From Isoetes taiwanensis (taxonomy: Eukaryota; Streptophyta; Lycopodiopsida; Isoetales; Isoetaceae), in the NCBI GenBank assembly GCA_021234155.1, contig JAJEKV010000047.1, forward strand, positions 5,545,071-5,609,070: DNA of 64,000 nt, read 5' to 3'. The position numbers and the translations under genes were made by a program. This document shows, piece after piece, positions 1 through 64,000 of the stretch. How positions within the stretch are numbered: position 1 is the first letter of the stretch; each line of letters starts with the position of its first letter. The notes below the pieces were generated by a model that did not search any database, was not told the origin of the DNA, and saw nothing but the letters and a program-made list of their open reading frames with translations.

Positions 1-203
1 AGAGCAAAAGGAAAAAGCTACTGCACAGAAAATGAGAAGACAAAAGAAAACAATGAAAAAGACAATGAATGCAAGGATGACAAATTAGACACTGACTCAG
101 ACAATGACAGGTCAGAAGAAGATGAGTCAGATACATCTATGAATGAGAATGATACTGAAAATATCAATGATCATGAAAAGAAAACACACAATGCAAACTG
201 ATA

Positions 204-1025
204 TTGGCAGGAAAAGGAAAACTCAAATTGAAAAAGTTGCTGGAAGATACAAAGATAAACATAAATGACTATGGGAGAACAGAGACTGGAAGAAGCAAAA
301 GAATACAGGAGACAAATCTTGATTATGACCAAGTGCTTAATATCATTGAAGATGTAGACATACCTAAATCATTTGAAGATGCTATGAGGTCAGCAGATAA
401 AGATAAATGGGCAGAAGCAATGCATGAGGAATTGAGGTCATTTAAAGACATTCATACATATGACTTAGTAGAATATAGTGATGGCATGAGCATAGTAGGC
501 AGTTTATGGTTGTTTAAGATCAAACAAACTGCAGATGGAGGACATAAATACAAAGCTAGACTTGTGGCTCAAGGATTTACGCAAAAAAGAGGAAAAGACT
601 ATGATGAAACATACTCACCCATTGTTAAACTAACAAGTCTAAGACTATTGTTGAGTTTAGCAAATGCTATGGACTTAGAATTACATCATATGGATGTAAA
701 GACTGCATTCTTGAATGCTAAATTAGAAGAGATCATACACTTGAAACAGCCTACAGGTTTTGAAGAAGGCAAAAATATGGTCTGGAAGTTAAATAGGGCA
801 ATGTATGGGCTTAAACAGGCACCTCGTGAGTGGTATAATTGCATAGATAATTTCCTCAGAGAACAAGGGTTTGAAAAATTAAAGAATGATGGAAACTTAT
901 ATAGGTACAGGATCAGGGATGACTTTTGCATCACAGCTCTCTATGTGGATGACTGCATAATGGCAGCAAGTAGTCTTGAATGTTTGAATCACTGCAAAAG
1001 CATCCTCAAAAACAGGTTTGTATGA
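204..1025 (+). pseudogene. Copia reverse transcriptase domain (broken)
   Basis: This is the RT domain of the copia polyprotein, which copies element RNA into DNA in virus-like particles. Visible landmarks are KARLVAQGF (residues 117-125), HMDVKTAFLN (162-171, with the first catalytic Asp), YGLKQAPREW (201-210) and LYVDD (246-250, the catalytic YVDD box). The reading frame ends at TGA near 1023, where RNFV-type sequence should run on into MTDLGEL. That continuation is present one frame over, so a single-base indel around 1000-1015 separates RT from RNase H. The ATG at 204 is an artefact of the frameshift at about 200 and not a true start. Confidence 0.92.
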
Positions 1026-1900
1026 CAGACTTAGGAGAACTTAAGCAGTTTCTAGGGATAGAAGTGTCAAGAGATCGAGATGCAAAAGTTCTCAAACTCA
1101 AACAAAGCAGGCATGTTGAAAATATGCTAAGAAGGTTTAATCTTGAACAGGCACACATTGCAAAAACACCTATTGTACCAGGCCATAGACTCACAGATGA
1201 GACAAGATTATCAGAAGAAGAAATCAAAGAGATGGAGGAAATACCTTATCAAGCATTGGTAGGGTGTCTTTTGTATTTATCTAACAATACTAGGCCTGAT
1301 ATAACCTATGCAATAAGATCTCATAATCCCAGTAGGCTTCACTGGAATGCAGGAAAAAGGGTGCTCATGTACTTAAAGGGAACAAAGGATTTTGGAATAA
1401 CATACAACTCAAATGATACATGTTTACAAGCATACAGTGATGCAGATTGGGGGGGAGACCTAAGTTGTAGAAAGTCCACATCTGGTTATGTCATAATGCT
1501 TGGAGGAGGAGCTATTGCTTGGAGAACAAAGAAACAAAGTGCAATTGCCATGTCATCTGCAGAGGCAGAACATGCTGCGGCTTCTCTGGTATCTAAAGAA
1601 ATAGCATGGCTAAGGAGATTGCTTAATGAGCTAGACTGTATGCAAAAGGAGTCAACTCCAATTTGGACTGACAGCCAAAGTTGCATGGCCATCGTAAAAA
1701 ATCCAGTAGACCATGAAAAAACTAAGCATATTGAATTGAATATGCACTTTATCAGGGATCTAGCTGGAAAAGGTTACATTAAGATGTGGTATGTGCACAC
1801 ATCAAAACAAATAGCAGATGTATTTACCAAGGCATTGACAGAAATAAAGTTCACTCAGTTCAGAAGTGACATGAATGTTACAGACATGTTTGCTACATGA
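1001..1900 (+). pseudogene. Copia RT thumb and RNase H domain (broken)
   Basis: This reading frame continues the copia polyprotein after the frameshift. It opens with MTDLGELKQFLGIEV, the usual sequence after the RT palm, then runs through the connection (YLKGTKDFGI) into RNase H. In coordinates of the open frame beginning at 980, RNase H residues are YSDADWGGD (152-160), TSGY (167-170), SSAEAE (192-197), DSQS (231-234) and HEKTKHIEL (245-253). These are the standard copia RNase H signatures and include the acidic catalytic residues. About eight codons are missing between DITYAIR and NPSRLHWN relative to the family norm. The stop at 1898-1900 is close to the usual end of copia pol. Confidence 0.92.
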
Positions 1901-1988
1901 AAGAATAAGAACAGAAAACAATGTGACAGAAAGTTAAGTCTGTACAGCTCAACAAGGACCAATGAAGATAAATACAGGAATTAAAAAA

Positions 1989-2070
1989 TATGATGAAGAT
2001 AAAGATAAAGATAGATTTTTATCGTCCGCGAAAACCCACAGGGTTATGGGACCCATACAAGAAAAGAGGG
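1989..2070 (-). repeat. SINE-like 3' end, family 'GGACGATAAAA', copy 1
   Basis: Read on the minus strand, the sequence holds TGGGTCCCATA, then a GGACGATAAAAAT box, then a short simple-repeat tail of TTTATC units (plus strand GATAAA repeats at 1989-2013). The same arrangement occurs at 25516, 49138 and 50163. A shared 3' box followed by different short tandem tails is what dispersed SINE or LINE 3' ends look like. The 5' limit is unclear and may reach about 2160. Confidence 0.5.
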
Positions 2071-2600
2071 CAGAAGCCCACACAGCCAGAGCAAAAAAGG
2101 CAAAAGACCAAATAAAACCCAAGGTCAAAGCCACAAAGAAAACAAAGGGCCAAGGCCCAAAGAAACCATGAGGGCAAAAAGCCCCCATACAAACAGGATG
2201 AACATGCTCATGGATGCTAAGGATATTAGTGCTATTGAGATATTCTAGACATAACCTATCCACGGGTTGGAAGGCCAATGGTCTAGAATAATCACTACTC
2301 CTCCTCGATAAACTGCCCATTTCTTATGCTGGCGCGCTTCCTTTACTCTACAGAGTTCGTCCCTGCGCTTGCACAACTGTATTGGAGAAAGATCCTCTTG
2401 TACCGAGAATGCAGTCCCCTTTAGGTGGTTGCCATTATTTCAAATTTTCAAAGGAGGATTAAAATTTCAAATGTTGGTCATCATATTTTTTAACAGTTAT
2501 ACAATGCTAGGGTTGAAGCAGAGCTCCATATTACAAGACATATATTTGAGGTATAATCAGCTTCTACACATTTGTTCATATTATGTACATAAGTAGTATG

Positions 2601-2831
2601 AGATAGATAGATAGATAGATAACAGTTTTAACGTCACGCCACTAGGCAGCATCCAACTGGACATGTGACCACACACCACACTACATTGCTTGGTTGGGCC
2701 CTGCCCCCAACCACCTTACATTGCATCTGTTGGGATTTGACCCCCAACAGTACAGAGTGCGATTCTGAGCGGTCTCGAACTCGAGACCACATTGCAAAGG
2801 AACTAGTGTGTTACCACTAGACCAAACGCCC
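2601..2831 (-). mobile_element. tRNA-derived SINE, copy 1, with GATA tail
   Basis: On the minus strand the element starts at 2831 with a tRNA-like head. It has an A box, TGGTCTAGTGG, and about 35 bases later a B-box-like GTTCGAGAC flanked by GGTCTC/GAGACC. It then runs through a body that recurs at 24092-24327 and ends in TTTTAACG followed by a (TATC)n tail (plus strand GATA repeats at 2601-2622). An internal Pol III promoter, no coding capacity and a simple-repeat tail are the definition of a tRNA-derived SINE. I could not find a clean target-site duplication. Confidence 0.75.
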
Positions 2832-3219
2832 AGAGAGAGCATTGTTAAATTTGTAAATACTCATTAAGGTTGAACCATAAGTTTAATGGTTCAATGGTTG
2901 AACGATATTTCTTATGTTCACATATATCCCATAACATATGGCTACCGAAATGGAGCCATTCTTTATTTGAATAGATCCAGCTCAGGGTCGGTCGGATTCT
3001 CTGGCTAGACCGTCGAATCCCTTGGGTCCATATTAGTACCGGGATCTAAGAATAAAAACAAGCAGTTTTGTGATAATCTAATGGATCGATGAACTAATCC
3101 GATCCTATTTGTGAAGTTTGCATTTGAGTCAAAGTTGCTACAGGGTTTCGGTCAATAACTATTGCTACAATGTTCTTCTATGATTATATGCAATGGTTGA
3201 ATGAATTATTTGATATTAT
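2832..3219. other. Non-coding spacer
   Basis: This is the spacer between the SINE and the 3' limit of the LINE on the minus strand. No reading frame, RNA gene or clear repeat is visible. It may hold the LINE's decayed 3' untranslated region, because the ORF2 frame ends at 3220 without the Zn-knuckle found in the second copy. Confidence 0.4.
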
Positions 3220-5079
3220 CTAAAGACTTACATTAGTCTTATGAAGTAATCGAAGTAAGGATTGTTGTGTTATGTTGGTTAACATATGAAAAGGTGTTTG
3301 CTTTGATATAATTTCATCACCAGTCTCTATCTTCAGATAATGCGAGCTAAGTCTCATGCGAGCCATCACATGCCTAAAATGCAAGGAGACGCCATCAGAT
3401 AAATACTTGGCTTCTGTAAGCCCGGGATTTATTGATGTACGGTAGAATAACATCTTAGTCTCCAGGGTCCTCCATAACTTTTCATATACACGTTCTGTTA
3501 CTAACTTACGTACATCTTCTTTACTGCCCATTAGTCCATCCAAGTTCATGTTCCATTTCTTTAACCAGACATCCGCATCATGACACCATCCCTTGTCCCT
3601 GCTAGCATGCATAGCAATATGTGGTAGGCGATCGCCTTCCATGCGACAAACTTTGGCAACATATGCCGCAAATTGCAGTATAGCTTCCCCTTCCAAAGGG
3701 AGCAGCCCTCCTTCTGCTAACATCATGGCATATGGTGTTTGCATTTTGACACCTAATTCAGAGTATAGAAATTTTTTTTGCAGTTTCTCAATTGCTAACC
3801 ACAGATTAGCTGGAAGACTCGGGCCCCAAACCTCACATCCATATAGGACTACCGTTTGGACCGAAGTCTTAAATAGCGTCCTTTTCATTGACCAATCCCA
3901 CAAATAGCTCTTCCTACATTGTCTCTGGAGTGCACACAAGGCTCTTAAGCCATTGCTGCACCTTTGCTCAATACATTGGTTCCACCTATAATTATTTTCA
4001 AAGATGATCCCTAAATATTTGAAGGAAGTCACTGTCTCCAGCTGCTGCCCTTTATAATAGAATACATGCTTGGCAAGCGTGCCCACCACCATAACTTTTG
4101 TCTTGGAGATATTCACCTCCAATCCAGTTTTATCACAAAATGCAGCCAGAATATCCAAATGTTTATCCAATCCTTGTTTCGTCCTTGCAATGAGGACTAC
4201 ATCGTCTGCATACAACAATAGGGATATCACATGCTCAGCTAGAATTGCTCCTGGACCACCATTATACAGAATCCAATCTTCAAGTTCATCTATAAAGATT
4301 CCAAAGAGTGTCGGGGAAAGTGGGCAGCCTTGTTTCACCCCAATATTGCTAATTATGCATTGCTTGCAGATATCAGACTAAGGTCTTGAGAGTTCCACCA
4401 GGACTTTTTCATATAGTTTCTGAGTAGTTGTTCTTAGCTCAAGCAGAACATTCAAAACATCCATTCGGTCCCACAGTTTTTCACGAGGCACTGTGTCAAA
4501 TGCCTTAGTATAGTCTACAAATGCCATAAACAGCGGGTTTTTCTTCCCCTTCACATTCTCCACAATAGCTCGCAAGGTGACCAGCTGATCTATGGTGGAA
4601 TATTGAGGCCTAAAGCATGCCTGCCCTTTGGCTCTCACTCCAGTCTCCTCCGCCCAAGCACTCAGCTTTCCTTCAATAATGGTGGCAAATAGCTTAGCCC
4701 ATAGGTTGTTTACCATAATTGTCCGATAGTTATTTGGATCCGATACATCTCCTCCTTTAAGCACCGGCACCACTCTACTGCATTGCCATTCTGATGGAAA
4801 CCCCTGTCGCATCACTTTATTAAACATTCTGCAAATAAACTCTACAATCGTATCACCAGCCCACTTAACCAGTTCAACAACCAGCCCCAAACTATCAGCA
4901 GCTTTATTATTTGCTAATCTCTTAATGCCACAGCATATATCGTCCACCGTGAAGATATCTGTGTCCCAAGCCAACAGTAGTGTCTGCTCCTGTATATCAG
5001 CCCGATGATAAAGCTTACGCACATGAGTGACCAGCATATCACATGACAATGTATTCTCCCGGCATTTCTTTGCTTTCAA
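3220..5079 (-). pseudogene. LINE ORF2 reverse transcriptase (broken by a stop)
   Basis: The first block (5079-4378) carries a GQACFRPQYSTIDQL-type motif (residues 152-166) and AFVDYTKAFDTV (186-197), which holds the first catalytic Asp. It stops at 4378. Reading continues in the second block with GVKQGCPLSPTLFGIFIDEL, the template-grip motif, and LLLYADDVVL with the catalytic YADD at residues 43-46 of the 4338-3220 frame. Further on come YLGIIFENNYRW and VLYGCEVWG, typical of the thumb and C-terminal part of LINE polymerases. The protein ends without the CxxC..HxxxxC knuckle seen in the neighbouring copy, so its 3' end is diverged or deleted. Confidence 0.92.
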
Positions 5080-5140
5080 CCTATTCCAAAAGCGTTTTGG
5101 CTCGACAACCCAATCCTTTAATAGCTGCCACTGCCTATCC

Positions 5141-5353
5141 TTAATATAAGTCCTCTTTTTTTCTTCGTGTTATTCTTTTGTACTCCAGCAACAACTCTTT
5201 TTTATTTGCTTCCGAAGCCAACACAAATTTTTGGCGTGCCAACTTGCAACTTGTGTCAAACCAAGAGTTACACGGTAAGCCTTTTGCTGCTCTGTTAGAA
5301 TGAAAGCATAAATGGGCAGCCTGCACTAGGGCTCTGGTAATATCTGCGCTCAT
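5141..5353 (-). pseudogene. LINE ORF2 linker between endonuclease and RT
   Basis: This short frame (70 codons) lies between the endonuclease and RT blocks of the LINE. It contains LPCNSWFDTSCKLARQKF, the usual 'WFD..C' segment found just before LINE polymerases. It has no separate function and is part of ORF2, cut off on both sides by frame changes. Confidence 0.8.
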
Positions 5354-5398
5354 CTGGGATGCATCATCCTGCTCATCTATCAGCTTTCTAAACTTATC

Positions 5399-6265
5399 TT
5401 ATTTTTTAATATTTACCCGATAACCCTGTGATGCGGGCAGATCCTGTTTCCTTGGGAGAGCCTCTTTATGGGTCATAACAAAAAAGAACAGAGGTTTATG
5501 ATCTGATTCAGCCCTACCTTCCCCTATTATGAAGTGCCTTATGCTAGCAATAGCATTCTCATCACCAATCAGATAATCAACGACACTTTTGCCTTTGCAG
5601 GTAAGCATATCCGTGCCCGGAAATCTCTTCAAACCATTACAGATACGAAAATCAAAACTTGTGCATAAAGCGAGCAATGACTTACCCATAGAAGTCACCC
5701 GAGCATTATCTTTGGAAGAGCGGCTCCAACCCAATTCTTCCATCTCCGTCACATCTAGTTCATTGAACCATAGCACATCGCCCTCCTCCCCAATGATGTT
5801 TGCCTGGGAATTTGCTGTCCTCGCATTAAAATCTCCTGCTAGCAACACAGAACCACAAGAAAAGTAGTGGATAATGTCCTGCTCAAGGTGGTAAAATGGG
5901 TCAGTACCATCCAAATCAGCTTTTTTGTATGCCTTTTTATCTATGGGAGCAAAGTAACAAACAACAATATAAAGTTTAGGATCATGCTTTTGCATTTCAA
6001 ACCAAATATATTGGTTATGTGGATCCTTTTTCACTTCTTTCAGCAGTGAGCTATACTCATTTCGTATATAACATGCAATCCCCCCATTACCTTTTGGTCC
6101 ATTTCCAAACCTATGATTCCAAATAGATGATAGCAGTAGAAATCCGTTCCTCATGTTCATGTGTTTCTACAAAGCAAATAACATCTAACTCGTCTAAAAT
6201 AGGAATCATACCTTGTGCTTTGGTATCATTCAATTTATTTACATTCCATACCCCAAACCTGAAGG
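5399..6265 (-). pseudogene. LINE ORF2 apurinic-type endonuclease
   Basis: This domain nicks target DNA for target-primed reverse transcription. The amino-terminal motifs lie in one frame at about 6265-6165 (VWNVNKLN, then VICFVETHEHEE with the metal-binding Glu). The rest is in the frame 6160-5399: GDFNART (residues 109-115), VVDYLIGD (193-200) and SDHKPL (219-224, with the catalytic Asp-His pair). All the main APE signatures are present, but the frame change at about 6160 and the stop at 5399 disable the protein. Confidence 0.9.
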
Positions 6266-6275
6266 CCTCTACTCC

Positions 6276-7975
6276 CTATTGATCAATGATCACTTTCCCT
6301 TTTCTCCAATATGCCTTCTTCTTGCTAGCCTTGGCCTCTCTAAATTTTTGTACTTCCAGTTTATGAGCTTCATATTGATCCTTAGTTAAATCTTCGTTGA
6401 TCCAGATCTTTTCCGGCAGCCCCATGAGCTTCTTTTTCTGCTTGAGAACATGCATCCTATCATTTCTGCTCAAAAACTTCACTATGATTTGTCTTGGCCG
6501 TGTCCCCTGTTTTCCAATCCTGAGCATCAACAATTGTAGGCTGAATTTCTAATTTGTCTCTCAGAAACGTTTCTACAATCTCCTGTGTATTCTCCATCTC
6601 TTTCTCTGCAATGCCAACAAAACGCCAATGTTGTTAAGTACGTCAAAATCCGTACGTTTAAAAAACGTTTTTTAAGATTTTTTGAAGATTTTTAAAATTT
6701 TTGAAAAAAATCTTTAAAAACGTATTTCATATAAAATACGTTAAAATCTTTAAAATCTTTAAAATCCTTAAAAATCCTTAAAATCCTTAGATTGTGATTT
6801 TTTTTTATCCAAATGTATGATATTCTTGAACTTATTTATTCACGTATATAAAATTCTTATACTTCTTAAGCTCTATAATAATGTTTTTCTGAAATTCCTT
6901 AAGAGTTGCATTGTAAAACATCTATGGTATCTTTGTAGTTAAACTTAATAGTTTCTAATAGCAGCATAAGCTTCTGATTTACCTATTGGCATGGTAGTCT
7001 TATAACTTGTAGCAAAAATGTGCATTTTAACAGTAGCAAGTATGCCCAATAAAGCAGTGCAAAGAATGTGCAAATTTTTTATTTTTTATTTTTGGCCATA
7101 CCAAATCATAAAAATCCTTTAAAAAACGTGAGGATTTTTATAGAGGTACTTTAAAAATAAAAAACGGGTTTTTTAACAACATTGCAAAACGCAGATTGTT
7201 CTTCCGTTCATGGCCTTCAAGAATTGAAGAAATCTTCTCATCCAAAGTTTCAGCTTTATGCTCTATTTCTTCTTGCTCTGATACGAATTCCATTCTCCTG
7301 CCCTGCATCTTCATGAGTTCTATTTGATCTTTCATTTCTGCCCGTAACTGGTCTATTTCTTTTTGCATCTCAGATGTCACCAAAGCCTTTATCTCTGCCA
7401 TTAGTTCCTGCCTTATCTTGCTGATAAATTCTCCCATAAGATTGTTCTTAAAATCGCTTAACATATTCCTGAATTCTTGCAACATATCATAGCTTGATGG
7501 AGGCTGAGTCCACATACCTGCAGGATGCCAGAAAGGGCCCCATTCAGAGGAGGATGATGCAACTGCAGTAGCCTGATCAGAAATACAGAACAATGGATTG
7601 GCTGGAGCCACTGTTTGCAGGATGGTTTGGGGCAGCCGAATTGGTGACTGCTCAGAACCCTTAGTTAGACCTGCAGCAACAGAAGCATTCACGGATTTGG
7701 CAACTGAAGACCCAGCCACAGCAGCAGCATCCGGGTTTTTCTTAGGGGCCGAAATCCCTGTTACAGCATTCGTTTCAGTTTTGCAGGCCGAAAACCCTGT
7801 AGCACCACCACCATCCGATGTTCCAGAAGCAGAAGATCCTTGTTTTTTTTTTGTTTTGGAGCAGCCGGAAATAGCCCCATCCATCTCCTTATCCGACCCA
7901 TCAGAGTCAGACCCGGACCCATCAGAAGATTCGACACGCTTAGCTCTACTTTTCTGGAGTTTAGGGCAAGCGCCA
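6276..7975 (-). pseudogene. LINE ORF1 (RNA-binding protein), split by a MITE
   Basis: The ORF1 protein coats LINE RNA. The main frame (7884-7192) starts with a low-complexity Ser/Ala/Gly region and then has a predicted coiled coil (about residues 134-225), ending in ERKNNLRF. The frame is then broken by the 559-bp MITE. Past the MITE the minus strand reads RFVGIAEKEMENTQEIV, the direct continuation of KNNLRF, and after one more frame change RIGKQGTRPRQIIVKF (6533-6276), an RRM/CTD-like segment. In-frame codons continue upstream of 7884 (KRVESSDGSGSDSDGS), so the true start is probably nearer 7975. Confidence 0.82.
6618..7192. mobile_element. Non-autonomous hAT-type MITE with perfect 8-bp target duplication
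   Basis: The element occupies 6626-7184 (559 bp). It starts CAATGTTGTTAA and ends TTAACAACATTG, a perfect 12-bp terminal inverted repeat. Both sides carry CAAAACGC (6618-6625 and 7185-7192), an 8-bp direct duplication. The interior is AT-rich with many short A/T runs and no coding capacity. An 8-bp duplication and a CAATG-type terminus are hallmarks of the hAT superfamily. Removing the element and one duplication restores LINE ORF1 across the junction (NNLRF to VGIAEKE), which independently confirms the borders. Confidence 0.93.
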
Positions 7976-7982
7976 GTTTTGG

Positions 7983-8055
7983 CGTCTTTTTTTGGCGCAG
8001 AGAGAGAGGGAGAGGGAGAGGGAGAGGGAGAGAGAGAGGAGAGATTTTTTTTTTA
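7983..8055. repeat. GA-rich simple repeat and T run between two LINE copies
   Basis: A GAGAGG/GAGGGA-type purine run (about 7998-8041) is followed by TTTTTTTTTT and ATTATTATT. Read on the minus strand, the A run following (AAT) units is the 3' poly(A) tail of the LINE fragment at 8056-8636. The CT-rich run is the junction with the 5' end of the next LINE copy. Confidence 0.7.
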
Positions 8056-8636
8056 TTATTATGTCAATTGAGACCATCAGGTCTATGTGACATTCAGAAG
8101 TCCAATACATCATCAAAACACATATAAATTGAAGTGCTCCCAGAGAATGGAGCATCTTCAAGCTCTGACCTCTCTATCTCCTCGTCCATATCTCCTAGTA
8201 GCTCTTTTAAATCATGTAGATGAGATTCTCGTTGTTGTAACATTTCTGTCAGATAGTTGCCAATATTTCTAGTCGGCAAGTAAAAAAATGTAACCAATGA
8301 ATCAGCAACAATTCCAAATCTCCCTCTGATATTCTGGTAGGCTGGACAAGTCAGAATGACATGCTTTTCATCTTCTATTTCATCTTCTCCACAGATCTTA
8401 CAAGACCTTTGTCCCTTTGGGATCTTTTTCCATCTGCCTGTTTCTACTCCCAAATGGTGTGAGCTTAATCTTATTCGGCATGTGGTGTGTCTCATCTTCA
8501 ATGAAATGTTTTCAGCCAGATAGTTCGCACCTATTAGCTTCGAGTTCATTTCCTCCCTATAGTTTCCCATTTTCGATCCCGCTTGTGTCCACATCTTTTG
8601 CAGCATACTTTGGGTTACCCACTCCCTAATGTGTGT
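8056..8636 (-). mobile_element. 3' end of a second LINE copy, same family, with poly(A)
   Basis: The minus strand encodes the carboxy end of LINE ORF2: HIREWVTQS, then MLQKMWTQAGSKMG (8606 on), CRIRLSSHHLGVETGRW, and a zinc-knuckle CKICGEDEIEDEKHVILTC (CxxC..HxxxxC). It ends in a stop near 8094 and a short 3' untranslated region with an A-rich tail. SSHHLGVETG corresponds to SSHYLKIETG in the LINE at 3220-5079, so the two are relatives. The 5' side is cut where the Penelope-like element is inserted. A 31-bp stretch at its 5' edge (about 8604-8634) recurs at about 23999-24029. Confidence 0.85.
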
Positions 8637-8649
8637 GTGTGTGTGTGTG

Positions 8650-9974
8650 AGAGAGAGAACATAATGAAACGAAAAGAAACATTATAGAATCCAAACATTT
8701 CAGAAACTTTGTAACATGTCATGCAATTGATTTCATATCAGTAAAAGAAATATATTGCAAGATTTTATTGCAAAGTATGCCCATTTAGCATTTAATTCTA
8801 GTGCAATAATTTGTGCACAAAATTGTAGCAGTGTGATTATAAGGTGTTCCAAAGTATGAACTATGAAAAAGTACTTCCCTGAATAAAATTTGGAGCACAT
8901 TACATTAACTCCATAAATCCAAGGGTCAATGCTCATACCTGCATCCATCCAAGAGCATATGTTAGAGAAGAAACCGTAACAAGACTTGGGAACTGCAGGC
9001 GTCAACACAAAGACCCACTTGTTATCGATGTCCAGATTTATAGACATGATATAATGCGCTTCATTTGCTATGCTAATAATAAATGGCTAATTTTGCAATG
9101 CTTCAGCATTTCTACTATTCCTAGCATATGTTTAACGATTCTCATCCACCAGTATCTTCCTATTTAGTAAGCAGTTCAGGATAAGAGAATACCAAGCTCA
9201 AAACAACCTTTTTGACAAATTGTGAGTCACTTATTGTACTCACTAATGCTAAATTCTCAGATTAATTCAAGAAATTCAAGAGAACCTGCTATGCATTGAG
9301 CTATCAGAAGCAAAGAGCAAACACCACCAACAACCGGCAGTCAAGAAGGAACCGAGACTAAAAAAGCAGAGCAGGAACAGATCCAACCTTAAGAAGAGGA
9401 CGCTAGAACACCGACCGAAGAAGCACCAGGCACGAAGAAAGCAGCCACGAGAAGCCATAAAAAAGAAGGGCAAGGGAAGCGGAACCGAAATGACAGAGGG
9501 AAGACGAAGGAGAAAGGGCAAAAACGAAAATTGGCTAAGAAAAATAATTATGAGAATAAGAAAATAAAGGAAAAAATAAAGAAAATAAAGAAATTAAAGG
9601 ATAAAATTTATATTTACGAAAAACACGCTCAACCAAGCAAAGAAGCAGCACAAAACAAAAGATAGCTCAAAGCAGAACAAGATATAGCAGGTTGCTGCAA
9701 ATGCTCAGCACTGGGTCAATATATAGAATATCCATGTTTCGATGTTCAATAATAACATTGAGACATCCATGGGTGTATAAAGCTATTTAAATGGATTATG
9801 TTAGGCAAGAAATATTGCCTTTAAAAATCGTAATTATGCTTTGTATTTGAGGACTCTGTTGCGGTACTTACGTAACAAAAAATCACTGATTATATTGTTG
9901 TTGTTGTTCTAATAATGCTGGATCATGGATTCAGAGCATTATTGTATAGATCGTCCATCATATCTTTGTGATCA

Positions 9975-9980
<6 letters not shown>
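8650..9980 (-). repeat. Terminal direct repeat, copy A (3' copy)
   Basis: 1331 bp, nearly identical to 16230-17545. It holds no convincing gene. Small frames in it are mirrored in the other copy and have no recognisable domains. The outer end is flanked by a GTGTGTGA/GAGA run (8632-8657) and the inner end by the (TG)47 run at 9979-10072. It contains 15-16 bases near 8940 that copy B lacks. Confidence 0.9.

Positions 9981-10072
<92 letters not shown>
9979..10072. repeat. (TG)n microsatellite
   Basis: About 47 uninterrupted TG units at the inner edge of terminal repeat copy A. The corresponding edge of copy B has a short TG run that was split by the hAT insertion. Open frames of Val-Cys repeats here are artefacts. 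Confidence 0.98.
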
Positions 10073-10073
<1 letters not shown>

Positions 10074-10275
10074 CCCACCTCCAAACCCACAGCTCGACAC
10101 ACACTACCTTTTATAAGTATTTTCCAGAGTGTGAAAATACATCACAACAAAGACTGGGAGCATGCATAATCACATCTCCCATGTCGGGTAGTGTGTTAGC
10201 TGCTCCACAGTCTTATGGAGAGGTACAAATATTGTTCGTATTCGAGTCCTCTTTTTAGTCCTTAATCAGATAGAA

Positions 10276-12474
10276 TTATGGATATTTTACCGTTTTCAAA
10301 GCTTCTGCAACAGCAAGGGGATCGACCTTGGTCTCAGGAAATTTTGTGTTGAGAAATTTATTGCTGATGAGGTGAACAAGTTTCTCTTTCTTAAATCCAT
10401 TGTTGTGGAAAGTCTGGATTAAAGAGAAAATTTCAAATAGACATGCCTCTGTTGTATTACAATAATAAAGCAGAGGTATAGCTTGGGAGATAATTACTTT
10501 GTAAGCATTATTCATTGGTCTATTTGAAGATAGCCAAATGAATTGTGCATACTTAAAGGGCAAGAGTCTTCTCTTGTCAAATTTGGTGAGAAGATAAGTA
10601 CCAGACCTGGTATCAGTGATGGTAATTTCTAGACTCAAAAAATGTGCCATGTTACATTGGTTTTCATCATTACTCAATGTAATTGCATCAGACTCTGGTT
10701 TAATCTCCAGGATATCAAGGGGATAAATGGAGAACGGGTCTTCTGGATTCACCTTTGTACCACTTTTTAGAAATTTGAGCATGTAAGAATTATTTATACT
10801 GCAAAGATCATCAATGAACCTGTACGTTGTTTTGAAAAGGGAAAGAAGATCTTTCCTCCCTAGTCGTGCTAGTTTAACAATAAATTGGAATTCATAATAG
10901 GCCAAGTATAAGTTGCACCAAATTGGTGAACAACTAAAGCCCATAGGGATTCCTTTTATCTGCTTCCACGCCCTATCACCCAGTCTAATAAATGCATTGT
11001 TAATAAGCCATTCATTCATCATAAAAATTTCAACATCTCCAATACACTTCCAATTTTCCGACTTGAAGGAGATGCTTTTCCATTCCACATAAGGTGGACC
11101 ATTGTGTCTCATTTTAAGGTATAGCCTTCGTTTAGATTTTTTAGCAAATGAGACTGTGTTTGAAATGATCCATTTAAGCGCATTACTGAGGCTATCTTCC
11201 CCTTGTAATGGGATCATTTCATAACATCTCGTAATGTCACCCACAAATATATTATAGATATGTGGTGGAAGATTAAGTGCGACTTCCATGGTAGATTTGC
11301 AACACCAAAAACTTGAGGTGGTTGTTTGGAGAAAGTTTTTTATGGAAACGTCATAGCTCAAGGTTTTCTCCTGCCACATTTCCATAATCTCATTCAAAAT
11401 GCATGTAATGAGACTGGCTATTTCCGAGAACATACAATTAGCTGCATTTGTTAGCCAACGTATCGTATTTTTGTGGGGTTTATATACTCCCATTAAATAC
11501 GGCAATTCATAGTTTCTTATTTCCACCTCGTTGAATTTGTCACTTAGATCTGTTAAAATATCTGAGGAAACGTCTTTTATGGACATCCAGGAGCCATCAG
11601 ATAAAGTACATGGTATGAAATCTGGGCTACTTAATCTTTGTATTGCAAGTTTCCGTAAGTAGTACTTGCAAATAAAAGAAGGTGTAGTGGCAGATTTATC
11701 AGTACCAGCTACATGAATATGCGTCTTTAGCCAGCTAACTTCATCGAGTGCTCTAACATCCTTGAGAATGTCAGAAGCTTTAATATGTTTTTTTCTAAGA
11801 CATGATTTGATAGCCCTTTCAATGTATTGGGTGGCATTTTTTAGCTGGTCAATGGTAGTATTGACTCCATTTTGCCGTAGGATATCTGTGAGATCATGCC
11901 ATCCATGAAGGATTGCATTGACGATTTCCTGAATGTCACAAATTCTCAGAGGTATATGATTCAACCCCTTATCAGTTTCTTTTCTTAACAAATCATGATG
12001 AATGATATTTGAGTCCAGAGTGAGTACATGTTCCCCTAAGGGTTCACAATCTTTTAAGAAATTGTTAAATCTCTTAATTTTGACACACGTACAAGTTTGA
12101 AGTGTTTCACAATTGAAATCACAAAATGTATCCTTTGGTGTATACCAGATAGAAGCAATGCTCTCTGTATACTTCCATCCAAAGACAATTTTGTCCCATA
12201 AATCTGATCCAGCAAAGTCATCAAAGAAATAAATCAGTGTTTCTTTGAAAAGATCCCGTACCTTTATATGTTCCAGAGCTCGTGAAACATAAAGAATGTG
12301 AACATAGAAATGCTTCTCACCTTGAATGGGAACGATGTGTTTTCTCCCATATTTTATTATCACCTCTTTATTTTCAGCAACTTCTTCATTCTCGTTCAGG
12401 GCAAATCCTGGCTGTAACATCATGTTACCATAACTCGTATCACCCTGCATTATACAAACCTGCATAATATACAA
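10276..12474 (-). CDS. Penelope-like reverse transcriptase, ORF2 (732 codons, intact)
   Basis: This open frame encodes the polymerase of the retroelement. Visible order: CTC/C-rich segment with FCDFNCETLQTCTC (118-130); EHVLTLD and GLNHIPLR (148-177); a DKS motif in HVAGTDKSATTPSFICKYY (254-272); YLMGVYKPHK (326-335); palm motif A, VGDITRCYEMIP (411-422); motif B, KGIPMGFSCSPIWCN (507-521); motif C, YRFIDDLCSIN (551-561) with the catalytic DD; and motif D, HFLSLEI. The carboxy part is FDKRRLLPFKYAQFIWLSSNRP. No GIY-YIG endonuclease, RNase H, integrase or recombinase is visible. There is no internal stop. The first codon of the open frame is TTG, and an acceptor-like 'ttatgcag' lies at about 12462, so the true 5' end may be a splice junction; Penelope-like elements are known to keep introns. 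Confidence 0.85.
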   Translation of the reverse strand: MYIMQVCIMQGDTSYGNMMLQPGFALNENEEVAENKEVIIKYGRKHIVPIQGEKHFYVHILYVSRALEHIKVRDLFKETLIYFFDDFAGSDLWDKIVFGWKYTESIASIWYTPKDTFCDFNCETLQTCTCVKIKRFNNFLKDCEPLGEHVLTLDSNIIHHDLLRKETDKGLNHIPLRICDIQEIVNAILHGWHDLTDILRQNGVNTTIDQLKNATQYIERAIKSCLRKKHIKASDILKDVRALDEVSWLKTHIHVAGTDKSATTPSFICKYYLRKLAIQRLSSPDFIPCTLSDGSWMSIKDVSSDILTDLSDKFNEVEIRNYELPYLMGVYKPHKNTIRWLTNAANCMFSEIASLITCILNEIMEMWQEKTLSYDVSIKNFLQTTTSSFWCCKSTMEVALNLPPHIYNIFVGDITRCYEMIPLQGEDSLSNALKWIISNTVSFAKKSKRRLYLKMRHNGPPYVEWKSISFKSENWKCIGDVEIFMMNEWLINNAFIRLGDRAWKQIKGIPMGFSCSPIWCNLYLAYYEFQFIVKLARLGRKDLLSLFKTTYRFIDDLCSINNSYMLKFLKSGTKVNPEDPFSIYPLDILEIKPESDAITLSNDENQCNMAHFLSLEITITDTRSGTYLLTKFDKRRLLPFKYAQFIWLSSNRPMNNAYKVIISQAIPLLYYCNTTEACLFEIFSLIQTFHNNGFKKEKLVHLISNKFLNTKFPETKVDPLAVAEALKTVKYP

Positions 12475-12479
12475 AAAGG

Positions 12480-14555
12480 ACTAGAGAATGAGATCTGCAT
12501 AAATGAGGACAACATTACATATGATTCAGCAACTTATTACAGACATCCCTTTGTTGTGTTGCCATAAAAGCGCTCATGTTTGAAAGATCAGCAATGCATC
12601 TGTTATGAAAAAACCAGTAATGCAACAAATTAAATGTTGTTAGATCCTACCAGCTTCTGAGTTGCCCATCTATCTCCATATGAAGGATATTTCCTGCATG
12701 AAGGAGCATAAATAACCTCTTGCATGTCAGAGATCCAAACTTTTGATGAACGAGCTGGTAGTAATAATAGTCATAAAAGTTGGACACATACTAAAAGCTG
12801 CGACTTTCCATCATAAGCGCAGGTAATCAATGTTGTTTGATTCAGCAATGGGTTGGAAAAGTTGAGAATATCCACCATAAGCTCAGGTATTGCTTGTTTC
12901 AGGAAAAGGCCAGTAATGGATTGAAAAACCCAGCTATGCAACAGTATTAGTTTATAGCCAGCTCTAAAACTTATGTCCGTCAAAGTTAGCCACCTTCTGA
13001 ATTGCCCACCCATCTCCATATGAAGGATATTTCCATCATAGGCGCAGGTAATAATTAATGCTTGATTCAGCAATGGGTTTGAAAAGCTGAGAATCTCCAA
13101 CATAAGCTCAGATGTTCGTTATTGCCTGCTTCAGGAAAAGGCCAGCCATGGGTTGGAAAACCCAGCTGTGTATCAATATTGGATCATAGACAGCTCCAAA
13201 ACTCATGTCCGTCAATGTTGGCATGAAGAAGCATGGATAACTTCCTGCATGTCAAGGTCTACAGCCAAAAATTAAGGCAATTATGATATCATATTGAAAA
13301 CATCCTGTTTACCGAACTGGTGGTGCCTAAAAGGTTATAATAGGCTGGACGTCATAAAAGCTAGAAGACAGTATTATGGTACTGCAATATAGTTTTGTAT
13401 TAACCATCATCATTGAGCATAAATATATGCCAAAACATAAAACATTACCATAAGCGCAGTTGCACAAATGAATAAATGTTGTTACATCATACCCATCTTC
13501 TGAATTGCCCACCCATCTCCATATGAAGGATATTTCCTGCATGAAGGAGCATAATAACCTCTTGCATGTCAGAGATGCAAACTCCTGATGAACGAGCTGG
13601 TAGAAAAATTTGTCTCAGATAGTCATAAAGGTAGGACATCATGTCAAAAGCTGAGAATTTCCACCATAAGCGCAGGTAATAATTAATGCTTGATTCAACA
13701 ATGGGTTTGAAAAGCTGAGAATCTCCACCATAAGCTCAGATGTTCGTTACTGCTTGCTTCAGGAAAAGGCCAGCCATGGGTTGGAAAACCCAGCTATGCA
13801 TCAATATTGGGTCATAGACAGCTCCAAAACTCATGTCCGTCAATGTTGGCATGAAGAAGCATGGATAATTTCCTGCATGTTTAGGATGAGCTGGTGGTGC
13901 CTAAAAGGTCATAATAGGACGTCATAGAAGCTAGAAGACAGTATTATGGTACTGCAACATAGCTTTGCATTAACCATCATAAATATATGCCAAAACACAA
14001 AACATTACCATAAGCGCAGGTATTTGCTAGTTTCAGGAAAAAACCAGCAATATATTAGAGAACCCAGCTATGCATCAGTTTTAGATTGTAAACAACTCTG
14101 TCAGTCTCTGATGGCATGAAGAAGCAAGGATAATCTATTGTATGACAAGGATTACAGCCAAAAAATGTAAGGTAATCATGTTGAGAACGTTTAGAAGTAT
14201 TTCAACAACTTCTTCAACGAGCTGGTAGTGCCTAAAAAAGACATAACGGGCTGATCATCGAATAGCATAGGGATTTATAGCTGATATGACAGTTTATGGT
14301 ATTGCAACATTTACTTTGCATTAACCATCGTCATTGAGCACAAATACATGGCAAAACACAGAATAGTAAAAAAGGACACCTGTGATATAGGCAGACTGAA
14401 GGCATTCCCATTTATTATTTGTTTCATAACAGACATAGCTAGAAAAACTTCAGAAAATATTGGATCAGATTCAAGCCAACAAATAGCTAGATCTGAGACA
14501 TTTCATAAAGTTGAACAGTAAAAGATATTTACTGTCACAATTTGCACATTCCAAA
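12480..14555 (-). repeat. Inter-ORF region with imperfect direct repeats
   Basis: Several modules recur here. 'GCGCAGGTAAT' blocks lie near 12819, 13043 and 13671, with a partial one at 14015. 'AGGAAAAGGCCAG' blocks lie near 12900, 13133 and 13756. A longer block with 'TGCATGTCAGAGAT' recurs at about 12722 and 13563, and the stretch at about 13040-13255 recurs at about 13668-13880. No frame longer than about 110 codons or known domain is seen. It separates ORF1 from ORF2 and is either a long structured spacer, duplicated intron sequence, or a regulatory region. Confidence 0.7.
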
Positions 14556-16091
14556 TCACTGCTGGAATAGACGTCTAGGAGTAATGTATTGGAAGGCAGA
14601 CTGATTATTCTGAGCAGTAGATGCTATAGTTTGAGGAGTGTTTCCACATCCACGACCATGCTGAGAACCCCTTCCGCCTCTATATCCATAGCCTCGGAAG
14701 TTTCCTCTGCCACGGCCTCTATAATTGCGTCTATTATAATTGCCACCTGTATCAGAAGTAGAAGCTGGAGCGTTGAGGTTAAGTGACCTCTTTTGAGGAG
14801 TGGTTTTCTTCTTTGTTTGAGCAATAGTGAAAGAGGGAGGCATAATCAGCCTCTCAATAGTTTTAGGTCCTTCAAAATCCCCATAAGCTTGCATAATGCC
14901 ACCATCACTCTTGGGATCTTTTCCAAATTCAGCAGCACCATGTATCATCATTTCTCTGACATAGTGAAAGATGACTAAAGCTTTGACAGCTTGTCTTGTT
15001 TTGGTACTGTTCAGCCATTTAAGGAAGGCAACAAGCAAGCCGTCACTAGTATCACAATCAGGAAAACACTGTTCTAAGTTTTGGGCCATGTACCAGAGTG
15101 CTTGATCAAACCATAATATCTGTTGTTTGCATTGGCTTTGGTTTGCCTCAGAATCAGCGCTGGAACATGTGCATTTAATGAATGGCCGAAGCCAATTCCA
15201 TAACAGCTTATAGTGTTCATCACTTCTTGTTTCCCCAGTATTCAGTTTTCCCCTAATGTAGCATTTAACGGGGCTGGAACATTTCCTGGCATCAAACATG
15301 GACATGCTAATATAATCCAACTTAACCTCCTGAAAAATTTTACTGCCATGAAGTGCATCATTTAAGCATTCAGTCTTGAATGCATCTTCAGAAGGATTAT
15401 CGAAATTCTGTTTGAAGCCAGCAAGAAACATAAGCATATCAATGCTAAAGGGTGCAAGAATTTGGAGTGACCACATTGTCCAGAGTTTGTGATGGTATCC
15501 TCCTGCAAGTTCTTCTATCATCCTACTTGGAATGATTGGATGTATGAACTTGCGAAATTTTTCCACCGGATTCTCCATATCATCATCCGGATCATCTTTT
15601 TTCTCTATGATTTGTACAGCTTCTTCATTAAGAGGCTGTGATGAAAGCAATGGATGATCTTTAAATTCAGTGACAACTTCAGTTTCAGAAGGATTCTCAC
15701 CTTTTTTGACAATCATACAGCCAGATTTGGCAAGTGCTTCCTCAAAAGCACAAAGGACCTGTAAACATTTTTTGCCTTCTTCAAAATCTGCATCAATGAT
15801 CTCAAGCAACTTGGCTTCCAATGATTTGATATGATCTAAGGGGTTTAGCCTACGAGTGACAAGAGTGCAGCAATTACCCCATTCATTGATACCAAGAGTA
15901 TTAAGAAGAGATATACCATCTTCCCGATTTGCAGCAGCTCTATGGTGATTGATGATGAATTAATGGAATTCATCATTCTTGATCCATAGTAATAGACGTT
16001 GAGTAAATTTGGGAGGTGCAATGATGTCATCACCATAACCACGTGCTTTTAGCTCATTTATCCAAGTAGGAGGAGCTGCTCTTCTTGCCAT
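14556..16091 (-). pseudogene. Gag-like ORF1 with Gly/Arg-rich tail, one in-frame stop
   Basis: The frame starts at ATG 16091 (MARRAAPPTWINELKARG) and runs to 14556, 511 codons, with a single TAA at about 15961-15963 after KNDEFH. The frame continues unchanged on both sides, so the lesion is a point stop. The carboxy end has a Gly/Arg/Tyr-rich stretch, RGRGRGNFRGYGYRGGRG, of the kind that binds RNA, preceded by basic KKKTTPQKRS. A Cys cluster (CTCSSADSEANQSQC) lies mid-protein. I recognise no known domain. By position and composition it is a gag-like nucleic-acid-binding protein (inference). It could also be a captured host gene. Confidence 0.65.
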
Positions 16092-16229
16092 ATCTAAAAA
16101 CCAATTTACACATAGTGAGTAGTTTTTAGAAAATAAAGACACAAATTACTCATACTATGAATGAAATGCTATTTATTCCGGCCAAGGAATAAAGGGCGGG
16201 CACTTCAAATTGAAGTGTGTGTGTGTGTG

Positions 16230-17545
16230 AGAGAACATAATGAAACGAAAAGAAACATTATAGAATCCAAACATTTCAGAAACTTTGTAACATGTCATGC
16301 AATTGATTTCATATCAGTAAAAGAAATATATTGCAAGATTTTATTGCAAAGTATGCCCATTTAGCATTTAATTCTAGTGCAATAATTTGTGCACAAAATT
16401 GTAGCAGTGTGATTATAAGGTGTTCCAAAGTATGAACTATGAAAAAGTACTTCCCTGAATAAAATTTGGAGCACATTACATTAACTCCATAAATCCAAGG
16501 GTCAATGCTCATACCTCATATGTTAGAGAAGAAACCGTAACAAGACTTGGGAACTGCAGGCGTCAACACAAAGACCCACTTGTTATCGATGTCCAGATTT
16601 ATAGACATGATATAATGCGCTTCATTTGCTATGCTAATAATAAATGGCTAATTTTGCAATGCTTCAGCATTTCTACTATTCCTAGCATATGTTTAACGAT
16701 TCTCATCCACCAGTATCTTCCTATTTAGTAAGCAGTTCAGGATAAGAGAATACCAAGCTCAAAACAACCTTTTTGACAAATTGTGAGTCACTTATTGTAC
16801 TCACTAATGCTAAATTCTGTATTAATTCAGTGTTCAAGAGAACCTGCTATGCATTGACCTATCAGAAGCAAAGAGCAAACACCACCAACAACCGGCAGTC
16901 AAGAAGGAACCGAGACTAAAAAAGCAGAGCAGGAACAGATCCAACCTTAAGAAGAGGACGCTAGAACACCGACCGAAGAAGCACCAGGCACGAAGAAAGC
17001 AGCCACGAGAAGCCATAAAAAAGAAGGGCAAGGGAAGCGGAACCGAAATGACAGAGGGAAGACGAAGGAGAAAGGGCAAAAACGAAAATTGGCTAAGAAA
17101 AATAATTATGAGAATAAGAAAATAAAGGAAAAAATTAAGAAAATAAAGAAAATAAAGAAATTAAAGGATAAAATTTATATTTACGAAAAACACGCTCAAC
17201 CAAGCAAAGAAGCAGCACAAAACAAAAGATAGCTCAAAGCAGAACAAGATATAGCAGGTTGCTGCAAATGCTCAGCACTGGGTCAATATATAGAATATCC
17301 ATGTTTCGATGTTCAATAATAACATTGAGACATCCATGGGTGTATAAAGCTATTTCGTGGATTATGTTAGGCAAGAAATATTGCCTTTAAAAATCGTAAT
17401 TATGCTTTGTATTTGAGGACTCTGTTGCGGTACTTACGTAACAAAAAATCACTGATTATATTGTTGTTGTTGTTCTAATAATGCTGGATCATGGATTCAG
17501 AGCATTATTGTATAGATCGTCCATCATATGCTGTGATCATCAATG
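16230..17545 (-). repeat. Terminal direct repeat, copy B (5' copy)
   Basis: 1316 bp matching 8650-9980. Its inner end (16216-16230) is a short GTGTGTGA run preceded by a near-palindrome ACTTCAAATTGAAGT. Its outer end is a GT run (17546-17560) into which the hAT element is inserted, so the remaining outer sequence continues beyond 23915. Confidence 0.9.
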
Positions 17546-17869
17546 TGTGTGTGTGTGTGTCATGGAATAATTTAACGGCTAAGGTTAGCCAAATTGCTAA
17601 ATTTTGGGTTTTTTTTCCAAAAAAACGGCTAAACTAAATGAGAAAAATGGGAAAAAAAAAAAAAAATTCGCTCAATTTTTTCCCACCAATAGTCCAACCT
17701 AGGGCAGAATCGCCAAGAGCCCGCCGCCTGAGTAGCTCCAAGGAGGCTCGAATCGCTTAGTCTAAGAAGCTAAGGAGCTTGAGAATTTGGTGGATTAGCT
17801 AAGATGCATCTACCATAGAAAGTACGAATCTTGTCAAATCGCCATGTAGGCTACTGATTTTTTTTCCTT

Positions 17870-19125
17870 AATCCCGTTATTTGGAATTCCAGGATCATTT
17901 TTCAAGCATTCAAGAAGGATTCGGCCACAAAACTTCGAGGACGTTTCTCTGCAATTAGGATTTTTGTTGATTTCTGCTAGTATCAGGTATCTATTATATG
18001 AAGAGATGATTAAACCTGCAAATCCGGTATGTTAGGCATTAAATCCACATTAGGGTTTATGATCAGAGGACTGCGGGAGTTTATAAGCAATGGTTGGCAA
18101 ACCACACCACCAATATTCCATCCCTGTCCCGTTCATCTCATGCAGTGTGCTCAGACTAGTATCTTACATTACTTATTAGTGCAACTTCAATTTGTGAAAT
18201 TTCTTTCCATAAACAACTGTCGAATTTGTGCAGGAGTCCAAGAGTTCAAGGGGAATGCGATGAATTGTGGAATGTTTGTGGCAAAGTTAATTTTTCATCT
18301 TGTCCACCTTGCTTTCACTTTTATTTTTTTGGTACTCAAGACTTTCTCTTGCTATTTTATTTCTTAATTGCAAGTTATAGTTTATATCTTAAATTCGTAG
18401 CACTTCCCATAGCTCTTGAAATATCCTAGCCCATTGACTTTCTTAAGCCAAAAACCGAATCCGACCAAATACGCACTCAACAATGCCTAACATGCTTACA
18501 TTCCAGCTCAAAATGCCTCCGCCACATGCTTATATTCCAGTTATCTTATTGTTGTTGAAAACCAGCCGGAGGAAAGGAATCAGGAAGGTCGATTTTGTAT
18601 ACTGACAAGTAGCACAAAAGGTAGAAGTCTAAAGACAGCTAAATCTTAGTTTTCCTCTATTTTCTTATATAATATAAAATTGTCTCCTCCATAGGACGCT
18701 TTCCTGAGATTTTTTCGTTGTGAACTACCTGCAAGAGCGATCTATTCAGCAGACCCAGGCAGACCTACTTGCTACTTGATGATGTATCATAAACATAAGA
18801 TTAATTTTTAGCTTAAATCGTGTCTGTAGCTTCATATCTGTTATTTTTAGCTTAATTATCTGCATCTGGAGGGACTCATAGATCCGTCTAATTGCTTTAA
18901 TCCCGTGTATTTGCATTCCAGGCTCAGTTTTTAAGCATCCAAGGAGGAATCGGCCACAAAACTTCAACGCCCTTTCTATGCAATTGCTCTAGTATCAGGT
19001 ATCTATTTTAACTTCTACAATGATTTTTATCTCAAATCTTGTTTGTAGCTTAATATCTGTTATTTTTTTAGCTTAATTATCTGCTTGCATCTGGAGGGAC
19101 TCATAGATCCGTCTATCTAATTTAG
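17870..19125 (+). repeat. Duplicated non-coding modules in hAT 5' region
   Basis: A module of about 130 bp ending in 'CTAGTATCAGGTATCTAT' occurs at about 17870-18000 and again at about 18895-19015, with a shared CGGCCACAAAACTTC core. A second module of about 100 bp (TTAGCTTAATTATCTGC, then GGAGGGACTCATAGATCC) occurs at about 18807-18905 and 19024-19125. They look like a partial tandem duplication of the transposon's leader or intron. Confidence 0.7.
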
Positions 19126-20459
19126 GGCTTCAACCTCAATGCTTGAATGAAAAATCTAGAATATTTGTGATCTGAGCATATCATAGCCATTCTTATGCCT
19201 CCTTATCTGTTGCAATCTTATATTTTGAATAGCATACTAGACCAGCTCTCTCTTATTGATAACTTATATGCCTGTACATTTGGACTAGAGGTTTATGGTC
19301 ATGATCCATTCATTTGGGGCCAGCAAACCATCCTTCGTTGTCCATTGAAAGTTCAAGTCTTTCTAATGTACAGCCTCAGTTTTGAGGATCAATGCAAAAG
19401 TCAATGTTCATAACAGCCACCATGTTACATTCTATTACAGTCTTGCACATATATCACTTGCTTTCTCCATTTAATTTAACTCGGTTCTATTCAGTGCAGT
19501 TCTAACATTCATCATAGTGATTCTCTAGAGTATCAAATGGAACTGATGCTGCACTTGACTCATTCAGCAGGCCTATGCCTAAGGGTACAAAATATGATGC
19601 ATATCTGCAGACATGCAGACAACATGCAGACAACTGTATTAGGTTTGGCAGTAATAATAACAGATAGATTGTTTGGAATTTGAAGCATTTACGTTTCTGC
19701 AAGAAATTCTATGATATATAAAGTCTGAGATACACCATCCCTCGCATTACGAGATAACGATCGAGAATCGATCACTATGCTTCCCAAATTATTATAACAC
19801 TGTAATTCAATCTGAGACACTGATTTATGTATTTAGCGGGTGTTTAATTCTGTTTCTTAACTCAGTTCCCCCGACACGGTTTATTTTATCACGGTGTTTT
19901 TATTTTATTATGTTGTTTGCAGATGCGCAAGGTGTTGTTGGATTTGTTCAAGCTTTGCCTAGATGCCAAGACTAGGATTAATACTAACCCAGAAAAATTA
20001 TATATGTTATTAAATGATTGGGTATGCAGAATAAGTCTGATTATTGTGTGATTCGTTTAACATAGCTACAACATAGCCACAACATTCCACACAGCAAAAA
20101 AAAACATAAGAAACATCCAATTGTGTAATTTGGCAAACATAGCCATAAGTACATTTAATTTGCTAATTAAAAAAAACATAAGAAACATCCATATTCATAA
20201 TTGCATCCATTTTAATATAATTTAACAAAGACATATTTTATAAACTTAATAGCTATTAAGGTTTTTCCCCCTTTCCCTTTTATCTTGTACTAGGACCTCC
20301 CTTTTCTTCCTCCAAATCAAAATTCCACAACTTTCCACAACATTGAATGTTCTTCTTCCCTAGGTTGTACAATATTCTACTAACTTTGAACTAGTCATAA
20401 GCACGTTGAGTTATTTTCATTTCACCTATTTTTCATTATTCTTGCTTCTAGATGCATGA

Positions 20460-23415
20460 TTGCAAGAAACATCTGACAAATTGTTATTGGAAATCTACAG
20501 GGTTTATAGATTCACACGGATGAAGCGTCAAACGGGCCTTATGCAGTTCTTGTCTAAGAGGGTGGATTCGGTTGGTACTTCGACCTCTTCTAGCACTCAA
20601 GTTCCTCAAGATTCATTAAGCAAGGATAGTGCGATTGGTGATCTTCCTTCTGAGAATGTGGAAACTGAAGTTCCTCCATCATCACCTAGTCATAACGAGC
20701 CAGTGCAACAAGATGGAGGTGGCATTGGTACTTCGCAATCGAGCAAGAAAAGGAAGAAGAGGAAGAGTGAGTATGTCATAGGCCGTGCATTTAAAAAAGA
20801 GTGGTTGGCTGAATTTGCAGAGATAGAGTCAGTTATAAGAGACGGAAAAGAGCATGTTATGTGCAAAGTTTGCACATGGGCTAACAAGAGGGAGCATCTT
20901 ATCCAATGCAAGTAACGATAACATCCTCAGAAGCATCATGGTAAAAAGAAGGTGATGAAGGAAGACGCCAATGGTAAATCTTATGAGATTGTTGAGTTTC
21001 TTGCTGATAATAAGCACCAAAAAAATTTGAAAAAGTATGAGATGCACATGTTGCAAGTTAAACAGTTTGAGGAAAAATCTACACACTTCCATGTGATGTT
21101 TTCTGAGGCAGATAAGAAAGAGTTTAAAGTCAAAAGCATTCAAATGAAAGCTATTTTTTTCTTGCTTAAGCGTGGGAATCCGGAAATGAGAGAGTTTTGT
21201 CTTTCTAATGAGTTAGCATCATGTCCATTGTATCATTGGTCCATTCCGGCAGGTTGGGAGTTTGCTAGTTTTATGAATGAAGCCTTGAAGATTGACCTTC
21301 GTACCATGATACAAAAATCAGAATTTCTGTCATTGTCTTTTGACGAAGTTACTGCTATTGATAATACTAATTGGGCTGCCATGCATTTATATAATGTAGT
21401 GGATTATCAACGTAAATCCCACTTTCTTGGCATCTTCAAGTTGAGTTTGAGTTCTAATGCTGAGACACTCTATAATATAATTGTAGACCATCTCTCTAAT
21501 GTTGCAGACATGAGCGCAAGAGAGTGTGCAAACAAGCTTATTTGTTTTGGTGCTGATGGCGCATCCGTGATGCAAGGCAAGAGATCTGGATTAGGGGTTA
21601 GAATTCAAAATGAATTAGCTCCCTACATGCAAGTGATACATTGTATGAGCCATCGTACCAATTTGGCGTATAAGGTACTTTCTGATTTTTCATTATCAAC
21701 AAAGTAGAATTACTTGTACGTAAAGGCATACAAATTCTTCTCCAAAAGTCCTCAAAGATGTGCAAAGATTCAAATCTTTAGCGTATAGGGTTAACAGATG
21801 GTAAGAAGATTTTGAAAAATGTCACAACAAGGTGGATATCTTTATATGGTCCTGTGAAGAGATTGTGTGAAGAATATGCATCATTGGTTGCATGCACAGA
21901 CGAACTCTCAAGTAGTGATGATGGAGCAACCGTGAATAGTGCAACTGAGCTTTACAATCTTTTGGTTGATGGAGAAACCATATTTGCATTGTTTGCATTG
22001 GAACCTTTGCTTCACAAACTTCATTACTTGATATCAATTTCACAGGATGGTAACATCTTCATACCCGAGTACAATATTGTAAGAAAAGGAATGCAGTTTG
22101 AGATTGAAAATTTATTTGTTGATAATACATTGGATGGGAAGAGTTGTTTCCAACGCCACAAGGAGTTCACTTATTGGAGAAAACTTGTACACATTGGGTC
22201 AACCGAAAGTTTTCTTGCCTACAATTACAATGGAAGGCTAAGTGTTCATGCTAAAGGAAAGTACATGGAATTAACCTTAAAAAAGCCACGGGGGAGAAAC
22301 AATCGTCTTGTTAAATCTGATTTTTTGATGGAGGATTTCGGGAACGTAGTTGACAAGGTGAAATTTCAAATGTTAGAGGTACAAATTCCTCCTCATCTCA
22401 TGATTATTTATGATTATTTACAATGTTTTAGCTCTTCTTTGTGATGTTTACCTTCAATTTTATATTTTACATTTTTCTCAATTTTAGGATGATAATGAAA
22501 ATCAGGTTCTTGATTTTTTCTGAATTTTCTGATTTTTCTGAATTTTTCTGATTTTTCAGGATTTTCTGAATTTTCTGGATTTTTCCTATTTTTTTCTGGT
22601 TTTTTTCAGATTTTTTTAAATTTTCAGAATTCTTTTTTCAGAATTTTTTTTTTGCAGAATTCTTGTGATAATATGAAGTGTGCAATTCAACTAGATTTTG
22701 ATTTCTTTTATTGATATGCAGGCTGCAAATGCATTAGCAGATGAGCTTCGATCTCGTTTTCCACCAGATGATGTTTTGGACGCCATAGGCATTGTTTTCC
22801 CACATACATGGAGTCATGCAAACTCAAGTGCAAGTATTCATAAGTCTTTTCAAGCAAAATCAACGGTAATAGAAAAGTATTTTTGTTGTGACAAAATTTT
22901 TGTTGATGGCCGCATTAATGGGCTATTGGATTATGATAAGTTGAAAAGCACAAGCACCTCTTTTTGGTGATACAATGTACAAGCAATTTGCTCACCTTGA
23001 GAAGCCAACAGAGTTTGGAGCTGTGACTCGTCTATGGCAAAAGCTTGCTTCTAATAGCTTATTACGCGTGGCAATCTCTGAGTACTTTAGACTCGCAGAG
23101 CTTTGTCTTTGCATGGTTTTGGGAAGTGTTCAAGATGAGAGGTGCTTCTCCACGATGAGTTTTGTGAAGAACAAGCTTAGAAATAGGCTTGATGATAATC
23201 TGGACGCTACATTGAGATTGTATGCATGTGATTACGATCTATATACTTTTCCATATGAAAGGGTATTCGAACTTTGGAATGATGCTTGCAAACGCAGATC
23301 TGTAAGTAGAACATATATGGTGGATCATGAGAGTACTTCGAGGATGCCTTCTGAAGTGCAGACAGATGGTGGTGACAAAGAAGAGCATACGAGCACCGTA
23401 TTTTTTATTCGTTGA
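20460..23415 (+). pseudogene. hAT transposase, ZNF862/KIAA1586-like type, broken
   Basis: The reading frames are 20460-20911, 20952-21704, 21812-22441, about 22713-22967 and 22975-23412. The first ends in a zinc-binding MCKVCTWANKREH block and two TAA stops (about 20912 and 20918). The second has LSFDEVTAID (first catalytic Asp), CFGADGASVMQGKRSG (second Asp) and HCMSHRTNLAYK (CxxH). The last carries the dimerisation segment LGSVQDERCFSTMSFVKNKLRN with LRLYACDY. A frame change at about 22965 separates SFW from LFGDTMYKQ. The arrangement is that of hAT transposases. Several stops and frame changes are not explained by obvious introns, so the gene is dead. Confidence 0.88.
22480..22665 (+). repeat. 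T-rich TTTTCTGA-type tandem repeat in hAT transposase gene
   Basis: A run of degenerate TTTTCTGATTT/GAATTTTCTG units of 8-16 bases lies between transposase coding blocks, just before the continuation at about 22713. It probably sits in an intron whose acceptor is near ATGCAG at 22718-22723. Confidence 0.75.
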
Positions 23416-23915
23416 TGGTATATCTTCATGCAATTCGTAAGTGGTGATTATATTTTTTTGTTCATCATGTTTTTTTGATGTGTTTAGGTTTTATCAATGC
23501 AGGTGAAGCACATATCTCCTTTACATGTGTTCTATGATTACAACTATATCATAAACATGTTTTAACTATCATTATAATTGCGCATTTATACTACATTTTA
23601 TTGGTCATGATTTTCTTCTGTAGTACCTCATATTAATGATAAACTCATCATCTTCGTCCAAAAGCTTCGACTTTTGTTTAAATTATCATAGTCAATTTTG
23701 GCTAATATTTGCCTTTACAAATTGTCCAAGTGTAGCCAAATGATAGAAAGTTTTGGGCAAAAAAAATATGATATTTAGCCAAATGCAAGAAATTGTGATT
23801 GAGAAAAATCATGTAATTTAGCCAAGTGTTAGAAACTTTAGGTGTTGATTTGAAGCAAATTTAGCTAAAGTTATCCTGGCTACACCAAAATATAGGAGTA
23901 GTAATTTATTCCCTG

Positions 23916-23986
<71 letters not shown>

Positions 23987-24090
23987 TTGAGAAGATATAC
24001 TTTGGGTTACCCACTCCCTAATGTGTGCGAGAGAGGAGAGGGAGGGAGGGAGGGAGGGAGGGAGGGAGAGGGAGAGAGAAGGAAGGAAGC
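23916..24090. repeat. GT/GA microsatellites and a LINE-derived 31-bp duplicate
   Basis: (GT)n at 23916-23940 runs into (GA)n at 23940-23983, then a 31-bp segment (about 23999-24029) identical to one at about 8604-8634, then GGGA/GAGA repeats to about 24090. The 31-bp segment encodes REWVTQS on the minus strand, so it is LINE ORF2 sequence. Confidence 0.85.
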
Positions 24091-24091
24091 A

Positions 24092-24424
<333 letters not shown>

Positions 24425-24450
24425 TTTAACGTCCACGACCCTACAGCGGG

Positions 24451-27070
24451 CCCAAAGGCCCAAAAGTGCTTATTAATTGATGATGAAATAAAGAGCTATA
24501 TTTGGAAGCATTACCTTCAAATTCATACTTATTCCTGAGTCACCTGCCCCCTTCTTTCTTTGTCCAACTTTGTATAGGTGCTGCAATAGGGTAGGATGTT
24601 TTAGTTCTAGTGGATATTCTCTTCACTGAGCTTCTTAGTCAATGTATTTTTGTTTGAAACTTATTTTAAGTAATGATGCTCGCATCCTTCAAAACAGGTA
24701 GCAAATTGAAATGTCACTGAAAGTAGTCAATTCAAAAGATGAACGTTGTCGTAAGCTTTAAAAGTAAGGACCGAGGGGATTGATGGAAGTGAAGGGTCAA
24801 GAGCCATTAAATAAAGAATTTCGTAGCACAATTCCATGTGACGCAACATGAAAGCACATATCATTGGATTTCTAAATTTTCTTTGATATGCATGTGGCAT
24901 TATTCATTAAATATATATAAAGCCAAGTGAGACATTCTTATATAATACTAAAGGACAGTCAAATTCACATCATTTGCATAGCATAAACTTGAAGAACGAG
25001 TTAGTTTTCGGCACATCATGTCATGGCACTCTTTTGTTCATTCCTTTTTTAAGTTTTGCGAATATTATTATCTTATGTCTGCCATCTTTTCTCTCTTTTG
25101 TCTTTCTCAATGGCTTGTCAAATCAATGATTTTTGAATGAGATCATTCTACTCACGAACTGCGTAACAAATTACATAAGCCACCTTCTTTTCTAGAACTG
25201 ACTATTGCTTCATAGTCCAAGGACCGTCTTTTAGACATAAAATGTACTCATTATATTCTATTCTATATGATTACAATGAAATAGTATGCGATGTTGAGTT
25301 TTAGTATAGTAAGGATCAGGTATTTGTTATCAGTAGCCATTAATATTGGCTATAATCCTATTGCAGATGGCAGAAGATGAGCTATAGTTAGACAAGGCAA
25401 GATTTGCTTTCTTGTAGTTTGTAAACTTCATGTTGAATAACCCCTAGCAATTAACGATTTAAAAACTATCCGTAATAGAAGAAAATTTAAAAATAGTTCA
25501 CTACACCACCTATACTCTGCTGCGCCTCTTGTTGGGTCCCATAGGCCAATTGGTCTCTGTGGACGATAAAAATTCTATTCTATTATCAACGAGGATTGTT
25601 GGTTGTATCTATGTAGTAAAGACCATAATAAACAGGGCAAGTATCTCATTCAATGTGCACAAACCAAAAATGAAGGAACGAAAGGGGAAATGGGCTTTAC
25701 ATAAAACATATACTTTTTACATGTTTGTACTATATATTACTTATAAACTACGTTATCTGGTCTCTATCTCGTTTTGAGCTCAAACACCAACTTCAGAAAT
25801 GTTATTCATAGGTAAAACTTCTAGAATTTCTATTGAATAAGGTTGCTTATCAAGATTCCCTTCTCAATAATATGCCATGCTTTTGAAATGGCACTTTTAA
25901 GAATGAAGATTAGTTATGGCCCCTACCACACTCTCTCGTTAGGATTTTGCCCATGCCATACTCTCTCTCTAGGATTTTGCTCAACTCCATCTTCTTAACA
26001 CTCTGCCACACCTTCCATAGGTTTTTGCTCGTCTCTCTTGCTAAAAAACCCCCTTGAATTTGTTTCGGGGGCATTAACTTTTAGGGAAATAGAAGGAGGA
26101 ACAAAGCGCAATTTGAGCACTCCATTTCAAATTTGAGGTCTCCATTTTGCATAACAAGCTACCTGTATAAGAGCAATCCCATATAAAATTTATATTGTGT
26201 TAGACATTAGTGCTATAGATGGCGAAATACACTCAAAGATAGCAACAAGCCCAGAAGAAAAAGAAGGTTGGAAGTCTTTCAGAATCTCAAAGGGCATCAG
26301 GCAATACCACAGATGGTGGATAATGCAGTATTCCAACAAAAAACCCCAGTCAATGTCTTCCAAAAGAGTTCAACGCAAGGAGGAAGCACCATACATGCCA
26401 CAATTGCAGGGCCGTCTTCGCCCCATACTGACCACACTCTTACAGAACTTGAGGTGGCAAAACGTGCAGTTGACCTCCAATTTGTTCGGGACAATGAGCC
26501 CAACTTCTCAAAGCTGCAAGAAGCTGGGCTCCCATTGTTAATAGCCATGGACCAAGTACGATTTTAAAAGATCATGGATGATGTGATTCGTACAGTCACA
26601 ACAATGCTTCTAGCTGCCAGTTATTGGTATCAATTGCTAGCTATTTTTTTCATGGTTTTCTAGCAATTCTGAAGTCCATTTGATGCAAGAGCCCAACAAC
26701 ACACATGGGCACACTGCAAGGTCCAAAAATATTATACCTGACCATGCTATGGCGGATAAGGTGGAGGATGTAAATGGATCAAGGCAAAACTCTCAAGAAC
26801 ACTTGTTGCAAAGTATAATTTGCAGGCTCCCATATATACAAATGGTATGTCATCATGAGCCTTGAATTTTTGAATTGTCGACGCCGCAGAGGGGGAGGAT
26901 TGTTTGTAAATGGAGGAAGTCATACATTTCTTCAAGGATATCATGCATATACAAGATGAGGCATTATAACTGTTACTGGAGTTGGAGCAACTCGGCCAGA
27001 CCACCCTCAACATCTTTTGTGCGCTTACACATTTTCTCGGCTACGTGTTTTATAGCATGATAGGCACCTA
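24451..27070. other. Intergenic region, one SINE-like end, no gene recognised
   Basis: AT-rich sequence with no domain I recognise. A frame at 26268-26567 (99 codons, NAVFQQKTPVNVFQ to LLIAMDQ) overlaps other frames and has no known relatives that I can name; it could be a relic of a LINE or gag ORF. A direct repeat of 'ACTCTCTCTAGGATTTTGC'-type sequence lies at about 25930-25980. Confidence 0.4.
25516..25583 (+). repeat. SINE-like 3' end, family 'GGACGATAAAA', copy 2
   Basis: Plus strand GGGTCCCATA, GGTCTCTGTGGACGATAAAA, then a short (ATTCT)n tail. It matches the copies at 1989, 49138 and 50163, each with a different tail. Confidence 0.5.
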
Positions 27071-27079
27071 AAGGACACT

Positions 27080-30000
27080 AATTTTTAAGTACAGAAAGAC
27101 CTCACTCCGTTTCAGTCTTGTAAATAAGGTTGAAGAGGCAAGAAATATATTTCATGCAGCAAGATTTGATAAGAAACTGTGGACTTTACCCCAAGTATGC
27201 GAGCTAAGAAGGCTTTATACACCTGCTCTAGGTCATTCTAGATGGCAAAAGATATTACCGGGTCCCAAACCTCGACGCCCTATAGGAGAACAAGCTCTAC
27301 CAGTGCTCTAAACAAGTGTGACTGATGGGCCCAGACATACAACTCTGATTTATGACTATTGTCTGCATGGCATACAATGCTTTCTAGCATGTTTTGATGT
27401 GTAGTCAGATGGAAGTATCCCAGTATGTGGTCGAAGGAAACTCCAACAAGCAGTACTTTAGTCTTGGCCAAGTTGACGCCATGCCAGTGAACTAGCAAAA
27501 GCTGTCCAGAGCATTCAAATGGTGTTGTATGTTAGCTGGAGTGTAGATTAAAAGGTTCATATCATCGATGTACATGAATGCCTAACTGGGCTCCCGTCCC
27601 CCCCGTGTTCAGTGAGCCAATCTTCCAACTGATCCATATACATGCCAAAGAGCGTTGGAGAGAATGAGCATCCCTGGCGAACTCCAATGCTACTGACGAC
27701 AGGTTGTCTTAATGGTGTCAATCAACCTAAGCATGCCTCATACAACCTGTATATTGCATGTTGCAAATCCATAGGGGCTTTCAACTGCCTCAATTTATCC
27801 CACAACTTATTCTGAGACACAATGTCAAAAGCTTTTGCAAAATCGACAAAGTAGCAGTATAGGTTTTGCTGTCGATTCCTGCTATCTTCAATCAAGGTCC
27901 GCCGAGCGAATAGATTATCAATGGTGGAGTGTCATGGCCGGAATCCTACTTGCGTGAGAGCCTGCACCTCTGCTTCTTCTGCCCACATTGTCAACTATTG
28001 CTCAAGAATGTCGACTAGCAATTTTGCGAAGAGCGAACTGACCATGATGGTGTGGTAATTGGATGGGCAGTCAGGGTCACACACCTTATATATGGGAATA
28101 ACCCTACTAGTGATCCACTGTGGGGAAGCCTTCTTGTAGTGCTCTATTGAAGAATGTTGTTGGCCCATTTGAGCAGCTCTGCCTACATGCCATCCGAATA
28201 TGTTGCCTTACCATTGGTGAGACATTACAAGCTCTTAGTAACATCTGCCCCTGTAATGACGAGTGTTGGGCCCATCTATAGGGGTATTGTTGCACGAACC
28301 TCAAATGGATTATAGAGTGTTGTAAGTATTGTACCCACTGCTCTGAAGTGATATCCCCCTAGGCTTTGTGCAATACCCTTCGCTAGAAAGTCCTGGGATG
28401 ACAGTCCAGGACGTGGAACAATTCTTGCTGATGTTCCGCAATATACTTGGCTTTCCTTCCCTTGAGAAAAGTGCAGTATTCTTTGATTGCAAGCGGGCAC
28501 AATGTTGGGTCAGTCACCTATCGAAGCCAGTGTTTAAGCTTCCTACCCTCGTCATCAACCCAATGGTTGCGAGGAAAGGTTGTAGCTTCCAAGGGCCATT
28601 GTGGGCGGCTTCTCCTAAAGCATCTATCAGCACAGGCGCAAGCATATGGATTAATTATGCAGACTGTTGTTGTAACATGGTTTCTGCAGTATTCCCTCTA
28701 GGTTAACTGTGACCATCTTGGCATAGGCCTTTGCATGGCCATAATCTAAGCGCAACTGAGGCACACGGGACATTGGAAAAGGGCATGCGAACATTCTGCC
28801 AATCCACCTGTAGGAGGATGGATTAGTGATCAGAATCAACTTTTTCATCTCTACTATTTGTACCAACGCAAAGATCGGTAAGCAAGCGTGAATCCAGCTC
28901 TATCAACAATACATAGTCAACAATAATAGAGCTGTCGCCCTGGTTCTCTTGCCTACAAATGTAGCTGCTAGAGATGGGCCACTGCTCTAGTCCATTGCAG
29001 ATTACCAAATCAAAGATATTGCATAGCTAAAGCAACTGCCTGCCGAAGTGAGTGACCTGGCTATCATCCAATGCGCGTGACCAAGGCACCTCTGGGAGCA
29101 CAGCTGTAGTACGTCCTCTGCCAAGGGTCGATTTCATGAGCTATTTTGACCCCGTGCATGCATTGAAGTCTCCAAGCAACATGACCTTGCCAAAATATTT
29201 GTGGTGCTGTATGTCATCATATAGATCGACATAGGGTTTTAGTCTATTCACATCTGGGTGAGAATGATAGAAGTTACTATCTGCATGCAGGAAATAGCAT
29301 GCCGCCACAAAGAGAGGGTTGGCACTGCAATGATGTACCCGCATCCACATGTAGCAATTATGTCTGCCTATCTTGTGCAAAGAGATTGATGGTGCCAAGG
29401 CTGCCCGATAGTAACAAGTGATATCCCCATGTCCCTGCTTTCCTATGCACTCATTAAACACTTCCGTATCAGAGCAATAGAGTTGAGACTATCCTTTTTG
29501 CCAAGGGAAGTCCCGGCAATTCCAGGATTACATGCGTAGGCACAATTCCTATTTGTGAGCTGCAGATGTAGATGCAGATGCACTGGGAGTTGTAGCGGCA
29601 GCAGGGGGCATTATGTAGTGCATGAGCTAAAGCAGGTGAAGCAACAGAAGCAGAAGAAGCGAGGGAGAGCTGGCTGAAAAGCTGGAGCACCAGCAGTAGC
29701 AGCTACAATGCCTATAATACTTGCAGCATCATCAGGAGTAGGACCCCTCGGGGTTGTAGTAGCGTGATACAACACGTCTGTAACTTCAGCATTCACATGT
29801 CGGAAGATCCGCATCTTGCCCTGGACCTCCCTTCCCCCCTCCCCCCTCTTCCCAGGGGGCGAATGTTCCTAACTTGGGCCAACTCCTGCTCGCAGGATTC
29901 CTGTTGACTTGGAGTGAGGTCTTGGTGAACATACAGTGATGTCCCCTTCAACTGTTTTTCCTGTTGCAATATAGCTCCTCGTATTAGCTCGTCCGCGATT

Positions 30001-31200
30001 GTGAATGTGATAATACATGGGTGATCAGGGCATTGAACACCATGTCTACTTGCCCTAGCAATGTGCACGGATGTATGGAATGTCATACATGAGAGGACCA
30101 AGGCTTTGGATCCATCTGATGAGGTTCTCTCCTGCTTCTGCCAGTAGGCCTCAAACCACCACATTGTGGCTCCTCACAACTCCTGTCGTTCTCTGACCCT
30201 CGGGATAATGTTGACTGTCTCGGCAGGTACTGGTTGTTGTTTTGGGGATGTAGGCTGTGGTCCGCATTGGGGATGCGACGACGCATGTCGTCGTGATGGA
30301 TTAACTGTTACTTGTCTAGGTTGTCAGTACTCAGGCATTCAAGTACGAGATGCAGCCGTAGCATGTGGTGGAGTCTCCCTTCCTTGAAGCTGAGAGGTCA
30401 GCTCTTGGCTGAAGCAATTGTTGCCTTGCCAATTCGTGCATGCACTATTGCAATTGCTCATGAGCATTTGCATGGAGGTCTTTATCCTGCTGAGCTATAG
30501 CGGCCCATAGCTCTTGCACATCTAGTTCCCTAGCAACAAAGATATGCTCCAACCTCTATAGCCCAGAAGCAACTGCAGTATCCACTGCTGATGAGGCTGT
30601 CTCTAGCATGTTGACCATATTCTAAAGAGCCTAAAGCTGTAACTGGCTTTCGATAGTGACTATCTAGCGGTCCTTTGAATGGTGGTTGTCTTCTCAGCTT
30701 CTGATTAGAGACGAGAAATAGTTGTGTTCGTCTCCTGCTCAAAACATTCCCTATCACGTGCCATGGCTTCAATGCTGGTAAACAAGATGTTCAGGTGAGC
30801 CCCCAGATCAGTAGGACCCAGCTTAAATTGTTGCCTTTTAAAGTGCGCTAAGTGGAGATTGTTTTCAATTGTGTGCGGGCCTCCATGCCTGTGATACATT
30901 GTTTCTATGTAGCCAATTGTTTTTTAAGCAGCTGGGGCACCGGGGACTATATCTCCTCTGTTAGGCTGGCAATCCTAGTCGTGTTATTCTCAACCATTGC
31001 CTGGATCTGCCTTCAGTTCTCTGTGGACACCTGGTGTGCCGTTGGGTTCGAGCAGCAGCAATTGATGTACCGAGCAAGCTTGTTGATTGAGCTTTTGCTT
31101 GGGCATCTTTCTTCATGGTGGCAGCCTCTCCTTTGCCAGTATTGTCTAGACTGGGTCATTTCCGTGCTGGGCCGTCTGTGTGCTCCTCCACAAGGGGTCT
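27080..31200 (-). mobile_element. Strongly decayed LINE, separate copy
   Basis: On the minus strand, an ORF1 carboxy end lies at about 30164-29850 (ITFTIADELIRGAILQQEKQL, then DLTPSQQESCEQELAQVR). An endonuclease fragment is at 29461-29141 (HHKYFGKVMLLGDFNACTG). RT pieces are at about 28100-27600: FVDFAKAFDIV, GVRQGCSFSPTLFGMYMDQ and LEDWL. Further downstream are AKTKVLLVGV (27498-27280) and a thumb-like remnant. Many stops and frame changes break it. The order matches the LINE at 3220-8040, so it is a related but older copy. Confidence 0.85.
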
Positions 31201-32415
31201 AGCAAGCAAGCTTCCATGGGGCTGTGACTGTAACTGATATTAGGGGCTTTGATGGGCGTCACCATCAAGATGTACATCCTTAGGACTTGGGGAGGGGGCA
31301 ACTGGAGTCACCATGACTATATTCGGGGGTTTAGGAGCAAAGGGGGTTTGGAAGGGTGCAAAGGGGGAAAGGACCAATGTAGTCTGTAGCCTTTAACATA
31401 TAGAAGGTATGGAAGCAAAGCATAAACGATACCCACCCTCAGTGGTTGGCACGAGGGGGTTTGGAGGAGGTTCAATCCTTGCTGGTGTGGGAACTTTTTT
31501 GGGAAGGAGATCAATGATGCGAAATTTGGCTAAGCTTTTGAGCATGTGCCAACGCCCCAGGTATATGGATAGATTGCCACAAGCATTCTGCCAGTTCCAC
31601 AAAATCACATCACCAAGATTGAAAAAACCCTTTTCCCATTGTGGATTTGCAGCCAAGCCCCAGAAAAAAATACCGTATGCAAAAAAACCCTATTCCGAAT
31701 GTGGATTTGCGGGCCAAATCCCCCAAAAAAAATACCGTATGTTTCATGTAGCAAAAAATCACAAATATCAAGTACCACCATAGCAAAAAATCACAAATAT
31801 CAAGTACCACCAAGTATACGCTCCAAACCATTAACAAATCTGACCTAATTCCAACTTTTTCACATTATCCCTGATTCTAAAGCCGTTGCGTTAACATTAA
31901 CCATTTGAGAATACAATTTGCCAATACAATCTAGCACAAGTAGAGAAGAATAAGAACAATTGTTACTCCACTATGACTTTGAAGTCAACTATTTTTTGAG
32001 ATTCAAACACAAGGTAACCTTGCTCTATGGATCCTTGTCCTTTTCCACCTCCAGCTTCGTTCTATGCTCAGATATCCTTGGAAAGTTCTCTATCATATGC
32101 CCAAACCAATATTTAGCATTTGATTTAGTTGTTTACATCCAAAAAAAGCAGTTTGAACATATTTATTTACATGCCAGATTCATAAGATGGCATAAATGGG
32201 CGCACATTCTGTTCAATACACCTCAACACTTTTCTTTCTCTTGAGATATCTATTTCCATTTAATTACCAGAACCTCCTTTTGCTTCCATAGACAAAAAAA
32301 TCTCTGTGATGGAGCAATGCTAATCCTACATGATCACATTGCTACTGCCAATTTGGGCATTGCCAAATCACCATCAAGGCTTCACAACATTTTATGTACA
32401 AACATGATGTTCAAA
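31201..32415. other. Intergenic, with two short tandem duplications
   Basis: A segment with GTGGATTTGC and AAAAAATACCGTATG is repeated twice (about 31620-31745). Directly after it a 32-bp unit, TAGCAAAAAATCACAAATAT plus 12 more bases, is repeated exactly (31749-31780 and 31781-31812). The rest, up to the stop codon of the DUF936 gene, is probably its 3' flank. No other gene is seen. Confidence 0.7.
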
Positions 32416-35400
32416 TTATTTACTGGATTTTGAATCCTTCACAAACACCATTACAGATTTATTCCCCAAAGCACACGCTGCAGACTCTACATGTTTGAGC
32501 AAAAACTCGTAAATCTTGTGCTTTAACCTAGGCAGTGTTTCTAACATTTGAGGATCCAACAGGTCTTCTCTCTCAGAGTTCAAAGTATCAAGCCAATCAT
32601 TAACTCTTTTCAGCTGTGAAAGCATCAGGGCAAGCTGCGAATTGTCTAGTTCAACACCATTGCTAGAATCTGTAACTGACATACCATCACCAGCAATTTT
32701 AAATCCATTATCCAATGCAACCTCAAGAAAGTTAAGAAACCAGCCATGTGCTTCAAACTGTAGCTTCTTTGCCAGCTCGGCCGTCTCATTGATTCCATGC
32801 CCCTTTATCCAATCAATTGCTGGTTTTGTTTGATGGTCCAAAATGCTACTTTTGCTACTCTTTGTAGCTTTTGCAGGAGATATATTTGAACTCCTCCGTC
32901 CTGCAGTAGGTTTCAATGGAGATGGTGGCCTTGGTTCCCCACTTTCATTACCACTAGTTTTCTTTTTCTCTAGTGGCATCTGAGTGGTACATTGTGCCAT
33001 TGATGACAGTGCTGTCCTCCCCTGCACTTTTGGTGAAGATACAGTTGTGACACATGACTTTTTAGGTGAGGGAGAGGATGGAGCAGGGGTGCCACTCTTG
33101 GAAGAATTTGCTACTTGTGGTTCAAGAACAAGGAGTGTTTGACTCTGATTTCCAACACTGCCCCTTTGACCCTGAGTTCCACCTCCTTTAACACTGTCTT
33201 TCTTCATGCCGTTTTTAGATGATGAGCTCTGACTCTGTTTGCTCATAACTGAAAAGGAGGCCAAATCAGTTGCTAGTGCAGCGCCAATCCATTGAATAGC
33301 ATTTCTTGTCTTCTCAAGTGAGATTTGATGTGCTTCGTCAGAAACACTGGCATTCTCACAGTCACCAGTATCGTCGTTAATATTAGAAATCTGACACTTC
33401 AGTGCATCTGCAATCGCAACAGCCTGTGCAAGAATCCGATGGAAGCTCAAAAATTGTTCAACAGAGGATTGTGGGAGCTCTGGGTTGGCTGTAGCCCGAA
33501 GTTCAGCAAACATGCTGCATATGATCAATTATATAAAAACTTAGAAAGCCTAGGCAAGTATCAAACTATAACCTAGAAATAGTGATATCAGAATGTCTCT
33601 TTATTGTCTATGTGGTTGGTATTAGACTACACATACAATGTACTACAATGCATGCAAACTTGAAAAACTAGCCCAGACAAGCAAAAGATATAGGAAAATA
33701 CAGGAAACGTTATGTGAAGGCTGTGTAATCATGCTTTAAGAAAATCCTGCTTGAGGGTTGCCAGTAGATGGAAACATGAAATTTGAAAACTGACCTTAAG
33801 CTTCGAAGCACGCTTTCAAATGCAGAGGCCTCTTGCAATGCTTCTGCAGCAGCTGCAGCAGCTGCATCACGCCTTTGCATAGCTTCCTGTAGTGTTAGCC
33901 AGTAAGATTTATAAGCAAAACAGACTAAACAAAACTAAATATGTGGAGTATCAAACTTGAGAATGAATTAAGAATACCTTCCCAAGGGTTACAAGCTCCA
34001 GAGGGAGACAATCCCAGGACACACTCCCATCAGTCCACTTTTTGTTATTAATTACAGCCCGGTTCAAAAGCGGGGCCTGACCTTTATCTGCACTTGGCTC
34101 AATGGCAGTAGAAGATGGAGGAGCTGGCTTGGGTATTGACTTTTGCACAATCTTCTTAGAAGAAATTGTGCCTTTATCCTGCAATTTAGCTGATGAAGAG
34201 TTGTCATTCGATTTACCATTTGAAGGAGCCTGGAAACAAAGGCATGCTTGTGTTGGTGAACATGTTAACAAACTAATATGAACATATGAAAAGATCAGCC
34301 ACCAGATTGATTTTGTTTGAGCATAAATCCTGTATTGAGACTCGAGAATTCACAAGCATGCCTAAAGGCTAATGTATAGAGGGGTGTTTTCATATATTCA
34401 ACTTCAGCATCAAACAAGAACTTACCAGTGCTCTTGCTGAAGATTTGACATCGCCCTTTCCATGTTTAACAGAACTTTTGTCCTTTGGCTGTTTGCCAAG
34501 CAACACTCCTTCCCAGCTCTTGCGCAATGTCCTGGAGCTAATAGCAAGCAATTCTCCCATCTTAACGCCATTTACACCAGACAGCCTCCGTTTGTTGTCG
34601 GAAACGCTCAATCTTATTTTCCCAGCACTGGAGGCCCTTTTTATAAGGGGAGCCAACACTTGTTTTTGTTTGGTAGATATGAACACAGGCACCTCGATGG
34701 GTGTCTTTTTCTCTTCAACGGAACCCTTTCTCAACAAGGATTTGGCAGGCGGCCCTTTATCCGTCAATGCTAATCTAGGAGAAGCAGTAGATTTGGTGGG
34801 CGAACCAACAGATTTGGCAGGCGAGGAAGGACGGAGCAAATTAGCTGAGACAGTATTAGATTTCAATGCCTTTAAATCATCTCTTTTCCTCTCATCCGAA
34901 CCAAGATTGAGAGAACTGGACTTGGGTCTTTCAGCAGAAATCTGCAATAACCTTTCATTGGGCTTTTCCAATGGCCTACGATGTGAAGGGGATTTGGTAG
35001 ACCCAAGATTGACAGACCCAGTTGAGGTAGCCGTCCTCTCGGCAAATTTGGCAGCAACACTCTCTGCAGAAGAAGGATCAAATGTGGTAGCCGGTGTTCT
35101 GGAGACCACATCTTCAATGGCTTCCAGGCAAGAATTGGCACTTGTGAAACCCCCATTTGAAGAAGGAACTGTAGTTGCCACCAGATCTTCTGGGGTGCCC
35201 ACACACTGGTGCCTCCCAGGAAGGGGCCTCACCCCCTTGAGCAGGGGTACAGGGGATCCGTATTCTAGCCTATCCACATGAATGAACTGCCCAAGCTGTA
35301 ACTTATCACTTAAAATCAGATCGTCATGTTCCTCGGCCAAAGATACATAAGTAGCATGTGATGAATCTGAAACTTTTATGTAGAACCCATGATTTGGCCA

Positions 35401-35535
35401 TAGCTCACTTCCTGCTAGAGCTGGAACTATGCTAATTACTTGCAGCAGTGCAGAACGATGCTCTCCCGCTACTTTTACATCAGAGTTCATGTTCTGCAGT
35501 AGTTTCATCAGCACCCCTGGCGTGAGTGTAGCCAT
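32416..35535 (-). CDS. DUF936 family protein, four exons, 850 codons
   Basis: Exons (minus): 35535-34426, 34229-33978, 33886-33795 and 33514-32416. Every intron is GT-AG (CTG|GTAAGT, AAG|GTATTC, AAG|GTCAGT donors; TTCCAG, ACTACAG, ATGCAG acceptors) and the frame is kept (2553 nt). The start [17 protein letters not shown] is the standard DUF936 opening. The amino domain continues [34 protein letters not shown] and [18 protein letters not shown] long Ser/Lys/Pro-rich, probably disordered middle follows. The conserved carboxy block is [49 protein letters not shown], spread over exons 2-4. The family is plant-specific and its function is poorly known. No lesion is seen, so this is the best candidate for a working gene here. 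Confidence 0.95.
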
Positions 35536-38500
35536 TTCCGCCAGAAATTAAATTGCTTTCCAATGCAAAGACTTTCCCAGTTACAAATTTGTAAAATGAA
35601 GCATCCCCAATTTCTTTTAAAATTTCTGCTAAATTTGCCACCAAGCCGATCTAAAACAGAGTCCTCTTCAGGACTTCCCTATCTTCTTACAAAAAACAGG
35701 ATGTCTTGACAGCAATGCAGTAAATTCCTACATAATTTCCACCTCTACATCATAAAGCATTCCCTGCTAGACAATTTACATGAATTGCACTTAAAGCACC
35801 GTGTATACGCAGCAATTTCGTCACATGCCAAAGAATGAGATCCGGCAGCAAAGCCTTGAATTACAACCAAACGGTTATGAAGCCATCATTGAAAGCTTCT
35901 AGCAGTGCGCCAGAATCAAAGGAAAGCCATTGTCCTTATAAAATCATAAGCAAAGGGCTAATGATTTGAGAAAAAGGCTGCTTACCGGGCAAAATGGAAA
36001 GCAAAGCACTGAGACTATTCAAAGCTTTACCCCCAGAGCTTTACTATTCTGGTAGGTTTACTCTGCAAAGAGTAACGAGATAAACTAAATAAAAAACTGC
36101 ATAAGACTGAGTAAAATATTTTGGATTAAGAACAGATGAAAGAAATGCTTACGGTAAGCTAAATGTTGAGCTTATGAACGAAGAAGAGGGCCGGATTGAC
36201 GAGGAAGATCTTGCTCCGGCGAATTTTAGGGCAGATTGAGCATTTTTGGACGATTGCTCTGCTGCTTCCTTTTCATAAAAGCTCCACAAAGAGAGCTGCC
36301 ACGCGCTATGGCGGGCGGATGGTGGAAGCTTCGCCAGATTTGGCATAAAGCATTTCCGACCAGTTAGCTCGTCGCCAGATTGGCCTAGCGGCGCCTCCAT
36401 TTTTCTCCAGCTAAATTTGGCCAACCCACGAGAATCCGCCCTAGCCCGCCAAAAATCTTCGCACGCTGCCCGAGCCACAAGCTTCCAATCACATCACGAC
36501 ACGTCAACTTTTCATACATTGGACATCGGACCCGCCACGTATGGATGGACAATCTCAAATGGTGAAGTGAACGCTTCAGATATTGCCACGTAGCACGCAT
36601 ATTTGGAGGCTAGGTTCAATATAATAAATATCGGATGGCCGAAAATGTAAAATACTGGACGCGACGAATTTTAAAACACTAGGCCAAAAAAAAAAGCAAC
36701 AATGGATCCATTACATGTTAAAAAATGTCTATATCTTTTGTTGGTGACATCATGAGGCCGACTGACGACCTTTTTTTTGTCATTGCCCATCCATTGTATT
36801 AAGATTTAAAGATGGTGATCCTACCCACAACATTCCCATCCTTGTCTCCATATTTTTACGGCCCCGAGGTCTCTACTGGCTCGAATTTGACTGTCATCCC
36901 CGTCGCTCTGTGCATAGTGGCACATCTGGCTCGAAGTAGAACGACATTGTCATGAGATGATGACCCTTTCGACCTCCAAACCACCGTTGTTGCTACACTG
37001 ATCATTCACCAGCACAGTGGCCCCCTATGGATTTTTGTCTCTGGCTTATTCAACTTTTACACCACTTTTTTCACAAAACCTTCTCGAATCCCTGGCAATT
37101 GTCCATGTGCTTCGGCGCATTTGGAAACCATTCTTACAATGTGGTCAACTTGTTACTGCCAAAAGATGGGACTTTCCAGCTCCCAATGCCTTCGTCCTTT
37201 CTTCTTGAACCCCTTGTAGATTTGGTTCTATAGATTCTTTTAGGTCATAATTTGTTGCATTCTTGACTTGTGACATGTATACGCTGTCTAAGAAGACCAA
37301 CAAGTGAAGAAAGCTCTTCACTTCTAATGAGAATCTTACCCAAATAAGCTTATAATAACATCCCAAAAACTAGTTTCTAGAAAGAAAAAAGTAACCACAA
37401 ACAAATGTATCTACCAACATGTAAGAGAAAAAATAGTTTTTCCAAGTGCATTATGAAGGAAGCATGTTTTGATTGACTTGTTCTATCACCATAGAATGTT
37501 GTACATAGAGATTTCATTATGTTATTTCATATGTTTGCGTTTTCCATGTCCTTATTCGAATATCTAGGAGTCTATACCACAAGAAAGATATGCATAGGTC
37601 CTCCACATGTGCTCAAATTTGCGATTTTTTTGATGAAGGGTCTTTCCACATTGCCTCAAAATTTGTTTTCCATTCTATTCTTCTAGATTCTATGCTTAAA
37701 CTAAGTCTATTTCATCTTAGATGCTGGCTTGACTAGAAAACTCATCATGTATATAATTGAGTTGGGTGCATGCGTGCATGTGAGGTTTGGAAGATAAACA
37801 ATGCCACATCCATACACTTACATATGGTGGGGACCCTAAAATTGTCACAAAGCACTATTGCCGAAACACTTTCACAAAATGACGACAATGTCCACTCCAT
37901 GTGCTGCCTAAAGGATTCCCACATGTATCCATGTGCCTTTGCTATGATATTGCTACTCTGCTAAGATAAGTGCCTACAAAAATTATCATTCATCAGTTCG
38001 TTGAACTTACGTTGCTTGTGGTTTTCATATTCTTTATACTTCTCAAATTAAAATTTATGTTCACTACAAGTTAGATTAGACGAAGTTAATTACAAATAAC
38101 ATTATACGTAACCAGTAACCAGCCTTTGGTAGATATTTGATATATAACTTTCTATTCGTCAACTACGTAGCTAAACTAGTCAATTGGAAGAGTAGGTTCT
38201 AGATTATTAGCATTTTGATTGTCTTCCATACTTGATGTCCTGCATTGTGAAATCTAATCTTACATTGGATTTTTCTTCACATTCTAAAAATAATCTTGAG
38301 AATGTTACTTTTTCCACTCTATCAATATGTAGCATTATAACAGGGGGTTTTTTTTGTGATTTTATACGTTTTTTAGCATGGTTTTCATATGATTTCACGG
38401 GCGTATTCACATGGACGTACTAAACGGTATTTCTAGAGTGCACCCATTTGTTAGCCATTGATTTTAAAGAAGAGGGAAAATCGTGTGGTTGTGGGGCTTC

Positions 38501-38900
38501 TATTCTATTGTTTGCATGTTTTTTTTAGCTTAGGTTTCAGGATAATATTAGGTTTTCAAAAGAAATTTTTTGAAGCGCTTAGGGTTCCGGATTTGGCATC
38601 GATGGCTCTGATACAGGGTTAATTGGTCCATGTCGGAGGAGTTTCGTGAAGAGCCAGATTTCAGAGTTGTTTGAAGGGTCGATGCACGAGGGAGCGAAAC
38701 CAGGGGCCATGTTTTGCGCGTGTTGATGCGAGAAAAGCAAAGCGAAACGTTGTTGACATCGGGTTTTGGGGATGTTTTGCATAGGCCTTGATGGCATGGG
38801 CATGCCGGATTTGCAGGGCGAAGCATGGTGTTTCCTTCATATTATTTCAGGAGATTAGTTCCTTCATATTTTATTGTTTGGGGTTTCCTTCATATTATTT
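35536..38900. other. 5' flank of the DUF936 gene and intergenic DNA
   Basis: 35536-36600 is probably 5' untranslated region and promoter of the DUF936 gene on the minus strand. It is GC-richer near 36200-36550. The frames in it lack recognisable domains and overlap each other. From 36600 on I see only AT-rich intergenic sequence with no repeat or gene I can support. Confidence 0.4.
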
Positions 38901-39182
38901 CTTGGATTTGGATACATGGCTTCGCTCCATTGCAACGGGGGTTCGGCGCAGCTTAGGGCTAGCGCCACGGGACACCGGAGATGTTTTAATGTCCGCGCTC
39001 ATAGTGTTCTCTCATGCTCCTTTTCATGCTAGAAGTGGCCTATCCGGGCGGTATGAGAATCTCAAAGGAATCCAATACAGAAATTTGATGTTAGTGAGCA
39101 AAGTAACAAAGATTCTCGGGCTTCGTGAGCTAAAGAATTTGAATATGCCGGTTGTTGAAGCCGATAAAACACGCGACAAAAC

Positions 39183-39471
39183 AAAAAGAATAATGCATTG
39201 GGCAAAAATGTTTGCTACTTGAAGGGGACAACCGTAGTATGTGGCATATGTCTCTCGAGAGAGCAAACGAAGTAGAACGAGTAAATTGGATTGTTGTGAT
39301 CACTATTTTTGCTTCCCATGCATCGGGGAATGGTCTAAAGTAGAATCACGTTGTCCACTCTGTAAGCAACGTTTTGTTTCTATCAAGCGACCGATAATGA
39401 AGGACATAGCCGCGGCGGGGCGCTTAGGGTACCAATGCGTAATCGGTATATCTCCTTCTTTGGCTTCTTAA
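39183..39471 (+). pseudogene. RING-finger fragment, plant PHD/RING-type protein, frameshifted
   Basis: One frame (from about 39168) reads VCYLKGTTVVCGICLSREQTK and stops. The next frame continues SKLDCCDHYFCFPCIGEW and SKVESRCPLCKQRF (39286-39380). Together they give a full C3HC4 pattern: CxxC, then CDH, FC, FPC and CPLC. The sequence is very close to the RING of plant proteins that combine a RING and a PHD finger, which are putative ubiquitin ligases. A frame change between about 39252 and 39285 breaks it. A short VYVPSEEDV block after a TTTCAG acceptor-like site at 39568-39573 resembles the next segment of that family but soon hits TGA. I read this as a decayed gene copy. An exon boundary in the gap is a less likely option. 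Confidence 0.6.
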
Positions 39472-39479
39472 CAATTTAT

Positions 39480-40238
39480 GTGTTGTAATGTTGTTTCTAA
39501 CAAAGGCCTTTTCTAGAAAAACATGTACATGATATTGTGATATATTGATGAAGTCAATTTGCACTTCTTTCAGGTTTATGTACCATCAGAAGAGGATGTT
39601 CACGAAAGTCTGGGCATTTTTGTGTGACCGCAAATCTTTTGTGTCAGACTGCCATGCACTTCTACAATTGCACTGTGGAAATCCCTCTGGCAAAACTGTG
39701 TGTTGTGTTGCTTCAGCAAGTCCAATTTATTGTACTTGTTCTACATACTTTCTTCTTATTCAAATGTATGTTATTGGTGCATCTAATCTGCTTGCCGTCT
39801 ATGGAAACAAGCTCTGTTAAGTTTGGAGTTATATTAGAGTTTTCTTGTTGTTCATGTAATTCAAATTTACAGAGCTGCAGGTTGTAATGCAAGCAGCTCT
39901 AGCATTAAACAGGAATGGAGTTCCATTTGTGCACAATGTATGTATGTTTGGTGTTAAGTAGTCTGTCTGTACATGTTTGACTTCAACGGAATACAATTGA
40001 GACAACCTTTGGGTGAGAACTTGTTTTTGGATGAACGGCCATAGTTTGTAGGTTTGGAATAATCCATGGAATATTACTTGGATCAAGGGCCAGGGTTAGA
40101 CGAGTATGAGAACCCCTTAGACGAGTATGAGGGTTAGACGAGTATGAGAACCCCTTATGCTAGTTTGTGTACAAGTTTTCATCTGCATTGTTTTTATGAT
40201 TTTTATATTCTATAGGCCCTAAATTTTTTGTTCTTCAC
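39480..40238. other. Intergenic; small direct repeats
   Basis: No gene beyond the possible RING-gene remnant at about 39573. A short unit TTAGACGAGTATGAGAACCCC recurs with partial copies at about 40095-40158. Confidence 0.4.
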
Positions 40239-40362
40239 AGATCTCACAAACATATAACAATATATGACAATAAACAATGATTATATGACTTTCTTTTTTG
40301 AGATCTCACAAACATATAACAATATATGACAATAAACAATGATTATATGACTTTCTTTTTTG
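40239..40362. repeat. Two tandem copies of a 62-bp unit
   Basis: The unit starting AGATCTCACAAACATATAAC at 40239 is repeated exactly from 40301 to 40362 with no spacer. No coding content. Confidence 0.93.
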
Positions 40363-40493
40363 TTTAGATGCTACATATTCACTCAAGGGAGTTTGGACTG
40401 TGTATATGTTGTATTGTTGCTTGTTTGTTTATTTGGTTTTGGTTTTTTTTTGTTAGGGCCCGAAGGGCCAAAAATTTTTTTTAGTATAAGTAC

Positions 40494-40936
40494 CAACACA
40501 TAACTATCATTAACATTAATTATTAAAAACCATTGCATTCCACACTTAAAAATAAAATTCCCCCTTAAACCCCCTTTGGTTTGGGTGCATATTCACACGG
40601 GGGGTGACGTAGGGCAGCGAGAGCCCTCATAATTGTATTTTGCACGTATAAAATCAACACCATATAGTATTTCGTTTGAAATCTTATAGTATTTTGCGAA
40701 TCTTGTTATACAGTATAGCAAATTTTGTACTTGTATACCCCACAAACGAGGAACTTTACGTACGGTGTGTGTTAAGGAATAAGGGGTGAATATGCCTATC
40801 CAACAGCTCTCGTTGCCCGGAGTCACCCCCCGTGTGAATATGCACCCAAACCAAAGGGGGTTTAAGGGGGAATTTTATTTTTAAGTGTGGAATGCAATGG
40901 TTTTTAATAATTAATGTTAATGATAGTTATGTGTTG
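40494..40936. mobile_element. Foldback/MITE-type element with 131-bp inverted arms
   Basis: The left arm 40494-40624 starts CAACACATAACTATCATT and the right arm 40806-40936 is its reverse complement, with few mismatches. The central 181 bp are unique and AT-rich with no coding capacity. The arms include CCCTTAAACCCCCTTTGG and a GGGTGCATATTCACACGG block. Long perfect arms suggest a young foldback or MITE. I could not find a matching target duplication next to the ends. Confidence 0.9.
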
Positions 40937-42180
40937 TTAGGGGAATATACCCTATTCCTAGCAAAGAAAGGTTAGTATTCTATTACTCTCTATTGTATTG
41001 GGTTGGAGATTACAAATCACAAAGACCTACATGCTTCATAATATTTTATATTATATTGTGGGAACCAAATATGAAGATGTGACATGACGTGTATTTTCTC
41101 TTAAACCTTAGTCCTTTCAAATTCTAAGGATCAGACCGTTCCTCACCATTCGATCCCAGGTGGTTATTTCCTATAGCCTCCCGATATTCGTTATAATATG
41201 AATATTTCGAGGATTGTCTTTCTAAAAGAATATGCCTTGTGCCATAGCTGCGCTTGGATCACAATAAGAAGATGTGAAGGCATCCCTTTGCAACGAATTT
41301 AGGATGCAAACTCAGTCCGGCACCTGCAAAAGTGTGCCACGCAAGACTGTCTTGCACAAAAAACTCCCAAATCTCTATGCTTGTGCTCCTTAAGATGCTT
41401 ATTTCCGCAGCTCAAGGTATAAAATTGCCGATTTTAAGTCTTGGGTCTTGAGTCTTGAGTCTTGAATTTTGAATCCCTTGTTCTTTTAATATAGAATTTC
41501 CAAATTACTAATATCACCAGATTTGATATGTAATTAAGAACATAGGTATTGGTGAGATCCCTTTCGCTTTCTTTCTTCTGTTTTTTGCTGTAGAACAGAC
41601 AAAAAAACCAGACTGTGAAGCGTTACCATTGTTCTTCTTGGTTATCCTATCTTCGACCATAGTTTCAACAGCCAGCTAAAGAATTTGCTCGGACTATGGT
41701 TTAAGGGAGGTCAATCCTCCCTATAGGAGAGGGTTAACCTCCTCTTCTTCATCTTCTTTTTCCCTCTCTACATTCTATTTTCCATGATTTTAATTGTTAG
41801 GTTATACTTTCGAAGAGATTCCTATTCAACTATCTTTGCTAAGAATTCTACCAACAAACAACAATAAAACATAGTCTTCTACATTCAAATGCCCTTATTG
41901 AAAGTTCTATCAACAGTCAACATTGAAAAAATAGCATTTGTAATAGCTACATATGTCTGATAAGTTTTATCATAATAAGGGAAAAGATCAAATAAAATTG
42001 AATTTTAACATCCATTAAGCCCAATATGGCTATGGAACTTTTGCAGTTGTAAGCTTATACTACAATTGAAGGGGGGAAGGAGGGGAGGACATGCCAATTT
42101 AAGCATTCCACTATTAATCATACTTTCACATTGCACACTCTACTGGAGGACATCAAAAACAAAAAATAGGATCTGTATTG
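40937..42180. other. Intergenic, possible decayed LTR
   Basis: The sequence directly right of the foldback element begins TTAGGGGAATATACCC (a TG just before it is shared with the arm), which resembles the start of a plant LTR, but I found no second copy, primer site or CA end. A short (GTCTTGA)n run lies at about 41441-41463. No gene is seen. Confidence 0.35.
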
Positions 42181-43560
42181 CTGCTTTGTGGATTTGCGAT
42201 CGCTTTTGACATTGTGCCTAGGGAGAATTGTGAGAGAGATTATTACCGCTGGGCATCCTACACAAATTGCAAAATGCAGTACACAAGTTGTATGAAGGAG
42301 TCACGGCCCGAATGCCTCTATCGACCCACCTTATCAACATCAATGTGTTAGTGCAACATGGATATCTATTGTCCCTCACGCTGTTTGGATTGTATATTGA
42401 TCAAATCGCTGATCAATATACACGCTCGGCTCGTTGATGACATCATTAGACAGTTGATATGTGCAAATGATATGGACATGTTAGCCCATACATGCAGCAA
42501 CATCCGAACATGCTAAGCACTTCCTATCCGGAAACTGGAATATGGGTCAACTTAGCAAAGACTAAGGTACTTCTCATATCATTTTCTCGACAACACATAC
42601 AACTTCACTTCACTTATCAGGTCAAAACGTAGAGGTAGTAGAAGCATACGAGTATCTTGGAGTAGGATTCATACCACCACATACTTAGAACACATGCATC
42701 CAACAATGAGTAACGGCAGATTGGAAGGCACTGCCATGGGGAACAAATACCACAAATCATAGTTCTATGGTTGGTCGCATCAGACACACTTGTTAGACTT
42801 TTGCTGAAACCAGTCCTTTGATATGGAAACGAGTCCAGAAACGCTTTCTGACTCGGGCTCTCGGAGTCATCCACTGTTCTCTACCCAATTCTCCTTCAAG
42901 AAATGAGATTCTTGCCTCTATATAATTTAAGCTAGCAGGAAGCATTCACTAAAAAACTAGCTTTCAGTCGAAAAAAAGGGAAGAATTCCATGGTTTTTAT
43001 CAAAAAACTTCCTGAGAAGTTTTTCATATATCAAATTCTTGATTTCAACATGTAAGCTGCAAGGTTTCCCCAAAATTGTTGCTCACTGGTCTACACCATA
43101 CTTCTTTGAAGCGGTATACATTCTATAGCCAGAAAGATGTGAACATGGGGGGCACCCAACTTCTGTATCTGGCCAACATGTTGGCCATAGGTCCACGGTA
43201 TCTTAAAACCTGTTGGAAGTCGAAACATGTAGGTTGATTTTTCAAATGGAATGTATAGGAACAAGGATGCATACAAGCATAGAATAATGAAGATCGCAAT
43301 TATCTGAAGCAGTTTTCCAACACATGCTTCCTTGGTAGGCTTTAGAATGTCAATGCTTTGAGAAATGTCAAAAACAATGCCCTACAAAAGCCAGATTAAT
43401 TTCACACTTGTCCGTGGCCCACATCAGTACCTGTTACTGCATTTTTCCATAAAGAGATGTAGAACAATTGCGTCCATTTGTACTGGTGCACACTGCCTCA
43501 TAATAGAAACAAACAAGGTGCTGCGCACGGAGGGTTGCCCTACGGTGGCCCGAGAATGTG
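42180..43560 (+). mobile_element. Decayed LINE RT and C-terminus, plus strand
   Basis: Broken frames give LSLTLFGLYIDQIAD (42370-42415, motif B), a degenerate ICANDMDML in place of the YADD box (about 42450-42480), LAKTKVLL (42554-42577) and VEVVEAYEYLGVGF (42630-42671). These are followed by VQKRFLTRALGVIHC (42835 on) and, near 43440-43510, a CRTIASICTGAHCLIIETNK segment equivalent to the SSHHLGVETGRW region of the other LINEs. This is a third relic of the same broad LINE group in the opposite orientation. Confidence 0.72.
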
Positions 43561-45739
43561 TTTTCATGTTTCTTGTTGTCGTTTCGTTTTCATGGTTCTT
43601 GTTGGGTCATTTTATGTGTCGGGGCTTATTAATGGTTTGAACGTGGGGTTTTGTTTTGTGTTGTTTTGTTTTGTTTATGAATTGTACATGGACCAAGAAG
43701 AGGCTTGCAAAGCTCATTACCTAGACCAATTAGGATTGACGTGATTATGATCTTTGTCTAAAACACATTAGCCATTTATGAAGAATGCTTTTTGTAGTTA
43801 TATTAGTAATGGAAATTGTACAGGGCCTGTATGAATACATGCTTTCATTTTCTTAGTGAATGCATAGAAATATTAAGAATAGAGGACCCAATGGTAGAAA
43901 AGGACCAATTAAATGCTTTGGTAATATTGGTAAAGAAGTTGCATCAAGATCACGGGATGCAAAACAGACCTATTATTGTCAATAAAATGCATTATGATGT
44001 TCCAAGATGTTTAATGAATGTCGGGCAAATACGCCTCTAAAAGCTAAATGATAAAATCTTCTAGCAAAATCATATAAGTACTTCTACAACAATGTTTGAT
44101 AAAGGCTGCGCTCTATATCTGTAATAGAAAAGTATATCAATGTCTAAGAATGTAATTATCCTTGGCATCAAATTATATGTTTATTGCATATTGGACATTA
44201 ACACAACTTGTTTATTAGGGGTACACACATGATTGAAATGTTGCATGATGTCCTCAAGGATGTATGTCATATGATTGTTCTTTTACACCATGATTCAATC
44301 ATATTAAACTATGCAATTATGTCTATTGTGAAGGGCGATATAATCAATGTACTTGTGTAAGTAGTTGCTCTTATTTAAACAATTTGTTCATGTGGTTATT
44401 TCAGAGCTGGTAAAAATAGCCGAGTCATTTGATGTTGTTTCTAGATAGCTCTACCATCACAAATACGGACATTAACTTATAGATAGGGCATTTGTTGTCT
44501 AGATGATCCAATTTTATGGCTGTACGAGGGCTATTCAAAAACATTCCAATGTGCTTAGGAGTTGCAATCCCAAAAAAGCCGGTGGTCTAAATAGCTGCTT
44601 CACTGAATCTCTGCCATGTCATGGATTATAGAATGACTTGAGCAACCTTCTAATGAAAGGCTTAACATTATTGCAAAAGAGGTTGCTCACAAAAGACAAC
44701 TCGATTTGTTGCTTACAAAATACATTAGGCTGGACAATTGCTCCGTACATACCTCCTATTACTGTAAACAATCTTCCTGTCTACTCCTAAATGAATATAC
44801 CAATACAATTGCTCTGTACATAACTCCTATTACTTGTACATACCTCCTATTACTGTAAACAATCTCGCTGTGGACTCCTAAATGTGCACACCATGAGTTC
44901 ATTATCCTAACCCAATGCAAATAAAGGGAAACTAGCATACACCTTTTTACACCAACTATGCAAAACATGAAGTGCAAAAAGAAAGGGCAGCTACGAAGAA
45001 AAAGCCAGGTTCACCATAACCTTAAGCCAGATGGGTAGATGGGTAATGTCCTGCCCTTGACAGCCTTCAAACTCTGCTGACATAGCTGAGTGGGAAATCT
45101 TGATCATCTTGCCTGGAAGTATAAAGAGCCAGTTGACACAACCGTCCTCTATTCATAACTTTTTCAAATAGTTCATTTCAACAGGAAAACTAATGCACAT
45201 ATTTGCCATCATATTTGTTCTATTAGATGCAACAGGATCCTTGCACTCAATAATGAATGTAATGCATTTCAAAAAACGCATTCTGATTTTCCGTCAACTT
45301 TCCCAGTTGTTTCTTATAGCATTAAAATTCCTACTTGTAACATGCAGTCTGCTTTACAGCAATCGTTATAGAACAATAAATAAGGTTAGAAGAGCATTTA
45401 CCATAGCTTCAACATCAAGAAATTGAGCTAGTCCATCTAACCCATGTGTAACAAAAAATCAACTCCTCATTTGTTAACCTGCACAAAAATGTCAACAACA
45501 CTAGTAAAATTAACATCCAAACATGCTTTTGATGACATGGAAAATAAAACTATTAACAAAAAGTGGAATACGGAGTTGTAGTTGTAACTTTATCAATATA
45601 TGATGGCATTAGACTTGAAAGGCATTCTACTGTGGCTTTTAAAAGCTACCAAACAAATGCAAAATGCAAGCCTTAAATCCCCAAAATCAAATGAAATTTC
45701 TCATGTTGGTAACTGTCCAATGCTGAAAGAATATCATGC
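43561..45739. other. Intergenic, nothing recognised
   Basis: AT-rich DNA with only short frames. An imperfect duplication of ACATACCTCCTATTACTGTAAACAATC-type sequence lies at 44746-44870. No gene is supported. Confidence 0.4.
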
Positions 45740-46110
45740 AAGTTGTACCCGTCCTCCTCCATGTTGAGCAAGCCAGTCCTCTAGCGGATCAATGTATATA
45801 TCAAATCGTATGAGAGAGATTAGACATCCTTGGTGCACTCTGACACTACTGTTGATACAGTGGCATTATGGCAACGTCTGAGCTGAGACTATTTCATATA
45901 GCCTGTATACTGCATTTTGCTATCCTCGAGGGACTCTTAGCAATGATAACCTCTCCCACAACTCCTTCCTAGGAACAGTGTCGAAAGCCTTTGCAAAATC
46001 TACGAAGCAGTAGTATATAGCTTGTCATTTATTTTTGTTGTCCTCTAGTAGAATACAAATGTGAAAATATGGTCAATGCTGAAATGCTTAGGTCTGGATC
46101 CTGCTTGTTC
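45740..46110 (-). mobile_element. Decayed LINE RT fragment, minus strand
   Basis: Minus-strand reading gives FAKAFDTVPRKELWERL (about 46000-45950) and, after a gap, VHQGCLISLIRFDIYID with LEDWLAQHGG (about 45840-45760). These are the motif A and motif B regions of the same LINE type, here with several stops. Next to it, at 46055-46200, a short unit containing GTGGTCAATCGTGGG-like sequence is repeated two to three times. Confidence 0.72.
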
Positions 46111-46259
46111 AAGTGTGAAAATGTGGTCAATCGTGGGATGCTTAGGTCTAAAACCTATATGGTCAATCGTGGGGTGCTTAAATCTAAAATCTATATGTCC
46201 AAGTACCCACACCGCTATTTCCTCTAACTTGCTCCTCCTATACATTGCATATTTTCACA

Positions 46260-47355
46260 AACATTGCTACTGCTACAACTGATCTTTGATTTGAAATGAG
46301 TAGGTGTTTTTTATAACTTTGCAAAAGTCGAATCTTCAAATTTATCGATTGGATGTATGGTTTCGAATGAGAAGTGCTTTCCTATAACTTTGAGAATTCA
46401 AATCTTTAACAAAAGCACTGTTGAGGCTTGTTCTTGAAAGCAAAATGCAAAACCAAATGAGTTTTCTATGCAGCCATTTGCTATTAGGAAATTATTAATT
46501 AAATTATATTTTGAGGTTTAGCTAACAGATTCGCCTCTTTCCTCCAGCCAATTGGTATTGCAAGTGTTCAAGTGGTTAATTGCAATAGCAATAGTGGTGT
46601 TTTACCAACTTTATGACGTGTGGGAAAATTTTCCAATACTATAACATCATCAGAAGCATTAAAAGACAGTTTGGCTAATTTACATACATGCTTCCCCCTC
46701 AAAAAAATTTAAGTTCTTTATAAATTACCATAACTTCTCATCCACCCGCTCCTGGCCATAAAGTTGGACCTGCAAAATTGGTAGATAATAAGAACTCACT
46801 CCCAGAATTCTTGTCATTTCAAAACATACAAGACAGACCACCATAAGATTAACACGCCCAACAGCTTCTGGACCCTTTGACAAAAATCCTGCAAAATGTT
46901 TACTCCCGAAAAGCATATCAAGCTATTAGCTTCGTTTTTCACCGCTTCGGTGTCGGTTTTCTGTTCTTTTCTCGTTATGAATCTTCCGGTCCTCCCAAAC
47001 ACAACCATCTTTTTAGATTGCTTTTCTTTACTATTAGAACGCTGTTTATTTTTTGCACCCACAACATTATGCAAAAGTCTTTGCCCTCTATATGTGAAAA
47101 TCCAAGCTATAAGCATTTGTCAATGTATGAATTCACAAATTGTTTTTCTCCATTAGTTAGGCCTCTATGGCATGACCCATATTTTCATGTCCAATGCATG
47201 GTACAGCCTGGTCATAAGGGTTCATTTAAAAGAATTGGTTATATGTGCGCATAAGTCTATGAGTTGGCAAGACAACATCATTTCAGAAAATTCGGATGAT
47301 GTCTTGAAGAATTTATAGAGTTGAGGAGCTTAATATAGACATTCATGTTACATAC
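46260..47355. other. Downstream flank of the deformylase pseudogene
   Basis: No domain is recognised. A minus-strand frame at 47116-46817 includes GAKNKQRSNSKEKQSKKM and a possible exon VQLYGQERVDEKLW ends near 46725 after a TTTTGCAG site. Either could hold the missing carboxy end of the deformylase, but this is a guess. Confidence 0.3.
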
Positions 47356-48648
47356 CATAAGATATGGCATTACGTTGTTGAGCGTTTCTTTTGTCATCCG
47401 GTCTATGAAAAGAATACCCTGAAGCAAAATACAAAAGGCATCATCATACAAAACTTGTAGTTACAAATACACTTCTAGCTATCTACTACTCCTTTTTTTA
47501 TCGTTCCATTGATTGCTTAGTTTTCCCAACATTCTAAATGTAAGAATCTTCAAGATATGGGTAAGCGGAATTTATAAGTGCATCTCTGAAAAAAACAGGT
47601 GTACTCTAATCTTCAAAACCAAACGTGTTCATCATGTGATGTAAGGCTACTGGAATACCTCCAAGTGATCATATTCATGCCGAAAGATGCGCTACCGTCC
47701 ACCCTTTAAATGTCGTACAAACCTTTTTCCCATAATATCTTGTGCATCAATTCTAACAAAGAGAAGGTCTCTCGCAAATGTAAATTCGGGTATTCACAAA
47801 CCATATCTTACAAACGATGAAGAAAATCACACCTTTAGAATTTTATTAACGTGGTTGAAACATTAGTTATATGCCACAAATCAAGATCAAACCAAGTGGC
47901 GTAAGCTCATATTGTCACTTTGCTGAGCGACCCACAGCCAGTATTGCCTCAATCAGCCCACTTTGCTTTCAAGAGTTAGGATGTCAATCATGCAAGCAAA
48001 AGTACAAACACTTTTGTGGTTGGAAAAGGATAAACGATAGACATATGCATTTAGTGCTTTCAGGCATGATCATATTTAGGACATTCAAGGGTAATGCTTA
48101 GGCTTGAGGCCTCGAATTGAAACTTTAAGTACTTATTTTCAGGACATGATGTTAAACTAATTATGCCTTCTTACCTCCACATCCACTGCAATGGAATCAA
48201 TGGGTGGAAATGACAAGCATCCTTCTTCAGCTAACTCTCGTGACTTTCCATACTTTACAATTTTTGGATTCACAAACACATACTCTGTACCACTTCCCCT
48301 CTCACCCGATGGATTGAACACCATAAGCTGAACATTCACTCCAGCTTGCGGTGCAGATAATCCTACCCCTTCCGTCCTGCATACAAAAGGGAACAAATAA
48401 AAAACACGAGTTAATTAGTCCTTGTATCTAAACCTTCTTGTACCAGAGATAACGTCCATTTACCTGTACATTACTTCAAACATTTCCTTTACGAATTGCT
48501 GGAGTCTCTCATCAAATAAGCTAATACGTCTATTCTTAGCCCTCAGTCTCGGATCAGGATAGAGCACAATTTCTAGAGGGGATTCAAACAGCTTCGATCT
48601 GCTGCCAGTTACCCGGTCCAAACATCCTTGATCCACAACGCAACTGAC
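47356..48648 (-). pseudogene. Peptide deformylase, organellar PDF1B-like, with two lesions
   Basis: Peptide deformylase removes the formyl group from new organellar proteins. Exons (minus): 48648-48464 (SPLEIVLYPDPRLRAKN.., ending VMYR), 48376-48175 (motif 1 GVGLSAPQAGVNVQLM; motif 2 EEGCLSFP with the metal Cys), 47770-47659 (VRIDAQDIMGKRF; motif 3 HEYDHLE with both metal His) and 47418-47356 (GILFIDRMTKETLNN). Donors and acceptors are GT-AG and phases agree. The third exon has one extra base near its start (112 nt instead of 111; RPSL then a shift to VRIDA) and a TAG at 47692-47694, four codons before HEYDH. The transit peptide exon and the carboxy end are not found. All three catalytic motifs survive, so decay seems recent. 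Confidence 0.82.
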
Positions 48649-50150
48649 CTAACATTTACAGGGAACAAAGAGTTTTTAGCAGTCATCAACATATACTGAG
48701 TATATTCCAGCATATACTCAGTATATCCCATAAACCCACATAAACGAGGGTTTGCCCCCTAGGGGCAACCCAATAAACGAGGGTTTTCCCCCTAGGGGCA
48801 ACCCAAAAAATGGGACCATGCGGAGCGTGAAAAATAGGATATTCTAACGTTGCGAGGTGGGAGCTATTGAGTATGAATGCTACACTCTTCAGATTTTCCT
48901 GACATTTGATGTTATTCAACCACAATATTTTGACCCCATTTATGCCTAATCAGCCGACTACATTTGCCCTTGCAAATGCTTGCAGTAATGGCATTATTAT
49001 CCTCCTAAAGCTTCTCGACAAGCGGGTTGAAATATCAAATTGATCTGTACAAATGTATAGATATATAATTTTTCAGCGACACTTTTACTCTTCGAGGGGG
49101 GAGGGGTCGTCTTTTAATCTTAAGCAGTAACGGACTTGCTGTGCTCTTTTTTGTATTGGGTCCCATAGAGATTTTGGTTCATATGAATGATAAAAGTCAT
49201 TTTGATTCAATTCAATTCAAGTCTCAATCATCTTATATTGATGCACTATGATAGGCAGTAGGAGAAAACAAATGGGAAAATTTGATAACAGAACATAAAT
49301 GTTATTCCTATTACAAGCAAGTTTGCTTAACTTGAAGTACAACAATTGCTTGATTCTAGCATATCCACCTATATGCCACACCATGCCAAGAACGATGTGG
49401 CATATTTCTTGCACCCCTTACATCTCCTAATTTCTAATGTAAGGACCACAAAAAAGTAAGAAATTCTTCCAAAATTATTTCTACCGCCACTTTCACCATC
49501 GAGAAGTCCTTGAGTTGAGCTTTGAAATTTGTGATGGTGGTAGAGATACCACATGAGGAATAGTGAAGCAGCTTCCTCCTACTCGGTTGAAGCCCTTTTT
49601 GTTCTTTTTGCTCTATGCATTATGGTCTGCTAGTTTGTATCATGATTTCACCAGTAATATACCAGGTATTTCTCCATTTGTCTCTAAACGTTCTCATTTT
49701 GGATCGCCTCCATTAAGGAGCAATTTGTTAGGGAGGGTGGGTTTTGACACCTTTGGGTATATTTTGAGAATATTTAAGAATCTCATGACTACAGTTTTTG
49801 GTTCTTCTTTCGGCGGTGAATTGTTTTTGTGTACTTTTCTATGTAATCATGGGCATAAGGTTTTTAGCTTTTTGAAGACCAATTCTTTTTAGCCCCACCA
49901 AAAAACTCATTTTTTCCTAATCTTGGGGCAGCTTCAGCCTGCTATGGCCAATGGGCAAGTCTAGAACTTGAATCAACAAATGGCAGATTAATGTTTTAAT
50001 CTGATAAGAAATGATTTATTAGGTAAAAATATTGGGTCAAACTTTAGGTTAAAAAGTGAAGGATCCAAATAGGTAATTGCAAAATTTTGGCAGATTGCAA
50101 GTGCCAGGGAAGGTTGGCGATGCCATTTAATCTTCAAGGTCGTGTCTAAA
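48649..50150. other. Intergenic, with palindromic duplications and a SINE-like end
   Basis: At 48692-48728 an inverted pair TATACTGAGTATA / TATACTCAGTATA occurs. At 48740-48805 a 33-bp unit ending in the palindrome TTGCCCCCTAGGGGCAA is repeated twice. A SINE-like end follows at 49138. The upstream (transit peptide) exon of the deformylase was expected here but I could not identify it. Confidence 0.5.
49138..49217 (+). repeat. SINE-like 3' end, family 'GGACGATAAAA', copy 3 (diverged)
   Basis: It reads TTGGGTCCCATAGAG, then GGTTCATATGAATGATAAAAG and a (TTCAA)n tail. Box spacing matches copy 2 at 25516, with more changes. Confidence 0.4.
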
Positions 50151-50151
50151 C

Positions 50152-50205
50152 TAGAGTTGAATTGAATTTTATCGTCCACGGAGACCATAAGATCTATAGG
50201 ATTTA
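50152..50205 (-). repeat. SINE-like 3' end, family 'GGACGATAAAA', copy 4
   Basis: On the minus strand GGTCTCCGTGGACGATAAAA is followed by TTCAATTCAA. It is almost identical in the 20-base box to the copy at 25516. Confidence 0.5.
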
Positions 50206-53200
50206 ATACAGGAAAGAGAGCACACCAAGCCCATTCCTGCCTAGGATTAAAAACCCCACTCGTTAAGTATTTTCAAGGGAAAAACATATCAATGTGATGG
50301 TGCAGGATTTAATTCATCTCGCTTGTCGAGAACGTTGAGGATAAAGGATGATACCATTACTGCGAGCGTCTGCAAGAGAAAATATAAAGCAAGAATCCAT
50401 TAATTAGAGAAATCTAATTTTCTCGTTTAACAACGAAATAGATTGTGGTCATCGCCCAGAAACCAAAAAATTGTCCTCATTCGACCATAATGCAGCAGTA
50501 TACAATGCATTTTCTAGTGGGAAAAATCTTAATTGTGAGAAATGGTATGCACATGGTTATCTTTATGGTCATAAAAGACTAATTATGCACCATAAATCTA
50601 AAGCAAGTGCTTCAGCAAATCGCTGTGGTGATCTCTCCGATGAACCGGACATGCAAAAATATTTAATGGTTAAGGTAATCCGATGGGTAATCCATATATG
50701 GAAGAAGTCAATAGTAGCTGGCGAATATCGCGATGATGATCTTCTTGAATAGCTAAATGTGCAAATATATTTTTTGGTTAAAGAGATTTAGCACAAAATT
50801 TATAAAAAACGAGATACTAATTAGCGAGGAACACTGCATAAGAATTAATAAGTAACCACAATAAAAGTATTATACATATATTACATTTCATTTCACGTCT
50901 TTGAAATTTCTCAAGAGAGCTTCAAAGTTGATCAAGTAATATCATAATAATATGTGCCAAACAAAATTGTTGTGGCATTCTCATTGAGTTGCTTGGACTG
51001 ATTCAGAAGCAAGACGGAATTCCTTAACAATCATAACGACATGTGCATGCCCAATTGCAATGGTCTGGAAGGTATCTACCTTAGAATAGCCTGTAAGCAC
51101 AGGCATGGCCACTTCCATTGCAACCGCCAGCTGTTGCACATGGTTTGCTACTATAGAATCAATACTTTAGGCAGTTCTGAGCAGCTCATTTTGCAATTCT
51201 CTGGTAAATTCAGAACTAACAGCTTTTTTCATTTTTTCTTTCACTACTAGATTCTTCAACCTCATTTCCAGACTCTTGATCCTCATCACACGAACCCATA
51301 TATTGAAACTTAGGACATGCTTCCAAAGGCCTACCAGTTAGTAAGGGCATAGCACTTTCAAGTTGCTTGTTCATCGCTTGGATCCAGTGCAGGACATGCT
51401 CTTTCAGTCCCCTCTAGAAGCATCTTAGTCTTTTGAAGGCCTGTATAAAACGTTTGACATCCAATTCATCCAAAATACCATTCCTATTACTGAGTCCGTG
51501 CTCTGATTTATATTTATATCAGACTTGTTAGAATCAATAGGCATATCAGTGGAAGGTGTTTCTTCTTCTTCCTCGTAAAATTCAAAGGCCACACTTTGTT
51601 TGTTCTGCATTAAGGCAACTCTTGAAGTTGCAACTGTCGAAAAGAAATCCAAAACATGCTTGTTGACCCTAAACCTGGCTTAAAGGTCAACCACAAGGAA
51701 CCAACTTGAGTTTTCACTCAAATTGGGGTTAGAACCTCCAGATTACTTAAGGTGATCAATCTATGCAAGATAATTTCAAAGACAAGTTCAAAAATTTGGA
51801 GTTTTATACCTTTCCCATTTCCAGAAATTGACACCTTTGCCAAAACAGTTGTGGTGTTGATATGCAGATCGATTTTTTGGGTCAATCATTGTAGACTTGG
51901 TCAAAAAAGTTGTAGGTAACCAATAGTAAAGCCTCTGACCAAGTCAGAAACTTAGTTTGTGAGTTATTCGAGCTCAAAGTGCAGTCAAAATTTGGTCAAT
52001 AGCAGTCAAATCTGAAAACAGTGATCAGAGATTGGGATTTTGGAGATGCCAGACAAATTTTTGAGAATTTCCAAAGCAAATATGCTGTAATGATGATGAG
52101 GAATATAGGCAAGTGGTCAGATTTCCATTTGAATAGGCAAAAGTATTTCTTGTGGCTGAATTTGGCAAATTACAGTCAAGAACAGTCAAAACAGAATGCA
52201 AAAATTTCTAACTCGAGTTGTGAGTGGAATTTTTTGGATTTTTCAAAACATATGGGCTCCAGATGTCTCAAGGGTTGATGGCAAATGGGCCAAAAGCAAT
52301 CAAAAGTGCAAGGAAATTTTCTGTAGAATTTTGAATAGACAGAAATTGTAAAAAAATCATAACAGAGATAATTTCTTCAAGTAGGCATCAAATTTCATTG
52401 ATGTGGAGGTAGATCAATCATAAAAATGTTGGATAATAATACTTCAGTACTTCAAAATCAACTTCAGGTCAATAAATAATTTCAATAGGTAATTTCCAAC
52501 CAAATCTCTTGGGACTTGATTGGGGAGTACTCAGAGTCTTCTCAAATCATTCTAGTCATGCTCAGCAATGATCACAGTAAGATTTGTACGCTTCTGGGCC
52601 TTCAAGAAAATTCTTTTGTCGAATCCCCTGTAGCTATTGTTTAAATTTGGTTTTTCTGGTTTGGAGAAAAACATTTTTGGATTTTTTCTTAGCTGATTTT
52701 CCTAAGGTTTTGGGGTTATTAGCAGCCGGAAAAATTTTTTGACAATCCAAAAATCGGGCATTTTTATTTCCTTTGTATGATTTGGGGTTTGCATGGTTTT
52801 AGGGGATAGAATTTCTAAACGGGCTGGAGCGGCGACGCCAGGTTTGTGGCTTGATGAAAACATGTTGGCATGCATGCCATGATTCAGTGTATATAGGGAG
52901 GTCTTGAGGACTTCCAAATCGATCTGTCAGAGGGGGAGAGAGAGAGTTTGTGATACAATTATTGCTTACTTCTGCGGATATACTGGCGCATGGATTTGGA
53001 GATTCAGTCTAATTTGTGACTTGGCTCTGTATGGACTTCGGTTTATCAACCAGATGGGCATGTCGTGGGATTCTTTTGCGCGATCCGGTTGGGTTCTTTT
53101 TTCAGGAAGGTTTTCATTTGATTCGATTTGGTCTCTACATCATGGACTCATGTTTAAATCGGTATGTTGCCTCCAAAATTGCCTGCACCTGTGAACGCTT

Positions 53201-54030
53201 TTTACTTTAAGGTTAGAAGTAATCCTATGGGACACAGTCTATGCATTTGTCAAATTTGCATGCATCGTGTTCTTGACCACCAGAACAGTTTTAGGTAAAC
53301 AAAGTCAATTTTTTATTTACAATATGGAAATCTGCCCTGATGAAAGCCACCAATCCAAGGCTCTATTTCTAAGGTCTCATCTTAATATTTGAATGTAAAT
53401 TGCCATCAGTTTGCAAGGCTGATTTAGTTAATGGCATGCTTGCAGATATGGAGCAAATATTTTGATGCAGTGATGGGCTTCAAGTCTACATGTCCTTTCC
53501 TTTTGTATTCATCTTCTAAGCTTTCTATTGTGACTAGGTACATGGAGAAGCATATCATATGACATTTTAATTCAATCACAACTTTTAAGCTGTAAGTATT
53601 TCGATTATTGTTTTCCATGACTTTCCATTTAAAATAGAAGCTTCAGCATCATAAGTATGGAGTTAGACAAACATGGAATGCTATTTTATTTGCCTAGGTA
53701 TATCCTTCAGACACAATAAGTGATATAGAAGAACTATACGCCGAGCAAGATTATCTCTTTCTAAGTTAGTCTCATCTCCCTTTCTTGAATGATTGATTAT
53801 TTATGCACTGACATGCTATATTATTTCTGATTGAAGGAACAAGACGCATCAATATGGGTTCCCAACCCTGCTATTTGAAGATTTATCAATGGCATTTTGG
53901 AAGATCTGTATGCAAGCTCTCTCCAGTCAAAGCAACTCCATGTTTCAAATCTCCATGCAACAAAGTTTCAGAGCGGCTTCTTGGGGTGAGCTATGGCTAG
54001 CGGATTCTAAAAGTTATGCTGCAAAGAGCT
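50206..54030. other. Intergenic, no gene recognised
   Basis: Only short frames are present. The longest plus-strand frame, 50471-50752 (93 codons, FSSGKNLNCEKWYAHGYLYG), has no domain I can name. The region 51660-52680 is AT-rich with repeated AGTCAAAA/CAGTCAAA words. No RNA gene was found. Confidence 0.4.
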
Positions 54031-54059
54031 ACGTTGAGATATGAATGTAACATTTTCTT

Positions 54060-55110
54060 TGTTATTTCTCTAGAATCATGTTGTACTCCTTTCCGATGCT
54101 TCTGCCTAATAGTTCCTTCATAAATAGGTGACAGATCTAATACCTTCAAGTTCTAATCTCCCAAACGGCTGAATCGTAGAGGTCTTAAACCTTTCCATCA
54201 TGGCCATTTACATGTTTCAAAAAAAGCATCCTTTGTAAGATGCTTTAGTCAGACTACATGTTCTCCTTTCAAATCCACCTCCTGTTATCTTGAGATATAG
54301 ATATAAGATTTCCTTTGTTTGTTATTTCTCTAGACTCATGCTATGCTCATGTCCGATTATTTTGCCTAATATTTTAATTCATATATATGTGAAAAATCCA
54401 CCTCCTGTTATCTTGAGATATAGATATAAGATTTCCTTTGTTATTTTTCTAAACTCATGTTATGCTCATGTCCGATTCTTTTGCCTAATATTTTAATTCA
54501 TATATAGGTGATGGGTCCAAGTTCTGAATCTCCTTCACCTCCCAAGTTTTGAATCTCCAAAATGGCTGAATTGTAGAAGTCTTAAAACTTTTCCATCATG
54601 ACCATTTACATGTTTTAATGAAGCATCCTCTATCAGATGCCTTAGTCAGACTTAAGTTTATTGCATGTTCTGTGCAAGTCCTCCTTTCAAATCCACCTCA
54701 TGTTATGTTGAGATATGGATATAAGATTTCATTTGTTATTTCTCTACACTTATGTTGTCATGTCCAATTCTTTTGCCTAATAGTTCCCTCCCTTCATCAA
54801 TAGGTGATGGGTCCAACACCTCCAAGTTCTGAATCTCTCCAATGGCTGAATTGTAGAAGTCTTAAACTTTCTATCATGACCATCATGACCATCTTCAACA
54901 GAAACATCCTCTGTAAGATGCCTTAATCAACTGCTAGACTCATGCTGTGCTCATGTCCAATTCTTTTCCGATTGACCATTTACATGCTTCAAAAGAAGCA
55001 TCCTCTGTAACATGTCTTATTCATTATTCAGATGCATGTTCTGTGCAAGTCCTCCTTCCAAATCCACCTCATGTCTTTCATGTAGTGCCCAAGTTTCAGA
55101 TGTGTCCTCC
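54060..55110 (+). repeat. Degenerate long-period tandem repeats
   Basis: Blocks of about 120-290 bp recur. AAATCCACCTC(C/A)TGTTAT followed by TTGAGATA starts near 54272, 54396 and 54690, with a partial copy near 55062. TATTTCTCTA(G/A)A followed by TCATG recurs near 54063, 54324, 54444 and 54737. GTCTTAAAC followed by CATCATG recurs near 54182, 54580 and 54858. Spacing is irregular, so the array grew by unequal steps. Small frames inside it repeat the same peptide (RYRYKISFV) and are not genes. Confidence 0.85.
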
Positions 55111-55214
55111 CATAAACAAGACCATAGAGACATCTGCATGTATGCTTTGCATGTCTTTACCTTGGATCTAAATTTGCCGTTGCCATGGGAGAATATTTTT
55201 TCACATGCAAAAAC

Positions 55215-55735
55215 AACATAACTTAAAGGATAGAATAGAATAGAAAGAGCAGTATAGCTTTCCACCTGATACCAGACAGCCTCTCTGTCACATAATCTCC
55301 ACCTCACACAGAAAGCAGCTTCCTCCAATGTGTGACCATTATGTGGATTTTGTGGCAAAGCCAGGGTAATATTTTTGCGCAGTAGAAGTCCTTCAATAAG
55401 ACTGGATGGATCTACAAGGAGCTGGAAAAGCAGACATTCTTTGAAGAAACTGTGTGCACATGCTTTGGCTGCAGAAGATTTGTTATTACAACTAAGCCTG
55501 TACGCTTATCCATTTCTATCCTATCCCTTCCTGCTATTATGAAGCCGGTTGAAGGATGATTGACAAAGCCACATGGAACATCTTCTGCATACTTTTGGAA
55601 AAACGACTCTCTTTCCTGCTGCCACCAAAAGTCAAATGAATCTGAGAACTCTCTGGACTTCAGATATTTTTGTGAATGTGGTTGGGCTATTCTCACATCT
55701 TGCATTTGGCTGTATCTATGGCCAGATTTGAGTAT
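55215..55735 (-). CDS. Uncharacterised coding exon(s), function unknown
   Basis: The minus strand has an open stretch whose composition looks like real protein: GHRYSQMQDVRIAQPHSQKY, then FDFWWQQERESFFQKYAED, CGFVNHPSTGFIIAGRDRIE and MDKRTGLV (about 55735-55500). A second open stretch in another frame continues KECLLFQLLVDPSSLIEGLL and LEEAAFCVRWRLCDREAVWY (about 55450-55270). The two could be exons of one gene or a pseudogene with a frame change near 55450-55490. I do not recognise the family. The sequence is not repeat-like and does not match the other elements here. Confidence 0.35.
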
Positions 55736-55859
55736 TGCAGATTATGCATTCACAACGTCATTACCAGATCTAGGACAGATTGAGCAAAATCTTAAAGAAT
55801 TGCGTGTAACTGTTGCTGACCTTCATGGACTGACCAATGGAGCACATTTGATAAAATAG

Positions 55860-57530
55860 CTCCCATGCTTTGAAAGTTTTTCCCTATCCTTTGGTAAAAT
55901 AACTCCGATGCTTTGAAAGTTTTTCCCTGTCTTTATTAATATTTACATTCATTATTTTACTAGAACTTTGCAGGCTTCATTATTTTACTAGAACTTTGCA
56001 GGCTTAGGACATATGTTCTTACCGCAGATTGTTAATACATGGTCTAGAGATATCTGCATCTAATCCAGTGAACCATCACCATCTTTTATTGCGTGCACAT
56101 GAAATAAGACGCTGTGAAAGTGCATTTATCATGCAATTATAACATGGGTGCTATTTTGATCAAAAAAAAGGTCTTGGCTCTAATGTCATTTGCACAATAG
56201 TGAAGGCTGACGCAAGCTCTGGTTTAATTATGTATCGGAGGAAATAGTTAGAGAGAGGATGGCATGTGCAGAAAGAACCCCTTAGCAACTTATTCTTTGA
56301 AAATGCATGCTCCATGCTTTTGGGAGGAATATGTGGTGATCATGTAGTCCAGATAATCTCTATTTTATTTCGACTAGAATTGGTGATTCTTACGTGCAAA
56401 GAACTGGCCAAATCATCCTTAATCTATCCAACACCGTGTTATAGATTGCATTACGACCAACAAACAAGGATGACATGTCAAGAACTAGATAACAGGAATT
56501 GGTTGCAAGATGGACGCATATTCAAGATGGACACTATTTTGAAGTTTCAATGTCAGCGTGTTGTGCTTAAAAATAGTTAATTGGGGAGTTTGGGACTAGA
56601 TGTAAATGGGCCATGAAATGCAAGGATATTGATTATTTTAGGCAATATTTCTTGCCATATCACTAAATATATTTTACAAGGCCAAGTACAACTACCATGT
56701 CTCTCTCATGAAATACTATCGTTGCAAGATACAAGAAATTACATACCACAACTTGCAATATCCAAAATAGATTTCTTGAGACAAGTTTAATTACCATGTC
56801 ACTATCTCATGAAGAGTAGGTCGTTGCAAGATATGTACGATCACCGAATTATATAATTACAAATACTTATAACTTATAATAAACAATTCTTTATTGAAGA
56901 AAATGGATGTGAACATTTGATTAACACTTCCATATCCTGAAAGTGCATAGTAATATGCCATATCGTGGTTACAAGATATGTAGTATTTGGAAAATATATA
57001 ATCACAACTTGCAATATCACGAAATAGGTTTTCCAAGACAAGTACGATTACAATGTGACTATTTCATAAAGAAAATATAAAAGCAGGACTTGCAATATCA
57101 CTAAATAGATTTCCCAAGGCAAGTGTGATTACAATGTGACTATTTCATAAAGAGTATCGTCATTTGCAGGATATGTAATGCCCAGAAATTATATGGCTAC
57201 GATACTTATGAACCATTGTTTATTGAAGAAAATAGATGCGAGCATTTGACTTAAGCACTTCCATATGACTACAACACTCCTAAACCATTTGTTTATTGAG
57301 GAAATTGTTTATGGCATTTGATTTAGGCGCATTCATATCCTGAGCTTGGATAGTACCTTTGTTAAACTGTGTTTTGCCAACATGAACCTCATCGAAACCA
57401 TAAAAAGACGGCATCGCCTATCTCTTTACATTAGACCAAGATCAAGGTGTTTAGATATCTATAACTCTATGGATATCTGCATCAAAATGTATTTAACGCC
57501 CGGCAACGCCGGGCTCCGTTACTAGTATAT
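55860..57530 (+). mobile_element. Probable Helitron 3' portion with internal repeats
   Basis: The 3' end shows a perfect 7-bp hairpin, GCCCGGC-AAC-GCCGGGC (57498-57514), then TCCGTTA and CTAG (57522-57525) followed by T. A GC hairpin about 10 bases before CTRR and a T on the host side are the Helitron 3' signature, and plant Helitrons often end in this CTAGT form. From about 56640 to 57330 a block containing ACTTGCAATATC.., CAAGACAAGT and CATGTGACTATTTCAT-like words recurs four to five times. The 5' end (A|TC) is not located, so the start given here is approximate. Confidence 0.5.
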
Positions 57531-60500
57531 TTTAGTTTTCAAATGTTTGCTTGATCTTAGCCTTAATTGATGGGTTTATTCGGTTCATAAAGAGCGGGAA
57601 GGTGAAAATAGGTAAGTTCCGAGGGGTTTGGATCCAAATCCGGCATGATTCGAGGTGGAGGCAGAATTTTAGGGTTCTTGGCAGTATTTTTCCTAAAAAT
57701 AGCGCGATACAATTTCGTATTTTCGCCCATATATCCCTGGAATATGCTGTATTCTTCCATTTTTGCAAAGCTAGGCTAAGGTTTTAAAGAGTCACTCATA
57801 AAAATTTGAAGGGGTGAATCATCTTAGCAATGGCAACCCTAATTTTTTTGGGAATATACCAAGTTCTTGGGCATAATGATCAGGAATATTCCATAAGGTA
57901 TACAAGTGGCATGGCATCATGATAAAGAATTGCAAAAGGATTTTGGCTAGGGAAATTTGCAAGAAAAAACAAATGGCATAAGAAGTGAGAAGATATAGAG
58001 GCAATGGGGGAGAATAATTCATGGGGGAATGTGGATGTAGTAGGGAAAGAGAAAATTGGGCAAAGCATAATAAGGTATGCAAAGGTAAACGAAAGGGGGT
58101 ATGGGTATGGGAAAAATGGCTAGAAAATCTCAAGGAATAGAAATAGAATATGAATAATAATGGGATGAGGATGGCTAAGGGATAAAATCAAGCACCATGG
58201 GGTCTTCCAAACTTTTTACTTCCAATCTTCAAAAAAATGTCTTCCAAACTTCATAACCCAGAATCTTCTAGAGCATATTCTTGACTAAGCATTTTGACCT
58301 CAAATAAAGTACCTCATGTGAATTTGAACCTTGAGCACTTGTTGTCCTGAAGAATGAACATCTTTCAACCTCCACATCAATGTTGAATACCAAGAATCTT
58401 CCAAACTTTGACCTAGTCTTTTAAGATAAATTGACCTAGTTTAAATGCATAGACCACAATTAGTATGTTGCCCTTTGGGGGCAACAATGCTCGTGCAAAG
58501 ATATGATATTTTTGCATAGCGCTTAACAACAAAGTCCCCTTCCATGCAGCCCAAGAGAATTTAGCCTTGCTAGTAAAGTACTGCAAATATCTCTTTTTGG
58601 TCTTGGCATCTACATCTTCATTGCCTCTAATCTCATACTTTGGAAGAGGAGTGCTCTTGGGTGGATTTGTCACTTGAGCAAGTTGAAGCTACAATTTTGG
58701 TTTCAATGCTATAACCCGAGCCTCACTTCTGTTGACAAGCATATGTGTTACATAATATCGAAACTCCTTTACCATTTTTTTGCTGATCCATCCTTGTTCT
58801 TAAGCCCCCAGAGAGGCATGCGAACTTTGGCTTTGGTTGTATAAACAATTAGGCAAATGCACAGATCTTAAGAACATGATAATATGATATACTTTGGCAG
58901 TAGTCATGCCAACAATCCTGCTAAACAAGTCCAAATATGTTTTTACACCAAGTTGTATTGAGGTTGTGCATATCAACGAAGATCATCGTCATATTTTTTA
59001 CAATAGGTGTCATACCCAACTTCATAAGAAGATGCACTGCAAATCTTTCTTCTTCCAAAATATTCGCTTCTTCTATCTTGACCATACTCTGATAGCCTCT
59101 AGAAAGCATTAGGAGTAGCAGCTTGGACATGTTCTTTGTTATAGTTTGACCAGAAACCTTGTTCAATAAGCTCAAGAAAACAATTCAAGAGCTTGTCGAA
59201 GTTGGCATACTGCTTATCTGATATACTAATGGCATATGATAGTACTTCATGACGCATGAGAGTCAATGTCCTGATGTCTAAGGCCCTCTACATACAGTTA
59301 AAATGCCCAGCATATCCAGATTGAACTTTCATATAGATTTTTCCCTCTAAAATCTCTCCATCAACAGGAAAAATTCTGCATTGGATGTTCCACGAAGATA
59401 TCTAAGAAAAGTTTTGCTAAAAGAATCTTTATATGATTTGTCAGGCAATTGGCTATGATTATCAATAAATTTTCTGTTAGCTCAATTGGAAACAACTTGC
59501 ATTAGCTTAGACGAAATATCTTCACGCATGAAGATGAATTGCTTCTCATCTTTAAGCTCTTTCAGATTTAAAGTGATTGTAGCTACTTCAACAAAATTCT
59601 GAAATAAAAAAGCTAGTTAGGATCGCGGTCACGATCTTGCTAAGTAGATAAAGGCAAGACATACCTTCCAGGCCGAAGTAATTGTTGTGCTAGTTGGGCC
59701 TTGGGGAGGGCATCCATAAGTTGTGTGTTGATATCTAAGTTGTTGGAGCTTTCTAATCATTGTAGATAATGTCAGCAATTATATTGTTATACTGAATTGA
59801 AAGTTGAATATACTCCTTATCATATACATTTTCGTTCAGTACCCGAGTTCGTCTCCTTACAGTAAGATTGGCAAATTTCAGACGTTGCTTGATCTCTCCG
59901 AGATATGAACAAAGAATTTGGGCAGCAAAAATGCTAAGCACCACATAATTAAAATGGATCACATTCTGACAATTGGGACTCGTTCGGTAAAGCAAGACAT
60001 GCAAAAAAAAATTGAGTTTTGCATTAAATTACGGTTAGATTTTTGCATCATACAACAAGACTAATTTATGATATTTTATCACAACATTTACAAAGAACCT
60101 CTTATGAAAGTTTACAATATTTAATATGCTCATCTTCCAACTTCTTCCCTTCTCCCAACAAGGAGAAAAGTGGAAGTTGAGGAAGGGGGCAGGCCGCGAA
60201 TTTAGATTTCACATTAACCAGCAAAAATGCCGCCCTGCACTTATACTTACCGGATTTTTTAGAAAAATACCTCTAATTTGCCGGATTTTACACTAGTTTA
60301 ACAAATTTTTGACTGGAAATTTGACTGCATCTACTTTATTAAATCGGATATTTCTAACTTTAATCGAAAATTCTGGGGAGGAACCCCCATGGAAGGGGAA
60401 AGAAGTTGGGAGAAAGGGGAAAGTTGTAGAATGGGGATTTGAGATGTAAAACGGATTAAAGGGGCTCTACAAGGGTAGAAGCAAAACAAAGCCTAGAGCT

Positions 60501-61020
60501 AAGCAACAATAAGGTTAATACGATTTTCAAAGACTATTCCCATCTGCAGTAACTAAGGCTAGAATTACAATGAGCGCTGCCAGGCATCTTGCAATTATGC
60601 CTATCACCAGAAAGGCAATTGCGCCTCTTACTGAAAAGGCTAGTGATTACCAGGAATTCTTTGGCTGCTCCGACCATGAAGGCAAGTGATTTCTTTAGTT
60701 GTATATATTAGAAAAACCTCAGGGAAAAAAGCTGTGATTTAGTGGAATGACTCAGATTTTGAGTTGCTAATAAGGGTGGACAAGTAGATTCGGTAGTTAT
60801 CTGCATAGCCGACCTATGTATAACAGCAAATTCTTGGATATTTGTAAATTTTTTACGCTTTTCGGAGCTTGGATATCCTCGCTTATGTAGTAGAAACCAG
60901 TCCCTTCTACAATACAGAAGTTGGGTCGACATCACGACACGTGTCCTTCGCCTACATCACGGAATAGAATTGGAACGACGATTCTGCATTGTAGGTAAAC
61001 AACCGGTAAACTGTGGTTCA
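57531..61020. other. Intergenic, no gene recognised
   Basis: A frame on the minus strand at 58673-58413 (STPLPKYEIRGNEDVDAKTKKRYLQ) and one at 59175-58921 look like decayed transposon-derived protein, but I cannot name a family. 60160-60480 holds purine-rich AAGGGGAAAG words. No RNA gene was found. Confidence 0.4.
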
Positions 61021-61059
61021 GTCGATTGTCTCTGCGATCCCTGTTTCAGATTCGAAGCT

Positions 61060-61691
61060 AGAAGGCCTTGCATGTTTCAGATTTGGAGCTAGACGGCCTT
61101 GCATGTTTCAGATCAAGTCTTGCATGTTTCAGATTCGGGGCTAGAAGGCTTGATCCATCTCAAATCGAGGCCTGATCCACCGCAAATCGAGGCCTGATAC
61201 ACCGCAAATCGAGGCCTGATCTCAAATTCTTGCTTTGCACAGGCCGGATTTGGCCATATAAGGAGCTAAACATGCATTATTGGCCTTGCATGCTCTCCCA
61301 CAGGGCCGATTCATCTCAAATGGAGGCATGCTTGCTCTGGACATGCCGGATTTAGCCATATAAGGAGCTATTAGACGTATTATCGGGTTGCATGCTCTCC
61401 CACAGGCCTTCTTCATCTCAAATCTACTCATCCTTGCTCTGCACAGGCCGGATTTGACCATATAAATTTCTATAATTGCATGCTCTCCCACAGGCCTTCT
61501 TCATCTCAAATCTACTCATGCTTGCTCTGCACAGGCCGGATTTGACCATATAAATTTCTATAATTGCTTAATCACAGGTTTAGACTGTCGAATTTGTATG
61601 GAGCTCATTTGCACAGGCCGGATTTGACCATATAAATTTCTGTAATTGCTTAATCACAGGTTTAGACTGTCGAATTTGTATGGAGCTCATT
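61060..61691. repeat. Tandem minisatellite of about 80-115 bp units
   Basis: The array begins with three copies of a short CGCAAATCGAGGCCTGAT unit (61140-61222). Longer units follow, each with CTTGCT(C/T)TGCACAGGCCGGATTT, GACCATATAA and a variable tail, starting near 61229, 61330, 61431 and 61519. Two nearly identical 82-bp units (about 61528-61609 and 61610-61691) close the array. The last unit borders the MITE. Confidence 0.88.
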
Positions 61692-61783
61692 TGTAACATC
61701 TATAACAGGGCAGATCTGTGCATAGCTGAACCAAATCATGAAATGCCTCTCCAACTTTTGTATTGTAGGGGAATGAAAATTGG

Positions 61784-61960
61784 TGTTGAGAAATGAGCCT
61801 TCTATGATTGGGTAGACAGGCTGGGGATTGAACCCAGGACCTCTTGCTTGCAAGCCAAGTACTCTACCACTGAGCTACCGGCCCATTAATGGGCTTTCGG
61901 CACTCCTCCACTGAGTCATTCTTTATGTGTGCCCATTACACATACTCTAACATTCCAACA
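61784..61960 (-). repeat. TRIM 3' LTR (177 bp)
   Basis: Minus-strand start TGTTGGAATGTTAGAG (61960 down), end CATTTCTCAACA (61784). It holds the tRNA-like sequence 61814-61884. It differs from the 5' LTR by about ten bases, mostly inside the anticodon arm. Confidence 0.95.
61814..61884 (-). tRNA. tRNA-Ala(TGC)-like sequence inside 3' LTR
   Basis: 71 nt on the minus strand. 5' acceptor GGGCCGG faces CCTGTCT with six of seven pairs counting G-U, including the G3:U70 pair that marks alanine tRNAs. The D stem is GCTC/GAGT. Anticodon arm: CTTGG-CTTGCAA-GCAAG with anticodon TGC and four of five pairs. The T arm is CTGGG-TTCAATC-CCCAG, a perfect stem. A box TAGCTCAGTGG and B box GGTTCAATCC match the Pol III consensus. 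No T run follows, so a Pol III terminator is not evident. Because the same sequence lies at the same position in the other LTR, this belongs to the retroelement and is not a host tRNA gene. Confidence 0.85.
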
Positions 61961-61969
61961 TTCCCCCTT
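61961..61969 (-). other. Polypurine tract of the TRIM
   Basis: AAGGGGGAA on the minus strand, directly next to the 3' LTR start TGTTGG. This is the plus-strand primer site expected of an LTR retroelement. Confidence 0.85.
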
Positions 61970-62307
61970 AATATTCCAGCCTTCACCACAATCCACATGC
62001 TCCCCTCCTCGGGCAACTCCACCACTGCGGGAGTTGGGCTTTCACTGGCCAAGCTTTGCTCATTCTCACCCCTACACCACTGGCGGCTGTCCCCCCAGGG
62101 GATTCACATTTGATCAGCGTATAACCATGAGAGTTCAACGGAGGGGTGTTTTTTGGACCATTTGCGTACGTATACTTAGGGGTTAGGGGTGTTTTTAGGC
62201 ACTGATTTGGAGCAATATCTATACACAAAGGGGTCAAATTGCCTTTTAAAATTGCGTACACAAGGGGGGTTTTTTGCTACCCTCCGAACGCAGATGCCAT
62301 ACCCCCC

Positions 62308-62429
62308 TTATATATAAGTGCACCCCCCGGGGCTGTCCCGGTGCGATTAAGCACCCTTTACATGGGACTTATATATAAGTGCACCCCCCGGGGCTGTCCC
62401 GGTGCGGTTAAGCACTCTTTACATGGGAC
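62308..62429. repeat. Two tandem 61-bp units inside the TRIM
   Basis: Units 62308-62368 and 62369-62429 start TTATATATAAGTGCACCCCC and are nearly identical. Each has GC-rich CCCCCGGGG and TGTCCCGGTGCG words. They lie just inside the primer site, where packaging or dimerisation signals of LTR elements usually sit (inference). Confidence 0.93.
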
Positions 62430-62431
62430 CA

Positions 62432-62445
62432 TGGCTCTGATACCA
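62432..62445 (-). other. Primer-binding site for initiator Met-tRNA
   Basis: TGGTATCAGAGCCA on the minus strand, directly after the 5' LTR end at 62446. It is the complement of the last 14 bases of plant tRNA-iMet. Confidence 0.93.
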
Positions 62446-62622
62446 TATTGAGAAATGAGCCTTCTATGATTGGGTGGACAGGCTTGGGATTGAACCCAGG
62501 ACCTCTTGCTTGCAAGATTAGTACTCTACCACTAAGCTACCGGCCCATTGATGGGCTTTCGGCACTCCTCCACTGAGTCATTCTTTATGTGTGCCCATTA
62601 CACATACTCTAACATTCCAACA
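62446..62622 (-). repeat. TRIM 5' LTR (177 bp)
   Basis: Exactly the length of the 3' LTR. Minus-strand start TGTTGGAATG (62622 down), end TTTCTCAATA, one base off the inferred CAACA end. It contains the second tRNA-like sequence. Confidence 0.95.
62476..62546 (-). tRNA. tRNA-Ala-like sequence inside 5' LTR, anticodon stem decayed
   Basis: 71 nt at the same place as in the 3' LTR. A box TAGCTTAGTGG and B box GGTTCAATCC are kept. The acceptor and T arms are kept apart from a few changes, but the anticodon stem reads CTAAT/GCAAG with only two or three pairs. It is unlikely to fold as a working tRNA, while the Pol III promoter boxes remain. Confidence 0.8.
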
Positions 62623-62726
62623 ACTGGTCCAGCATTCCCAGTTTGTCGGTGACCCGCTCCCGGATACCGCCGGTCGCGGGACCTTACCGGCAAACTGGGA
62701 ATGTTGTCCCAGTTTCCATTCCCCTA

Positions 62727-63240
62727 TACAACCTGCTGCTTGCCAAAACAAAGTTTCTGAAAGCCTATGAAGATGGAGTCTCTAATTTTCTCTTCTTTGG
62801 CCAATCCCAAGTAAGTTAGGGAAGACTTTCGTTTTGCATAGAACAAACGGCTATCTACCATACCTTGGCAAATGTTGTCTATCATACCTTGGCAATATAC
62901 CATACCTTGGTAATAGTATCTATCGTGCACGTCCCTACGACACTTGTGGCAAGTTGTACATATTAGGTAATATGCAAGTACAACCCTATACCATGGTCAT
63001 TTTTACCCACATTGGCATTCAATTTGCCAAAAAAGGTAAGATGCGTACAATGTATTTGTTTTAAATGTATAAAATTGTATGCCAATGGTCTTCAGCTGGA
63101 ATAATATTATGAGCTAGGGATTATGACCTCACTTTCCATATATGCTAGATTTTGTTTTAAATTTCTTTGCATTATCTGGCATGTTGATTTAAACAGAAAA
63201 TCTGGAATTATCACCTCAAGCTGAGGAAGAAGAGTTTTCG
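62727..63240. other. Intergenic, short repeats
   Basis: At 62858-62918 a CCATACCTTGGCAA-type unit appears three times. No gene or RNA is seen. Confidence 0.5.
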
Positions 63241-63510
63241 TGAGTCAGAAGAGGCCTGCCTTTTTCACTCTAAGTTGCCTTTCTCTATTCATGAGTTGAG
63301 AAAGATCCTCAAATCTATCTTTTTTTGCTCTGAGCTGTCTTTCTTGACTCCCGGGCCTCAAACCTGCCTTTTTTTACTCTGAGTTGCCTTTCTCGACTTG
63401 CAAGTTGAGAAAAAACCTCAGGCTTGCCTTTTTCCACTCTAAGCCATCTTTCTTGACTAGTTCTGTCTTTTGCACTCTGAGGTGCCTTTCTGACTCGCGA
63501 GTCGAGAGTA
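63240..63510. repeat. Degenerate tandem repeat of about 65-75 bp
   Basis: Units share CTGCCTTTTT, CACTCTGAG, TTGCCTTTCT and CGACTCGCGAGTCGAGA-like words, with starts near 63256, 63319, 63370, 63425 and 63463. Each has a partly palindromic GACTCGCGAGTC-type centre in varying states of decay. Confidence 0.78.
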
Positions 63511-64000
63511 AATATTACAAGTGAATTTCGTCGATTCTTTGTTTCTTCGATTTTTACTGTTGCAATGATTGTGGGAAAGGTGCCATGCTAGTTGCCACTT
63601 CCTCTTCAATACTATGCCAATGGTGACTACCACACCGAGATTTGTTCTTAAAGCGACCTTTCTGCCATATTTAACAATGGCCCTTCTATAGAACCATTCA
63701 GTCATTTGTCTTAGAGAGTTGGTTGCTACATTTTCGATGCCTTTTTGCTTGTTCCTATGGAAGGCTATTTTAGCTTGTTTGTGCGACTCTTCTATGCCTC
63801 GTGCACTCCAAATTTGTAGGATGCCATACTTCTTAGAAAACCACGTGCATGAGCCCAGAAGATGTGCAAGTAGTGTGCAACTTCACACTCTCCCCATGCA
63901 TCTATGTAAGTCTTAATAAATTTGTTATTCGCTTGCACAAATATTTCTGCATCTTGATATTCATCTGCAGTTGAGTATGATATGGAGTGGCTTGGCTGAA
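63511..64000. other. Intergenic to window end
   Basis: Short frames only. A minus-strand frame near 63705-63600 (MTEWFYRRAIVKYGRKVAL) could be LINE- or gene-derived, but no family is recognised. Confidence 0.35.

Follow-up and report, generated by a model that had tools for sequence, protein, structure and literature searches.

The window, by which we mean the whole stretch of Isoetes taiwanensis DNA analysed here (64 kb), contains a short LTR retroelement with a tRNA-like unit in each of its two LTRs (Table 1). Its sense strand is the minus strand, which makes the LTR with the higher coordinates the 5' LTR. The first-pass annotation of this DNA had described two 177-bp LTRs with a tRNA-like unit at the matching position in each, and Rfam bears this out, with tRNA scores of 59.9 bits (61884-61813) and 43.1 bits (62546-62475) against a gathering score of 29. 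The unit occupies LTR positions 77-148 in both LTRs, in the sense orientation of the element, and is 72 nt long in Rfam, one more than the 71 nt first given. ARAGORN detects only the better unit, that of the 3' LTR, as tRNA-Ala(tgc). The A and B boxes had been called intact; box-like stretches are present, but the A box of the 5' LTR (TAGCTTAGTGG, compared with TAGCTCAGTGG in typical copies) and the B box of both LTRs (GGTTCAATCC, compared with GGTTCGATCC) are each altered by one base. The A box was identified by its motif, as also given in the accessible text of PMC10886601, and L022 and L023 were left out of the LTR comparison that gave the box positions.

Most of the remaining anatomy is as it was first described. 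The 5' LTR is followed by the primer site TGGTATCAGAGC, which we take to be of the initiator-Met tRNA type, the interior ends in the polypurine tract TTAAGGGGGAA, and the element (61784-62622) has no open frame reaching 120 aa, in agreement with its description as non-coding. The termini are TGTTG...CAACA, as claimed, but the 5' LTR of this copy ends in CAATA. A 5-bp target duplication had also been claimed; the flanks of the window copy, CCAGT and CCAAT in the sense direction, match at only four of five bases.

The two LTRs are identical at 169 of 177 positions, and six of the eight differences fall in the tRNA part. The interior is 485 bp long, and not 193 bp, because it contains a nested repeat of about 240 bp and a 61-bp tandem duplication. 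At least 39 other places in the genome match the interior at 96-98% identity (best 40 of 1805 candidates scored), all of them spanning about positions 109-358 of the query, that is, the nested repeat. The LTR differences, the four-of-five duplication and the disturbed interior together imply that this copy is an old one that has been disturbed. A word-7 BLAST search gave no further LTR copies inside the window.

Several other features lie nearby. Nested tandem repeats with units of 22-102 bp (61042-61693) directly adjoin the element. Remains of an RVT_1-type reverse transcriptase, LINE-like by eye, are found at 3220-5169 (minus strand), and long open frames at 10276-12480 (minus) and 20460-23415 (plus), pieces of which gave no Pfam match when tested; by eye these two regions resemble a further retroelement and a transposase. 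The window also encodes a DUF936-family protein, with a Selaginella moellendorffii homologue among its best matches.

Table 1. Features of the element and its flanks, in window coordinates
Feature	Position	Strand	Remarks
Whole TRIM element, Helenus type	61784..62622	-	839 bp
5' LTR	62446..62622	-	177 bp
3' LTR	61784..61960	-	177 bp
tRNA-like unit of 5' LTR	62475..62546	-	Rfam 43.1 bits; missed by ARAGORN
tRNA-Ala(TGC)-like unit of 3' LTR	61813..61884	-	Rfam 59.9 bits
A-box-like stretch, 5' LTR (LTR 84-94)	62529..62539	-	1 base altered vs typical copies
B-box-like stretch, 5' LTR (LTR 127-137)	62486..62496	-	1 base altered vs typical copies
A-box-like stretch, 3' LTR	61867..61877	-	
B-box-like stretch, 3' LTR	61824..61834	-	1 base altered vs typical copies
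Primer-binding site TGGTATCAGAGC	62434..62445	-	Directly after 5' LTR
Polypurine tract TTAAGGGGGAA	61961..61971	-	End of interior
Interior	61961..62445	-	485 bp, against 193 bp in typical copies
Nested high-copy repeat in interior	62094..62331	-	Interior positions 115-352
61-bp tandem duplication in interior	62307..62429	.	
Flank ATTGG	61779..61783	.	Half of 4-of-5 target duplication
Flank ACTGG	62623..62627	.	Other half of 4-of-5 target duplication

The family in the Isoetes taiwanensis genome

An LTR search of the source genome, as had been proposed, brought up further copies. In the I. taiwanensis assembly (1,658,258,908 bases in 1110 pieces) there are at least 41 matches, including the window's two, at 95-100% identity (best 40 of 506 candidates scored). 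Short patterns of unequal length give the following counts: 143 places for 26 bases across the LTR end and primer site (up to two mismatches; 69 exact), 320 for a 30-mer of the tRNA core (up to three; at least 100 exact) and 224 for a 33-mer of the upstream LTR (up to three; at least 64 exact), with 0 for the control in each case. With at least 41 LTR matches in the genome and none for the pattern controls, the element is more than a product of chance.

For closer study we took 29 stretches matched by the LTR and a junction set of 60 stretches covering 63 of 100 listed places with the LTR-end/primer-site pattern; L039 and L054 are one locus, and L032 has no complete LTR. The typical copy is 547 bp long (177 + 193 + 177). 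Perfect 5-bp duplications flank 14 of the 17 loci with at least two complete LTRs (one of these, L037, probably duplicates L017) and five of the 12 loci with one; the three exceptions among the 17 are the window copy, with its four of five, and the array segments L024 and L027. For the junction set, 13 of 26 loci with both outer ends readable have perfect duplications, where re-pairing predicts 0.6. Tandem LTR-interior-LTR arrays also exist, for example L024, L052 and L071. Ten of 55 two-LTR elements have no base difference between their LTRs (gaps not counted). This TRIM family of Isoetes is young, and the window element is a decayed copy of it.

The tRNA-like unit is present in other members of the family. 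Of the 35 units that Rfam finds in 20 loci, 25 score 62.3 bits and the others 34.1-62.2. ARAGORN recognises a tRNA in 110 LTRs out of 150 (105 times as Ala(tgc)) and none in the other 40. It had been asked of other members that they carry the tRNA inside the LTR, and in all 20 previously unseen stretches picked by the tRNA core alone LTR sequence surrounds the core, although some of these LTRs are shortened. A CAA triplet lies just upstream of the unit, at LTR 73-75 of the typical copy; plant Pol III genes start at CAA-type triplets.

That the unit was copied recently from a host tRNA-Ala(TGC) gene is not supported, since only 54 of 73 columns are identical. The host tRNA-Ala genes have undergone an expansion of their own, with 151 matches to a core sequence, most of the 100 listed ones lying close together in clusters on C66, C232, C926 and C921. 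For the related Isoetes sinensis, the accessible text of PMC10541799 gives 8,975 annotated tRNA genes. The LTRs of the TRIM family may account for some of these, and tRNA gene counts in Isoetes more generally may include tRNA-bearing LTRs.

State of the tRNA-like unit at insertion

Is the tRNA-like unit better conserved than its flanks, as the first-pass annotation expected of a functional one? On raw divergence it is not. Across 103 LTRs of the junction set (from 59 of the 60 stretches), compared with one reference copy, the tRNA part differs by 5.35%, the upstream LTR by 5.64% and the 15 columns after the unit by 8.6%; raw conservation was thus rejected as evidence for selection, the tRNA part being so close to the upstream LTR. 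The expectation does hold when what was present at insertion is told apart from what changed afterwards. The two LTRs of an element are identical when it inserts, so positions at which they agree record the insertion state, and positions at which they differ record a later change or an assembly error.

For this comparison a clean set of 27 elements was used, all gap-free and with no more than 13 differences within the pair, thresholds that were chosen after looser results had been seen. The remaining 28 of the 55 two-LTR elements were dropped for any gap, for more than 13 differences, or as L050 and L060, and L037 was omitted from all two-LTR analyses as a likely duplicate of L017. In the clean set there are three distinct insertion-state variants over the 72 tRNA columns, compared with 18 in the 76 columns upstream (one column counting twice) and eight in the 15 columns that follow the unit (one column twice). 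Changes between the LTRs number 41, 27 and 22 in the same three regions. The difference in insertion-state sites per column between tRNA and upstream parts gives a Fisher P value of 0.0007. When only C-to-T and G-to-A changes are counted, the tRNA part has two insertion-state sites to 33 later events and the upstream part 12 to 13 (P = 0.0003). The tRNA columns outside the boxes carry one insertion-state variant over 50 (P = 0.0006). With up to three gap bases allowed (30 elements) the values are 0.0007 for sites and 0.0006 for deamination-type changes; for all 53 usable elements, with 16 tRNA sites and 33 upstream, they are 0.0085 and 0.0008. These P values are uncorrected for the number of tests, a single copy served as reference, and the copies are related to one another. 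Assembly errors raise the later-change counts rather than the insertion-state counts.

An event-based count over all 55 elements (P ∼1e-22) was set aside in favour of the site-based and clean-set counts, because the events it counts depend on one another and some are probably errors of assembly; some differences between LTRs do look like such errors. An apparent tRNA subfamily (L050, L060, L085, L086 and L088), in which CTCAGTGG reads TTCGATGG or similar, was likewise rejected. It is a probable systematic assembly error, because some copies alter the second CTCAGTGG of the LTR too. The tRNA changes show no clear asymmetry between 5' and 3' LTRs of the kind expected from copying errors (94 versus 120, P = 0.09).

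The whole tRNA unit therefore looks conserved in copies that transpose. On our reading of the LTR pairs, copies that transposed would have had a nearly unchanged unit over its full length, and this extension beyond the promoter boxes bears on what the unit is kept for. It could be retained for a folded RNA, serving in processing, export, packaging or strand transfer, with the RNA itself made by Pol II. The single insertion-state variant outside the boxes fits such a role, as do the acceptor stem of the typical copy, which pairs at six of seven positions, its T arm, which pairs at five of five, and its UGC anticodon, together with G3:U70 and A73, which are alanine identity signs. However, the anticodon stem pairs at only four of five positions, with one G.G, the acceptor stem has its one mismatch, and the bare unit at minimum energy does not fold into a cloverleaf. 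Moreover, the accessible text of PMC10886601 names Cassandra, the nearest analogue, as the sole TRIM of Pol III type to have been validated. We regard a folded-RNA role combined with Pol II transcription as unlikely, and prefer transcription by Pol III from the unit.

Recombinants with Copia and a proposed life cycle

Where might a non-coding element find its enzymes? Four junction stretches combine the tRNA-bearing LTR and primer site with a different interior: L039 and L054 (the single locus mentioned above), L041 and L077. Of these, L077 was not counted as a recombinant, its interior being an inverted, distant Copia fragment. The L054 locus is a composite of about 5.2 kb at C963:10554-15763 (L054/L099), also present on C109 (L039/L098); the two versions are treated as one locus because they have flanks in common. 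The composite starts with a tRNA-bearing LTR, followed by the primer site and a Copia gag-pol with Pfam matches to gag, CCHC knuckles, integrase core and RVT_2. Its gag-pre-integrase match falls just below the Pfam cut-off, and its RNase H part was recognised by eye, without a Pfam match. After gag-pol come the purine tract belonging to this Copia and ∼258 bp from the start of its own LTR, then about 11 nt ending in TTTCAACA (by eye), the primer site, the TRIM interior and a second tRNA-bearing LTR.

The same Copia is found at C1059 (L103; 96% protein identity) with its own tRNA-free LTR, the first 258 bp of which match the Copia-LTR part inside the composite at 82%. ARAGORN found no tRNA in nine other Copia loci (L103-L111), five of which reach the primer site, the LTR being partly covered or not covered in the others; the Copia search from which these derive scored the best 64 of 24,944 candidates. 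Further junctions of a tRNA-bearing LTR with a Copia gag occur in L041 (C907, a short piece), L023 (C1081) and L070 (C1038). L023 has Pfam matches to gag and CCHC, and the Copia parts of L023 and L070 belong to one lineage (92%). An exact pattern of the tRNA-bearing LTR end with a Copia-type continuation occurs at four places, which are three loci, with 0 for the control. Two stretches taken at guessed places, where the L023 and L070 composites might terminate on the 3' side, contained no LTR or Copia match. The window has Copia remains of its own at 177-1900 (RVT_2), which in short pieces are 66-76% alike to the composite's Copia.

It might be objected that the composite arose through faulty assembly, or by insertion of one element into another, and so is uninformative as to a helper. 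The shared flanks do reduce it to one locus, and the assembly has error-like spots. Both contigs show the composite, however, and it lies between two copies of GAATT, a perfect 5-bp duplication. A single inserted base separates its outer LTRs in the C963 version (small differences are more numerous in the C109 version), and tRNA-bearing LTRs are joined to other Copia gags on C907, C1038 and C1081. A nested insertion is also at odds with the sequence before the internal TRIM part, where by eye nothing of an upstream TRIM LTR is present beyond the ∼11 nt. We judge either form of this objection to be quite improbable, and take the composite as a natural recombinant.

The order of its parts would fit a single switch of template, from the RNA of the TRIM to that of Copia, while the first strand was being synthesised in a particle common to both. 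The TRIM family and the coding Copia elements are linked by the recombinants, the primer site, the purine tract and the termini; at the boundary of purine tract and LTR start, Copia L106 has cattaaggggag followed by TGTTGGAATT, compared with cattaagggggaa followed by TGTTGGAATG in the TRIM. From the recombinants and the likeness to L106, this Copia clade is the likely helper of the TRIM family. The chimera demonstrates shared reverse transcription at most, and not that Copia moves the ordinary copies.

These observations suggest a life cycle. Judged from the sequences, we think it likely that the window element is a decayed copy of a young Helenus-type TRIM whose RNA is made by Pol III, primed by initiator-Met tRNA and copied by Copia enzymes acting in trans. 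Pol III would initiate transcription at the tRNA unit within the 5' LTR and read through the element, presumably to a downstream terminator, so that the transcript would both begin and end in LTR sequence. Initiator-Met tRNA would then prime reverse transcription at the primer site, with reverse transcriptase and integrase supplied in trans by the resident Copia clade, whose machinery would insert the cDNA with a 5-bp duplication. Copies with a damaged tRNA unit would leave few offspring, because the unit would drive (or shape) the RNA; after insertion, the unit would decay like other DNA. Thirteen canonical copies have no run of four or more T in the sense strand, and this was considered as a sign of Pol III read-through. 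It was discarded as not significant, since 64% of dinucleotide shuffles of one copy also have no such run, and it neither supports nor excludes read-through.

More tentatively, the two strands of evidence may be joined: a Pol III-promoted TRIM may need its whole tRNA unit to transpose, and may hand tRNA-bearing LTRs to coding Copia elements by template switching in shared particles, giving them a Pol III promoter. We consider this possible, but doubtful in its entirety. If true, coding LTR retrotransposons would gain a Pol III promoter from a miniature retrotransposon.

The unit could instead be a passive passenger, a tRNA or SINE that once landed in an LTR and has since been copied along without function. 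Such a history would agree with the raw divergence of the tRNA part, which is about that of the upstream LTR, and with the way the units change after insertion, as much as their surroundings or more. It would not account for the dearth of insertion-time variants, which is seen in the 27 clean elements and persists in all 53, by sites and by deamination-type changes alike, nor for the equal score of 25 of the 35 units, and it is very unlikely. That a single tRNA gene or SINE inserted by chance in one LTR and was gene-converted to the other can be dismissed, the unit being at the same LTR position in all other copies examined.

Comparison with known elements

The first-pass annotation knew of no description of such an element. 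Such elements already have a name, Helenus, given by Kojima in 2024 (PMC10886601) to TRIMs with tRNA-derived sequence in their LTRs, from fungi, animals and, in the accessible text, one plant, Selaginella moellendorffii. The Isoetes elements resemble them in the tRNA-derived sequence of both LTRs, supported by Rfam and by the 20 extra stretches; in size, with 547 bp for the typical copy and 839 bp for the window copy within the 311-1263 bp reported there; and in having LTRs, a primer site and a purine tract. Like the Helenus elements described, they are non-coding, with a typical interior of 193 bp, the recombinant Copia copies being a separate, rare case. The 5-bp duplications reported for Helenus of plants and fungi are found here at 14 of 17 and 13 of 26 loci, with four of five bases in the window copy. 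The conserved boxes given for Helenus, A (TRGCY, YGG) and B (GGTTC), correspond to TAGCT...TGG and GGTTCGATCC in the typical Isoetes copy, and fungal members are tied to Copia in the same source. We file the family as Helenus because it has the features tested. It is a new Helenus family in Isoetes, assigned by its features; the Selaginella element Helenus-1_SMo has an LTR of 120 and an interior of 85 bp, compared with 177 and 193 bp in Isoetes. No description of a Helenus-type family in Isoetes was found in the open-licence literature.

The kind of element has therefore been ordinary since 2024; what is noteworthy, and goes beyond the accessible text of PMC10886601, is how well the tRNA unit is conserved at insertion time, together with the natural TRIM-Copia recombinants. 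That text calls Pol III transcription of Helenus unproven and infers the role of the tRNA from its conservation; the insertion-time selection test was made for the Isoetes family and does not appear there. In its view, moreover, a Pol III-type TRIM is unlikely to have a long stretch of LTR in common with an autonomous partner. The tRNA-free LTR of Copia L103 agrees with this view, whereas the Copia recombinants with tRNA-bearing LTRs disagree with it.

Two other groups are less close. SINEs derived from tRNA likewise place a tRNA-type promoter on a short non-coding retroelement, but lack LTRs, a primer site and a purine tract. They differ also in depending on non-LTR retrotransposons, as PMC10886601 puts it in its accessible text, and the same text describes Ajax, a nemertean TRIM that has a Pol III promoter piece in its LTRs and 5-bp duplications, as in Isoetes, but is 5S-derived and known from two nemerteans.

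The parallel drawn at the outset with Cassandra, and its 5S rRNA sequence, is a sound one: both are plant TRIMs with a Pol III gene in the LTRs, here of tRNA type. In the accessible text of PMC7215508, the Cassandra search pattern uses the same primer site, TGGTATCAGAGC, and tandem LTR-interior arrays are described, as in the Isoetes family. Cassandra differs in carrying 5S rRNA instead of a tRNA and, as reported, in having Pol III terminators in its LTRs. Membership of Cassandra was rejected, as Rfam, applied to the window with gathering scores as cut-offs, gave the two tRNA matches only and no 5S. The partners of Cassandra, and hence its helper, are called unknown in PMC7215508, and the role of the Helenus tRNA is inferred from conservation in PMC10886601, as far as the accessible text of each goes. 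Both questions can be addressed in Isoetes and tested in one plant, because there the family is young, shows a population-type sign of selection and has formed recombinants with Copia.
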